Shown piece by piece: positions 1 to 64,000 of a stretch of 64,000 bases of DNA. The position numbers were made by a program, and so were the translations under genes. The notes beneath the pieces are model-generated. The model made no database searches. It was not told the origin of the DNA and saw only the letters and a program-made list of their open reading frames with translations. The DNA lies in assembly GCA_949751835.1 (NCBI GenBank), contig CATKHK010000081.1, positions 1 to 64,000 of the forward strand. Direction: 5' to 3'. The DNA is from Blepharisma japonicum (lineage: Eukaryota > Ciliophora > Heterotrichea > Heterotrichida > Blepharismidae). Position 1 is the stretch's first letter. The number at the start of each line of letters is the position of its first letter.

Positions 1-270
1 ATACGAGTATGGCTAGGTCAACTACAGAGCAGCCCTAAGTTACTGCACTTTCTTTCAAAAGTGATACCCAGGCAATTGGCACAATAACCCTCAGGCAAAC
101 AGCTGTATCCCTGATCGCGAAACAGCTAGAGGTCAAAACTCACTTGTGGATTCTAGAGGTTATAACAGTAAAAACCTCGTAATAAGGCTATTGCTGTGCT
201 AGAATATGGAAATTTTCGCAGTACATTCCACACAAGGGTACTTGCACTCTTACTCTATTTCCATTTTTCT
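1..270. other. Compositionally distinct island, possible non-coding RNA
   Basis: This stretch is clearly richer in G and C than the flanking intergenic DNA and has no frame open over its length even with TGA read as Trp. It contains perfect short inverted repeats that could pair: AGCTGT with ACAGCT (near 100-130), CTAGA with TCTAG (near 127-157) and GAGGTT with AACCTC (near 155-178). A TATA-like run (near 283-291) and T-runs lie just to the right. A structured RNA or an old gene remnant are both possible; I do not recognise a family, and the feature may begin left of the window. Confidence 0.3.
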
Positions 271-1060
271 TTTCAACCCCTCTTATATATACAAAAAAAA
301 AATTTCCTTATTTTTTTGCTATGGAGCCATTTTGGAAAAATGACTAAGTCAAAACTGGTGAAAAATTAAAGATGGCGGAAGACGAAAGGCTTTTCAAAGG
401 ATGAGCTTTGAAAACCCATTAGAATCCTTAATCGTTGAAAATAAATTGCAATTTGCTGAATACGCAAGAAAATAAATTAATCTTTCTAATTTTTCGAGTC
501 TTTTTGCAAATTTATTTAGAAATTATTTTTTAACCAAATAAACACATCTAAGAATAAATAATTGATTAATAACAATAAAATAATCTTTAGCTTAGTTGAA
601 TCAATGAATAGTGAAATTTAATAAAAATTAAATGAATGTTCTGCATTCTAAAGTGCTTACATTATTAGTTTAGACTAATTTATTAAAAGGATTAATTATA
701 AATACCTTAAGTGTTAGAAAGATTGTTTCTCGTTATTAACTTAGGCCTAGAAATTCAATTATCTAATATATTTATTTTTAAAATACATTATTTTATAATT
801 CGTTTTCATTAGTTAATTATCTCTCAGCTAAAATTTTAAATTTTTCGATTAATTAAATATAAGTTATGCTATTTCTCTTATAAATTTCTCAATTATTATA
901 GAAAAGAAAAAGATTATTCTATATCTAAAAAATTCAAATTAATAAATAATAAAAAGCGACAAAATAAGCATAAGCTTTAGTTATATCATTTTTATATTTT
1001 CTCTGAGATTATAATTACGATTAAAAATTTAAAACCTTGAAAATGACTAATTATTTGTGT
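271..1060. other. AT-rich intergenic region
   Basis: Mostly A/T runs and no convincing gene. A short open stretch near 372-420 has an ATG followed by about 15 codons including one TGA, but it is too short to support. This is the 3' flank of the Rab2-like gene, which ends at 1061 on the minus strand. Confidence 0.5.
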
Positions 1061-2220
<1,160 letters not shown>

Positions 2221-2895
2221 ATGGAAGACCCTAATTGTAAGAGTAATTCAGCTGAAGAGCTTACTCTAAATGAAGACGAAGAAGAAGAGGAAGAAGAAGA
2301 GGTCTCAGAAGATGGATGGGTTCAATGGTTTTGCAGTTTAGAAGGTCATGAGTTCTTTGCTGAGGTCTCAGACGAGTACATTGAAGATTCATTCAATCTT
2401 TATGGCTTAAAGACAAAAGTCCCTCATTATCGTGAAGCGCTAGAATTAATCCTTTCAGGGAGCCCTCCTGATGAAGAAGATTTGCAGGATGAGACTTATC
2501 TTGAATTATATCAAGCCGCTACTGACCTTTATGGCCTTGCCCATGCCCGCTTTATTCAATCTGCTCCAGGTCTTGCAATAATGAGAGAAAAATATTTATC
2601 AGGACAGTTTGGGTTTTGCCCTAGAGTCATGTGTGAGCGACAGCACGTGATCCCTGTAGGAATGTCTGAAGAATTAAGGACGTCACGTGTAAAAGTTTTT
2701 TGTCCCAGATGTGAAGATGTCTACATTCCTAAGCAAAAATATGCAGATGTTGATGGTGCGTATTTTGGGTTGTCGTTTCCACATATTTTATTGCAGAGTT
2801 ACCCTGATTTGTACCCAAGTGCAAGTGTTGCTAAGTATGTGCCGAAGATTTATGGGTTCAAGATTCATAATAAAGAAACTACCAAAGCTATATAA
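2221..2895 (+). CDS. CSNK2B: Casein kinase II regulatory (beta) subunit
   Basis: 224 residues, single exon, stop TAA. CK2 beta dimerises through a zinc finger and holds two catalytic subunits. The finger is visible: Cys133 and Cys138 (CPRVMC) with Cys161 and Cys164 (CPRC), followed by the conserved DGAYFG and FPHILLQ. The N-terminal half has the family motif SEDGWVQWFCSLEGHEFFAEV. An acidic run of Glu/Asp at 18-30 precedes the conserved core and is longer than in animal CK2 beta. All Trp codons here are TGG, so the gene is intact under either code. Confidence 0.95.
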   Translation: MEDPNCKSNSAEELTLNEDEEEEEEEEVSEDGWVQWFCSLEGHEFFAEVSDEYIEDSFNLYGLKTKVPHYREALELILSGSPPDEEDLQDETYLELYQAATDLYGLAHARFIQSAPGLAIMREKYLSGQFGFCPRVMCERQHVIPVGMSEELRTSRVKVFCPRCEDVYIPKQKYADVDGAYFGLSFPHILLQSYPDLYPSASVAKYVPKIYGFKIHNKETTKAI

Positions 2896-2995
2896 TTTAA
2901 ATAGAAATACAATAAGGTTTATCATTTATTTATTAAAAATTATTAATAGAGAATTACAATCTATTGACCATTTTAAATGTAAATAAGCTAATTTC

Positions 2996-3676
2996 TTATT
3001 TATCTCCCCAGATTTTTTCGCTACTTTTGAGTAAACGAAGAAACCCTCTTTTACTTACAAGAGCATACTCATAAGCAGTTTGCAGCTCAGAAAACTTTGC
3101 AGCTTCAGTCATGTATTTTGAAAACAGTTTTACCCAATTAACCAAAGCTTGATTTTCTCCTGCAAATTTTTCCTCAATTGTTTGCCATATATGCTCATTC
3201 ATAATATACAGTACCAACTGCAAAGCCCTCATTGAAATTTTTCTGACATTTAAATGCTCTAATTTATGAATAGGTTTTGGCCTCTTAAAATGTAAAATGA
3301 TTTCTTCTTGGCTTGGGAGGGATCCAAGATTCCTGGTGAAAACTAAAATCATGCCTAACAAAATCAATGTCGCTTCATCTTCATAATCAAGCTCCATGAA
3401 ATGGATACTACCTATGTCAATGGCTGCTTGAAATAAGTTTCTTGAGAGATTTGGAGTGTTGTCGGTTTGAATTATGCTTTCACTGTCTGAAATTACTTTC
3501 GTAAGCTCAGGGAGTCGCATTTCTGCGAGCTGGATTATATCGAAGTGAAGCTTATTTCATTTGTGTCTTAATCTTTTATTGATGGAGCCTAGGATTATAA
3601 AAGATTCAGGTTTTCTCATAAAAGGAAGCACATGATGACGAATTAAATCGAGCGGTAGTTTATCTAAATTGGCCAT
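2996..3676 (-). CDS. F-box-like protein of unknown function
   Basis: 226 residues starting at 3676; the frame is continuous only when one TGA is read as Trp (RHKWNKL). The first 50 residues, beginning MANLDKLPLDLIRHHVLPFM, have the spacing of an F-box (Leu-Pro, hydrophobic helix, then a Trp-containing end), which would link it to an SCF ubiquitin ligase. The rest is alpha-helical and not recognised. The gene is convergent with CK2 beta, with 100 nt between stops. The F-box call rests on pattern only. Confidence 0.6.
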
Positions 3677-4114
3677 TTTTTTAATTCTGATGAATTTTGG
3701 AATTATTATTACTGATCAATTTTGAATAATTTTATATTTTTTAAAATTAAATAAGGAAATTTGATTTATATTTTATATTTTAAAGAAAAAATATAGATTT
3801 ACTGTGTGTATATGTGAAATGAATAAAAACAAAAGAGTTCATTATATTATATTTATTATTTGAGTATTTAGAATTTTCATACTTTTAGGGGGTAGACTTT
3901 ATTATTTAATCTGATTTTTAAAAATTGGCAAAATACCTTTTGTTTAGGAAAAATTTCTTTAATATATTTAAACAAAGAATTAATATAAAAGTCTATATAT
4001 AAATTAAATAAATTTATTTTAATTTGGCTTTTACCAACTAAAAGACTTCTTTTTATTAAAATTAAAATTGATTATTTGTTTATAATCCTTCGCTTATATT
4101 TAATATTATATCAT
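3677..4114. other. AT-rich intergenic region
   Basis: Spacer between two minus-strand genes, over 75 percent A/T by eye, with no open frame or repeat that I can support. Confidence 0.5.
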
Positions 4115-4801
4115 CTATCTGCACATACAAAAATGACCTTTTGGCATATATGATCTGATAATTTCAGAAATTTTAGGATTATTTGATAATTTTAATGCAG
4201 CTTTTAATTCATCTTTCCTTCAAGTGCTATTTTGCAGAAACAGTTTAACAACTTCAAAATGACCCCATCTTACAGCAACCTGTAAAGCATTTTCCTCATC
4301 TTTTTTCCTCAAATCACTTTTTAAATGGCAGTCAGCCCCATAATCAAGTAAAATTTGAACTGTTTCCAAATACCCATGTTTCGAGGCCTCATACAGCGGC
4401 CTTATCCCTTGAATATTTTTCTTATTTAAATACGAATCAGGATCTTTGAAGCTCCTTACAAATCGTTTTGGATGGTTTTCTATTAGTCGTTCCATATCAT
4501 TTAAATCTTTTTTAGTTGATCTTTGTATCAAGTAAAACAATTTATCTGTAACTTTATGCTCATCAAGGACTTCTTCAAGCATGGTATGTGTTCTAGGCAT
4601 TTCAAATCGGGCTGGACTGCCTTGAAGGTCTTGGACAAGTTCATTAATATCTTGCATAACTTTTATCTCTTGGTTTCTGAAAAGATGTGAAGCGTAAATT
4701 ACATTTTGCAAGAGTTTTCATCTCTTTTGGGCTTTAGTAGGGATTGGGGATTCCTTGCTGTCTGCAAGGGTATGCTCGCCAAGCGACATATGATCTTCCA
4801 T
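4115..4801 (-). CDS. Ankyrin-repeat protein
   Basis: 228 residues. Start at 4801 (MEDHMSLGEHTL) and stop TAG at 4115; two TGA Trp codons (KRWKLLQN near the start, NSTWRKD near the end) hide both termini under the standard code. Ankyrin repeats are visible in the second half: IRPLYEASKHGYLETVQILL with DYGADCHLKS, then NALQVAVRWGHFEVVKLFL. Ankyrin repeats bind protein partners; the N-terminal half is helical and gives no further clue. The C-terminus GHFCMCR has two cysteines near the end. Confidence 0.82.
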
Positions 4802-5488
4802 TATTTATCCAAATTATTTGATAGAGATAAAACGTTCGTTCAGTAATGAAGATATGCGGCTTATAAAATAAATAATATAGTCGAATTGATGAGCAATTTA
4901 TTAAGATGGAGTATTATTAGAAATGTTTTAATTATGATTATTTAAATTTTTAGGAATTTAATAAAAAGTTGTATGATTTTAGGGTTTGCTATTCAGCTTT
5001 TATAATTTCTTCAGGTTCCATTTTATTATAGATTTCTTTTTAGCTGAAGATTGTTTTTGTTGATGATAATACGAGAAAATAAAAACTTATGAGAAAATCA
5101 TATTTTGGCAAAATAATATAGAGCTTAAAAAATAAATAATTATAAAAATTTAGATACTTTTATACAGTTTTATTAAGTAGCAATAATTAAGCTCTCATAT
5201 TTTAAATTGACAAAAAGTGCTATGAACTTTACTTAAATCTCGAAAATAGATATTTAAGCTCACTGTATATACTTTTTTAGGGTCAATACCAATTAAATAT
5301 ACAGTTGTTTCCAATAATATCATTTTTTCGTTATTTCTATTCATTTCAATATCTCTAATATGCAAAGCTCAAAGTGTTCAATAATATGAAACTCTAGTTA
5401 TTTGTACCAATTTTCCAGACATTTTTGATTTGTAAGAAATAAATCTATTAAACAGAAATTCTTATTAATAGCCATTAACATAATAAAA
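4802..5488. other. Divergent intergenic region
   Basis: AT-rich spacer between divergent genes (ankyrin protein minus, acyl-CoA synthetase plus). I found no open frame longer than about ten codons after an ATG and no recognisable regulatory motif. Confidence 0.5.
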
Positions 5489-7486
5489 ATGGGCTGTGGT
5501 GTAAGCCGGCAAAAATATTGTTATAGCGTCCCAGTGCAAGGATCAGATAGAGAAGGCCAAACGCCTATATTTGTACATCCTAATGCTAAGCCATATCTTA
5601 GTTCTTCACTTTTCAATAATGCCAAAACTCTTTATCAGAATTTCAAATCCTCAGCAGAAAAATATGGATCCCGACCATTTCTCGGAACAAGAATTTATAA
5701 TAGAGACGGCAGCTTAGGTGAATTCAGATGGAAGACATATTCAGAAGTCTTAGAATTTTCAGTGTTAATAGGCTCAGGCTTATCCTCAATAGGACTCCGA
5801 CAAAAGGACGCCGAAGGTCTATCACTATTAGGAATATTCTCTAAATCCCGCGCGGAGTGGGTTACATTAGATCTTGCTTGTATGAGCCAAGGGATTACAA
5901 CAGTTCCATTATATGACAAATATTCCTTTGAAGTGCTCAAATATATCATAAATCAAACTCAATTAAAAGTAATAGCTTGCTCATTTGATTTAACTGAAAA
6001 ACTACTCAAGCATAAAAAAGATAAGCATTTTGGCAGCATAGAAGTCATAATCCAATTCGAGCCAGTCGATACTCAATTGAGGCAAAAAGCTAAAGATATT
6101 GATATCGAAATTTATAGCTTTTCAGAGCTTGCAATTAAAGGCACACATTGTGACGAGCACCCTCCTAAGCCAGAATCTATTTTTACAATTTGCTATACAA
6201 GTGGGACGACAGGTATGCCTAAAGGTGCATTGTTAACTCATTGTAATGGTGTTTGTGCATTGGCAGGAATAGTTGGTTCAGGATTTGTTTTTAGTCCATG
6301 TGATTCAATGCTTTCTTATTTGCCTCTTGCTCATATGTTGGAAAGACTTGCAATTCATTTTATGATCTTATGTGGGGCTAGGATTGGCTTCTATTCAGGC
6401 GATGTCCATCAAATAAAGGATGATTTATCAGTTCTTCAGCCAACTATTTTCCAAACTGTCCCTAAAGTTCTTAATAAAATCCATGATAAATTAAAATGTC
6501 AAGTAGAGTGCTCTAAAGGACTGAACTGGCTTCTCTATAGATGTGGTTATAATAAAAAGAAAAGAATGTATGAACAAGGGACATATTCTCCTACACCAAT
6601 TACTGATTGTGTTGTATTCAGCAAAATTAGAAGAATTTTGGGTGGAAGGGTAAGATTGGTGATTACTGGGTCAGCTTCAATACACCCTGATGTAATTAAA
6701 TTCCTAAGAATTGTTCTAGGTGTTCCTATAATTGAAGGATATGGACTAGCTGAATCTTTTGCAGCATCTTTTATAACTCAGCCTGGAGACACTGAAGTTG
6801 GGCATATAGGAGGCCCCACTCCTACCGTTGAAGCTAAATTAGTAGATTTACCTGATATTGGGTATTTCTCTTTTGATGTGAATGAAAAAGGTGAATATGC
6901 GCCAAGAGGAGAATTATGCTTAAGAGGGCCAACACTATTTAGAGGATATTATAAAGATGAAGAAAGAACTCACCAAGCAATGGACAGTGAATGTTGGATT
7001 CATACTGGGGATATTGCTGTTCGCTTACCTCATAATGGAGCTTTCAAATTAATTGATAGAAAACATGGAGTGTTTAAATTGTCTAATGGCGAATTTGTAG
7101 CAACTGGAAAACTTGAGCTAGCTTATGGAAAAAGTAAGTTTATTGATCAAATTTTTGTATATGGAGATCCTTCTAAATCGCATTTGGTGGCTGTTGTTGT
7201 GCCAGATGAAGGGTATGTAAAAGGAGTTTGGGCGCCAAGGTTAGGGATCGAAAGGGAAAAAAGTTTACAAGAGTTGTGCCAAATTGAAAAATTGAGGGAT
7301 GATATTTTAACAGATATGGAGCGAATATCGAGAGATGACAACTTGCCGCCATATGAAACTATAAGAAAAATTTACTTAGAAAGTGAAAGATGGACTGAGA
7401 ATGATATCTTGACATCTACCCATAAATTGAATAGAAAAGCAGCTCGGGACAAATATAATAACGTTTTAGGAAGGCTTTACGAATAA
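5489..7486 (+). CDS. Long-chain acyl-CoA synthetase
   Basis: 665 residues, full length for the ACSL/LACS group, single exon. It activates fatty acids to acyl-CoA through an acyl-adenylate. The AMP-binding signature YTSGTTGMPKGALLTH lies near 235-250, followed by SYLPLAHMLER, the GYGLAES adenine-binding motif, WIHTGDIA, and the LIDRKHGVFKLSNGEFV fatty-acyl signature. The N-terminus is MGCGVSRQ: Gly2 and Cys3 form a typical N-myristoylation plus palmitoylation signal, which suggests membrane anchoring in place of the usual N-terminal membrane helix. It ends after a standard C-terminal lid, with no missing parts. Confidence 0.93.
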   Translation: MGCGVSRQKYCYSVPVQGSDREGQTPIFVHPNAKPYLSSSLFNNAKTLYQNFKSSAEKYGSRPFLGTRIYNRDGSLGEFRWKTYSEVLEFSVLIGSGLSSIGLRQKDAEGLSLLGIFSKSRAEWVTLDLACMSQGITTVPLYDKYSFEVLKYIINQTQLKVIACSFDLTEKLLKHKKDKHFGSIEVIIQFEPVDTQLRQKAKDIDIEIYSFSELAIKGTHCDEHPPKPESIFTICYTSGTTGMPKGALLTHCNGVCALAGIVGSGFVFSPCDSMLSYLPLAHMLERLAIHFMILCGARIGFYSGDVHQIKDDLSVLQPTIFQTVPKVLNKIHDKLKCQVECSKGLNWLLYRCGYNKKKRMYEQGTYSPTPITDCVVFSKIRRILGGRVRLVITGSASIHPDVIKFLRIVLGVPIIEGYGLAESFAASFITQPGDTEVGHIGGPTPTVEAKLVDLPDIGYFSFDVNEKGEYAPRGELCLRGPTLFRGYYKDEERTHQAMDSECWIHTGDIAVRLPHNGAFKLIDRKHGVFKLSNGEFVATGKLELAYGKSKFIDQIFVYGDPSKSHLVAVVVPDEGYVKGVWAPRLGIEREKSLQELCQIEKLRDDILTDMERISRDDNLPPYETIRKIYLESERWTENDILTSTHKLNRKAARDKYNNVLGRLYE

Positions 7487-7656
7487 GCTAAGGTTAATCC
7501 ATTTTGTTTACTTATAAGATCAGAATAAATATTTCAATTACATTAACTTTGCTTTATACTTCATTTTCTCATCCAAAAAATTATCCATAATAATTTTTGT
7601 CTTAAAACTTAATAAATAAAAATTTTTTAATGTTATTTCCATTTTTATAATAAATA

Positions 7657-8872
7657 ATGTTAGGATTTGGAGGTATAATTCGTCACACAACAGCTCCTGC
7701 AGAGAGATCTAGGATCCCAATTTCAAATGGCCATGTTGCGCCAATCCCTTCTACCCCTTTTACTCCTCCTCCTGCAGCATTTCCAAACCAGGAAGAAGAT
7801 CAAACTCCAGGACAAATTTCTCGTATTTTTAATTTAGAAAATAAAATCTCCCCTAGTGACATTTCAGCTGACTCTTTACGTGTAGAAGTATCTGGGACAT
7901 CAGGAGAATACATAATAGAGAACACTGAAACATTAACATCTAAAATTTATTTCCAAAAAAAGCAATTTGTGTGAGAATTTGTTGATCCACAAGGAAATGA
8001 TATCGATAAACAAAGGAAAAAGCGAATTGAAGTAAAATTTGGCGATATAATGTCAATTGCTATAAAAGCCCACGAAGGACATCCAGGCTCTTTGATAATT
8101 GGTAATTTTTATCATAGTTACAAATAAGCCCCTCTCATTATATAAAGAAAAACAGAATGCTCCAGGGAAAAACACACAATGGGACAAATCAGAAGAATTT
8201 ATGAACGGTTTCGACAAGCCTAGAGAAGGAGGAACCATCAAATTAACCACCTACTTCGCCAAAGATGCTTTAACCCGAAAACCAGGCAAAATTTCTCATT
8301 TAGAAAAACTTTTAAGCTCAGATTCCAGAATTAAGCATATGATCGAAAGCAACCCCGACAGCTCTTTTGAGCAAGTAAAAGATGTAATCAGCGACACTAA
8401 TGAAGAAGTTGTAGAAGAGCCTAGCGCGCAAACTATTGATGTAATGAATGCTGTGACTCTTGGGGATAGGCAACTAACAGCAGGAGACCTTGGGGTAAGC
8501 CAAGAATATTTGAGTATAATCCACTCAGATGATTTGAACCATAAGCCGATTGAAGACCTTGTAGAGCTTGTTTCTAAGGAACTTAAGCCAAGGTCTTCAC
8601 AAGGGGGATCATCTAGAAAACATAAATTTTTGTGTCCTATGTGTAAAGGTATGAAATTCGAAACTGATGCAAACTTGAGGGACCATTTGTACCAAAAGCA
8701 TAAAAACTTGGTAGAGCTTGGGTTTGATGTACTGTCTTCAGGACATTTTAAGGCCAGCCCTCTTTTTCTTGTAAATGTGCTAGTGTAAGAGTTATATAGA
8801 TTGTGTAAATCAAAGCCTCAGCTACTTAGAACAATTATGAAGAACCAAATTAATTTTGATTTTGAAGCTTAA
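7657..8872 (+). CDS. Unknown protein with C-terminal C2H2 zinc finger
   Basis: The N-terminal 105 codons end at a TGA that reads as Trp (QFVWEFVDPQGN), and a 16-nt intron at 8102-8117 joins the frame to the second half. Near the end CPMCKGMKFETDANLRDHLYQKH fits a C2H2 finger (C-x2-C, H-x4-H). A second possible 15-nt intron at 8785-8799 removes the TAA at 8786 and extends the protein by about 24 residues to TAA at 8870-8872; if it is not spliced the protein stops at 8788. The middle (about 60-170) looks like a compact beta-rich domain, and the N-terminus is Pro-rich. Function unknown. Confidence 0.7.
8102..8117 (+). other. 16-nt intron
   Basis: GTAATTTTTATCATAG. Removal joins two long frames that are offset by one base (codon GTT, Val, across the junction). 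It lies in phase 1. Confidence 0.85.
8785..8799 (+). other. Possible 15-nt intron at the 3' end of the zinc-finger gene
   Basis: GTAAGAGTTATATAG has exactly the form of the other introns here. It sits across the first in-frame TAA; splicing would give 24 more codons ending at 8872. Without a transcript this is undecided. Confidence 0.55.
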
Positions 8873-9011
8873 TTTGTAGGGTTTAATTAATATCATATTA
8901 GAATATGTATCATTTGTTAAAAGTATATTGATACATCCGCCAGTGTTTTAACTATTGAAGCTAAGTATATAGAAGACAGTCTTTAAAAAAGGATAAATTA
9001 ATAGCTAAAAA

Positions 9012-10175
9012 TTATGTATTATCAGGTAAACATTGGCTTAGATGATGAGGTTTCCTATTCTTAATAAAATCGTCACTTATCAAAATAAGATTCAGAGGTG
9101 TTTTAGCAGAAATATATGTTTGTGAGCATAGCATTGATAGAGCGTGCTTAAACGCCTTTTTGATTAGTTTTATTCTAAAAGCTCCTCTTCCTATATCATT
9201 ATATTCACCTTGAGGGCATTCAACACATATAAACTCTCCTTTTCCTTTGCACCAATCCTTATTCCTCTTCTGGAAATACGACCCATTCCGTTTTATATCT
9301 ATCCCGATATCAGAGTAGTTAAACTCATGTCCATATAACTGAAAAAAATTAACTAAAAAATGGCCAAGTGTGTAGCCTCCATAATGTCTGCCGCCATCTT
9401 TATGAGCAGGATGCATTTGAATTGAGCTAATAATCATACAAAATAACAAATAGCTTCCAATTCCTCCATTATAAGTGTCATTAAATTCTCTTTGTTTTAA
9501 ATAATATTTCAGCACGAGAATAATATATTTAGCTTCTGGATATTTTATAAGGTAATCTTTGACTAGGTTTATTCACTCCATTCCTTGTTGAATGCTAAAG
9601 GAGACATCAATAGATAAGCTTGTAGATCTGTCTAAGAATTTTAATAGCGGAACTCTTGCTGTGTAGACTTTTTCGAGCTCACTCGCCATTTTTGTTTTTA
9701 TAAGAGATGCAGCAAGCAAATCAATTGAGGCTCTTGAGCTTAAGTTATCATTTGTTCTAACTGATACATCAATATCACTTGTCGGCAATCATAAACCATT
9801 AGCAAATGAGCCAAAAATTTGGATTTCAGCATCTGGTCAAATTGACTTAACCATAGCAGTTAATCTATTAAGGACATCTTCTTGGTTAGCCTTTTCTAAG
9901 GGAGTTGGCTGCATAAAATCATAAAAATCAATGATCTCTTCATGAAGAAGAAGCAAAGGGTCTTTAAATGTGAGAGTACTTTCTCGGACTCAAGGAGCTA
10001 GCTGTGGCTCTTCAATAGGTATATTTCTAAGAAGTGTAATAAGATTTCGTTGATCGGAGTGAGAATAAGATTTTGGAGTTCTAGATCGGCTTCGGGCTTT
10101 GTTTTGAGGGGCATCAGAGCTTAGTTTTGAATATAAAAACCTATTAGCTCTATTTTTACCTACATGCAAATGCAT
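9012..10175 (-). CDS. Non-canonical poly(A) polymerase / terminal nucleotidyltransferase (Trf4/5-PAPD5 type)
   Basis: 387 residues, no intron; four TGA Trp codons break it under the standard code. The nucleotidyltransferase motif FGSFANGLWLPTSDIDVSV (near 121-139) carries the helix turn GS and the two catalytic Asp, and the third Asp is in SLSIDVSFS. The PAP-associated part follows with KYYLKQRE, GGIGSYLLFCM and GYTLGHFLVNFFQLYG, matching Trf4/PAPD5 enzymes that oligoadenylate nuclear RNAs for the exosome. The basic Ser/Arg-rich N-terminus (about 1-60) may bind RNA. It could instead be a terminal uridylyltransferase; the His that marks uridine choice cannot be placed safely by eye. Confidence 0.9.
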
Positions 10176-10667
10176 TTTATTAAATTTTTGTAATTATTGG
10201 TTAAAACTTAATGGTGATTGATCCCCTTCAAATAATAATTTTTAAAATTATTTATTGTTTCACTCGTCGTCGTTTCTTGAATTTTGCCATTTTAAAATGA
10301 AAAAAAGCCCACAGATACCATTATATTTACCCCTCCAACTCAATAAATGATAATAAAATAATTTCATCCAAATTCAATATATAGGTCTTTTATATAGTTA
10401 TTTAAAATTCGAAACACTAGTTGAATTATATATATTTATTAAATAAAGCTTTTCGATTTTACCAATATAACTTCAATAAATCGCCCATAATTTCTTTTCA
10501 TATCTCTAATCTCATTTATCCAAATTATTTGTACAAATTTAATGAATTGAGTGTTCCTCATCCACTGACCATAGTCAAATCATTCTTCTAAATGAAATTT
10601 ATGATTGAAATGGCATAAAGATTACTTTATATCAGCACGATCGATATTGCTTTTTCTTTCTTTAATT
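10176..10667. other. AT-rich intergenic region
   Basis: Between two minus-strand genes. No gene found; contains A/T-rich tracts and a weakly more balanced part near 10260-10330 with no open frame. Confidence 0.45.
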
Positions 10668-10916
10668 TTAAAATACAGCGCAGTGGCATCCTGTCTTCTT
10701 AGTTGTTTCAAGATATATAATAGGCTCAACTTCAATTATTGTATGCAGAGGCAAATTCTTTGCTCGGTCAGGAAAGCTCACTTTTTTGAGTTTATTATTT
10801 GGCCGAGAATCAACTATAGTTATAGTTGCTGGTCCATTAGGCTTGTCATTTGCAACTGATTTCTTTAGAATTGACTTATTGTTTGCTGGTTTTCTGTGTG
10901 AATTTTTCTCACTCAT
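10668..10916 (-). CDS. Small candidate protein phosphatase 1 regulator with CaaX tail
   Basis: 82 residues, start ATG at 10916. Two classical PP1-docking motifs occur in the usual order: SILK (15-18) and KKVSF (44-48, the RVxF motif). The RVxF motif is followed by a short segment PDRAKNLPLHTIIEVEP resembling what follows it in glycogen-targeting PP1 subunits. The protein ends CAVF, a CaaX box (Cys79), with Cys77 two residues upstream as a possible second lipid site. Together this suggests a membrane-tethered PP1 partner. No globular domain is visible. The motifs are short, so the assignment is inference. Confidence 0.7.
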   Translation of the reverse strand: MSEKNSHRKPANNKSILKKSVANDKPNGPATITIVDSRPNNKLKKVSFPDRAKNLPLHTIIEVEPIIYLETTKKTGCHCAVF

Positions 10917-11601
10917 TTCTTAAATTATTAATTGGATTTACACAAAGAATTGAATTAGTTAATTATTAAAAGCCTGATTTCTAATCGTTTTAAGCTGTAT
11001 ATTATTAGTTTGTGATAAAAAATATACGTCAAGCTCATCCTGAATTGAAAAATGTAAGCTTGCTAAGAGATGAAGAATATATTATTTTGCAGAAAATTTT
11101 ATATCATGACCTTAATAAGTCAAATTAAATATGTGGAGATGCATAGTGGACCAGTATCTATTCATAATATGTTTAACTTGAAATGCTAATATCTAATAGT
11201 TGTAACTGATATAGATGGAAAAATATGTTAGAAAATGAGATTTGATTTTTAACTGAAAAAATATAAATTAAAATTCTTAAGTTTCTAATAGATTAATTCA
11301 CACACCTTTATAAAAAAAACGGAAGGATTTTCGACAATATCTTTATAACTATATTTTTAAAGCTTCTAAACCCTGCTACGATACCTAGATATTGCTCATC
11401 TAATTTTATTAAAATAATTAGGAACTTTTACAAAAATAGATTTAGCCGCAAAAATTTATTTGGTAAAATTTGGAAACACTAAATTTTTTAATTTTTGCAT
11501 ATTTTACCTCCTATAAACATCACTTTAATCATAACTCCATACACCAAAAATCAACTAAATTCAATCTTTTCCATTAAATATTCAATTTCACAATAATTTA
11601 A
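10917..11601. other. Divergent intergenic region
   Basis: AT-rich spacer between the small PP1-motif gene (minus) and centrin (plus). No supported gene or motif in either strand. Confidence 0.5.
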
Positions 11602-12102
11602 ATGTCAGCAGCTAGAAGACCCGCTCCACGTGGTGGCCGTAAAGGACGCCAAGAGCTAACTGAAGAACAAAAACAAGAAATAAAAGAAGCTTTTGATCTT
11701 TTTGACACAGATGGATCTGGAAGCATTGATTCCAAAGAACTTAAAGTCGCAATGAGAGCCTTAGGATTTGAGCCTAAAAAAGAAGAAGTCAGACGAATGA
11801 TTGCAGAAGTTGACAAAGACGGCTCAGGGACCATTGAGTTTCCTGAATTCCTCGACATGATGGCTGCGAAAATGGCTGAGAGGGATCCAAAAGAAGAAAT
11901 CATTAAGGCGTTCAACCTTTTTGATGATGATGGAAGTGGAACCATCACTTTCGCCAAACTCAAGCGTGTAGCAAGAGAACTTGGTGAAAATATGACAGAC
12001 GAAGAACTTATGGAAATGATTGAAGAAGCAGATAGAGATGGAGATGGCGCAGTAAACCAAGAAGACTTTTTGAGAATTATGAAAAAGACCAATTTATTCT
12101 AA
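11602..12102 (+). CDS. Centrin
   Basis: 166 residues, single exon. Four EF-hands: [36 protein letters not shown] and [12 protein letters not shown]. The third loop has Lys in place of the acidic twelfth residue, a weakening often seen in centrins. The central segment [20 protein letters not shown] and [16 protein letters not shown] are centrin-specific and separate it from calmodulin. The basic N-terminus ([14 protein letters not shown]) is typical too. Centrins build basal-body structures and contractile filaments in ciliates. Confidence 0.95.
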
Positions 12103-12456
12103 AATTTAGCTTATTTAATAAAATTAGCTGGTAGAGATAAGAAATTACAAATGCGAGCCAAAATTTCAAATATTGAATTAAAGATATGGCAGCTGCGAAG
12201 TGTCAATAATTACGAGAAATTTTCTTTGAAATAAATATAAGGCTTTTCTATATTTTTTGATGCTTATATAGGTTCTTACTCTATAAAATGCAATTTCAGC
12301 AATAATGATTCACTATTATTGATATATGATAACACCTTTTTCATTTAAATATATTAATATGGGAATGTATTCAAATTACTGTTGATAAATAGACTCAATT
12401 CAGTCTATAAATCTCAGTTAAATGTACAGTGATTATTATAAAATTATATTCAACCC
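12103..12456. other. Convergent intergenic region
   Basis: 3' flanks of centrin and of Vti1. A 27-codon frame after an ATG at about 12151 is too short to call. Nothing else seen. Confidence 0.45.
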
Positions 12457-13149
12457 TTATCTTAATTTCATATAAACTAAGAGACACATAACTCCAAGCA
12501 GCAAAATGACTATACCAATAACTAGCAGCTTATTCTGAATCGCTCTTCTTGTCATTGTACTGATTAATGTGTTTCCTTTTGATAAATTATTTCCGACTTC
12601 TCTGTTATTTGAAATAGATCTTGTTAAAAGGTCTCTCTGTCCTTTGAGCTGGTTCATGGTCTCAATTGCTACCCCTTCGGCTTCTAAGGCAACTCTTTTC
12701 CCTTCATCCAGTCTATTATTTTGATCAGCTATTACTTGATGAGTATTTAGCAGTCTTTCTCTGTGCTCGTTAGGCCTCCCAAAACCCTAAGTAACAATTA
12801 CATTATCTAAACGTGCCCCCATAAGAGTTTCTCGTGATTTTTGATCAGCATAGGACGCTTCCTCCTGCCTGAAAGCGCGCTTTGTTTGTTCAAAGTCTTC
12901 TCGGTACCGTCTGACCTGAGACTGAATTTGTGCTCGTGATGCTGCTGGCATCATTGATAGCTCTATTTCCATTTGGCGAAGCTATGTGGAACTTACACAT
13001 TTTTCTGCGTCTGAGATTTCTTTGACTCCTTCAGTTATGGCAAGTTCTTTAAGTTCTTTACTTTGGTTTGGGAGGGATGATACCTTTTTTTGGATGGAGT
13101 TTAAAGATTTGCAAAAATCTTGTTCGAAGCTTTGGTACATCTCTGACAT
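12457..13149 (-). CDS. VTI1: Vti1-type Qb SNARE
   Basis: Three exons (13149-12997, 12981-12802, 12786-12457) joined over two 15-nt introns give a protein of 220 residues. It starts MSEMYQSFEQDFCKSL with a helical Habc-like N-terminal part, followed by the SNARE helix (HRERLLNTHQVIADQNNRLDE onward, then MNQLKGQRDLLTRS) and a single C-terminal membrane anchor NKLLVIGIVILLLGVMCLLVYMKLR. Length, single N-terminal three-helix bundle and tail anchor fit Vti1, which serves Golgi, endosome and vacuole fusion. The pattern of the helix heptads agrees with a Q-SNARE, but the zero-layer Gln was not placed with certainty. Confidence 0.85.
12787..12801 (-). other. 15-nt intron
   Basis: GTAATTGTTACTTAG on the minus strand, phase 0, between RLDN and GFGRPNEH. 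If retained, its last codon is an in-frame TAG. Confidence 0.88.
12982..12996 (-). other. 15-nt intron
   Basis: GTAAGTTCCACATAG on the minus strand, phase 0, between DAEKC and LRQMEIEL. Retention would end translation at the terminal TAG. Confidence 0.88.
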
Positions 13150-13379
13150 TTTGATATATATAACAAAAATTAATTTTTATCACTTTGCAGTTATGTTTGT
13201 TGATAAATTTTTATTGGGAAATATTTTATAGATATATAGATTCTTTTTTATTTATTAGGCCAGATAATAAATAATATAACTTATATACTAAAAGATAAGA
13301 AAATTTTTTATATTTGATTATAAGATTCTTTATGGATTTATTTCGGATATCTATTAATAATATGAATATCACAAATGAT

Positions 13380-14093
13380 CTAAACCATGTTCATTTCTTC
13401 ATACTTGGACTCAGCTCTCAATGATTTATGGACAAAAAGACTCAAACCAGCAAATGCGATCCCACTGAACACAACTGAAACTACGAAGAACAGCATTTCA
13501 TAAGTTAAAAACTCTCCATGCTCCACTTCTTTATATAAAGCTTGGGCTTTGCTTCCTAAGAAAATATGCGTTGCGTTGTTAAACAGACTTGTGGCTGTAC
13601 CAATCACTATGTATGGTAAAAACTTCACGTTTAAGCTAGCTAATCCATAGTTTTTGACTGAAACTGGAGCACTTATCATCCAAATTAAAAAGACAAATTT
13701 TCATTGGCTTTCCTCTATTGCAGAGGCCATAGCTTTTGTTGATTGATAACTATCAAAAAGTTCTTTGCATGAATCTCTTAGTAAACTTTTGCCTAAAATA
13801 TAGCAAATAATTGTTCCAACAAATGCTCCAACGCCACTGATTAAAAACGCAGTCCAAAAGCTATATAAAAAGCTTAATGAGATATTTAGCATGGTAATTG
13901 GAATTGAAATTGCTAAACATAGGGCATAAAAAGCCATAAAAATAATAAGTCCTAAGCCTCCCAAATTTTTCAATGACCTGAAAAGACCAGCAAGTAAGTC
14001 TTTTGCTCCAGGGATTGTAGTAAATAACACAAGAACTATAATTCCTGTTCCTATGCAACTCCAAGCTTTGAGTCCTTTGATCTTTTGCTCCAT
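13380..14093 (-). CDS. TVP38/TMEM64 (VTT/DedA superfamily) membrane protein
   Basis: 237 residues, one exon with one TGA Trp (EESQWKFVFLIW). At least five hydrophobic segments are visible: near 14-34, 45-66, 75-100, 130-175 (re-entrant-like) and 200-222. The core resembles the VTT domain: SFWTAFLISGVGAFVGTIICYILGK with the GAFVGT Gly-rich turn, then FLIWMISAPVSVKNYGLA with a Pro in the re-entrant loop. Related proteins TMEM41B and VMP1 are lipid scramblases of the ER; TVP38 is a Golgi protein. The usual Arg of the FxxR motif is not seen (FLIWMIS), so activity may differ. Confidence 0.82.
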
Positions 14094-14417
14094 TTATTTA
14101 AAATAGATATACCGTGCTTATTAAGCGTTTCCAATAATCATTTAAGACATATGATATAAAATAATTAATTTCATTTACATATAAAATTTAATAATCATAA
14201 TTATATCTATTTTCCTACTAAAATTCAATTAGGGTGTCCTTCACATAAAGTATTTTGATCAACCAAGCTGGAATATAAAATAAGAAAATTAAAATAACGA
14301 CAAAATTTATTCAGAAAATGCTTTTTTTTAATATTCTCTTACTCAAAACAGCGAAATTCCTCAAAAAAGTCTCTTATATTCTTTTACAATATATATTTTA
14401 AGAAATGATTTAGCTTA
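14094..14417. other. AT-rich intergenic region
   Basis: Spacer between two minus-strand genes (5' side of TVP38-like gene reading right). No gene seen. Confidence 0.45.
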
Positions 14418-15053
14418 TTAGTGCTTAGCATGCTGGTTTTGCCAGAAGTTTTGGAGTTGGTCGCTTTCATGATTAGGCACCATTGTAGCAGCGCCAGGAG
14501 CCCATGACTCAGGGCAGACTTCTCCGTGTTCATCAGTATATTGGAATGCTTGTACCAATCTTAAAATTTCTCTTACATTTCTTCCAACAGGTAGGTCATT
14601 GACTGAAATATGTCTCAGAACTCCTTCCTTATCAATGATGAAAGTTCCTCTTAAGTGAACTCCTTCATCTCCTGAGTGGTCAAGATAGACGCCATAGTCC
14701 TTTCCAATTTGCTTGTTAAGATCTGCAATAATTGGGATCTGCATTCTGCCAAGGCCACCGTCAGCTCTTGATTTAAGGGTGTATTCTCTGTGGGTGAATA
14801 CAGAGTCAACTGAGCAGGCTAAAACTTCACAGTTGTTGGCTCTGAATTCAGGAGCAGTATCATTGAACTGAACAATTTCAGTTGGACATACAAAAGTGAA
14901 GTCCAATGGGTAGAAGAAAAGAACAACATATTTGCCCTTGAAGTCTGATAAAGAAACTTGACGGATTCTGTTTCCATCCCAAGCAGTAGCTGTAAATGCT
15001 GGGGCAGGTTTTCTGATTTCAACTTTAGGGAAATATGTTCTTTGGCAAGCCAT
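14418..15053 (-). CDS. Typical 2-Cys peroxiredoxin
   Basis: 211 residues, single exon, stop TAA. The peroxidatic Cys56 lies in [13 protein letters not shown] and the resolving Cys180 in GEVCPESW, with the active-site Arg in GRNVREILR. The [10 protein letters not shown] segment is the GGLG motif of peroxide-sensitive enzymes, but the C-terminal YF motif is replaced by [10 protein letters not shown], so sensitivity to overoxidation may be partial. It reduces hydrogen peroxide and lipid peroxides in the cytosol using thioredoxin. No signal peptide. Confidence 0.95.
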
Positions 15054-15109
15054 TGTTTTATTATTATTAAACGTGGAGATTATTGCCCCAAAATGGTTAA
15101 TTTATTAAG

Positions 15110-16975
15110 TTACCAAATTAAATAATTTAAAATATGCTTAACCTTGAATACGAATATTTTGGATGCTGAGTCCCAGCTGACAAATTCTATTCTTCCTCTT
15201 GATTTCTTTATTAGCTTTTCTCTAAATATATCATCTGGAATATTTTTCTTAGGAGTATATCTGTATAAATAAATTGTTGCTGACTTAGTTGGATTTCGTT
15301 TAACACTCATAACCTCAATTCTTCTCCACTCTATTTTTATTAATTCATCCAAGTCTAAACTTGTTACATTTGTTTCTCCATCAAAAACAATTTTCCCAAA
15401 TTGGTTTTCTACAGTGAAATTTTTGACACTTTTAAGCTCTTCTGTTGTCATACGAGCAAGTTCTATCATTGAAGGCGTAGTAAAGTATCCAGGTCTTTTA
15501 AGCTTCGGAAGCAGATTAGCAGGAGCAAAAATTTGCTTAGACTCTACCTTCTCTTGTGTGACGACTACATTAATGATGTCATCACAAATCATGTTTAGAG
15601 ATTTAACTGTGTCTGAATCTTGTAATATTTTTGACTTAAACATCAATTGGATTCCAGAATCTTCTATCCATCTTACATGCTGAAGAACTTTTGATCGGAT
15701 TTCTTTTATTGTTGTGCTAGAGGTGGCCGAAATATTCATTCTTACTGGATATATGTTGTTTACAACTACTATAATTTCAGTTTTCTCTTCACAATTAGGT
15801 GAATTTGGGAATAATGAAGCAGTCTTTGAGTCAAAATCTTTATATTCTGTAGGTTTCAAATTTTCATAAGATGCTTTTTCAGTGATGGCATATTCTTCTT
15901 TTTCTTCAATTGGCCTTGATGTGAGTGAATTTGTAAAACTTTTTGGAGTGCATGGACTTTTGTCTATATTTTGTCTACATTTATTGGTGTCTACGTCATC
16001 GGTGGATTTTGAAGTATATGGAAATTGGGATAAAAGGCTAGAATTTTTAGGTTTATCAGATAGCTCAACTTCTTTATTTAATTCAGGAAGAGCTTTTAGT
16101 AGAGAATTTAAACAGAGATCGTTAGGATTATCTCTGAAATTATCCAAAATTTTATCTGTTTGAGATGCTTGAGTTTGGCAATATAAGCTAGGCTCTGTTT
16201 GAGTGAAGGCGTCAGATAATCTTTGATAATAGCTTGAAAATAAACTTCCTTTTCTCGGCTGTGTATTACTGCTAAATAAAGGTTCTTTAGCCTGCTGAGT
16301 AGGAGTATAGTATGGAGCTTGAGATTGGACATTTCCAAATAGACTGTTGCCTAGTGAGCTCATTGTAGCCCCTCCAAATAAACTATTTCTGGCACTTGGT
16401 TCAAATAAAGAGAGAGGCTGTGTATTATTTTGTTGCCTATTCATAGAAAATAGTGAAGGATAAGCCTCTTTTAAGCCACCACCAAACAGCAACCCAGTTT
16501 TCATTGAAGGCTGAATCAATGACTGCTGAGCTGGAGTATTAAAAGTATTTCCAAATACCAATATATTGTTGGCTTGGACATGAGAATTTCCGTTATTCAA
16601 TTCTTGATTTAATGACTCCTGATTTGTGGTTTGTGTTAAAAAAGGACTTGGCTGACTTGCAGATAAATTTTTGGGGCTTGAAAAGAGGGGGGTTGACTGT
16701 GTCCCAAATGGTCGCTGTGCTGTTTGGGAAAATAACGAAGGCTGCACAGAATTATCAATAAATGATGATAATGTATTTAAAAGAGGTTTAGCAAAAGAGG
16801 TCGAAGAAGTCTGCTCATGTATAGATGAAAGGAAGCCAGGACTAACTTGAGGAGGATTGATAATATTGGATGCAACAGGCTGAATTGATTGAAAAGGATT
16901 TGAATTAGTAATTTGAGTATTGAAGCCAGTAGGTACTTCTTTGCTAATAGGCTGAAATTGATCTTGAATATTCAT
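15110..16975 (-). CDS. NUP98: Nup98-type nucleoporin, divergent tandem copy with ubiquitin-like domain
   Basis: 621 residues, one exon. About 1-290 is Asn/Gln/Ser-rich with scattered FG-type repeats (LLFGGG, SLFGGA, SLFGNV, PLFSS, SLFSS). A ubiquitin-like domain follows at about 395-475, with the ubiquitin pattern of beta strands, helix, LMFKSKILQDSDTVKSLNM and IINVVV. The Nup98 C-terminal domain (about 480-612) starts KLKRPGYFTTPSMIELARMT. It lies 168 nt from the larger copy and is clearly its duplicate, but lacks the Gle2/Rae1-binding segment. The end reads VKHILNYLIW where the other copy ends VKNF; one extra base near the old stop explains the longer tail. Nup98 forms the permeability barrier of nuclear pores; specialisation between macro- and micronucleus is possible. 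Confidence 0.85.
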   Translation of the reverse strand: MNIQDQFQPISKEVPTGFNTQITNSNPFQSIQPVASNIINPPQVSPGFLSSIHEQTSSTSFAKPLLNTLSSFIDNSVQPSLFSQTAQRPFGTQSTPLFSSPKNLSASQPSPFLTQTTNQESLNQELNNGNSHVQANNILVFGNTFNTPAQQSLIQPSMKTGLLFGGGLKEAYPSLFSMNRQQNNTQPLSLFEPSARNSLFGGATMSSLGNSLFGNVQSQAPYYTPTQQAKEPLFSSNTQPRKGSLFSSYYQRLSDAFTQTEPSLYCQTQASQTDKILDNFRDNPNDLCLNSLLKALPELNKEVELSDKPKNSSLLSQFPYTSKSTDDVDTNKCRQNIDKSPCTPKSFTNSLTSRPIEEKEEYAITEKASYENLKPTEYKDFDSKTASLFPNSPNCEEKTEIIVVVNNIYPVRMNISATSSTTIKEIRSKVLQHVRWIEDSGIQLMFKSKILQDSDTVKSLNMICDDIINVVVTQEKVESKQIFAPANLLPKLKRPGYFTTPSMIELARMTTEELKSVKNFTVENQFGKIVFDGETNVTSLDLDELIKIEWRRIEVMSVKRNPTKSATIYLYRYTPKKNIPDDIFREKLIKKSRGRIEFVSWDSASKIFVFKVKHILNYLIW

Positions 16976-17143
16976 TTTTATTTTTATTAATTATGGAAAT
17001 TGGGAATATAATAAAATTTAAGGGGCTTCTACTTAATTATTTGAAACTCACTTAATTCAATTAAATATTATATCATATCACATAGCTGGAAAAGCAGCTA
17101 TGAATGCACATTATTAAATTATTAAGTTATTAAATTAAATAAT

Positions 17144-19621
17144 TTAAAAGTTTTTAACTTTAAACACCCAGATTTTTGATATTCTATCCCAATTAACAAA
17201 TTCAATATTATCGATCCCTTTTAGTCTGCTTCTAAACTCATTGTCTGTCTCATTTTTCTTTGGAACACAATTAAATAAATAAATTGTTGCTGGCTTGTTA
17301 AGTCCTTCTCCTATTTTATGTTTATCTAGATCATTTGGGTACACATTTACTTCATTTTGATGAATTTCTACTATTTCATCTAAATTTAAGCATGTAACAT
17401 TTGTTTCTCCATTGAAAACAATTTTCCCAAATTGGTTTTCTATAGTGAAATTTTTGACACTTTTAAGCTCCTCTGTTGTCATACGAGCAAGTTCTATCAT
17501 TGACGGCGTAGTGAAGTATCCAGGTCTTTTAAGCTTCGGAAGCAGATTAGCAGGAGCAAAAATTTGCTTTGGCTCTTGAGGCTCTTGAGTCACAATTACA
17601 TCAATGACGTCGTGATGGATCATATTAAGAGATTTTATAGTGTCTGAGTCTTGCAATATTTTTGATTGAAATACCAGTTGGATTCTTGACTCTTCAACCC
17701 ACTCAAGCTGCCTAAAAATTTTATATTTGATTTCTTTTATTATTGTGCTGGAAGTGACTGAAATTTCCATTCTAATTAGGTAGGGGTTATATGCAACTGC
17801 AATAATTTCAGTTATTTTTACACGTTTAGGTGAATCTGATAAGGGGGAAACTGCTTTGAAAAATTTTGAATTGTCTTCGCCATCGCATTCTTCAAGTCTT
17901 AACTTTTCAAAAGACGCTTTTTTAGTGAGTATATATCTTTCTTTTCTCTCTATAATAGGACTGAATCTGGAGGGCTCCCTTTTAATTTTTGGTGTGCAGG
18001 ACCTTCTATCTATACCCTGCCTCCATTTATCAAAATCTGGGTCTCGACTGGTTTTTGGGGTATCTGAAAAACGAGAAATAAGGCTAGTTTTCTTTGGCAG
18101 TTTAAATAGATCAATATCTCTTTTATACCCAGAGATGATTTCATTCAGAGAGTTATGAGAGAAAATAGATGATAGCCCATGGGGATCTTTGAAAGCATTT
18201 AGCATTGCATCCATATGAGGAATTTGGGCTTGGCTATAAAACTTAGGCTGTGGTGTAGTAAAAATATCAGCTGGCTTTTGAGGGTTGTTCGGAAATAAAC
18301 TTCCTCCCATTGCTTGTGCTGAACTAAATAAAGATGTTTGAGCTTGCTGGGAAGAAGCATAATATGGAGCTTGCTGTTGGGGATTTGCAAATAAACTACT
18401 ATTGAGCGAACTCATAGTACCTCCAATCATTTGGCCGTTTGAAGAAATCGCTCCAAATAAAGAGCCTCCCTGCGAGGTATTTTGCTGAGCATTTGCAGGA
18501 AATAATGGAGTTTGGGGTGGATTTAAAGCAGCACCAAATAAAGATCCAACTTGCACCATAGGTTGCATCACTATCTGCTGGGTAGGAGCATTATTTAAAT
18601 TTCCAAACAACGGCTTGTTGGGGGCTTGAGAACTTGGGTTTCCGATATTTGATGTTTGGTTAAACGTCTGTTGGCTTGCAGTTTGAGGAAATAGAGGATT
18701 TGGCTGAGAAAATAAAGAATTTTGAGGGGCCTGAGTTTGCCAAATTGAGCTCGCTCCTCCTGAGATTGCAGATCCTGATGATGGTCCAACTGTAGTATTT
18801 GATGTTGGGGTTTGGCTAAAGATAGAGCTTTGTTGAGTACTAGTTGAGAAGCTTCCATTTGAGTTCCATTGATTTTGAAGATTTCCTCCAAAATTTGGCA
18901 TATTAGCTGTATTACTTGCTGCTGTTGTAGTCCCTGAAACACTTGGAAAAGTATTCGTAGTTTTCAAAGCTGATGTGATTCCTCCAAAATTGCTTGTGGC
19001 ACCTGAAAAAGGAGGAGGTTGGCTAATTATAGGATAAATTCCTATTTGGATATTCTTGTTATGCCCGTTATTAAATTTATAATCCTCAAATCTCAATTCT
19101 TCAATGGATCTATTTTTATAATCTTCTAGACCAGAAATGGAAGTTATTCCAATATGCACTCCTGATGAATCTTCTGCAATGTGAGCGACTCGATATCTTA
19201 AGTTTGTTGTCCCTTTTGCAGAGTTCATCATGCCAGGAGAATTTTGCTGAAAGCCAGATTGAAACCCTTTCATAGGACTTGCAGCCAAATTCATGGGGCT
19301 TGAAAATAGGGGGGCTGGCTGTGCTCCAAATAATTGTTGGCTTCCTGCAGTTTGGAACTGCGGTTGGGAGAAGCCTGAGGGCTGTGGAGGATTTGAGTTA
19401 AAAGATTGGCCCTGAGTGAAAGGGGTATTAGAAAACGAGGATGAAGAAGTTGGCACAGGCATTGCTGTAGAAGTACTAAAGCTTCCTTGAGGAGGTTTGG
19501 TAAAGCCAGATACAAAAGGTTGAGATGATTGAGGTGTATATGAGTTAGAAAAGCTAGAATGAAAGCCAGAAGGATTTGGTTGGCCAAATTGTTGAAATGA
19601 ATTTGGCTGTTGAAAATTCAT
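17144..19621 (-). CDS. NUP98: Nup98-type nucleoporin with GLEBS motif and ubiquitin-like domain
   Basis: 825 residues, one exon. Order of parts: FG/Gln-rich region (1-130), a GLEBS-like Rae1/Gle2-binding segment (about 135-190, with KNRSIEELRFEDYKFN matching the SLEELRLEDY core of Nup98), a second FG region with SLFGAA and SLFGAI repeats (190-480), a ubiquitin-like domain (about 600-678), then the Nup98 autoproteolytic-type domain from RPGYFTTPSMIEL through NVTCLNLDEIVEI to VFKVKNF. The protein ends exactly at the Phe where other Nup98 proteins are cut (HF followed by Ser), so no Nup96 or peptide tail remains, and Asn replaces the His. It is therefore made in pre-cleaved form. All Trp codons TGG. 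Confidence 0.9.
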   Translation of the reverse strand: MNFQQPNSFQQFGQPNPSGFHSSFSNSYTPQSSQPFVSGFTKPPQGSFSTSTAMPVPTSSSSFSNTPFTQGQSFNSNPPQPSGFSQPQFQTAGSQQLFGAQPAPLFSSPMNLAASPMKGFQSGFQQNSPGMMNSAKGTTNLRYRVAHIAEDSSGVHIGITSISGLEDYKNRSIEELRFEDYKFNNGHNKNIQIGIYPIISQPPPFSGATSNFGGITSALKTTNTFPSVSGTTTAASNTANMPNFGGNLQNQWNSNGSFSTSTQQSSIFSQTPTSNTTVGPSSGSAISGGASSIWQTQAPQNSLFSQPNPLFPQTASQQTFNQTSNIGNPSSQAPNKPLFGNLNNAPTQQIVMQPMVQVGSLFGAALNPPQTPLFPANAQQNTSQGGSLFGAISSNGQMIGGTMSSLNSSLFANPQQQAPYYASSQQAQTSLFSSAQAMGGSLFPNNPQKPADIFTTPQPKFYSQAQIPHMDAMLNAFKDPHGLSSIFSHNSLNEIISGYKRDIDLFKLPKKTSLISRFSDTPKTSRDPDFDKWRQGIDRRSCTPKIKREPSRFSPIIERKERYILTKKASFEKLRLEECDGEDNSKFFKAVSPLSDSPKRVKITEIIAVAYNPYLIRMEISVTSSTIIKEIKYKIFRQLEWVEESRIQLVFQSKILQDSDTIKSLNMIHHDVIDVIVTQEPQEPKQIFAPANLLPKLKRPGYFTTPSMIELARMTTEELKSVKNFTIENQFGKIVFNGETNVTCLNLDEIVEIHQNEVNVYPNDLDKHKIGEGLNKPATIYLFNCVPKKNETDNEFRSRLKGIDNIEFVNWDRISKIWVFKVKNF

Positions 19622-19750
19622 TTTATTTTTATCAATTATAGAAATAAGAAATTAGAAAAAATTTGGGGCTTCCTGCAAAACAAAGTAGCTTTTACTTGAG
19701 TAAGTATAAATCAGAATTTCTGTTTAATTGATTAAGTGGACTTAGCTGTT

Positions 19751-20016
19751 ATCTTGCCTTGCAAGGCTCCTCATGAATCTTTGAATATTCTCCACCTAAG
19801 TGCCTCCCTCCGAAGCAGTAAAAGCATTCTTTAATTCTATTGGATAAAGATCCACTTGTAAAATTAATCCCATGATAATAATCCAAAGAATTCACTGAGG
19901 CTTAGTTATTCTGGCAATATATAATTATGTAAGATTTTAGTCAGTTTTAAACTTTTTTGTCCTTCAATAATTTCAAATCATCCTAAGCAAGCATTAAGGA
20001 AATTTAAGTTGTTTTC
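19751..20016 (-). pseudogene. Decayed protein-coding remnant
   Basis: Two protein-like stretches lie in different minus-strand frames with no intron of the local type to join them. The upstream one includes NACLGWFEIIEGQKSLKL and HNYILPE before a TAA at about 19906; the downstream one includes SLDYYHGINFTSGSLSNRIK, ECFYCFGGRHLGGEYSKIHE and ends PCKAR with TAA at 19751. Base composition is less AT-rich than the neighbouring spacer. No start codon precedes the first stretch. I do not recognise the family; the two Cys pairs could be a zinc site. It may instead be a real short gene with an unusual intron. Confidence 0.4.
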
Positions 20017-20394
20017 TTAGTATTATTTTATGATATTCTAGCTAAAAGAAAATTTTCAAAATGAATTGAAAAATCATCGTCAATTTTTAAGCCCCATAAT
20101 AAATTATTATAAAGATTTTTAATAAATAGCATAATACAATATTAATTTAAGCCAAGTTTCAAAAATTTTTATCCATAGAGATACAAGACTTAATTACCCA
20201 CTAAAATATTAAATCATTTAGTTAATTAAGTAATATTAACTCTTTAAATTCAATTCTTTATTAGAATATAACTTAGCTAGCAAGATTTTAAATTGTTTGT
20301 AATATTTTGGCTTGATTATTTCTTGAATGAAAAATTATTGTATTATTATTTTCATAAGTAGTATTGAAAATTTTGTAAAAGTCATACAAAGCAA
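20017..20394. other. AT-rich intergenic region
   Basis: Very AT-rich spacer between the remnant and the small basic gene on the same strand. No gene seen. Confidence 0.45.
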
Positions 20395-20781
20395 TTAAAA
20401 CTTATTAAAAATTTCTTGTTTGATTTTGAATCTATTTGAATATGCAAGAGTCTTAGAATTTCTGGTTAAAATCATTCCAGCGAAACCTCCACCTGTAGGA
20501 GGCCTAACAAATGACGCTCTTGCAAATTGGGAAAACGGCTTTCATATTTGAGAACTAGTTGTGCTCGATTCAAAGAGGCTTGAGAGCTCAGGCTTAATTC
20601 TTCTTGTAGATCCTCTAGATTTTAATCTTGGCATGACTAATGGTTTTTTTGGAGTTAGAGAAATCATAGAAGTTGTTTTAGAAAACGCTGGTGAAATGAT
20701 GCTGATCCTATGTCTAAGATATTTTGTGTTCTTTGTAAAATCAAAGGTACTGTAATCTGATGTGACTTTTTGCTGTTGCAT
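20395..20781 (-). CDS. Small basic hypothetical protein
   Basis: 128 residues, start ATG at 20781, stop TAA at 20395, one TGA Trp (SQIWKPFSQF) that hides the C-terminal 50 residues under the standard code. Ser/Thr/Lys/Arg-rich and probably disordered, with a Gly-rich turn RPPTGGGFAGM and a basic end SNRFKIKQEIFNKF. No known domain. It could be a cytoskeleton- or cilium-associated protein, but nothing in the sequence decides this. Confidence 0.6.
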
Positions 20782-21061
20782 TTTACTAATTCATTTAATT
20801 GGTCTTTATTATCCATTTAAAACTACTTTTCAGTAAAAGAAATTTGAGAAAAGTTTATATATAGATAAAAGCAGCTTTAAGCTTAAAAATAAGCTGATAG
20901 AATTTTAATATTTTTAATAGGAAATCATTAGGTCTGAGTATGAAATTATTTACAGCGATTTCATTAGGAGATTAAATCAGGCTATTATTTCAAAGATTTT
21001 TAATATAATTATTCTGTTTTCACACTAAAAATGGTTATAATATCTCATAATTGTCACTAAA

Positions 21062-21766
21062 ATGAACACTGAACGGCTTTACCTTATGATGATTCCTAAT
21101 AAAGAGCTTGAATTTGAATTCATACCGGGTACAACAGTGACAACTTCACTAAATCTAAAAAATATACACACTACTCCGGTGGCATTTAAAGTTCGTACAA
21201 CTGCACCGAAATCGTACCTTGTTAGGCCAAGCCAAGGGATCTTGCTCACTGGAGAGGCCAAGGAACTAAGTATAATAATGCAGCCTTTATCCGAGCACCC
21301 AGGTGAAGTCGCTCATCGTTTTCTCGTCCAAGCAATTCCCACTCAACTTAATCCTGCCACATGCTCCTCTCAAGATGTAAATGACTTATGGAATAATGCA
21401 AAAGAAGGTTCCCAAAGTTCAAAGCTAAATGTGGCAATATTAAGTGAAAAAAGAAGTGTTCAGCCAAGAACCACTGTTTATATTGATCCTGTGGAGAAGC
21501 AGCCAAAGCCATCAACAGAGAAAGTTGAAGAAATGAAAAATCAAATACATGATCAAGAAATTTACAATGAAAAGCTTGAAGAGCAGCAAAATGAACTCGA
21601 ATCAAGGCTTAGAAAGCTAAATGATGAGCAGAAGAGGAGAGAATTCGATCCTAAGAAGTCCACAACAGAGACCGCTGCAAAAGGTTTCGGTTTATTCCAT
21701 ATCCTTATGTGTCTAATTGCAGGGGTTATTGTTGGGTATCTTTCATCAGTTAATAAAACTCAATAG
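21062..21766 (+). CDS. VAP-like MSP-domain protein
   Basis: 234 residues. The N-terminal major sperm protein domain (about 5-110) has the VAP pattern: FEFIPGTTVTTSLNLKN, TTPVAFKVRTTAPKSYLVRP and GILLTGEAKEL. A coiled coil follows (about 150-205, KVEEMKNQIHDQEIYNEKLE onward) and a single C-terminal membrane anchor FGLFHILMCLIAGVIVGYL. This is the layout of VAP-A/B, ER tail-anchored proteins that bind FFAT motifs at membrane contact sites. No intron. It is followed on the same strand by a secreted coiled-coil gene 30 nt downstream. Confidence 0.9.
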   Translation: MNTERLYLMMIPNKELEFEFIPGTTVTTSLNLKNIHTTPVAFKVRTTAPKSYLVRPSQGILLTGEAKELSIIMQPLSEHPGEVAHRFLVQAIPTQLNPATCSSQDVNDLWNNAKEGSQSSKLNVAILSEKRSVQPRTTVYIDPVEKQPKPSTEKVEEMKNQIHDQEIYNEKLEEQQNELESRLRKLNDEQKRREFDPKKSTTETAAKGFGLFHILMCLIAGVIVGYLSSVNKTQ

Positions 21767-21796
21767 ATTAATTGTTTATTATATAAATAAATTAAA

Positions 21797-22630
21797 ATGA
21801 AATCTCAACTGAAATTTTTCTTAGTGATTTGAGCATTAAGTCTTTCTATTAGAAGCATGAATGAAAAAATGTCTCATTCAATTAATTTAGAAACAAAAGC
21901 CTTAGAAGAAGAAAAAGCATTCAATCATAATAATAAGAGACCAACTGAACTGCTCATTGAAAACAATCAAGCAATCAGCGATCTAGGAAAGAGGTCTTCT
22001 GAATGCAGTCAACAAATAAATATTTATGAGTCTGAAATATTAAATCTCAATTCAAGTATAAACAATCTTCAAGCTAAAATATTATCTCTTAAATCCAATA
22101 ATGAGAATCAAGCTAAACAGTTAAATAAAAGCATCAATGAAATCGCTGCAAAAGTCACATTTTTAAAGAATAGCCACCAAGGCAATACCAATAATCGTAA
22201 GCAAACAATTGAAAACTATAAAGAAACACTTAAATATATTGAAGAATGTTTGAATTATATATCAGATTCTTCTATAGCCAGTTACTTAGATATAGAGAAT
22301 TTAGACTCACTGATTACAAACTTAAATTATTTGAAAATAAATATAGAAGATAATATAAATAAAGAAAACAATCAGGTTCAGGACGATATAGATAGAAAAT
22401 ATATTATCAAAAAACTGAAGACAAGTCTTAATTCTATCTCTCATCGAGATGTAGAAATAGAAGAAAGAAAGAGAATCATCAATCAAAGATTCGAAGAAAG
22501 CTTGGAATCTATGAAAAGATTGCAGGAGCAAAGCCAAAGTTTAAGAGAAGTACTTTTAAACAAAAAAGAAATATGCAATAAGCTTAAAGATCAACAGTCT
22601 GGGAAACTTGACTCAAAATATATTATATAA
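21797..22630 (+). CDS. Secreted or lumenal coiled-coil protein
   Basis: 277 residues. The true start is at 21797: the frame carries on upstream through a TGA Trp and gives MKSQLKFFLVIWALSLSIRS, a convincing signal peptide. The remainder is nearly all coiled coil (Asn, Lys, Glu, Leu heptads, e.g. NSSINNLQAKILSLKSNNEN) with no cysteine-rich or globular part. Heterotrichs store and discharge cortical granules, and a coiled-coil secretory protein would suit such contents, but this is only a guess. It begins 30 nt after the VAP-like stop. Confidence 0.75.
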
Positions 22631-22859
22631 ATATTTACGATGCATCTCCTGGCTTTTTGGACAATCTAGATAAAATATTTCTACCAGTTAAATAGAATTG
22701 CAACTATTTTCCCTCTTAAATACTGGAGCAGCAACTCATTAAAAAGCTAAACTCCACCGAATAATTATCTTTACCTCTTTGCCCATTTCTTTAAATTCTT
22801 GCATTTTAAATCTCTCATTTTACCTATTCTATTTCATTTGGCCACCTTAATATAAAAAT

Positions 22860-24494
22860 ATGGCACAAGTTGGGAATCAAGGACAATTCTTAGCCTTTGA
22901 TGAGTTCGGCCGTCCTTTCATAATCATAAAAGAGCAAGAAAAGAAAGCCCGCATAAAAGGTTTAGAAGCCCAAAAAGCCAACATTCAAGCTGCCAGAGCT
23001 GTCACAAATCTTCTAAGAACCAGCTTAGGTCCATGCGGGATGGATAAAATTTTAGTTTCCAAAGATGGAGATGTCACAGTAACCAATGACGGCGCTACAA
23101 TTCTAGACAAAATGGAAGTCCAGCACCAAATCGCAAAACTTCTTGTAGAGCTCAGCAAATCCCAAGATGACGAAATCGGAGACGGGACAACAGGAGTCGT
23201 CGTGCTTGCTGGAGCTTTACTTGAGCGTTCTCTCAGTCTTCTTGACAAAGGGATCCATCCATTGAGAATTTGTGACGGCTACGAGCGTGCATGTGAAATT
23301 GCTGTGAAACACCTAGAAAGTAAATCAGAAGAGCTTGATATCCAGGCTAATAACCATGAAGTCCTTAAAAAATGTGCCATGACTGCTCTATGCAGCAAAG
23401 TAGTTTCAGCCCACCAGCAGAAGTTAGCTGATATTGCTGTTGAAGCTGTATTAGATGTCGCAGACTTGGCCAGAAGAGATGTGAACTTTGAACATATCAA
23501 AGTTGAAGGGAAGCCTGGAGGGTCGCTTGAAGATACTGCTTTAATCAGAGGAATCGTCATTGATAAAGATATGTCACATCCTCAAATGCCTAAGGTGGTA
23601 AATGACGCCAAAATTGCAATTTTAACTTGCCCATTCGAGCCTCCAAAGCCTAAAACCAAGCATAAGATTGAAGTAACTTCAGCTGAAGAATACCAAAAGC
23701 TTTACGAGCAAGAACAAGGGTACTTCGTCAAAATGATTGAAGACGTAAAAAACAGCGGAGCCAATATGGTTCTTTGCCAATGGGGATTTGATGATGAAGC
23801 TAACCACTTATTAATGAGCAATAACTTGCCAGCTGTAAGATGGGTCGGAGGAGTTGAAATTGAGCTAATTGCAATGGCCACTGGAGGTAGAATTGTTCCA
23901 AGATTCCAAGAGTTGTCAGCAGAAAAGCTTGGCCATGCTGCTGTAGTTAGAGAAATCGGGTTTGGCACTACAGATGATAGAATGATCGTGATTGAAGGCG
24001 GTACAAGCTTAAGCGCACTTACAATTTTGGTCAGAGGAGGAAACAAAATGATTGTAGATGAGGCTAAAAGATGTCTTCATGATGCTATTTGTGTCGTTAG
24101 AAATATGGTGAGAGACTCAAGAATCGTTTATGGAGGCGGCTGTGCGGAATTATTATGCTCTATTGCAGTCAATAATGAAGTAGATAAAGAACCAACTATT
24201 GAACAATACGCAATGAGAGCTTTTGCGGACGCATTAGAAGAAATCCCAACTGCGCTATCAGAAAACAGTGGGCTTAATCCTATTGACACAGTAACTATGC
24301 TTAAAGCAGCAATGATCGAAGATTCCGACAAAAGATTCGGAGTTGACTGCTTAGGCCAGGGAACAAATGATATGAAAGAGTTGTGCGTTTATGAATCCTT
24401 GAACAGTAAAACTCAACAGCTGCAGCTTGCAACCCAGCTCGTGAGGATGATTCTTAAAATTGATGATGTTTTCGCCCCAAGCCAATACGAATAA
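22860..24494 (+). CDS. CCT5: Chaperonin CCT subunit epsilon
   Basis: 544 residues, full length, one exon. The start [19 protein letters not shown] is specific for the epsilon subunit, followed by [29 protein letters not shown] and the ATP-hydrolysis motif [16 protein letters not shown] with the catalytic Asp. The C-terminal part [17 protein letters not shown] and VFAPSQYE completes the equatorial domain. It forms one position of the eight-subunit CCT/TRiC ring that folds tubulin and actin. Its stop is only 25 nt from the next start, the closest same-strand spacing in the window. Confidence 0.97.
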
Positions 24495-24519
24495 CTAGAT
24501 AATTGCTTTTAATCATAAT

Positions 24520-25428
24520 ATGGAAGTCGAAACTTTAGCATTATTAATAGGGGTAGGGTTTGCGACAGAAAAACTTGTGATTAAAAACCAGAAGGTCAAA
24601 AATAAATCCGCAATTGTCGGAGGTATAATGGTTTTGGTATTAGGAATTATGATAGGATTTTATTTAAAAAATAAACCTTCAAATGTATATCAAGAATTAG
24701 GGATCTCTCGAACAGCATCAATTGAAGAGATTAAAGAACTTTATAAGGCAGAAGTCAAAAAAACTCATCCTGATAAGAACCCTAGTCCTTCAGCACATCA
24801 AGATTTTATTGAAATCCAAAGCAAATATGAGTATATAAAGTCGGAAGATGCTAGATTGAGATATGAACTTTATCTTAATACCAAAGAGCTGCATAATATT
24901 GCCTTTAAAACTGGAATATTTTATATATACTGGCTTATTTTATCAATGGCTATATCAAGATCTAAAAATTATTTAGCTGGGTCTTGGTCTGGAATTATTT
25001 TAGCGTTATTTGGGATTTATGAGTTTAAAGTAAGAGTACAAAAACAATTTATAATTTTCTTGAATTTTGTACCACTTACAGTGGCTGAACAAATGGATTT
25101 ATTTAAAGTTTCATTTTCTTGTATTGCTCTAGGGCTGTTAATGTGGAGCTCGCTAAAATTACAAGAAGTTAAGATTGAGAAAAGACAGAAAATCGATGAA
25201 CTAGCAAAAAGTGAAGAAGTGCAGACAAAATTCCAGAAATTTTATTTAAAAAATTTAGAATCTGAAGGAGAAATAGGAAGCATGATGAAAGAAATTACAA
25301 AAGAATTCTTAGACTGGAAAAAGAAGAAGCAAAGCACGTGGAAAAAACTGCTGGAAGAAATTACAATGATGATTTTGATAGCTAGGCTTCTAAAGTATCA
25401 ATTTGTGGAAGAGCAGGAGTCTGAGTAG
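24520..25428 (+). CDS. Membrane-anchored J-domain co-chaperone
   Basis: 302 residues, one exon. An N-terminal hydrophobic helix (AIVGGIMVLVLGIMIGFYL, about 30-49) precedes a J domain at about 55-120 with YQELGISRTASIEEIKELYK and the invariant HPD in KKTHPDKNPS. Two or three further hydrophobic segments follow (GIFYIYWLILSMAIS, WSGIILALFGIYEF, FIIFLNFVPLTVAEQ, VSFSCIALGLLMW), then a charged C-terminal helix. The layout resembles ER membrane J proteins such as Sec63 or ERdj types, but the Sec63 Brl domains are not evident, so the exact class is open. It stimulates an Hsp70 at the membrane surface. Confidence 0.85.
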   Translation: MEVETLALLIGVGFATEKLVIKNQKVKNKSAIVGGIMVLVLGIMIGFYLKNKPSNVYQELGISRTASIEEIKELYKAEVKKTHPDKNPSPSAHQDFIEIQSKYEYIKSEDARLRYELYLNTKELHNIAFKTGIFYIYWLILSMAISRSKNYLAGSWSGIILALFGIYEFKVRVQKQFIIFLNFVPLTVAEQMDLFKVSFSCIALGLLMWSSLKLQEVKIEKRQKIDELAKSEEVQTKFQKFYLKNLESEGEIGSMMKEITKEFLDWKKKKQSTWKKLLEEITMMILIARLLKYQFVEEQESE

Positions 25429-25715
25429 CGCTTTAAATAACTCATTTTTACAATGATCATAATAATAAAATGGCTGTAGATTATGCAGAATATTATTTGG
25501 TGTTGAACTCAGTATAATAGTAATAATATCTTCAAATTAAAATTAAAATCAAAATATGTTTTAAGACTGAGTCAGTATTTTAATATTCTTCCGGTTTTAA
25601 AATTTTAAAATATGGTTATAATCGAATCTCTAAATATCCAAATTCATTTTATTTTCTCTTTAAGATCATTTATGTGAAGAATTAATTGCTTTAAATTCAC
25701 CTTATAATAATTCTT

Positions 25716-27206
25716 ATGCAAGTAAATGAAATTTTCCTCGACCGGTACCACATCACCGCTCTTCTTGGCTCAGGTGGCTTTGGAAATGTCTATAAAGCTT
25801 ATGACCTCAAATCCAATCAAGAATTCGCAATAAAGATTGACGTTAAAAAACGAAACCAAACACTTGTGGAATCAAAAATTCTCTTAGATTTACAAGGAGG
25901 TGAAGGAATTCCTAAGCTTCTTACAGCTGGAAAATACGCTGATTGAAGCTACATGATCACAGAATTGCTTGGCTCTAATTTAAATACATTGAGAGAAGAG
26001 AGAGGGAAGAAGTTTCAATTAAATTCTGTGGTTACAATTGGATGTCAAGCTTTAGACAGGCTGGAATATATTCACAATAAAGGATATTGCCATAAAGATG
26101 TCAAACCGTCTCAGTTTCTTCTTTCTCTAGATAAGAAAAAGATTTATATTTGCGATTTTGGGCTCTCCTGCAAATATATTTATGGGAATTCTCATATTCC
26201 TTTCCGTGGGCATTGCAGCAGAGTCGGTAGTCCTAGCTTTGCTTCAATTAATCTTCACTTAGGTTTTCAGTGCTCTCGCAGAGACGATTTGGAGTCTTTG
26301 TCATATATGCTTATATTAATGTTAAAAGGCAGTTTGCCATGGAATCAAAACAAATTTGAGTTCGCAGAGAAATGGCAGTGCATATATGGAGTCAAAGCAA
26401 GAATGAGCATTTCGGCTTTATGTGCAGGCTGTCCAGCTGAAATAGAGAAGTTTTTGAGTTATACAAGAGAGCTGAAATTTGAAGAAAAGCCAGACTATCG
26501 GTACCTTAAATCATTGCTCATCAATGCTGCTACAATTGACTATGCTCCTGAGTATCTTGAATGGATAAGTCTAGATGAGCTAATAGAAGCTAAAAAGAAA
26601 AGCAAAAAACATCATCGGAATAAGTCATTTGCCCATGGGGAGAAAGAAAGTGAAGAAAATGGAAGTTTAGGTTCACTTTCTTCTTCTCAGAAAAGATCAA
26701 GAAGAAAAAATTTGAAAAATAAAACGCTTATACTAAAGCATAATGAAGGAATAAAAGAAGGGGTAAGAAGAGTTGCGACTGTAACCAGAATAGATAAAAA
26801 TGCAGAAAATAATAGCAATGAAAAAAATAAAAACTCAAACAGCGAGTTGGGGCTGATTCATTTGCATAAGGTGAAAATTAGCAAGCACCATACGATGATA
26901 TCGGAAGAAAATCCAAATGAGTGTCCTCAGATAACTCCAAGTGAGCCAATTATAAGAAGATTGATGTCTGGACTACCTGAAATTGATATGAGTACTACGA
27001 CTCAAATTCCTCAAATTGATGAGCATACCCCGAAATCAGGCTTCCCACAGTTTTTAGATAGAAAAATATTAAAAGATGCAAAAGATAGAGTTCAAGAGAC
27101 CGAGATAGCTCAAAAAATCATTTACAATAATTATCCAAGTACAAGAAAAGATGAGAATGATGTTTCACGCAATAATGCTTCTTGTGAAAAATGTATCATA
27201 TATTAA
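25716..27206 (+). CDS. Casein kinase 1-like protein kinase
   Basis: 496 residues with one TGA Trp at 25944 (KYADWSYMITELLG). The catalytic domain occupies about 1-290: Gly loop LGSGGFGNVYKAY, ATP Lys in EFAIKID, catalytic loop CHKDVKPSQFLL (HRDIKP with Arg replaced by Lys), DFGLS, and the CK1 signature RVGSPSFASINLHLGFQCSRRDDLESLSYMLI in place of APE. The tail of about 200 residues is basic, Ser/Asn-rich and probably disordered, ending CEKCIIY. CK1 kinases prefer acid-primed sites. Arg-to-Lys in HRD is compatible with activity. Single exon. Confidence 0.92.
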
Positions 27207-27397
27207 TTAGCCATAAAATTTTGAAGGGATTATAGTGTCGAATAATCTATAAAATCGTTATTAATGATGGCATTATGAACTTATTTTACTATTTAATTTA
27301 ATAATTAAAAATTAATAAGCTAATTTTGTTATATCTAAAAAAACATAGATTAAAAAATAAAAAATTATAAAGTTTGGTAATTAATATATTGTCTAGA

Positions 27398-29455
27398 ATG
27401 GAGAACAGAGTAATTAAGTCAACATTCAATGCTTCAGTACCAAATCGAGCAACTTTTGGGCTACCAATGTTTAAGAAAAATAAAGAAGATGAGTATCGAG
27501 GGTCAACTAACTCAATTGCAGAAGTATATAGAGACACCAATTATGATAAATTTTTTAAAGATGACTCACGAAAGCGTTATACATATGATGCTGTTCCGAA
27601 AGATATCCAAGAGTTTGCTGATGAGAGAAAGCAATCCTTAAAAAAGGACGAAAATTCTTCAGTCGATATAACAGCGAAAACTGATCTTGAAACTAAAACA
27701 AGTACAATCCCCTCATTATTTACATTTAAAACTGAAAAAGACAATACTAAAAGTAAAAAAATTGAAAGTGTTGAAGTCTTAAACAGTTATGAGCACAGCC
27801 AAGAAGTCAAGCCAGTTTTAGATATAAATCAAAAACAAATAATCGCAAAAGAATGCATGAATGATGAAAATCAAGAGGAAGAAAAACTCAAAGGAACATA
27901 TTTAAATAATGAACTGAAAGAAGAACAAGTTTTAGTTATAAATGATGGAAAGTCTATTGATAAAGAAATCACTGGAGAAAATCGAAGTGTAGATGAAATT
28001 GATATTCATGATCAAGCCATAGCTAATGCGAACATTGAAAAAGAAGCTGAGATAACTATAAAAGAAGAGAAAGATAAACTTGAAGCTATAGAATCTCCAT
28101 CTTATAATAATATTGGAAAAGAAATTGGATTAATTGTAACAGAAGATAATAAACAAGTAGAAGCTACAGAAACTGATTTTTTCAATCAAAATAACTCTGA
28201 AGAGAATACCATAATCCGTCCTATCTTAATCACTCATGAAGAACAAAAATTAGAAAACGTATATTTTAATTCTGCAGAACATAATTATCCAGAGCTCTCT
28301 AAAGAACCAGAAATAAAAGATGATATCCAGCAGCAGCCACTTAATTTCCAAATAGAATCTTCAAGCATATTTGAAGCCAGGACTCCTCTTTCTGCAAAGT
28401 CTTCATCATCATTACATGTAGTCTCACAAGTTCTCGACATCAATATTGGTAAGCAGCCTCGGCGTTCTAAAGACCCTGCTTGCATTAATTCATTTTCAGT
28501 GTCAATTCCTGGAAGAAATCAAGTCCAATCCTCATCAAGCTCTCTCTATTCTCCTCTTCCTGACCAATCTTCTCCAATTGGAGCTAAATTATCATCATTA
28601 AGTCGTCAATTATCAATTGACGAGCACCATGACCAGGACGAAATTGATGTCCTCTGTGTAAACTGCTATGAGTGTATCCCTTCAAGTAAAGTAGATGAAC
28701 ATTCCAAAACCTGTATAGTCCCCCAAGAAGAGCCTGAATCAGAGTCTTCACAAATCAATATAAGGATCCAAAAGCTGAAAAAATCAATTTCTGGCAAAAT
28801 TGAAGAATCATATGGAGATAAAGTGCTGATTTTGATGCAGCTACAAGAATTAGCATGTGCAGCTTATGATTCTTCTCTTTCTTCATATGATATTTTAAGC
28901 AGACTTGACTCAATTGTGAATTCATCAAGCTCAATACCAGATGGAATGACCTGCGTCATTTTTGCACGTCGCTTATCAAATCTTGTAGACTTAAAAGGCC
29001 ATTTTTCTCCAAAACAGTACACTATGAATGATGAAGAAATGCTGAAATTCTACGAAGAAGAAGCGGAAAGACAGAAAAAAGAACTGGAAAGGTGAAAACT
29101 AAGGTCAGAATTGCTGCTTCAGTTTGCAGGAAATGCGTGTCCTGAAGGTTTTAATGAAGTTAACAGTGATTTAAGCTCAGAATATGATAATATAAGTGTT
29201 ATATCCTACTCAACTGGATACTCTGACTTCCCATCTGACATAGGGAGAATAGAAGAAGCTGAACAAGCCCTCCAAGCAATATCTGAAGAGCAGCTCGAAA
29301 AATACTTCTATACAATTTGCATTAAAAAGAAATTCGAGCTCCCAAAAAATCATCCTGGGCACGAATTAGAAATTGCAAAGCTCTATGAGACTTGTAGAGC
29401 GGAGAACATCCCTGTGTCTAAATGGGAAGAATATATGATAAAATGCTTTTCTTAA
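27398..29455 (+). CDS. Large disordered protein with C2HC-type zinc knuckle
   Basis: 685 residues, start ATG at 27398 (MENRVIKSTFNASVP), one TGA Trp at 29093 (ELERWKLRSE). Residues 60-420 are charged and low in complexity. A single zinc knuckle CVNCYECIPSSKVDEHSKTC lies near 425-445 (C-x2-C, H-x3-C). The C-terminal 230 residues are helical with a segment EEAEQALQAISEEQLEKYFY near the end. The function is unknown; similar small fingers occur in ciliary and centrosomal proteins. It converges on the CFAP100-like gene with only 7 bases between the two stop codons. Confidence 0.75.
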
Positions 29456-29462
29456 TAATTTA

Positions 29463-31086
29463 TTATGAAGTTGTTTCTTCAATGAAATCTCTAATAAGCT
29501 CTTCTTCAGATTTCTGGACATGTTTGACTTCTTTTTCAACTCTTTTCTTCTGAAATAGGACTTTATTCATAGGAGGCCTCCCAATTCTAAAATAAAAATT
29601 ACTTTCTAAAGCTTGGGCCTTCTACTCTTTTTTGGGCCAAAGTGATTCGCTCTTGGATTTTCTTTTCTTCTAACTCTGCTTTTAGGTCTCTGCCATAGTC
29701 TCTTCTTATTTTTTCTTTTTGGCCTTCTAAGTCTTCTACATGCTTAGGATCTATTGATCTCAAAAAGCTTAGTTTTCTTAGCAGACCATGAATAGACTCT
29801 TCTATTATTTTCAGCATCTCAATAGGAAGTCTAGCAGAGTCTTCATCATGTCCTAAAGAAGTAAAACACTTTGAAATCTCATTTTTCAGGATCTGGACAG
29901 CGCGAGTGGTTTCTTTTTTATTTTCAATATTAGATTTTCTTTTATTTATTTGCGAAATTTTTGTTTCCATTGTTTTAAGCTGCAAGCCAAAATGCTCTTT
30001 ATTTCTCTTGGAGTCGTCAAATTTGTCGTCATTTTTCTTTTTCAGGTCGTCATATTCAGATTTGGTGACTTCTAATTGGTGATCCATAACTTGAATTAGC
30101 TCGATTAAAAAGAGGTTTTTGTCTTCTAATTCTTTAAGAATGGCAGTCAGTTCATCTGGGTTAGTAAAATACATTTGTTCGTCTTCTTCTGTGAATACAT
30201 CAATCAAGCCTTTTGATACCATTTCATCAAACTTAGCTTCTAAAGCAGCTTGCCTTTTATTAGTTTTCTTTCTAAATGAGCCTTGACTTTGTTGGCTTTC
30301 TACTTCACCATCAGCTAAAGATTCCAAGTCATCCGCATTTTGTTTTATAATTCAGTTCTTTTTGACGATTTCATATTTTTCTCTTAAAATTTTCTGCCTT
30401 GCTTCAAGCCACTCTGGAGGTGTTAGTTGCTCAACAAACTCTTTATGTTTCTTCAGAACTTCTAAATACTCCTCATTTCTGCTAATTTCAGCTGAAATCC
30501 CAGCTTTTCTCTGTTCAAGCTGTTTGATTTCTCCATCTTTTTCTTTTTTTGCAAGCGCTTCTGCATTAGCCTGTGCAATGGCTTCTTCTTTTAACAATTT
30601 ATTCTTTTCCATATGGTCTGTGAACTTTTTTTGGTCTTGATCTAGCAGTTCTTCACTTCTTTTTAAAGCTTGCTCTTTATTAGAAATCCTTTTTTTGATT
30701 TTTTCCCTTTCTTCTTTTAATATTCGATACTTCATTTCAACTCTAAAAATTTCTTTCTTTTGCTCGACATAGTCTCGTGTATTTTCAGTCTTTTGATTTT
30801 GGGGCATTTTCCCTCGCTGATTTACGATTTCTAGTGCAGCAGTTATAAGATTTCTTTCTTTATTTCGCATGTACTGTGGAACTGGGCCTTCGTCAATTGG
30901 CTTTATGTTGAAATCAGCATCTTTGGGCCGTTTCAGTTGAGTTTTGGTAGATGCGGTTTGCTTTTCCCAGATTGTCATGCTTTTAGCTTTTTCTTTAGCT
31001 TCTTGCTTTTGCAAGCGTTCTGCTTCTCTTGTGATGAAAACTTCTTCATCAGTGGGGAGTTTGAAAGGGCTTTGAAAGTCTTCCAT
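29463..31086 (-). CDS. CFAP100: Cilia and flagella associated protein 100
   Basis: 535 residues in two exons (31086-29603 and 29586-29463) over a 16-nt intron; a TGA Trp (KKNWIIKQ) joins the two halves. It is almost entirely coiled coil. The central part (about 105-245) matches the DUF4200 region of CFAP100/CCDC37: YVEQKKEIFRVEMKYRILKE, then KHKEFVEQLTPPEWLEARQ. The N-terminus SPFKLPTDEEVFITREAER also fits. CFAP100 (MIA1 in Chlamydomonas) forms with CFAP73 the modifier of inner arms complex that controls dynein f in cilia. Without the intron the protein would lose 41 residues. Confidence 0.85.
29587..29602 (-). other. 16-nt intron
   Basis: GTAATTTTTATTTTAG on the minus strand, phase 2. Retention gives AAG TAA, an immediate stop after SFRK. 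Splicing opens 41 more codons to TAA at 29463. Confidence 0.8.
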
Positions 31087-31332
31087 CCTTTTGATTGAAA
31101 TTTATATTTCATATTTAGACAAAAAATTAAGCGAAATATTAAGAAATTATCTTAGTCTTAATTGAGATGCCTATAATAATGCTAATATAAGATTTTTAAA
31201 AATTATTTCTATCAGTTTTCTAAAATGAAAAAATATTGAATTAATGACACTATTAAGCATAAATTTAGATTTCGCTTGAAAAAAACATAGATATTATGAT
31301 ATAAATCATTGTTTTTGTCAAGAAAAATTAAA

Positions 31333-32139
31333 ATGAACAATTTTCCAAAACAAAAAAACAGTCTTCCAATTCTCACAAGCAAAAGAATTCGTGAAATAGT
31401 GGAATATCCTACCCAAATTAGTTACTCTACCAAGATGACTCAGCATTTCGTATCTCAATCTCTTTCCTCGCCTTTGAGTGCTAGAAGCCCAAAATCATTT
31501 CTCCCATTTGTATCAGAAAGAGACTCAAATGGTAAAATTCTTCCGCTAAAGCAAGATTTAACTTTACCTTGCTTGACACCAACCCTGCGAAATCCAAAAA
31601 GAGATCCACCTTCAGATCCTATATCCCCCAGATCATTAAACCGACCTTTACAAAGCATCGGTGAATTAGAAAGCCCAAGAGAAAACAATAAAAAATATCA
31701 AAAAACTTATAGATTAGCGTCACCAAGAATTGTTCAACTGCCTGCTGTCGGACTTTACAATGTCCAGTCACCTTTTGATAAAAAAGATTGAGGATTTTTT
31801 ACTCCAAGAGCAGATAAATATCCAGAAGCTTCAAGAGATGCAAGTCCAAGTACAGAAATTGACTCAATTACTGCTTATCATTTCAAAGACAAGCATAATC
31901 CAAGCCCTAACTTGAAAAAAACTACAGGAAGAGGAAAAAAATTTTTTGCTCCTCCACATCAAGATATGAGTGATATATATAATACAAAACTCCCTGATAA
32001 ATTTTGTATGATTCATCCTGCAATGGCTGAGATTGATGTTAATGGATATATGCATGAAATATGGAACTTGGAAAAAAACATTCAAGAAAAATTCGACGAT
32101 ATAAAAAAATCACATAAACAGCTAATGATGCTATATTAA
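31333..32139 (+). CDS. Hypothetical Pro/Ser-rich protein
   Basis: 268 residues, start ATG at 31333, one TGA Trp at 31789 (KKDWGFFTPRADKYPEAS). Many SP and TP dipeptides (SSPLSARSPKSF, SPRSLNRPLQS, TYRLASPRIVQ) suggest a disordered protein phosphorylated by proline-directed kinases. The C-terminal 60 residues (FCMIHPAMAEIDVNGYMHEI onward) look folded and helical. No family recognised. Confidence 0.7.
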
Positions 32140-32542
32140 CATTTTCCTAGAATTGTATTTTTTAATATTTATGCCAATTTAATAATAAATAATTTGGTTT
32201 TAGTATATATTCACAATAAAAGATCATCTTGAGAGAATGAAAAATTTGAGTCTTATAAATAGCTAATTATTGTTTTCTTTGATTGGCTGAAATCATAATG
32301 AATTTCAGATATATATAGAGAAAAAACAAGGAAATAAAATTAAAGTTAAAATTATCAAACATTACATTTTTTATTAAGTTCTTAGCATAATCCAAAAATA
32401 TTTTTAACTAACCATTCTTAAGCTCCAATTAGAATGTTTTAATATCTTGAAAAATATATTTACAGCCTATAAATTTATCGCATTCAAACACAAATTTCAA
32501 TTCAATCCTCCTTATAATACCTTACTAACCGTTTTATTATAT
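32140..32542. other. AT-rich intergenic region
   Basis: Same-strand spacer before the secreted Tyr-rich protein gene. The frame of that gene is open back to 32447, but without an ATG and with a signal peptide starting at 32543. Confidence 0.5.
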
Positions 32543-33661
32543 ATGAACTATATTTCAATACTCCTATTGATTTCTTTAGCATCTGCTTTTCAATACCTTT
32601 CCGCCACAATACACTCACAAGATGTCAAGCCAATTCCAAAGCGCGAGCCATGGCATCCTCACCTCTACCTCGCCCATGATGAAGCAGGCGATTTCTACGA
32701 AATCAGGAATTCTCACGAATATTACGACGTTTCTGTAAGTTTTTTGCAGACAAAAGAAAGCTCCCCAGGTGTCATGAATTGTGAATGCAGATTTGTTAAA
32801 AGTGATTTAACTGATGAGGGAAGTTCAACAGAAACAGAATTTTTGCAGGTTATCACTCCTAACACTCAAAAAAGATTAGAAGCTGCTCAGCAGCAAGAAA
32901 AAGAAAGACTCAAAGAGATCCCTATTGGAGTCAAGCCACAATTTGTTCAGAGCACAAAGCCTATGAGAACTGACACAAGAAGGGAGATGAAAAATCCTCA
33001 GCTAATTGAAACTAATGAACAGGAAGCAAGACCACCTGAGCCTCAAAAGAAACAGCAACAAGTGCACCATGATACTGCAAAACAAGCAGGAGATATACAG
33101 AGACAGCAGGATAATATAGGGAAAAGAGTAGAAGTGCCTAAATCACAGTATGAAAATACAATTGATTATGAGCATGTATATGCTCCAAGAGTATTTGAAG
33201 CTCCTAAGCAGCATGTATTTAGAGATGTTCCACCTCCACCAGGCTACTATAATGGAGCAGGAACATATTATCAGCCTCAGGTATTCCAAACTGAATATAG
33301 GCCAAATTATATCCCAGAAGCATATCCTCCTCCGCAGTATTCTGAAAGCAGGCCTCAAAACTATGCACCTCAGTATATTGATGAGAGGCCTCAAGGATAT
33401 CCTCAGCAATATACTGAAGAAAGACCTATAGTTTATCAGCCACAGTATGTTGATGAAAGACCTCAAGGATACCAGCCTCAGTATAATGATGAAGCATCCC
33501 AAAGCAGGCCAGTTTATCAAGAATCCCAAAACAGGCCAGTTTATCAAGACGAAAGACCTGCTTATATTCCTCAATATACTGAGGAAAGAGCTGCAGAGTA
33601 CTATGATCCACGCTCTTTTTCAGCACCGAAGGTTGTTTATGTATATCAGCCTTATCCTTAA
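32543..33661 (+). CDS. Secreted Tyr/Gln/Pro-rich repeat protein
   Basis: 372 residues. MNYISILLLISLASAFQYLS is a signal peptide, which fixes the start at 32543. Residues 25-100 may fold (HPHLYLAHDEAGDFYEIRNS; two Cys in NCECRF). A charged Gln-rich middle is followed by a C-terminal half (about 215-372) of irregular repeats built on PQY-x-DERPQGY and RPVYQ units, rich in Tyr, Pro and Gln. This resembles secreted matrix or extrusome proteins, where Tyr allows cross-linking. No membrane segment after the signal. Not matched to a named family. Confidence 0.75.
   Translation: MNYISILLLISLASAFQYLSATIHSQDVKPIPKREPWHPHLYLAHDEAGDFYEIRNSHEYYDVSVSFLQTKESSPGVMNCECRFVKSDLTDEGSSTETEFLQVITPNTQKRLEAAQQQEKERLKEIPIGVKPQFVQSTKPMRTDTRREMKNPQLIETNEQEARPPEPQKKQQQVHHDTAKQAGDIQRQQDNIGKRVEVPKSQYENTIDYEHVYAPRVFEAPKQHVFRDVPPPPGYYNGAGTYYQPQVFQTEYRPNYIPEAYPPPQYSESRPQNYAPQYIDERPQGYPQQYTEERPIVYQPQYVDERPQGYQPQYNDEASQSRPVYQESQNRPVYQDERPAYIPQYTEERAAEYYDPRSFSAPKVVYVYQPYP
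33420..33600 (+). repeat. Degenerate Tyr/Pro repeat units inside the secreted protein gene
   Basis: Successive units such as GYPQQYTEERP, YQPQYVDERPQGY and YQPQYNDEASQ, then RPVYQESQN and RPVYQDERP, show recent internal duplication; codons are partly shared between units. Confidence 0.6.
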
Positions 33662-33812
33662 GCTTTTAATGATAAAATCATATTTGATTAAGACTATAAA
33701 TGTTACTAATACGTGAACTACTTTATTAAATCTTTATATTTAAGAATCGATTCTTATACATTTAAATTACCTCGCTACTCTACTAATCCTTTATTAATTA
33801 AAGTTAATTAAG

Positions 33813-34325
33813 TTATCTTACGATGTTAGCTACAAATTGGGTTGCTGCCATTCTTAATCTTGAATTCACAGACAATTTCATTTCATTGATTTCCTTTTCA
33901 ATTTCTTTTAAAAAAGTGACAATAAATTCAATTAATTTTTCTCTATAAAGTTGCTCCATATGAGTGTGAATTATTAGGAAACTGATATCATATCCTTCTA
34001 TAGGCACTCTTCTCATAATAAGAAATTGTTCAGCTCTGAGAGTCAAAAATCTCATAAACATAGAAGAAAGCAGTCTATCAAGATCATCAACCTTTTTAAA
34101 CTTTAAAGAAACCCTCATTGAGTTTATTGAAGGCTCAATTAAAGTTTCTTCATATTTTGATCTTGTGAGAATTATGGGAGGTAATAAAAGTTCTTTTGAT
34201 TTTCTTGTTTCAACTTCTGGCTTATTATGCCTCTCTTCGTGCTGTGATGGGAAATTTCTGATGTTTAAAGCCGAGTCTAGAGCTGTGCTGATTTCTACGA
34301 GATAGTCCTCAAGAGATTTTAGCAT
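33813..34325 (-). CDS. ARPC4: Arp2/3 complex subunit 4 (20 kDa)
   Basis: 170 residues, the normal length. The start at 34325 (MLKSLEDYLVEISTAL) matches ARPC4; the frame is open further upstream but that extension has no counterpart in the family. Diagnostic blocks: EERHNKPEVETRKSKELLLPP, SINSMRVSLKFKK, FMRFLTLRAEQFLIMRRVPIEGYDISFLI and EKEINEMKLSVNSRLRMAA. ARPC4 forms the core of the Arp2/3 actin-branching complex together with ARPC2. No intron. Confidence 0.95.
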   Translation of the reverse strand: MLKSLEDYLVEISTALDSALNIRNFPSQHEERHNKPEVETRKSKELLLPPIILTRSKYEETLIEPSINSMRVSLKFKKVDDLDRLLSSMFMRFLTLRAEQFLIMRRVPIEGYDISFLIIHTHMEQLYREKLIEFIVTFLKEIEKEINEMKLSVNSRLRMAATQFVANIVR

Positions 34326-34770
34326 AATAAATGGAAATAGTTCAACTGTATAAATATTAATTTTAAAATATAAAATACATCTATATGAATTATTCACATA
34401 GCCAATGCTTATTAATAAGTTATTTGGCATCTATTGGCTTGATTATTTTAAATGCTCTTATAATGCCATACATATTTTTGTTTTAATTTTAATGAATCTT
34501 TCAAGGAATTAATAATGATTGGAGACATTTTACTAAATTTAATTTAGTCAATAAAAATAAAATTTATTAGAAAGGCAGGATGCCAAAGAGATGCTACTTT
34601 GAATAAGAATAAATTAGAAAATTATAATAGAGTCATCCCTAATTTTAAAAATCAATAGAATATTATTTTTTTAAATCTAAAATTTTGGTAATGTATATTT
34701 ACTGATTCATTTTTTCTCCTAATCATTATAATTATCTAAATAATTTTCCCACAATTTAGCATATCTTATT
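34326..34770. other. Divergent intergenic region
   Basis: AT-rich spacer between ARPC4 (minus) and the Myb gene (plus). No gene or motif recognised. Confidence 0.5.
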
Positions 34771-35637
34771 ATGAAAATGTCGCCAAGTAGACGAAGAGCA
34801 TGGTCACAAGATGTAACATCTAAGTAGGAAGATGATGTAATCCGAGAGCTAGTACTCGAATATGGTACAAAGCGATGGTCTTTCATTGCTCAGTTGCTTT
34901 CTGAAAGGGTTCCCTCAAAAGACAGACACTCTAAATCTAGAACCGGAAAGCAGTGCAGAGAAAGATGGCATAACCACCTCAACCCAGAGATAAATAAGAA
35001 CTCATGGACTAAAGAAGAAGAAAATATCATTTTCAAATACCAAAGGATATTGGGAAACAAGTGGTCAGAAATTGCTTCTTACTTACCAGGAAGGTCCGAT
35101 AACTCCATCAAAAACCACTTCTACAGCACCCTCAGGAAAAAGCTTAGAAACTTCAATCGGTTCAGTATGGACGATGAAAGGTTCAATGGGCCCATAAAGG
35201 AAGTTTTACAGAACCATGAGCTTATGGGTGAGCTGTTGAATTATTCCACCTCTGAGTGGAGACTCAAAACAGAAACGCCAAATGAAAGGTGAAACTCTGA
35301 TGGAGAAAAATCCGATACAACCGAGACCAAACACACCAACAATAACATATGTAAAATAGAAACTGAAATTGATGACGCATCCAATATTCTTTGCTCACTA
35401 TATGACGCAAGAGAAGATTTTGCGACTTCATGCCCATCGTCAACCAGATCAAGTGACTTAGAAGAAATTGAAGATTTAGTGACTCCAACGATGTTTATTA
35501 GAGCACTTTGCTCTAGCGTCAGGCACTTTGATTTCTCTGAAAAAGTCAGCCAAAACGAATGCCCATTTGAAAATTCCTGTGGAAGAAACACGAAAGGCTT
35601 TCAGCTTACAAATACATTACACATTATAGAAGCTTAA
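34771..35637 (+). CDS. R2R3 Myb DNA-binding protein
   Basis: 283 residues in two exons (34771-34812 and 34828-35637) over a 15-nt intron. Repeat R2 runs [20 protein letters not shown] through WSFIAQLL to [11 protein letters not shown], and R3 runs [19 protein letters not shown] through [20 protein letters not shown] to FYSTLRKK, with the spaced tryptophans in place. The [17 protein letters not shown] junction matches animal c-Myb type R2R3. A TGA Trp (ERWNSDGEK) leads into an acidic, Ser-rich C-terminal half that could activate transcription. R2 has a small insertion ([11 protein letters not shown]). Confidence 0.92.
34813..34827 (+). other. 15-nt intron
   Basis: GTAACATCTAAGTAG, phase 0, 42 nt after the ATG. 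Retention gives an in-frame TAG. Confidence 0.88.
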
Positions 35638-35701
35638 AGACTTATTATGCTTATGACTAAATTCAGTAAACTATTTTAACGAGATTTTGAATTAATTATT
35701 T

Positions 35702-36313
35702 TTAAATACAAGATGATGTAGAGTTATGGGAATTTTCTACTGAACTTCTGCAAGTTGGACAGTTATTTCGAATCCTCAGCCACCTGACAATACAGTCATT
35801 GTGAAAATTATGATGGCAAGGCATCCTTCTGACTTGGTCGTTAGGCTTAAATGTGTCTTGGCAAATAGAGCATTCTCCCGAAACTTCGGATCCTTTAAAA
35901 ATAGGAAGAGAGTTTATGATATCTTCACTTGCAGGTGGAGGACCTTGTCTTCCTTGATTTAGCTGAGCCAAAAGGTTCATAAAATCATTAATTTCTATTC
36001 CTGGATTTGGAGGTTCGAAATAAATGAAGTTAGGCTGAGACATTACTCTTTCTGTAATTAAAATGTTTCCATCAGGCATTTGTCTTATAATTCTCACTGT
36101 ATTTGTTGTAAAGTTTAGCGGGGGTCGTTGAGGCTCAGAACTTGGACTAGTAAATTCTGGGACGAAATTTCTAGGATGGTCATCATTTTGAATTTCTTCG
36201 ACCAATTCTGAATGGCATCTTGCACAGTGAAAAGAATTACTTGAAGAATCTTGTAAATAAGGACGGCGGCAGGAATGGCACCAATATTGAGTCATGTGGT
36301 ATTCTGAAATCAT
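35702..36313 (-). CDS. RNF126/RNF115-type RING E3 ubiquitin ligase
   Basis: 203 residues. An N-terminal zinc ribbon WCHSCRRPYLQDSSSNSFHC-ARCHSELVEEI (about 12-40) is the BCA2 zinc finger that binds ubiquitin and clients, and the C-terminal RING-H2 (about 142-190) reads CSICQDTFKPND, CHHNFHNDCIVRWL and CPTC. The middle is disordered. In animals RNF126 works with the BAG6 quality-control system. All Trp codons TGG, no intron. Confidence 0.9.
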   Translation of the reverse strand: MISEYHMTQYWCHSCRRPYLQDSSSNSFHCARCHSELVEEIQNDDHPRNFVPEFTSPSSEPQRPPLNFTTNTVRIIRQMPDGNILITERVMSQPNFIYFEPPNPGIEINDFMNLLAQLNQGRQGPPPASEDIINSLPIFKGSEVSGECSICQDTFKPNDQVRRMPCHHNFHNDCIVRWLRIRNNCPTCRSSVENSHNSTSSCI

Positions 36314-36611
36314 TGCTTTATAAATTATTAGGGGCTTATAGGATATTTTATTTTAAAGTCGATAGAAGATTCTAGAATATGGCATTAACGATGTATTTTG
36401 TTTTAGCATTTTTATGTTAAAATTTTAAAAAATAGCTTTATTTTAACTTTATTTTGTATTATAAGCTTGAAATATGTAAATTATTGCTTAAATATTAATA
36501 TATCAACTTCGAAAAGCAAAAAACTGTTGTCTTAGATATATATGCTTAAAAAATTTCCTACAATATTGAAATGGGAAATAGTAACTTACATGAATCTCAA
36601 TAAATTAAAAA

Positions 36612-36740
36612 CTATACTGGCATATCTATCAGCCCAATCGCAATAATTTTAAGTAGAGCTCCCATGTTATTAAGTCTGAGAGAAAAATGGATCACTTTGT
36701 TTTTTGAATAAGAATCTTTGCCATTAAAATCTTTTATCAT
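36612..36740 (-). CDS. Possible small ORF
   Basis: 42 codons, ATG at 36740 to TAG at 36612, protein-like in composition (KNKVIHFSLRLNNMGALLKI then IAIGLIDMPV). No family recognised and no local-type intron that would extend it. It may be chance. Confidence 0.2.
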   Translation of the reverse strand: MIKDFNGKDSYSKNKVIHFSLRLNNMGALLKIIAIGLIDMPV

Positions 36741-36881
36741 AATTCTCTATAATTCTCTGCTTTCTCGGCAATTTATTGAATTAATTAATTATAAAAATTA
36801 AAAATATAAAATTATAACTGTTGCTTATTGCTATATTTGATATTGCGACTACACCTGTAACTTTTTATTCTGAAAATATTT

Positions 36882-36899
36882 AATAATAATAATAATAAT
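36882..36899. repeat. AAT trinucleotide repeat
   Basis: Six perfect AAT units in the 5' flank of the first ADF gene. Simple repeat, likely of no function. Confidence 0.8.
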
Positions 36900-37005
36900 G
36901 AATATATTTAGCTTTTGGCATCTTATTTTAACTCTATATGTTGTAACCTAGCTTAGATACCCAAAATAAAATGCTAATTTTGAATTCTGGAAATTCGATA
37001 TAAAA

Positions 37006-37392
37006 ATGGCTTACAAGGAATCAGCAGACTGTTTGAGAGCTATCAATGATTTAAAGAATGGTAGAGTGAAATACATTCTATTGGGTATTGATCCAACTGG
37101 ATCTGAAGTTATTCTTAAAGATACAGGGAGCAGGCAAACTGCAGACTATCTGGAATTTATTAGCAAGCTAAGAACGTCTCAGCCATGCTATGGCATTTAT
37201 GCATTTAACAAAACTGAATCAGTCAATTCCACTGTGCTGTTTATGTGGTTGCCTGACTATGGAACGGTTGAAGATAAACTTAAGGTTGTATCGAATCTTG
37301 CATTACTTAAGAACAGGTTTAAAGTTGAGAAAGCATTTACAGCTACAACTGTATCTGACCTGAGAGCTTTTCCTCTACAGACGATTTTTTAA
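37006..37392 (+). CDS. ADF/cofilin family protein 1
   Basis: 128 residues, one exon. ADF-homology fold pattern: N-terminal helix SADCLRAINDLKNGRVKYI, central CYGIYAFNKTESV, then VLFMWLPDYGTVEDKLKVVSNLALLK, the actin-binding helix, and a short C-terminal strand. The missing Ser3 region and the short form recall ciliate ADFs and coactosin. It lies 223 nt upstream of a second ADF gene; the pair is a tandem duplication that has diverged strongly. ADF severs or depolymerises actin filaments. Confidence 0.85.
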   Translation: MAYKESADCLRAINDLKNGRVKYILLGIDPTGSEVILKDTGSRQTADYLEFISKLRTSQPCYGIYAFNKTESVNSTVLFMWLPDYGTVEDKLKVVSNLALLKNRFKVEKAFTATTVSDLRAFPLQTIF

Positions 37393-37615
37393 TTAATAAA
37401 ATATATTTTTCAATTTCTTATTATAGAATTATCAAAAAATGATAATAAGGAAAATAAACCATTTATCCAATTACCGTTATATCGCTACTAATTTTAAATA
37501 TTCAAGAACTAAGGTACATTGCTAAAAGAATAGATAACTTTAAGCCAAAATACCTTTTATTTTATTACTATTTTAAATATGTTAAACTATACTTCTTTTC
37601 TTATCTGTCAATAAA

Positions 37616-38026
37616 ATGGTGGACGCTAACCTTAATGTTGATGATGCTTGTGTCAATGCTTTCAATCGCTTAAAGCTTACTAAAGATATTAGATTCATCA
37701 TTTTCAAAGTCGAAGGAGAGTCACAAGTCATTGTAGAGAGAGTTGGAGATTTGACATCAACTTATCAAGATTTTGTAAGCAGTCTTCCACATAATGAACC
37801 TCGCTTTGTAGTTTATGACTACGAATTTAGAAAAGATGACGGAATTACATCAAATAAAATTGTTTTCATTCATTGGTCTCCTGACAACTCATCGGTCAAG
37901 AATAAAATGATCTATGCTTCGACAAAGGAAAATTTGAAGAGGAGATTTGCAGGAATTCATAGAGAAGTGCAAGCTTGCTCCGTTTCTGAAGTTGAAGAAA
38001 GCGAAATTGTGCAAGCTCTTAGATAA
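37616..38026 (+). CDS. ADF/cofilin family protein 2
   Basis: 136 residues, one exon. Starts MVDANLNVDDACVNAFNRLK, followed by RFIIFKVEG, PRFVVYDYEFRKDDGI, and the signature KIVFIHWSPDNSSVKNKMIY with the long actin-binding helix, then LKRRFAGIHREVQACSVSEV. It is closer to canonical cofilin than its upstream neighbour. Both genes share strand and orientation but each has its own AT-rich leader. Confidence 0.93.
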   Translation: MVDANLNVDDACVNAFNRLKLTKDIRFIIFKVEGESQVIVERVGDLTSTYQDFVSSLPHNEPRFVVYDYEFRKDDGITSNKIVFIHWSPDNSSVKNKMIYASTKENLKRRFAGIHREVQACSVSEVEESEIVQALR

Positions 38027-38283
38027 TAATCATGATTGACAAAATTGATAAAACTTAAAATATTTATGTAAAGGCTCACTATGAAATTGCAAAAAAATAT
38101 TTTTTAGCAATTATTTGAGAGATAAACTATTTAATTAAACATCACAACATAAAATATTATTCCTCTACCAAAATTACATCATTTTGCAAATAATCAACCA
38201 AAATGTCACGAAAGGTCACATATTCATGATAACCTCATAAGATTTTAAACGTTAAGTTTAAGGCTCTCTCAGAAAAATGGAAA

Positions 38284-38835
38284 ATGATAATTTTAAAGGA
38301 AGTGTCCCAAAATTTCATTCGCATGGACAAATCAAAATCAGGTTTCTTTATCGCCGTAATAGGCTGCACACAAGTAGGAAAAACATCTCTAGTATCAAGA
38401 CTTACAAAAGACGTATTCATAGAAAAGCACCAGCCCACAATGACACAGGAAATTCAAACTACACTGTGCTCTGCGACCAAGCGAAAACAAATAAGACTCT
38501 TCTTTTTAGATCTCACAGGAAATAATTATTTCCAGTCTTTTGCGACTCCATGGATTGGAGTTTCTCAAGCCGTGTTGATACTTTTCGATACGAATTCTAT
38601 GCAGTCTTTCAACCAAATTCAAGGGTGCGCGTCCTTGTGTTCTTTGGAAAACGTGATGGTCTTCCTGGTTGGGACCAAAACTGATACAATTTATCAGCGA
38701 GAAGTTTCGTATGAACAAGCTGCCAATAAAGCCAATGAGCTTAACGCAATCTATTTCGAGATTAGCGCAAAATCCAAGAAAAACTTGGATCAGCTGTTAA
38801 AGGTTCTGAGCCAATCTTTACTGAAAAAATTTTAA
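38284..38835 (+). CDS. Divergent Rab-like small GTPase
   Basis: 183 residues, or 170 if translation starts at the second Met (38323, MDKSKSGFFIAVIGCTQ). The P-loop GCTQVGKTS is good and TKDVFIEKHQPTMTQE is a Rab-like switch I. DLTGN replaces DTAGQ, so both the Ala and the catalytic Gln are lost. The guanine motif is GTKTD in place of NKxD, and EISAKS is normal. There is no C-terminal prenylation cysteine (ends SLLKKF). It is probably not a standard membrane Rab, but it may bind nucleotide stably. No closer subfamily recognised. Confidence 0.8.
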   Translation: MIILKEVSQNFIRMDKSKSGFFIAVIGCTQVGKTSLVSRLTKDVFIEKHQPTMTQEIQTTLCSATKRKQIRLFFLDLTGNNYFQSFATPWIGVSQAVLILFDTNSMQSFNQIQGCASLCSLENVMVFLVGTKTDTIYQREVSYEQAANKANELNAIYFEISAKSKKNLDQLLKVLSQSLLKKF

Positions 38836-39106
38836 ATTAACGTGATATAAAAATATTGAGAAAATTGTTAGTCTTTGTTTAATTAGACCATTTTTAGTTG
38901 AAGATATTTCAATCATTAGAGAATTAAATTTTTGATAAAATGCTATAGAGGGATTTTGAAGAGTATAAAATTGAAAAATATAGTTTTGTTAAATTGGACA
39001 AAAACTATGAAAACTCAAATAATTATTATATATAACAGAAACAAATCTAATTTTAGATGTTTATGCATTAACTAGGCACAATTTAAAGTTCTGAAATCGT
39101 TCCTTT

Positions 39107-39604
39107 TTACATAATTGTGCATTCTTCTTTTGTCGATTTCAGCTCATCTGGAAGTTCTCCATATTCAGATAATTTGTCAATCAATTCCATTGCTTCTTTA
39201 TGTCTTCTATTATCTATATGCTCACATATGCGTGAATACAAGTCTAACTGGCTAGAATAAGCCTCTAAATCTTCATTGGAAAGCTCATTTCTTTTCTGAT
39301 CAATGTAGTCTTTCAGTTTATCTCTTGTTTCAACCATATACTCACCTATAGCCTCCTCACTTCCTTCATCTCCAAATAAATTCTCATTCAATTTTTCAAT
39401 TTCTTCTCTAAGCTCCAGTACAAGCGAGTCGAATGCATTTTCAATTCCTGGCATATCTGGAATATCACCCCAGGCAAGCTCTCCAACGCTCTCAGGGGTT
39501 TCTTTTGGCACCTTAGGAGCATTTTCTGTCTTTTTTCCTTCATTTTTATGCTCTTCAGTTGTTTTCGAGCTTGGTTCGAGTTCTTTGTCTGAGTTTTCTG
39601 CCAT
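39107..39604 (-). CDS. PEX19: Reduced PEX19, peroxisomal membrane protein chaperone
   Basis: 165 residues against about 300 in animals and yeast. The C-terminal half fits the PEX19 helical domain: LKDYIDQKRNELSNEDLEAY, SQLDLYSRICEHIDNRRHKE (compare YQEQHSVMCKICEQFE), then ELIDKLSEYGELPDELKS. It ends CTIM, a farnesylation CaaX box like the CLIM of human PEX19. The N-terminal 40 residues are charged and disordered. PEX19 binds newly made peroxisomal membrane proteins and docks on PEX3. Part of the middle is missing compared with the family, so the assignment rests on the C-terminal helices plus the tail. Confidence 0.78.
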   Translation of the reverse strand: MAENSDKELEPSSKTTEEHKNEGKKTENAPKVPKETPESVGELAWGDIPDMPGIENAFDSLVLELREEIEKLNENLFGDEGSEEAIGEYMVETRDKLKDYIDQKRNELSNEDLEAYSSQLDLYSRICEHIDNRRHKEAMELIDKLSEYGELPDELKSTKEECTIM

Positions 39605-40028
39605 TTATTGAAATTTATACAATTGAAGAAATGTGAAATAGTTTATTTCAATCTAGATAAAAATACACTCGTAGCTAGTAGCATGCCACTATAAATGCAA
39701 TTTATTGTTATAATTGATCTCTTTTTTCAAATTATTACTTTTGAGGATATTTCGAATCATCTTTATTGTTCTAATAGCACAAGCCTTAAGCATAGTAAAA
39801 CTTAAATATTACGGTTTTAAATATAAAAAAATATATTTGATTTCTATTATTGAATAATAGCTTGTTGTAAATAATGTAAAATTGGTCTATTATTTTATCC
39901 TCTTCTCTTGTAATTATTTCAGCCTATATTCAATTTCAGCAATTTTCCCTATCTTATTAATTTCTCATTGTTTCTAGTTTTTAATCTCTTCTGATTTATA
40001 AACTTAAATAATATACCCACTTAAAGCT
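39605..40028. other. Divergent intergenic region
   Basis: AT-rich spacer between the PEX19-like gene (minus) and the kelch membrane protein (plus). No gene or motif recognised. Confidence 0.5.
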
Positions 40029-43000
40029 ATGGAACGGATTTTACTTATGGTTTTGTTTATACCAGTGCTTTCTCTCGAAATCTCTTTACTTCCCTCGACA
40101 GGTGTTCCACCACCAAGCACAACCTTAGGAACAATGGTTTACGATTCAAAGAATGACCAACTAATTAACTTTGGAGGTCTCTCAACAGGTGGTTCATACT
40201 CCAACGACTTAGCTTCGTTTTCGCTTAAACTTATGAGGTGAAGTATCATTTTACCTTATTTATCTACAGTCCCAGACGAACGGGCCACATCTGCTATGTT
40301 TTACGACGAAGACAACCATCAAGTCCTCTTATACGGAGGAAGAACACGTGCCGGGCCTGCTGGGGATTTTTGAAGCTATAGCTTAACAGAAAACAGTTGG
40401 ACACAATTATCAAAAAAGGGAGATGACCCTGGACCTAGAGCATATCTAGCACATGTCGAATATACATGAAATGGAGTGCACTATTATGCCATTTTCGGAG
40501 GTTTAACACCTACAGCTGTAGATAACAGCTTATATATGTAAGATTTATGCAGACTAGATGGGAGCGATTTCAAATGATATAAAAAACCATCTACAGGAAG
40601 CCCGCCGCAGCCAGTAGAAAGTTCTGGAATAGTTTATTATGATAATAAGTTATATGTGTGGGGAGGATTAAGTAGGTTCTCTGAGAAGATGCAAGACACA
40701 AAGCTTTATATTTATGACTTGAATTTACTTAGTTGGACTTCATTAGATGTCCCAGGAGATGATCCTCATGGCAGGTTTCAGCACTTTTTATGTGTGGTTG
40801 ATGGGTATTTATATATAAATAATGGAGAGGATTTTACAACTGGAAGTTCCGTTTTTGATATTTGGAAAATAAATTTAGCAACATTGAGCTCGTGAGAAAA
40901 AGTAAAATTTAAAGACACAGATAATATAGCCACTGATAGTGGTTCAGTAACAATAGTTGGATCTGTTGTATACTCTTTTGGAGGAACTTCTGTAACAGGT
41001 ATAAATAATTCCCTGACCTCTATTAATCTTTCTGCATCTTCAATAGCTTATAAGCTGATTTCAGCAGAGCTATCAGGCCCAGAGGCCAGGATGATGCATT
41101 CAATGCAGGCAATCCATACAAGCTTATGAGTCTTTGGAGGTATAGATAGTGACAAAAATTTGTAAATTATATTTAGCTTAAGCGACATGTGAAAATTTGA
41201 GCTTACAACTAATACTTGAACTTTGCTAAATCCAACTGGAGATAAGCCACCTGCAAGAGCAAGGCATAGCAGCTGCTCTACTGCTGATACTTATGTCATT
41301 TTTGGAGGTGAAAATGATGATGGCTACTTAAATGATATGTATGAATATACAATTTTGGCTAATATTTGGAAAGTAGTTGATTTCAGCTCAAGCAAAAATC
41401 CAGTTGGGAGGTATGGCGCCTGTATGGCCCAAGCTGATAGTTATATTTATTTATTTGGAGGTCATACAATGGCTGGATATTCAAATGAGCTATGAAGACT
41501 CGATGTTCTTGATAATACATTTGTACTACTTGATGACGGGCTTTCAGAGCAGGTACCAAAGCTAGCCAACACCAAATGCTTCATAAGAAATATTGACTCA
41601 AATTACTATTTCTACATAGCCACTGGAGAAGGGGAAGATGGAGTACCTAGCTCTCAGATTTACAAATACGATATAAATAATGAAGAATGGCAATTAGTCA
41701 TGGATCAAGGATATGGCTCATTTTCCCTTTCAGGAGCAGCTGGGACAAACATAGATAATTACCTGCTTATTGTTGGGGGCGAACAATGGAATTTTGAAGC
41801 TTTTGATTCAATTTTTATGATTGATCTTGATGATAATCCTACACCTAATGAAATCGGAAACGTCGAAGAGCCAATCTATTCAACTGAAATCGTTTATTTT
41901 GGGAATTCCTTATATTTATTTGGAGGAGGAGATACCCTTTCCCGATTGGTCCAAAATTTTATACCAAAACAATTTTTGTTTAAAATTACCCCAAGCTCAA
42001 GTGATGCATTTTCATGGCCTTGCAGTAACGGAACATATGGAGAAGATTGTGCCCCATGCCCCGAAGGGCATTATTCAGATACATTTGGAATTTCGGAATG
42101 TAAAAAGTGTCCAACAGGGACGTACAATACTTTTAAAGGGGCTCGCACTTTAAATGAGTGCTATCCTTGTGCATATGGCTCCTATGCTGCTGTAGAAGGA
42201 TCAAAATATTGCGATAATTGCCCAGCAGGGACATTTTGTCCTGCTGGAACAGCTGAGCCTATGCTAATCAAAGATAGAGTTGATTTTGTGAGTGTGCAGC
42301 CTCAACTCTATAAGCAAGACTCTACAATAGTTGACCTAACATTTAATTCTGCTATGTATTTTATTATAGCAGTATCTATTTTCATCACAATCCTACTAAT
42401 CGTCCATAAACCCATACGAAGTTCTTTACCTAGATTTGACTCATATTCAACGAACCATGAAACCAAAGACAATCACCCTATAATAAAAAGGAGAACAGCA
42501 CTTGGCGGTCTTTTTAGCTTGATTTTTCTAATGCTTGCCTGTTTATTTGTTCTGCAAGGAGCTGTTATATACTTTACTGATAATATTATTGAGGAAAAAA
42601 ACCTTGAACCTTTGGTTTCACTAGAAAATGACTATGACTCTTTTCCTGGAGAAATTTATATAACTGTTACTTTTTATTATTACGGAGGAAGCTGTGTTAA
42701 TGGCGACTCTTGTGTAGGCGATCTTTTTTATAGCTATGTTGACATTGAAGGAGATCTGAGTCATCCAGCATGCAAATTTGAAGAAAAAAACTGTGTCGTC
42801 TCATTTGTCTGTCATTCCTGCAATATTGGAGTAGGAGCTTCAATAAATCTCTCTATATATGAGCCTAGAAGCTACGCAAGCTACATTTCTGTAAATATTT
42901 CATCAACCTCATCAATCCCAAATGAATTAAGTATAATTGAAATTGATCTAGTCCCTACTTCCACATCTTTGATATTTAGAGGACCAGATGCCTCAAAATT

Positions 43001-43499
43001 TACCTTTTCAATGACCCCTTCTATTTTTTTCTCAGAAATTTCAACCTGAAAAAATGATCAAACTGGCTACCACGTCTCTCTACCTCATTCGCCAAGTGTA
43101 GGATCCACAATACCTACAGAAGAGTAAGAGCTATTTAGAATAAACTTTGAAGAATCTGTAAGAGTTTCTATTATTCTTGATGTAGGGGATGTAGTTTTGG
43201 TAACAAAACGTCAATACTCACAAACGCTTTTTTTATTATTTGGGACACTACTTGGCTCAGTGTTTGGGATTCTTCAAATAGGTGGAACTCTAATGGGGAA
43301 TGCAGAAGGTATTCAAGACAAAATAATAAAAAAGTGGAACGAATATATGTATATTCATAGAATTATAGGAACTGTGGAGAAATTTAAAAGGAATTTTGAC
43401 GTGCAAGATCCAGAAGAGATTATTCCTTCAGATCAGATCACTGAAGCTTATACCTTTGATGATTCAGATACTAAGAAAAGAAATAAAATAATAAAGTAG
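40029..43499 (+). CDS. Kelch-repeat, Cys-rich multi-membrane protein
   Basis: 1141 residues in four exons separated by three 15-nt introns, with about twelve TGA Trp codons. MERILLMVLFIPVLSLEISL is a signal peptide. Kelch motifs follow to about 640 (LINFGGLS, VLLYGGRT, YAIFGGLT, LYVWGGLS, VYSFGGTS, YVIFGGEN, IYLFGGHT, LLIVGGEQ, LYLFGGGD), forming one or two propellers outside the cell or in a vesicle lumen. A Cys-rich block (about 653-730, CAPCPEGHYSDTFGISECKKC and similar) resembles the ephrin-receptor/GCC2 repeat. Membrane helices lie near 765-785, 816-840 and 1050-1070, with a short charged cytosolic end. A receptor or adhesion protein is likely; the ligand is unknown. Confidence 0.85.
40538..40552 (+). 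other. 15-nt intron
   Basis: GTAAGATTTATGCAG, phase 2; the only intron here that ends CAG. Retention gives ATG TAA. Confidence 0.85.
41162..41176 (+). other. 15-nt intron
   Basis: GTAAATTATATTTAG, phase 2. Retention gives TTG TAA. Confidence 0.85.
43124..43138 (+). other. 15-nt intron
   Basis: GTAAGAGCTATTTAG, phase 2. Retention gives GAG TAA; splicing continues into the last membrane helix. Confidence 0.85.
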
Positions 43500-43618
43500 T
43501 ATTATTTTATTTAATAAATATTGATAGGCATTAACATTATAATAAAATCATAAAATACGTGTCATAAAATGAAGGTTTACACAGATTTTTGTGATCTTAC
43601 AAAATTTTTTCTTTACAA

Positions 43619-45775
43619 TTATGATGGCAAATATTTCATGATGGTTTTTATTAGTATTTCAGAACTGCAAGGCTTCATAAGGCACTCTTTCATTCCTGAA
43701 CTTAAACATAAAGAGACGTCAGATTCTGAAGTAAATGCAGTATATCCAATAACTGTTGGCAAGCTTCAAAGTTTTCCTTCAAAGTGCATTTCAACTATTA
43801 TTTTGGTGGCTTCTCAGCCATTGAGCTCTGGCATGCTTCCATCAATAATGATTAATTTATATGGCTTGCCTAGCTCATTTGCTTTTATAACTTTATCTAT
43901 TACTTCAGCGCCTGTACAAGCTTCATGGTAAGGGATATTATGCTGCCTTAAAAGTGTACCCAAAATGATCCTATTGAAATCATTGTCATCTGCTATCAAA
44001 ACTTGTACAGTCTCTTTTGAATGTTTAATAGTGTTAAAATCCCTTATAGATAGCGTAGAAAACTCGCTGAATGAATCATCTAGACATAATTCGTCATAAC
44101 TTAAAGAATTTGCTTGATTTCTCTCATGGATATTTATTGAAAAGCTAAAAATTGAGCCTTTGCCAAACTCTGAATAAACGTCGATTGCGTCATTGCCAAG
44201 TTCTTTTGCAATTCTGTTTGATATTACTAGTCCAAGGCCACATCCATGAGGATTAATTGACTGAGTCATACCTGATTTGAATTCTTTGAACAGATTGTAT
44301 AGGTTTTCCTCAGAAATACCAATTCCTGTATCTTTTACCATTACTTTTAGCCTTGAATTCAGATCTAAAGAGCAAATCACCTCTATTTTCCCTTTAAGGG
44401 TAAACTTTAGTGCGTTGCTCAATAAATTCAGAATAATTTGGCTGAGCCTAAGTGGATCAGTATAAATATAACTTGGCAAGCTTGGGTCAATTCTTTTGAT
44501 AATTTGAATGCCTTTCTTTTCAGCTTGAATTTGGATTAGCTGGATTGTACTATTAATAACTTCATTTAACATAAATTTTGATTTTTGCACTGTAAATGCT
44601 CCTGCAAGCATTTTTGAATAGTCCAGCAGGTCATTTACAAGCGAAATTAGGAGCTTTGAAGAGACTAAAATCATGTTAAGCTTGTCTTGGTTCGATTTTT
44701 TTGAAACTACAGCATGGTCATTCATTAGCTCTTCAGTTAAAAATGTAATTGCGTTAATAGGGGTTCTCAACTCATGTGATACAGATCTCAAAAGCACATT
44801 TTTTAATTTATTATCAGACATGGTCTGTTCAAATTGGATGATGATGTTTGCATCTCTGACCGTCAATAAAATACTGTCATGACGCTCTCATATGACTTTT
44901 TGCCCCTTTATTTCCAAAATAAAATTTCCAGCCTTGCATAAACCTAATATAACTTCTTCGTTTACACCTAAATGTTTGATTATGTTAAGGTCATCTATTA
45001 ATTTCTTTGAGTTTGACAAATTACAGTATTTTTTCCCTTCAACATACTCCAAGCTTGATAATATTTCTATCACTTCATTTGGTTGGCAATTTAACAGCCT
45101 GGTTAAATTGTGATTTGAGTATAAAGTTTCGCTATCCTCACCTAAAACAATAATCCCATCAGTAATTAAACTGAAAATCACGCTTAGCCTGCTTTTTGTA
45201 TCTTCAAGGTTTTTTCTTGAGATGAACCTTTCGTAAGATCTTGATCTCAAAAAGTATGAGTTCAGGTTATATAGGAAAATTATTAAGAATGCTACAATGT
45301 GAGGCATATAATCTGCACTTAGAACAAGCTCTCCGAGAAAATATTTGTTATAATTCCAAAAAAGCAAGTGCTTTAAGATGACAAGGCTTTTTATTCAGCT
45401 TCCTTGAATAAACGGGAGCTCAAAGCTGTTAATAAAGACAAGAGATAGCATTTCAAATAGTATCCCAGTTGATTTTCATTCATTATTTCCTTGGAGCCAT
45501 AAAATGCAGCAATTAAATTCTGAAAATCCAATTGAAAAAAGAGATTTGGCCAAATGGCCTTTTTTCCCAAAAAACCAGACCAAACTGCAATTCACTGAAT
45601 GTATTATTAAGTAAGGTGTGTTCATAATGGCTATATCAAGACCATTTGGGATTATTGTAAGACAAGTAATAATTAAGGCAACTGCTGCATATCATAAAGA
45701 ATATGAATATTTCCTGAGAACTTGGTATTTTTCGCTGACTTCTTCGTCCCATCATTGATAGTAAAGCTTTTCCAT
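43619..45775 (-). CDS. Hybrid histidine kinase 1 (membrane, PAS-like, HisKA, HATPase, receiver)
   Basis: 718 residues, no intron, many TGA Trp codons that cut it into pieces under the standard code. It begins MEKLYYQWWDEEVSEKYQVL. Five or six hydrophobic segments occupy about 25-195. A PAS-like linker follows (SLITDGIIVLGEDSETLYSN). Phospho-acceptor His334 lies in SVSHELRTP; the ATPase N-box is QIILNLLSNALKFT, G1 is DTGIGISEE and G2 is GCGLGLVISN. A receiver domain ends the protein, with LIADDNDFNR and phospho-acceptor Asp645 in IIIDGSMPELNG. It is thus a complete hybrid kinase; the signal sensed by the membrane part is unknown. The closest relative in the window is kinase 3. Confidence 0.92.
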
Positions 45776-46453
45776 ATCTTATGTTTATATTAGAATAATA
45801 AAAATCCTTCTAGTAAAATCATTTTGTGCATTTATAAATGCGAAGTTGTATTAAATTAATAAGCGCAAATATTTCAACAAACAAAATAATATTTCTTTTG
45901 TGGATTGAAATGTACCGAATGATTAGCATTTTTAATTATTTATATTATTGAAATTTGGAATTTAATTTTGAACCAAAATTATCATTTACTCCATTTCTTA
46001 TTAAAATAATCAACTTCTATGCCTTATTTCATAATAGCTCAATAAAGGACAAATTTTAAAAATTTTGTAATTAAATAATGGTATTTAAGCTAATTTAAAT
46101 ATAAGGAAATCTGAAACTTAATTTCTGAAAGCAAAGCTAATCATAAAAGAAGTCAAATTTATATGTACTATAAAGCGCAACTTATTCGCCGATGTTTGAA
46201 GTCTAAATAATTATTCTGTGCTCCAATATAAATTTTGTTATTTACGATGCTCAAGTTCCATTTCTTTTTAAGAATGAGAAATAACTTGAGCTTTTATTAG
46301 TTTTCTGAGAATTTATTTTTCTAAGCTATATCTAGAGTTTCAATCCTGCTTGGAAAAATCAAAATTTTAACAGTAAAATCAAAATTGCCTTCCTAGTTTT
46401 TCAATCAGAATTTTTACTCATCACTCATTTTAAAGATATTAAAACTCATTCTT
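45776..46453. other. AT-rich intergenic region
   Basis: 5' flank of hybrid kinase 1. A 39-codon frame (45810-45929, minus) is hydrophobic but not supported. Otherwise no gene. Confidence 0.45.
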
Positions 46454-46783
46454 TTAGAAGGAATTATCTTTAAAAAAACAAATAAGGGCCAAAGTTATAT
46501 CTCCGCATCTGCAAACTACAACTTCTAGAAGCAAATTAAAAAAGATAACTTTTTCAAAATAGAAAAGAAACTTATTATCTTGATTATTGACTTCAACCAA
46601 AAAAATTCATGCAATAAACCAACTCATAATAAAATATAATGCAGCTTCCGTTATCAATGAAGCTCTAATTATATCCATTAGCAAAATGATCTTTGCACTT
46701 AGAGTGTCAATAAGCAAATAATGAAATACACCATAATAAAACAGCGTAACTCAAAAAATCAACACAAAATTTTTTAAAGCCAT
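46454..46783 (-). CDS. Small multi-pass membrane protein
   Basis: 109 residues, ATG at 46783, TAA at 46454; two TGA Trp codons break the frame under the standard code, so it is easily missed. MALKNFVLIFWVTLFYYGVF starts the first of three or four hydrophobic helices (others near 32-42, 45-65 and 76-104 with CRCGDITLALICFF). It sits between two divergent hybrid kinases that have similar membrane parts, so it might be a fragment of such a kinase, though no kinase-specific motif remains. No family recognised. Confidence 0.5.
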
Positions 46784-47018
46784 TCCTTGGAATAGCTCAA
46801 TTAATTATTGTTTTCCCATCTGAAATTTTCCTATCGTTAAATATATGATTTCTTCCTAGGCATATGCATTTTTTGCATCAATTTTTACTTATAATTCATT
46901 TTAAAAACTATTCTAATGACAGCCTCTTCCATTATTAAAATATTAAACCAGACACAATTCCTTTATAATGTATCCATATTTCAGGGCCAAATTACTTGCT
47001 GGCAAACTGAAAAAGAAA

Positions 47019-49202
47019 ATGACTGAAATCCAAGATTTGTGATGGGCACAAGAAATTGAAAACCTATATAAACTCCTAGAAAGATTCAGCGTATTTTCTA
47101 CAGTCTTAAGCGTTCTATTTAGGTTTTTTTGCTTTTTTTGACATTTTGAATATTTTTCTCACTCAAGTTCTATCACTTTCCCTTTAGCAAGTATATTCTC
47201 AGTTGGTGTTGTAAAATATTTTTCTAATAAATCAGTTAGATGCAAAGCTTTGGTTTTGCTTTTGTACTCAGAAACCCTTAATTTTCTATTTAGATATGAG
47301 GCGAAATTTATACAAGAAAACCAAAAAGAGCTACTGGAAACTATTTCGTTCCTTGTGGTGCTTCTTTTTCAGCTAGCAATGGTTAAAAATAAGCTCTATT
47401 TCAATATCTTGCTTTTAAAGTACATGTATGTTTGGTTTATTAGTGATTTATTCATCAGAAATGGGCAAGATGTCTCCATCTATTACTGCCATTTGATGAT
47501 TATCATTATTTGTTTTATCAATGTTTTGCACTCCCACTCAATAAAGATCTCTTTTGAAAGGTTTATATCTAGGAATGAACTTGAAATTTCGAAAAACAGG
47601 CTCAACACAATCAAAGAATCTTTCTCCGATGGAATTATCATAATTTCCCAAGACCTCAAAATCCAATTCTATAATCCTAGAGTTCTTCAAATTTTGGCAA
47701 CAACTCCTGACAATCTTTTTAACACTCTTTCATCAGCTCATTATATAGAAAATAGAAAAGTCTCGAACTTTATCCCAACGAACGAACTAATTGTTGATAT
47801 TTCTTATTTATTAAACAACAGTGAGCAAACTGAAATAGTTCTTGGGATAACTCAGATTGGGCAATCCAATTTGGAGTGAAGGGCAATGCAAATAGAATGG
47901 GAAAATCTGAAGGCGGTATTTCTTACAGTAAGAAATGTAAATCATTTAATAGAGCTTGAGAAAAAAGTTGCCTGTGACCAAATGAAAACTTTACTGTTGA
48001 GGTCTGTTTCACATGAGCTTAGAACTCCTCTTAACTCTATACTGCATTTTACTGAAGACTTGATTAAAGACGCAAAAGATTGAAGAGGGGAAGAAGCAAA
48101 AAAATTGAAAATGATTTATATTTCAGGACAACAAATGTTGGCACTTATAAGCGATTTGCTTGATTATTCTCAAATTTTGATTGGAGTTTTTTCGGTTCAT
48201 AAGACATATTGCAATTTGAGAGAAATTATACAAAATGCGTGCGAGTTGTTTAAATTTCAAATTGAGAAAAAAAATTTGTTTGTTACTTATAGAATAGATC
48301 CAAGCCTCCCTGATATGATTTATACAGATCATTTGAGATTTAGTCAAATTATATTGAATTTGCTTAGTAATGCTATAAAATATACGTTAGAGGGTAAAAT
48401 CGAAATTACATGCACCCTCACATCAAAGAATTCGATGAAATGCTACATTGAAGACACAGGAATCGGAATTGAAGAGTCAGCTATGAAAAACATGTTTAGA
48501 TTTATGAAAACCTCCAATGTCCCAAATTTAGGTCCAAAAGGAAATGGCATAGGCCTTTATATTTCAAATCTCTTAAGCAGGCAGCTAGGAAATAAGTCTA
48601 TTAAAGTCAAGTCAAGTATTGGAAAAGGTTCAGTTTTTTATTTTAAAGTCGATATTTTTGAGAATTTCTCCCCAAGCGAAATTCTTGATAAAATTGAGTC
48701 AAATGATAACGAAAATATTTTACCAATATCAATACCAAGTAATTATATTAAAAAAGAAGAACCTAAAGATGTTCTTATTGTTGATGATACAGAATTTAAT
48801 CTTGAGATATTAAGCTCTATATTATCAAGCGGAGATGTCAAATATGACGAAGCTTCAAATGGGAAGGAAGCAGTTGAAAAAGTCCTGAAAAAGGATAATG
48901 CTGATCAACCTTATAAGCTAATTGTGATGGATTGCGAAATGCCAGAAATGAATGGATGGGAGGCTTCTCGGTATATTAATCTACTTTATAGGCAAGGGAA
49001 AATTAAGTATTTGCCACATATTGTGGGATATTCAGCATATTGCTCAGACGAAGATATTAAGCTCTGCTACCAAAGTGGAATGATAGAGTTTTTACCAAAG
49101 CCTTGCTCTCCTGATAAAATTTTAAATACTCTTAAAAAGTTTTATATGTATAAAGTTATATTAATTTCCATATTTTTACTGAGTTATCCAAGCCTGCTGT
49201 AA
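47019..49202 (+). CDS. Hybrid histidine kinase 2
   Basis: 727 residues from MTEIQDLWWAQEIENLYKLL, chosen because it lines up with the MExLYYQWW starts of the paralogues; an ATG at 46968 in the same frame would add 17 residues. Hydrophobic segments to about 180, PAS-like segment (ESFSDGIIIISQDLKIQFYN), His332 in SVSHELRTP, N-box QIILNLLSNAIKYT, DTGIGIEES, GNGIGLYISN, and a receiver with VLIVDDTEFN and Asp638 in VMDCEMPEMNG. After the receiver it has an extra hydrophobic tail (KVILISIFLLSYPSLL) absent from the other kinases; this tail is antisense to the end of the WD40 gene. Two TGA codons are read as Trp between 47877 and 48083. Confidence 0.9.
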
Positions 49203-51552
49203 TAAAAATGTTTTGTGATTTTGAAACATCAACTAAATTAAGCCCGAAAATATTTTTTTTATATTTTTTTAATGATTCATGAATTAATATAGTCAAAGTC
49301 CCATCAAAAGAATTTCATAATAGAAAATTGTTACTCTTTGTAAATAATAATGAGGAAGCATTATCAGTTTGAATTTTTTTTGAAATTTCTCCCGAACTAA
49401 CTTTTCAAATTACAATTTGTCTATCTTGGTTAACAGTTGCGATATACTCTTCACTTAAAGAAAATGAAAGTGACAATAATTTTGAATTATCTCCATGTAA
49501 GAGTTTCATTTTTGAGCCAGATTCCGCTTTTCATATGACGATTTGGTTTTTAAATGAATGGCACGCTGCAATATATTTATATAAAGGAGAAATTACAATT
49601 GGAGCTTTACAATATGAAGATTCAGCAAATCTTTTTCAAATATTTGGATTGTTAATATCTATAATCTTTATAGCGTTTTTTATCATAAAAATAATAGAAT
49701 TTCCTTTGCCAGAGTAAAATATATGAGAAATACTATCAAAAATTCCTGTAATTTCCTTTACTTGGGTCAAAGTTTTCAATTCTCATATGCATATCTTTCA
49801 TCTCATTGTTGCTGCGAGAAATTGCCCGCATGGAGAAAAAGCCATGGCTGTAATATTTTTAACTGGAACTATTCCTTCTAATTTATTTTCTTCAATATTT
49901 CATAAAGCGAATTCTTTATTCTTGCATAAAGTGGCAGCATACTTGTTGTCTGGAGAGATTAGAGCCATTGATATTGAATTTGTATATCATTGAGCATTTT
50001 TTGATTTCATTAACCTGTTTAAAATAAAAATCTTGATTTTATCATTTGATCCAGCCGAAGTCAAATATTTCCTACAAGGCGAAAAGCAAAGCGTGTCAAT
50101 ATTATGGCCTAATCTTCTAAAAACTTTAGTTTCTTTCCACTTCATTAAGCTCCATATCCTTATATTGTAATTTTTATCACAATAAGCCATATATTTGCCA
50201 CAGCCTGAGAAAACAATTGGGATAAAATAATCAAAAATTCCAAAATTCATAATTTTCTCATCTGAAATTATGTCTCATAAAGAAATACCTTCATATTTGA
50301 CTGATGCTAAATATCTTTCATTATTTAAAATATGAATTGAAACAATTTCTTGGTCATCTTCTAATGTCGAAACAATTTTTGTTGAATTTACTTCCCATTT
50401 GATTATTCAGCGGTCATAGCCACAACTAATTATATATGTATCTGATAAAATAAATTTAGCTACTAAAACACTACTTCTATGTGCTGTAAACACTTTAATT
50501 GGCTCAATTGCAGAAATATCCCACATTTTTATCTTGCTATCACAGCCACATGAAATTAAATATTTTTCACTACTTGAAAATTCTATAGAATTTATTAAAT
50601 CTCCATGGAGAAAAGAGTTAATGGTAGTCATCAATTCCAGATTTCATAATGTTATGATATGCTGATTATCTACAGTTCCAATTATTTTTCATGTTTTGGA
50701 AAATGCAAGATAAGAAACACTTGACAGCTGAATAAATTTTGATTTTTGCTGAGTTTCTATATCTCAAAAAGTTAGTATTGAATCAGTGTATAAAGTTGCA
50801 ATAAATCTTCCATCTGGAGAGTAAAAAAGCTTGGAAATATTAATTTTATTTGCAGAAAAAATAATTTGGCCAAATTCAACTGTTTCCATATTGCAATTTT
50901 TAAAACTTGAGTTATAGATATTCGATTGAATAAGATTTACTCCACAAAAACTGCAGCCGTCGAATTCTGAATTTATAATTAACGATCCTGACAAATCTGC
51001 ACCAGAAATTTTAATGCCTCTCATATCTTTATCTATAAATTCGAAATCTGAATAGTTTAAAATGGTCACTAAATTGCTTGATAGGAAATTATTGTTTATC
51101 GTATCCTTTGTCATAAGCAAAATTTTAAATAATTTAGATTTCATTTCACATGTAATGCCAGGTTTAATTTTTGATAAAATTTTGTGGTGTTTAGATAAAT
51201 TGAGCTTATTGAGATAGCTTGCCATAAATTCATTGAGCTTCCTCCAAGATGATAAATCAGTAGAAATTTTTTGAGCAAGGAGTTTATTTAGCTGATTATG
51301 GCTGAATTTAATGCTCTTTTGCTTTAAATAATCAAAAGACGAGAATATTGAATAATCTGAGCAACTATGCGAAGATAAATCTTTTTTTGATAATGCTAAT
51401 CAAATTTTAGATCGGCTTAAAGAATATTTTTCGTTTTTTGGAATTCATTTGCTTTTTATAAGGTTTTCATAGCTGTAAAAATCTACTATAAGCTTCTCAC
51501 TGATTTTTGGTTGATTTTTCTCTCATACATTGTCTTTACTATTAAACTCCAT
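49156..51552 (-). CDS. Pentapeptide-repeat plus WD40 protein
   Basis: 798 residues, no intron, about fourteen TGA Trp codons. Residues 1-150 are helical. A pentapeptide-repeat patch follows (about 165-225: GIKISGADLSGSLIINSEFD, then GCSFCGVNLIQSNIYNSSFK). The rest is a WD40 array of about eleven to thirteen blades (e.g. EKYLISCGCDSKIKMWDI, TYIISCGYDRWIIKWEV, KYLTSAGSNDKIKIFIL, QFLAATMRWKICIWEL, EYIATVNQDRQIVIWKV, NIFITAGLDNSVKIWKLI at the end), probably two propellers. Pentapeptide plus WD40 is a layout seen in bacterial and some protist scaffold proteins. The last 47 bases overlap the end of kinase 2 on the other strand. Function unknown. Confidence 0.85.
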
Positions 51553-51682
51553 ATAGTTATTAATTATTAATTACTAGTCTTAATTATTTAAAACTATTTT
51601 ATAATTCCTAAAAAAAGTATTTTTCAATGAAATGACCAATTTTAATATATCAAGACTTTGATTTATTACTTTACTATGACAA

Positions 51683-53287
51683 TTAAAACTGAAAAAGATC
51701 GGTATAGTCAACAAGTCCACCTCCTCCACCTCTTCTGTCTCTACCTCTAATTCCGCTTTCTTCTCCTTCATTCATTTCCACGTCTGGCCTTTGCTTGCCT
51801 TTTGAAATCTTAGGAATTCGCTTAAATACAATTTCATCATGCTCAATCTGCTTAACAAGAATCCCATACCCCACCTCATGTTCAATAACATCACTGATTT
51901 CCCTTACAATAAAAGGTGTTTCATTGTCTTGTATCCAAATATCCCCTTCATCAGTTTTTAGCAAAAACTCTGATAAATTCGCTAAAGTGTGAATTTCTTT
52001 TATTTGGCTTAAAGTTACATAATTGTATAATGTTCCTTTAGGGTTTGCAATATAAATTGTTTTACTTGCAGTTATCAAAATTATCAACTGTTTTGAATTG
52101 GTCTTTATTACTTCATAAACTTTTCTAAAGCTTATCATTTGTTCTCCTGGGATTCCGTGCACTGCTTTAATTTTCCCAAAAATCAAATTATTTTTCATTT
52201 CTTGGCCTTCATAGTCTTCTTTTTTGGTAATTTCTAACATCTCCTTTTCAGTACTTACAAGTTTAATTTCAAGGAATTCTTCAGTTTTTAAATAATAAAG
52301 TGTTTTAATTGCATTAATTGCATCAAGAGTCCTAGGTGTCAGAATTCTCAGACATTCACTGCCTTCTTCTTCTTTTATATGAAGCGCAAAACTTTGATTA
52401 CCTGACTGTTGGTATATTTTATCAATCGTTGATAAAAGAATCCTTCTTCTAAGAGATTTGAAATTATTAGGGGTTACTATATATAATGCTTCTGTTGAAA
52501 ATAAAAGTCATCGCTTTTGTTTTATTCCATATCGATTTTCCTTTTTTATAGGTAAATAGCCATCGACTTCTTCCTCTACGACTTCATCTTTAGTTTTAAA
52601 TTGCAAAAACAGCCAAGAAATCTCACGTTGTAGCTTTTGGTCTAATTGCAGAACATCGTCGATTTGATATTTTGGCGCTTCTACTAAGATGAGATTTTCT
52701 GATTTTTTATCTCTTAAAGTATCTTCTTTATCAAAAATAATTGAATTGGTTGATATTTGCTGGCTTGGAAGTCCTTGGATGTTGCTGTCATTAATAGATG
52801 CTATAGATTTTTGCTCATTAAAAGTATTATTTAAGGATTCGTATTCGTTTTTCTCTTCTGGAATTACAATCAAGCTCTTTGATGCTAAGTTTGCGATAGG
52901 TGAAATATTGCCAATTGTTTTGGGAAATTTTTTAGAAAATGATTTGTCGTTTGCAGAGAGCTGGGGACTGTGATATGGACCTTTAATGCCTTTATTACCG
53001 TCATGCAATATCTCTTTTTGATCTTTCAGTTTTGATTTTTCAATAATTTCACTCTTCGGGGCTAAATTTGGTTTTCCTTCTTTATTAGATGTATCATTCA
53101 GCTTTATTTTCTTTTGTTTTTTTCTCGATAAGTTTTGGCTTGATTTTGAGATTTTTTGATTTTCTGTAATTTTGGCTATTTTTTGGATCTTCAAGGTTTC
53201 ATTTGATGGTTTGTTTAAATTTTCATTTTCAGAAAATTTTAAGGCTTGCCTTGAAGAAAAGCAGCAATAATTTGCTTGATTTCCCAT
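51683..53287 (-). CDS. Myosin-I tail (TH1)-like protein with myristoylation signal
   Basis: 534 residues, one TGA Trp (KQKRWLLFSTEALYIVTPNN). The start MGNQANYCCFSSRQ has Gly2 and a Cys pair, a typical N-myristoylation plus palmitoylation signal. Residues 15-210 are Lys/Ser/Asn-rich and disordered. The rest resembles the class I myosin TH1 membrane-binding domain in two halves (LFSTEALYIVTPNNFKSLRRRIL-type strand pattern, then FRKVYEVIKTNSKQLIILIT and SKTIYIANPKGTLYNYVTLS). The end is Gly/Arg-rich. No motor domain is present, so it would be a separate lipid-binding adaptor. The family call is by pattern. Confidence 0.65.
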
Positions 53288-53524
53288 TATAAATTTCCAT
53301 TATATTATCAAGAAATTAATTATGTTTTGTCGAATTTGAAATACCATAATAATGATTGAATCTTAAAAATTATTTCCTCATGAAAACTGCATTTATGCGA
53401 CAATTAATAAAATATTCAACATTAAAAATAAAAATGATAAAGAAATACCTCATTTTAATGTAATTAGCCACATTTATAATTATTGTCAATAAAATATAAT
53501 TTCACTTTCAGACATAAAATAAAC

Positions 53525-55684
53525 CTAGGAAAGATACTTGAAAACTGTTCGGATCAACAACTCTGAGCTGCATGGCTTTGTGATGACTTCTTTCATTCCA
53601 GACTCTATACAAAGCTTGAGCTCATCATCAGTATTAAAAGCCGTGTAGCCTAAAATAGTTGGTAAAGTCTTGATTTCACCTTGAAAATAAGAATCCAGTA
53701 TCATCTTTGAAGCTTCTCAGCCATTCAACTCAGGCATTGAGCCATCCATAATAATGAGTTTATATGGTTTACTTTTTCTATCACTTTCAAAAGTAAGCCT
53801 TACAGCTTCTTTTCCAGAGCACGCTTCATCATAAATAATGTTATATTCTGCCAAAGATGTTCCCAAAATAATACGATTGAGATCATTATCATCTGCTATT
53901 AAAATTTCTGCTCTCTTTTTGCTTTCAATCAAATAGTCAAAATTTCTGATGGAAGCATAAGGCCTTTTATTTTCACCAGGAGAAGGATTAATTTCTTCAT
54001 AAATTGCCTCTGAATTAGATATATTTTCAGTAATATAAACTGAAAATTCAAACTTTGAACCTTTATTTGCCTTTGATTTAACTTTAATACTTTCACCTCC
54101 TAGCTCTTTTGCTATTCTATTTGCAATAAAAAGTCCTAATCCGCAGCCTTGAGGATTTATATTTTGGCTTATTTCTGTATTAAATTCTTTAAACAGCCCC
54201 TTCAATTTTTGCTTTTTAATTCCAATTCCTGTATCTTTTACGCTTAATTTTAATTTGTGGTTTATATCTAAAAAACACGCAATATCTATTTGGCCTTTAA
54301 GTGTAAACTTTAAAGAATTGCTAAGAAGATTAAGCAAAACTTGGCTTATTCTAAGTTGATCAGAATATACATAAGTAGGCAATTGAGGATCGAGCCTTGT
54401 GATAACTCTAATACCCTTTTTCTCAGCTTGGATTTTTATAAGCTGAATACAACTTTCAATAGTGCTAAGTAAATCAAATTTAGACCTTTGTATTGAGAAG
54501 ACCCCTGCAACCATTCTTGAGTAATCTAATAAATCGTTAACCAAAGATAATAAAAGATTGGATGACACAGAAATCATTTTCAATTTCTGCATAACACTTT
54601 TATTGTTTGCAATACAGTTCTCACGACAAAGCTCTTCAGTAAAAAAACTTATTGAATTTATTGGAGTTCTGAGTTCATGAGAAACTGACCTCAATAGAAC
54701 ATTTTTTAATTTGTTATCTGCTGTCGTTTGCTCTAATTGAATCAAATTATTTACATCCCTTATAGTCAGTAAGACTGCTTCTGTTTCTTCTCATATCACT
54801 TTTTGGCCTTTTCATTCCAAATTATATTCATCCACTTTTGTTAGCCCAAGCATAATTTCTTGGTTTAAAGTTAAATGCTGGATATTCCCTATATCATCTA
54901 AAATTTTATTAGAATTGGATAAATTTGCATATTTTTTCCCATCGCAGTATTCAATATTTGACAATAAATTTACAATTTCTTCTGAATCCTGACACCTTAA
55001 AAGCCTCTTTAAATTTTGATTTGAATATAAAATTTCGTTTTCATAAGACAAAATTACTATTCCATCTGGGAATAAATTGAAAATTAAACTCATTCTTGAC
55101 TGCAGGCAGTTAAGCTTATGATGCGCAATAAATCTCTCATATGACTTTTCTTTAAGAAAGGATGAGTCTAAGTTGTATAAAAACAGAATTAGAAAGGCTA
55201 ATAAATGAGCAAAAAATCCTATTTGAAATCATTCGTATTCTCCTGTGAAATATCTGAAGTGATTTCATATTAATATATGCTTTGCAATAACAAAGGTTTT
55301 ACTGTACCATGCTTGAATAAACGGGAGCTCAAAGCTGTTAATATATACAAAAGCAAGCATTTGGCCTAATGTGTTAACTTCTTTCCATAAAATATTGCCT
55401 TGAATTCATAAACAAGCACAATTGCCTTCAGCAAATAAAATTGAAAAAATAGATTTTGCTAAATAGCCTTTTTTATCCAAATAACATATCAAATAGCATT
55501 GCCCTGAATGCACCAAAATTCATGGCATGGAAAATTTAATAATCGTATACGTATCAGACCTTAAAAGTAAGCAGAGAATTGTAAAAAAAACTGCTATCAC
55601 TCATAAGAGGTAAGAAAACCTCTTAATTACTTGATATTTTTCATTGACTTCTTCATTCCACCATTGATAATATAGCCTCTCCAT
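53525..55684 (-). CDS. Hybrid histidine kinase 3
   Basis: 719 residues, no intron. Begins MERLYYQWWNEEVNEKYQVI, nearly the start of kinase 1, and shares the membrane-region segment YINSFELPFIQ with it. PAS-like part SLIFNLFPDGIVILSYENEI; His336 in SVSHELRTP; N-box QVLLNLLSNSLKFT; DTGIGIKKQ; GCGLGLFIAN; receiver with LIADDNDLNR and Asp647 in IIMDGSMPELNG; end KPCSSELLIRTVFKYLS. All catalytic motifs are present. It is the nearest relative of kinase 1, about 8 kb away in the same orientation with kinase 2 and two other genes between. Confidence 0.92.
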
Positions 55685-55979
55685 AATGAAATTTTTACAA
55701 ATATTATTATATTTATAATAATCTTTTTTATTAAAATTTCCAACAACGAATTAGTTTTTTTTATTTCTACTGTATTTTCGAAATTTCTCATTTTCGATCG
55801 CCCTTATAACGAAACTGAATTAAATATTTATAAAACATAAATATTCTTTAATATAGGATTAATAAAAATTCTGAACCGTTTTTAATTGATTAAAATATTA
55901 AAAACCTTTAAACAATGATCAAATTCAAAAAATAATGAGTTTTTTTAGATTTAATCTTGAGATTAAATTTTTTTTAATA

Positions 55980-58900
55980 CTAAATTATTGGTGCTTCAAG
56001 CAGATGAATTAAATCTTGAAGCTCTCTCAGTTTTTTAATTTCATTCCTCAGGTAAGGAATGTAATACGCAAAGCATGCTACAAAAGATAAAATCATATAA
56101 AGTAAAGATAAATAAAAAATGAAGTTGACTTGAGAAGTGACTTTATCTTTAGAATCTTGATTGATTCTATTTATGATAGCATTCTCATTAGCCACTGTAA
56201 ATGTCGTGAAATTATATACATATCTTGTATTATAGCCTGCAAATGCAGATTGATAGGTATCTTGAAGTGCTAAATTATAAGAAGCATAAGTGCCATAATC
56301 TAAAAAAGGAAAGCCAGGATAGGTAGAATTAGAATATATCTCATTTGTTGTGTTTTCTGATAAAAGCTCCATATATTCAGCTGAATGATACAAATTGTTA
56401 ACATATTTTATCTTATTCATGAGTGAATAAAATTCAGTGTGCCAATTTTCAAAGAGATAGGATTTAGGGTAAAATTGGTAAAAAGTTAGATTTCTTGCTA
56501 CACCGTTTGCTTCCCTAAATCACATATTAAGCTCAACCATGTAATTTCTTCTAAGAGTAGCAATTTTTAAAAAATCTGACCTCTTAATTAGTAATTTTTG
56601 ACAGTTTTCATATAAAACAAAGGTCCTAACAGCTTCAAAAACTAAAGCTAAGATAAATATTATTGATATCCTTCATAATACAGATCAAATATAGTTTGCC
56701 TTTATGCGAATTCCTTTCTTAAATACTATTTCTGGCTTTATTTGCATTGCATCATATCCGTGAACTTCATATAGTCGATTGATGCAATTTTCTCTAATAT
56801 TTTGGATTACTAATTGAGAAAGCTCAATTAAAAATAATCATAGCTTATCTTGCATTTTATTTAGTCTTATGCCAAAGAATGCGAGCACAATCAATCCAAC
56901 AATTAGCACTATCACATCAAACACATATAAAATATAAATATTTTGGTTTAAACCATTCACTTTTTGGATTTCACAATCTACAAGAGAATCAAAAGTTTGA
57001 TTAAGATAATCATAAAATTCTCCAATCCCATTATTAACTAAAAAGTACAAATCTCCAAAATGAGCATCTAAATCATAAGGAACTGTTAAGTAATGGACTC
57101 CCTATATTAAAATTACATGTTTGAGGAATTCTTGAATTCCATCAATAAGGTTAACTTTCGAAAGAACCATTGTATTGTTATTAATATAGCTTCAAGTTGG
57201 GATAACCTGAATATTTATCAAATTTGTGCTTGAACAGTATGACCAATCACCACTATTTTCAAGTAAGCTTGATTCAGCATCTTTTAGCTGATCCAAGCTA
57301 TCACTAACAATTTTCAAATTATAATCAATATAAATTGACTTTACTCTGATAGACCAATCACTTAGGCGTGCATTGATAGCAATATTCGCAAGGGTGTAGA
57401 GCACTTGTCCTAAGTCACTGATAGTATTTATCGAAGAAGCTGCATATATTTCTTGGGATGAGTAAATAAGCTGGACTGTGCTTGCAATTATTATTGCTAC
57501 TAACTAAATAAAAATTACAGTTCAGAATACAACCCAACCAAAAATCTTAATTGAGAGAATCGATTGGTTAATAAGACTGTGCTGATTTCCAGCTTTTAAA
57601 TTTCTAAAAAATTTTGATAATGTGCTACTAGCCCCAGCTGATCTTTCTTCTATATCTGATAATTTACTCTTATATTTATTATTTGAATTTTGTGTAAGTT
57701 CAGAAGTGGCTTTCAGTTCTTCTTCAATATCCTTCTTTCCATATTTTTCAGTTGATAAAGCTTCAATTAATTTACTATTTGTTCTTTCCCCACCATAGTG
57801 ATAAACTGTTTGGTCCTCATGAACACCTCGAGTTCATGCTGAAATTTCTTCAGGATCTGAAATTATAAGAGCAATATTCATATTTACAGTTTTAAAATGT
57901 CTTACTTCATGGACAATCGCTACTTTTTTACCATGAAGTACTGTTAGGTATGGCACAAAAGGAGTTTTTGCAATTTTTTCGTATTCGGGAATATACTCGG
58001 TGATTTTTACATGCTTTATACTCTCATTAGGAGTATTAAGCCATGATATAAAGTTACTAGTATAATTATAGATAGTATAATCTTCAGCTAAAAGTGCGCA
58101 TTCTCTTGAAGTATCAATTTGGCTAACAGAAGATAAAAAGAAACGGTAGGTTCCTAATGCTATAAAGCGGCTTCTAATTGTGCATTCAACCAAAAGGTCT
58201 GTTTTGCTATTCATAAAAAGAGTCGTAGGTATTTTTGCTTCCAAGTCTATGCAAGAGTTAATGAATGCCTTCATCACTCTATTGTGAGATTCTAAAAACG
58301 GAAATGGTATTAGTGCGTTAAGGGAGGAATCTAAAAGATCAGTCGTTTGATATCCAAGTATCTGTGAAAAAATTTCATTTACATAAATTATATCCCCAAA
58401 GCTATTTTTCTCTGCAGAGGTCCACAAAATTCCATGCGTCTCATCAAAAGTATTAATTTTGCTTATTTCATTGAGTTTTACAGGAGACTGCTTGGCAGAT
58501 TCATTATTAATATATGTTAAATAATTATGATCTTTTTCACTCATAATATCTCTTAAAAACGATCCATATAACCTTCTTGATGTTATCATATTGGGAAAGC
58601 TCAATACAAGCTTCGAATACTTTTTTTTTAAAAATTTAATTTTATAGGAAATCGCTTTTGAATATTCCTGAATTCTGTCAACATTTGGCCTCCTTAAGCT
58701 AATTTCATCTGAAAAATTTAAAATATCAAAGAGCATTTCTCTATCATCATTTTTTGCTTTATTCATATTTTTCAAATATTTCAAAAAAGCAGTATCTTCA
58801 TACATAATAAATCCTTCAACCTTCAAGTTTTTTCTGCATATAAATTCTTGATAACGCTCTTCAATGTTTGAATTTATTACATGAACTCGGGCTAGTTTAA

Positions 58901-60146
58901 CTGTTGCAAGTCTTATATCTTTTAGTCTATCAGCACAAAAATAAGCTTCCCATATGCCAAGCAGTTTGCCAAGCTTAAAATTTTTGTCTAAAAAACATGC
59001 AGAAAATTTGTTGATGATTTCTTGTTTATTTTCAATATTTGGAGTTATTAGTTGATTTCTTATTTTCAACTCAAAAGAAAATTGGTCTCTTGGAGTTTTT
59101 ATTATGAGATTGCTTATTCTTCTATTTAAAAAATAAAGGCTAATGAGAGTAAGTAATGGATTTATTACAAGTGTCATAAGAAAAATAACTTGAGCATTAT
59201 TCATATACATCCCAAGAATAAAAGAACAAGCTGTAAATGAGCACATAAAATATCTTGCAACTTTTATGTAGTTAGATATAGAATTGTAATAAGGAATCTC
59301 TATATAAAACATTAACCCAATTATAAAATAAATTATAGTAAATAAGTAAAGTCCGTAGATCCAAAATTTTTTCTCAATAAATGTGAAAATACAAACAAAA
59401 ATGCTGTTACAAATGCATCCTAAAACATCAGGAAGTGATTTGGTTCTTGCTAAAATATTTTTTTCGAAATTGCTGTGTCTTGTTTCAGTAGAAAAAATTT
59501 CTCCTGCTATTAAAATTAAATTGAAAATTATAATAGAGGAAATTCCCAAACCTTGGAGAGATTCTTTAAAGTCCAAAGACCCTGATGATTCTGCTGCGTA
59601 TGGGTAATTATCTGATATGCTATCTTGATTAGTTGAAAATTTAACTCAAAGTATTAGTATCATCATTATAGGGATATGACCGATATTTGTTGAAATTAGA
59701 ATTATTTTTCTTGGAATAGAAATAAAAATTGGGTGGATCTTTTTCTTAATAAAGCAGAAAAATGTCAACGTTATAATACTTATGGCCATTGAGAAGACAA
59801 AAATTATGCTTCCGTAAAAACAAAAGGAGAGGCCGTTATTGACACTAGCACAGATGAAGTCTATGCTCGAAAAACCAATTGCATTTCAAAATGGTGAATA
59901 AGCCTCCCAATTTGATATGTTTATTGTTGGGTATCAGAGCTGTGTCATCATTTGAAGAGTCATGAGTGCGTTTAAAATTCCAATTAAAGGCTTTGCTGAT
60001 CTAGAATTTGACTGATAATGGTCTTTACGGTTGTAAATATCAATAAATGTTTGAAAGACCGCAAATTTTATCCTTTGCCATACAGTCTCAGATGAAGTCA
60101 AGCGTTTTCTGAAATTTAGATCTTGAGCAGATTTTTCATTAAGCAT
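55980..60146 (-). CDS. Large PAS-containing multi-membrane protein
   Basis: 1378 residues in three exons (60146-57519, 57503-57117, 57101-55980) over two 15-nt introns, with about fifteen TGA Trp codons. Hydrophobic helices cluster at about 40-360 (eight or nine), then a cytosolic region with a PAS domain at about 565-685 (GILWTSAEKNSFGDIIYVNE, IFSQILGYQTTDLLDSSLNA). A second membrane part follows with helices near 870-895, 1040-1065, 1125-1150 and 1335-1360 enclosing a lumenal or outside loop region. This order resembles the large ciliate proteins usually annotated as tiny macrocysts protein B-like. Light, redox or ligand sensing through PAS is possible; no kinase or cyclase domain is present. 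Confidence 0.82.
57102..57116 (-). other. 15-nt intron
   Basis: GTAATTTTAATATAG on the minus strand, phase 0 between FLKH and GVHYLT; ends in an in-frame TAG if retained. Confidence 0.85.
57504..57518 (-). other. 15-nt intron
   Basis: GTAATTTTTATTTAG on the minus strand, phase 0 between VVFWT and LVAIII; ends in an in-frame TAG if retained. Nearly identical in sequence to the 16-nt intron of the CFAP100 gene. Confidence 0.85.
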
Positions 60147-61363
60147 TTTTTATCAATTGATATTTATCTAAACAATGGCTGAACAATAATTAAAAACAAT
60201 TTGACAGATTTTATGTTTTATTTAAAATGAATAAGTTAATAAACCTTTAATTATTTATTATTTACTGTGAACATACTTGCATTTTAAGCGTTTATGATCA
60301 AGCAACTTAAAATTAATCTTTGACGTTTTAATATATTCTCTTTTTAGAAGTTCTATCTAAATCCCTGCCCTTCAACTTTTGAGCTTGGAGATTTAAATCA
60401 CAAATAAAAATAAAATTATATATTCTCTAGAATTAACAATAAAATCATTTCTCTGCATGCTTCTGATCAGTATTAATATTTTTTATAAACAAAATTTTGC
60501 AATTTTAATTAGGAAAATAATGTCTTTTTCTTGTAGAAGAACATTTTAAATGCATGCTATGGAAATCAAATAATTTGTATGCATAAATTAATTAAGAAGT
60601 TCACAAATAAGTTACCAATTATTTAATATGCCCAGCATAAAATTTCCAAAATTTTTTGTTAAAAATAAATATTTAAAAAAACTCATTATGTTTAACACTG
60701 CTTCAAAGCCAAATTGGATTTTTAGATGCCTTATTTGGTTTTAGAGAAAAAATAAATAATTTTTAAATTTTGGCTTAGTTGAAATGGCAGCTTGATAAGT
60801 AATAATTGTAGCTTTAATCCTTCAAAATTCATCGATTAATAATGAAAATTCTAAGATGAGTCATTAAACAAATTAGAAATTAAATTGAGAATAATTTTTA
60901 ATTTTTAAAAATGGACCAATTTTTATTTTTAGATTAAATTTTGACTGAAATAATATGAATTAAATATTCTTTAAATTTAATATAAGAAAGCGAAAAATTG
61001 GTGACTTACCTTTTTTTATTTTAATTTTAAGGAGAATAAACTTGCCGTTATGTTTATATTGTGAAGCTCCCCCAAGTATGGATTGGGTTTGTATCTTTTC
61101 AGTAGATTGAACTGGAGCACTGCATTTCCAATCATTTAACTAGAGCTAAAGCGAGACTAACTAGAATATGGCATCAGTTCCCATTATATCTTCGTAAAAG
61201 CAAATTTCTCTATTAGAATTAAAAATATAAACCTAAATTACAGCAGTGTCAAAATATTTCTTCCTTTTTGTTCTTTTCAGATTACTAATAATCTCAAGTG
61301 CGTGCTAATTTCAGTCCAAAATGTTTTAAATGATGCTATTATTAGCACATATATAATTTCGAA
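60147..61363. other. Longest non-coding stretch of the window
   Basis: 1.2 kb between two minus-strand genes. Mostly very AT-rich. A less AT-rich island at about 61030-61200 has a plus-strand frame with MDWVCIFSVDWTGALHFQSF (ATG at 61078, ended by TAG), too short to call a gene; it may be a remnant or a non-coding RNA. Confidence 0.4.
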
Positions 61364-63493
61364 TTATAAATATTTAATTACAGTCTTAATTATCTCTTCT
61401 GATGAGCATGGCTTTGGCAAAAATTCTGTCATCCCACTCTCAAAGCAAAGTTTAACATCTTCATCGGAATTATATGCAGAATATCCGATAATGATAGGCA
61501 AAAAATGAATGTTCCTTTCTCTATACAACTGATTGATAATCTTAGTGGCTTCTCATCCATCCATTTCTGGCATACTTGAGTCCATTATAATCACTTTAAA
61601 AGGTCTCTGCTCTCTCTCGTGCTTGATTACTTTTTCAATTGCGATTTTTCCATTAATAGCTTCGCAATATGCAATTCCATAATTTTTTAAAATTGAACTC
61701 AAGATTTCTAAATTAAACTCCATATCGTCTACTATCAAAACAGTCTGATTCCAAATTTCTTTGAAATTACTATTTGAAACAGAAAAACTTGGATTAACAT
61801 TTTCATTACATTCGTCAGTATTAATTGGGTTATCTATTTTATGATCGCTATTTGCAGCATTTATATCAATTATAAATGAAAAAATTGATCCTTTGCCTGG
61901 AATTGATTTAACTTTTAATGCTTCTCCTCCTAATTGCATAGAGATGAGATTTGAAATATAAAGTCCTAAGCCTTTTCCTGTAGAATCTATTGTTGGCATC
62001 GCTAATGAATTTAGCTCTTCGGCCATAGTTTTTAATTTTCTATCATTTATTCCAATTCCTGTGTCTTCTACATAACATTTTAGTGTATTTTGCAAAGTTA
62101 GAACGCATGAAATTTCTACTTTTCCTTTAAGTGTATATCTAATTGCGTTCAAAGCCAAGTTCAGTAAGATTTGACCAAATCGAATTGGGTCGGTATATAT
62201 ATGTGTAGGTAATAAAGGATCTAACCTATAAATAATTGATAATTCTTTCTTTTCAGCTTGAAGTTGTATCAAATCACATATATTTGCTATGATTTCTTTT
62301 ACATTACAATTTTTTTTTGCAATTTTTAATCCGCCTGCTAAAATTTGGGAGTAATCAAGTAAATCATTTATTAATGAAAGCATAAGCTTCCCAGAAACTA
62401 AGACTGTTTTTAGTTTTTTCTTTGTACTCTCATCAAATATCAAAGCACTATCTTCTAATACGTTATTAGTGAAATAAATAATAGAATTGAGAGGAGTTTT
62501 TAATTCATGTGAGGCTGATCTTAATATTAAGTGCTTTATATTTTGTTTCGCAATATTGTTTTCAAGTTCAATAATTTGATTTGCATTTCTGATAGACATA
62601 AAAAGTGATGGTTCGCCTTCCCAAATTATATTATTTGCTTTTCACTCAATATTTGTGCCTTCTGTTCAAGAAATTCCAAGAACTATTTCTTCGTTTGCTG
62701 GATTGTTTAATAAGTAAGTAATATCATCAATTAATTGCTTTGAACTATTTAAAACTGAAATTTTTTTCCCTTCAATATAATTTATCGTGCTTAGAATATT
62801 TTTTAAATTTTCTGAATTTGTATTGAGTAGCTCAAAGAATTTTTCATTATTAAATGCAATATCACCGTTTCTAGTAAGAATAATTATTCCTTCTGTCAGA
62901 GATTGAGTTATTATATGCAATCTATTTTTTTGATTTTCTAGCTCTTTCTGATAAAAAAATTTTTTATAAGAGTGCTTGATAAAATGAAATCTGCATGCAT
63001 TGCAGAGAAGTATGGCAGTTATAATGTCTAAAAGAGGTGATATAGGGTTTTTAATATCTGAATACAAAATATCAAAATGAATGTGCCATAAATATACATG
63101 TGCAAAAAGTATAAGATTAAATAATCATGTGTTTTGAATTATTGTAAATTGAAGTTTCATTCTTAGAATAAATCCAAAAACTTCAAATATGGTTCCATTG
63201 ATTTGTGTTTTTGATAATATATAAAACATTATATTGTGATATTCATTTGCAATTATCAAAGCAATGAGTTTTACGAAGGCACTTCTTTTAGATAATGACA
63301 TTATGATAACCAAAGAAAACATATTCAGTAATAGAAGTGGAATATAAAACTTTCAGGTTAATTGAGTTGGATCTAAAATTTCGTTGATAAGCTTAGGTAT
63401 TGGAGCTAAACATGAAAGTTTAGAAACTTTTATTAAAAATTTAAAAATCTCTTCAACTTCTTCTTTAAGTCAGAGCTTTTTAATCGAATTCAT
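61364..63493 (-). CDS. Hybrid histidine kinase 4
   Basis: 709 residues, no intron, about eight TGA Trp codons. Begins MNSIKKLWLKEEVEEIFKFL and has hydrophobic segments to about 180. PAS-like segment QSLTEGIIILTRNGDIAFNN; His329 in SASHELKTP (Lys for the usual Arg); N-box QILLNLALNAIRYT; DTGIGINDR; GKGLGLYISN; receiver VLIVDDMEFN with Asp638 in IIMDSSMPEMDG; end KPCSSEEIIKTVIKYL. The N-box has Leu-Ala for Leu-Ser but keeps the metal-binding Asn. It is more like kinase 2 than kinases 1 and 3 in the receiver (SYA or SAY after GYS). Complete by motif. Confidence 0.92.
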
Positions 63494-63804
63494 ATTATTT
63501 ATACCTGATTTTTTTTTATTAACAAATATCAAGGGTGTTTTATAGGGTAATCAAAAAATTATTCGATTATAAGGCAAAGTGTTTTTAAATAGGAAAGTAA
63601 TAATATAATAATGATAATTATACTAAATATTTAAAATTAGCACATATAAACAATTGACAAAAATTATAAATTAATTTTTTTCTAAAGTCAGCAGCATTAT
63701 ATCTTTCAATTGGTTCAAGAAATATAAAGAATATACTTTATTCCATCTATGTATACTTAAATTAAGTTCTCAGAGTAGTAATATAAATCCAACAATAGCA
63801 GAAC

Positions 63805-63970
63805 CTAAAGCTCAATTTTATATCATGAATCCCAAAATTCAGTTAGAAGGCTCTCACTTATTGAATTTAGAATTTTGCTGATAAGATTTGGCATTTGAGA
63901 TATATGAAAACTTGAATACGCTAATTAAAATTTGTAATTGATTTGAATTAGGGTATAGTTTAATTAGTTT
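63805..63970 (-). pseudogene. Decayed start of a fifth hybrid kinase
   Basis: Two short stretches in different minus-strand frames resemble the N-terminus of kinase 4: QLQILISVFKFSYIS, then a change of frame to QMPNLISKILNSISES and FWDSWYKIEL before TAG at 63805 (compare KFLIKVSKLS and IPKLINEILDPTQLTWKFYI). The plus-strand DNA also aligns around the ataagctta/ataagattt block. No kinase domain follows on the left, so this copy is broken; its upstream part lies outside the window. Confidence 0.45.
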
Positions 63971-64000
63971 AAATGATCATCATTATGCAATATATCTGAA

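Follow-up and report, generated by a model that had tools for sequence, protein, structure and literature searches.

The locus analysed here raises the question of what a ubiquitin-like domain (UBL) would be doing in the nucleoporin Nup98, and why it should be found in each of two neighbouring Nup98 genes. The genes lie in tandem in a 64,000-nucleotide stretch of DNA (the window). Both are encoded by its minus strand and are arranged head to tail, with the large gene upstream and the small gene downstream.

Identity and architecture of the gene pair

The large paralog (17144..19621, minus strand) is an open frame of 825 amino acids followed by a TAA stop, and the small paralog (15110..16975, minus strand) is an open frame of 621 amino acids, also closed by TAA. 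Both frames are open under translation tables 1 and 4, with no internal stop. No in-frame TGA is present in either and the translation is the same under table 1 and table 4 (TGA=Trp). Pfam searches placed the Nucleoporin2 domain (PF04096) in the large protein at aa 700-825 (E 1.3e-32) and in the small protein at aa 495-618 (E 2e-16), and Nup98 chains of known structure in the PDB matched the large protein with E values down to 2.5e-20 and the C-terminal domain of the small paralog with E values down to 1.4e-11. Judged by these domain matches, both genes are Nup98 paralogs in tandem.

The C-terminal domain (APD, Nucleoporin2) of the large paralog occupies 17147..17533 (minus strand, aa 697-825) and ends in KVKNF directly before the stop. 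That of the small paralog (15113..15493, minus strand, aa 495-621) has diverged: there is a seven-residue gap relative to the large protein, dN is 0.51 across the region of aa 748-823 (large-protein numbering), and the end reads KVKHILNYLIW-stop. The APD of Nup98-96 cuts after HF and before S. This site is kept in neither protein, the large one stopping exactly there, and the Nup96 part is absent from both genes. The preliminary description had called the domain autoproteolytic-type, a term which holds by homology but not for the active site, and from the residues at their ends we conclude that these APDs cannot cleave as in Nup98-96. The HF-S site defines Nup98-Nup96 precursors and not every Nup98. 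Only Nup145 of the three yeast Nup98 paralogs is fused to a Nup96 part, unfused Nup98s being ordinary (PMC4283134), and in Tetrahymena TtNup96 is a separate bait protein (PMC5450191). At 15110-15140 the C-terminus of the small paralog seems to be frame-shifted relative to the large one, KNF-stop having become KHILNYLIW-stop; the DNA at the 3' end of the small gene resembles that of the large gene with a small insertion which shifts the last codons.

A GLEBS (Gle2/Rae1-binding) motif was identified in the large paralog at 19079..19138 (minus strand, aa 162-181) from a match to the C-terminal half of the PF21240 profile. The match scored 28.0 bits when the segment was searched alone (cut-off 27) but fell below the cut-off, at 22.8 bits, when the whole protein was searched. 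By phmmer this GLEBS also matched a Nup98 peptide of 56 residues with a solved structure (3mmy_B, E 0.0049). For the small paralog no GLEBS match was obtained in Pfam up to E 10 and the pairwise alignment of the two proteins has a gap there; the motif was found in the large paralog only. Of the yeast Nup98 paralogs, three in number, a single one has GLEBS, a motif which is not universal among Nup98s (PMC4283134). By eye, the segment KASFEKLRLEEC (aa 568-579 of the large protein, 17885-17920, minus strand) resembles the end of GLEBS, but it was rejected as a second copy of the motif since the linkers of both paralogs are without any Pfam match up to E 10.

The N-terminal regions of both proteins (16208-16975 and 18257-19621) are of low complexity, and charged residues make up 1.8% of this region in the large paralog versus 8.6% in the small. 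The large protein contains seven FG dipeptides in 399 aa (aa 1-130 and 187-455) and the small protein five in 256 aa (aa 1-256). This density of about 1.8-2 per 100 aa compares with 6.3-10.3 per 100 in the ten Nup98 FG domains studied in PMC4283134 (Table 2). In both regions the residue after F is most often S or G. The Pfam Nucleoporin_FG model matched the small paralog only, and weakly (E 0.13), and in neither protein does the part that precedes the UBL (aa 1-600, large; aa 1-395, small) contain GLFG or NIFN. The large paralog is like Nup98 and yeast Nup116 in its C-terminal Nucleoporin2 domain, its low-charge N-terminal region with GLEBS, and its lack of a Nup96 part, while both paralogs differ from them in the UBL before the APD and in the few FG dipeptides. 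The small paralog stands further apart, with no GLEBS, an N-terminal region of 8.6% charged residues and a diverged APD.

The ubiquitin-like domain

Directly upstream of the APD, at the same place in both paralogs, lies a segment which matched the Pfam family 'ubiquitin' (PF00240). In the large paralog the UBL spans 17576..17824 (minus strand, aa 600-682), and the match, at aa 618-679, scored 29.5 bits (E 6.2e-7 in the whole protein, 1.6e-8 for the segment alone). In the small paralog it spans 15542..15787 (minus strand, aa 397-478), and the match, at aa 414-474, scored 31.4 bits (E 1.6e-7 and 5.7e-9, respectively). Both scores exceed the curated Pfam cut-off of 25.4 bits. A profile made from the two 85-residue UBL segments was run against 177,635 PDB sequences and gave 25 matches at E up to 0.1, with the UBL of Rad23 at the top (E 4.5e-6). 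All 25 were named Rad23, ubiquitin or ubiquitin variant (polyubiquitin and designed variants included), ISG15 or SUMO, and no nucleoporin was among them although long Nup98 chains were present in the PDB set. Local alignment to ubiquitin gave z values of 7.2 for the large and 6.4 for the small UBL, and for each paralog 0 of 2000 shuffles scored as high as the real segment. Both UBLs were also scored at 14 positions which we take to be the hydrophobic core of ubiquitin; 14 of 14 were hydrophobic in the large UBL and 13 of 14 in the small one, a count which serves as support only, as aligners favour hydrophobic matches and the alignment of the first strand is shaky. The preliminary description had proposed tandem Nup98 genes, each with a UBL before the APD, at about residues 600-678 of the large and 395-475 of the small protein. 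The matches to both Pfam domains, the profile match to Rad23 and the shuffles bear this out, and the Pfam positions agree with the residues given.

At the surface, the alignment to ubiquitin shows K48 kept in the pair, with I44 replaced by V/M and V70 by I/V, while H68 is changed to D/N and R42 to Q; L8 is replaced by P/I, at a point where the alignment is shaky. The UBL is internal and TQEP/TQEK stands near the place of the RLRGG end of ubiquitin. Because the C-terminal GG is absent, the predicted domain is of type II, internal and non-conjugated, and not a conjugated modifier. No UBA was matched in either protein in Pfam up to E 10, although matches weaker than about 0.1 are mostly removed by the HMMER filters. 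The UBL-UBA shuttle factors such as Rad23, whose UBL is the closest solved relative (at the E of 4.5e-6 given above), differ in that the UBL is N-terminal there and internal here, and in the UBA that was not matched in either Nup98.

Structure prediction had been proposed as a check on the segment, and it gave models of low confidence. With a two-row alignment, AlphaFold2 returned a pLDDT of 36.6 for the UBL together with the APD (aa 587-825) and 44.8 for the UBL alone. The low-confidence UBL model contained strand, strand, helix, short helix, helix and strand, and the third strand expected of a beta-grasp was not drawn. A Foldseek search with this model found 207 matches at E 10 or below; the best had E 0.52, and none reached 0.001. 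Among the 50 of these 207 that were listed were the UBL of FAF1, ubiquitin variants, ISG15, UFM1 and FAT10 along with unrelated folds, an ESX-3 core complex chain being the first. We do not take the Foldseek result as evidence. In the combined model the APD itself, the identity of which is certain, reached a pLDDT of at least 50 at only 13 of 129 positions. Since the undoubted APD was modelled badly too, the low pLDDT was not counted against the UBL fold, and because models from two sequences are too poor to confirm a beta-grasp, the fold assignment rests on the sequence comparisons. These poor models (pLDDT 37 and 45) and the lack of a significant Foldseek match are what would speak for a chance resemblance to ubiquitin in a linker without such a fold. 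We regard this as very improbable, given that two paralogous segments separately exceeded the Pfam cut-off, that the profile reached Rad23 at so low an E value, that no shuffle equalled either segment, that the segment is under purifying selection as described below, and that the low pLDDT is not peculiar to the UBL.

Over the 611 codons of the paralog alignment, dS was 0.81 and dN 0.37. In the UBL (aa 603-682) dN/dS was about 0.26, and it was 0.29 over aa 603-664, before a near-identical tract, compared with 0.59 in the linker just upstream. Fisher tests on rounded counts of nonsynonymous and synonymous differences in the UBL gave p values of 7e-6 and 5e-4. The UBL is under purifying selection. 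With dS in the UBL of about 0.8-0.9 between the paralogs and the same position of the domain in both, the UBL has long been retained by both copies, and its place upstream of the APD in both genes is most simply explained if it was present before the duplication.

The near-identical tract lies at 17399..17569 of the large gene (minus strand, aa 685-741) and at 15368..15538 of the small gene (minus strand, aa 480-536), outside the UBL. Only 6 nucleotides differ over its 57 codons, while the flanking 30-codon windows show 54-77% identity. Over aa 683-747 about 9 of 43 synonymous sites differed, compared with 191 of 362 outside this stretch (Fisher p 8e-5). From this pattern the tract is likely to have arisen by gene conversion between the paralogs, the rival explanation being strong selection on the codons.

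The preliminary description had known of no Nup98 with a UBL, and we likewise found no report of one in the titles and abstract openings of the papers listed by searches of the open literature. In the canonical Nup98 an 'intervening domain' separates the FG region from the APD, and the sequences surveyed in the same article may include some in which a UBL went unnoticed (PMC4283134). The word 'ubiquitin' does not occur in the main text of an article on the Tetrahymena Nup98s (PMC5450191). Searches of viral, bacterial and archaeal collections found no relatives of the UBL with the APD or of the APD alone, a result which is uninformative on other ciliates.

Proposed role of the domain and the two kinds of nuclei

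We read the locus as a pair of tandem Nup98s with a type-II UBL that serves in docking in general, and we give this reading a probability of about 0.6. The APD fixes Nup98 to the pore scaffold (PMC4283134) and would anchor each of the present paralogs in the same way, and this anchoring would give the UBL a set position on the pore. There it would offer a docking surface for ubiquitin-binding modules, whether UBA, UIM or the proteasome receptors of Rad23-type UBLs. Recruitment of proteasomes or shuttle factors is favoured among the possible partners, as the nearest solved relative of the UBL is Rad23; proteasome receptors are bound by the UBLs of Rad23-like shuttle factors, and proteasomes accumulate in the vicinity of pores (PMC6568242). 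The proteasome is nevertheless a tentative leading guess, since with H68 and R42 altered, and L8 shaky, Rad23-like binding by the ubiquitin surface patch is not assured. Of the two proteins, the GLEBS-containing large paralog would serve Rae1/Gle2-dependent mRNA export, and the one lacking GLEBS would serve another pore or pore site. If the docking reading is true, the UBL in Nup98 makes a direct physical link from the pore to the ubiquitin-reading machinery, and it gives a clean domain deletion with which to probe that link where two kinds of nuclei share one cell.

The serious rival to docking is a contact with the scaffold, the ubiquitin face being only partly kept. The UBL would then act outside ubiquitin biology, as a spacer or as part of the scaffold-binding surface of the APD (for example towards Nup96, Nup88 or the inner ring). 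The linker between UBL and APD is short in both paralogs, and conservation between the two proteins is highest in this linker and the beginning of the APD, a feature which gene conversion may also explain. The loss of H68 and R42 points the same way, but both paralogs retain hydrophobic residues at the positions of I44 and V70, and on balance we consider the scaffold role rather unlikely. Docking of the mRNA export receptor Mex67/NXF1, whose UBA would give it a second grip on the UBL beside the sparse FG repeats, would fit the binding of this UBA to FG nucleoporins (PMC8583845) and the FG dipeptides that are so few in comparison with other Nup98s (PMC4283134). The ligand described for the UBA is, however, FG, bound with a KD in the tens of micromolar, and no UBL ligand of it is described in the part of PMC8583845 considered here. 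The UBL is moreover equally well kept in the paralog without GLEBS, so that mRNA export is not singled out, and we hold this partner to be improbable.

A further question is whether the pair divides the two nuclei between them, the large protein being macronuclear and the small, GLEBS-less one belonging to the transcriptionally quiet micronucleus. Tetrahymena has nucleus-specific Nup98 paralogs (PMC5450191, PMC4432229), and a GLEBS in the large protein only would fit a transcribing versus a silent nucleus. The present genes are alike to MacNup98A/B and MicNup98A/B of that ciliate in being ciliate Nup98 paralogs. The macronuclear and micronuclear proteins there differ in GLFG versus NIFN repeats (PMC5450191, PMC4432229), and, compared by published description, these repeats and hence the contrast between them are absent before the UBL in both proteins here. 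The same GLEBS difference is seen in yeast, which has one kind of nucleus (PMC4283134), and the genes, to judge from the near-identical tract, seem to have exchanged sequence. The difference in GLEBS and the divergence of the APD would allow the paralogs to specialise, yet a division by nucleus appears doubtful to us. Its combination with the proteasome idea, in which Rad23-like UBLs at every pore would hold proteasomes or UBA proteins while the GLEBS paralog was macronuclear and the GLEBS-less one micronuclear, is more improbable still.

Genetic code and remainder of the window

The window has a GC content of 31.7%; it gave no Rfam match at the gathering score, and no tRNA. Four further frames, three on the minus strand (43619-45778, 53525-55750 and 61364-63622) and one on the plus strand (46947-49202), were recognised as histidine kinases from Pfam matches of standard-code pieces to the histidine kinase ATPase and receiver domains. 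The receiver domains of the three minus-strand kinases are cut by an in-frame TGA at a conserved place (MPELNG*EA or MPEMDG*EA). Receiver domains often have Trp at the position that follows MPELNG/MPEMDG. When TGA is read as Trp the three frames extend to 719, 741 and 752 aa, and TGA thus seems to encode Trp in the source organism. Splicing was considered as the cause of the broken frames and set aside as a poor explanation, TGA=Trp accounting better for them. Blepharisma stoltei also reads UGA as Trp, a feature which it has in common with the window, and its introns are mostly 15-16 bp (PMC9942806). The code fits a heterotrich, and Blepharisma or a relative is the likely source of the window. 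No excess of GTA-N10-AG 15-mers was detected in the window (77 observed versus 87.8 expected from shuffles), a count which argues neither for Blepharisma nor against it, as introns in small number would go unnoticed.

A peroxiredoxin gene (AhpC-TSA, E 5e-37; 14418-15101) follows the small Nup98 gene immediately downstream on the same strand, with about 56 bases between the Nup98 stop and the first in-frame ATG of the peroxiredoxin frame.
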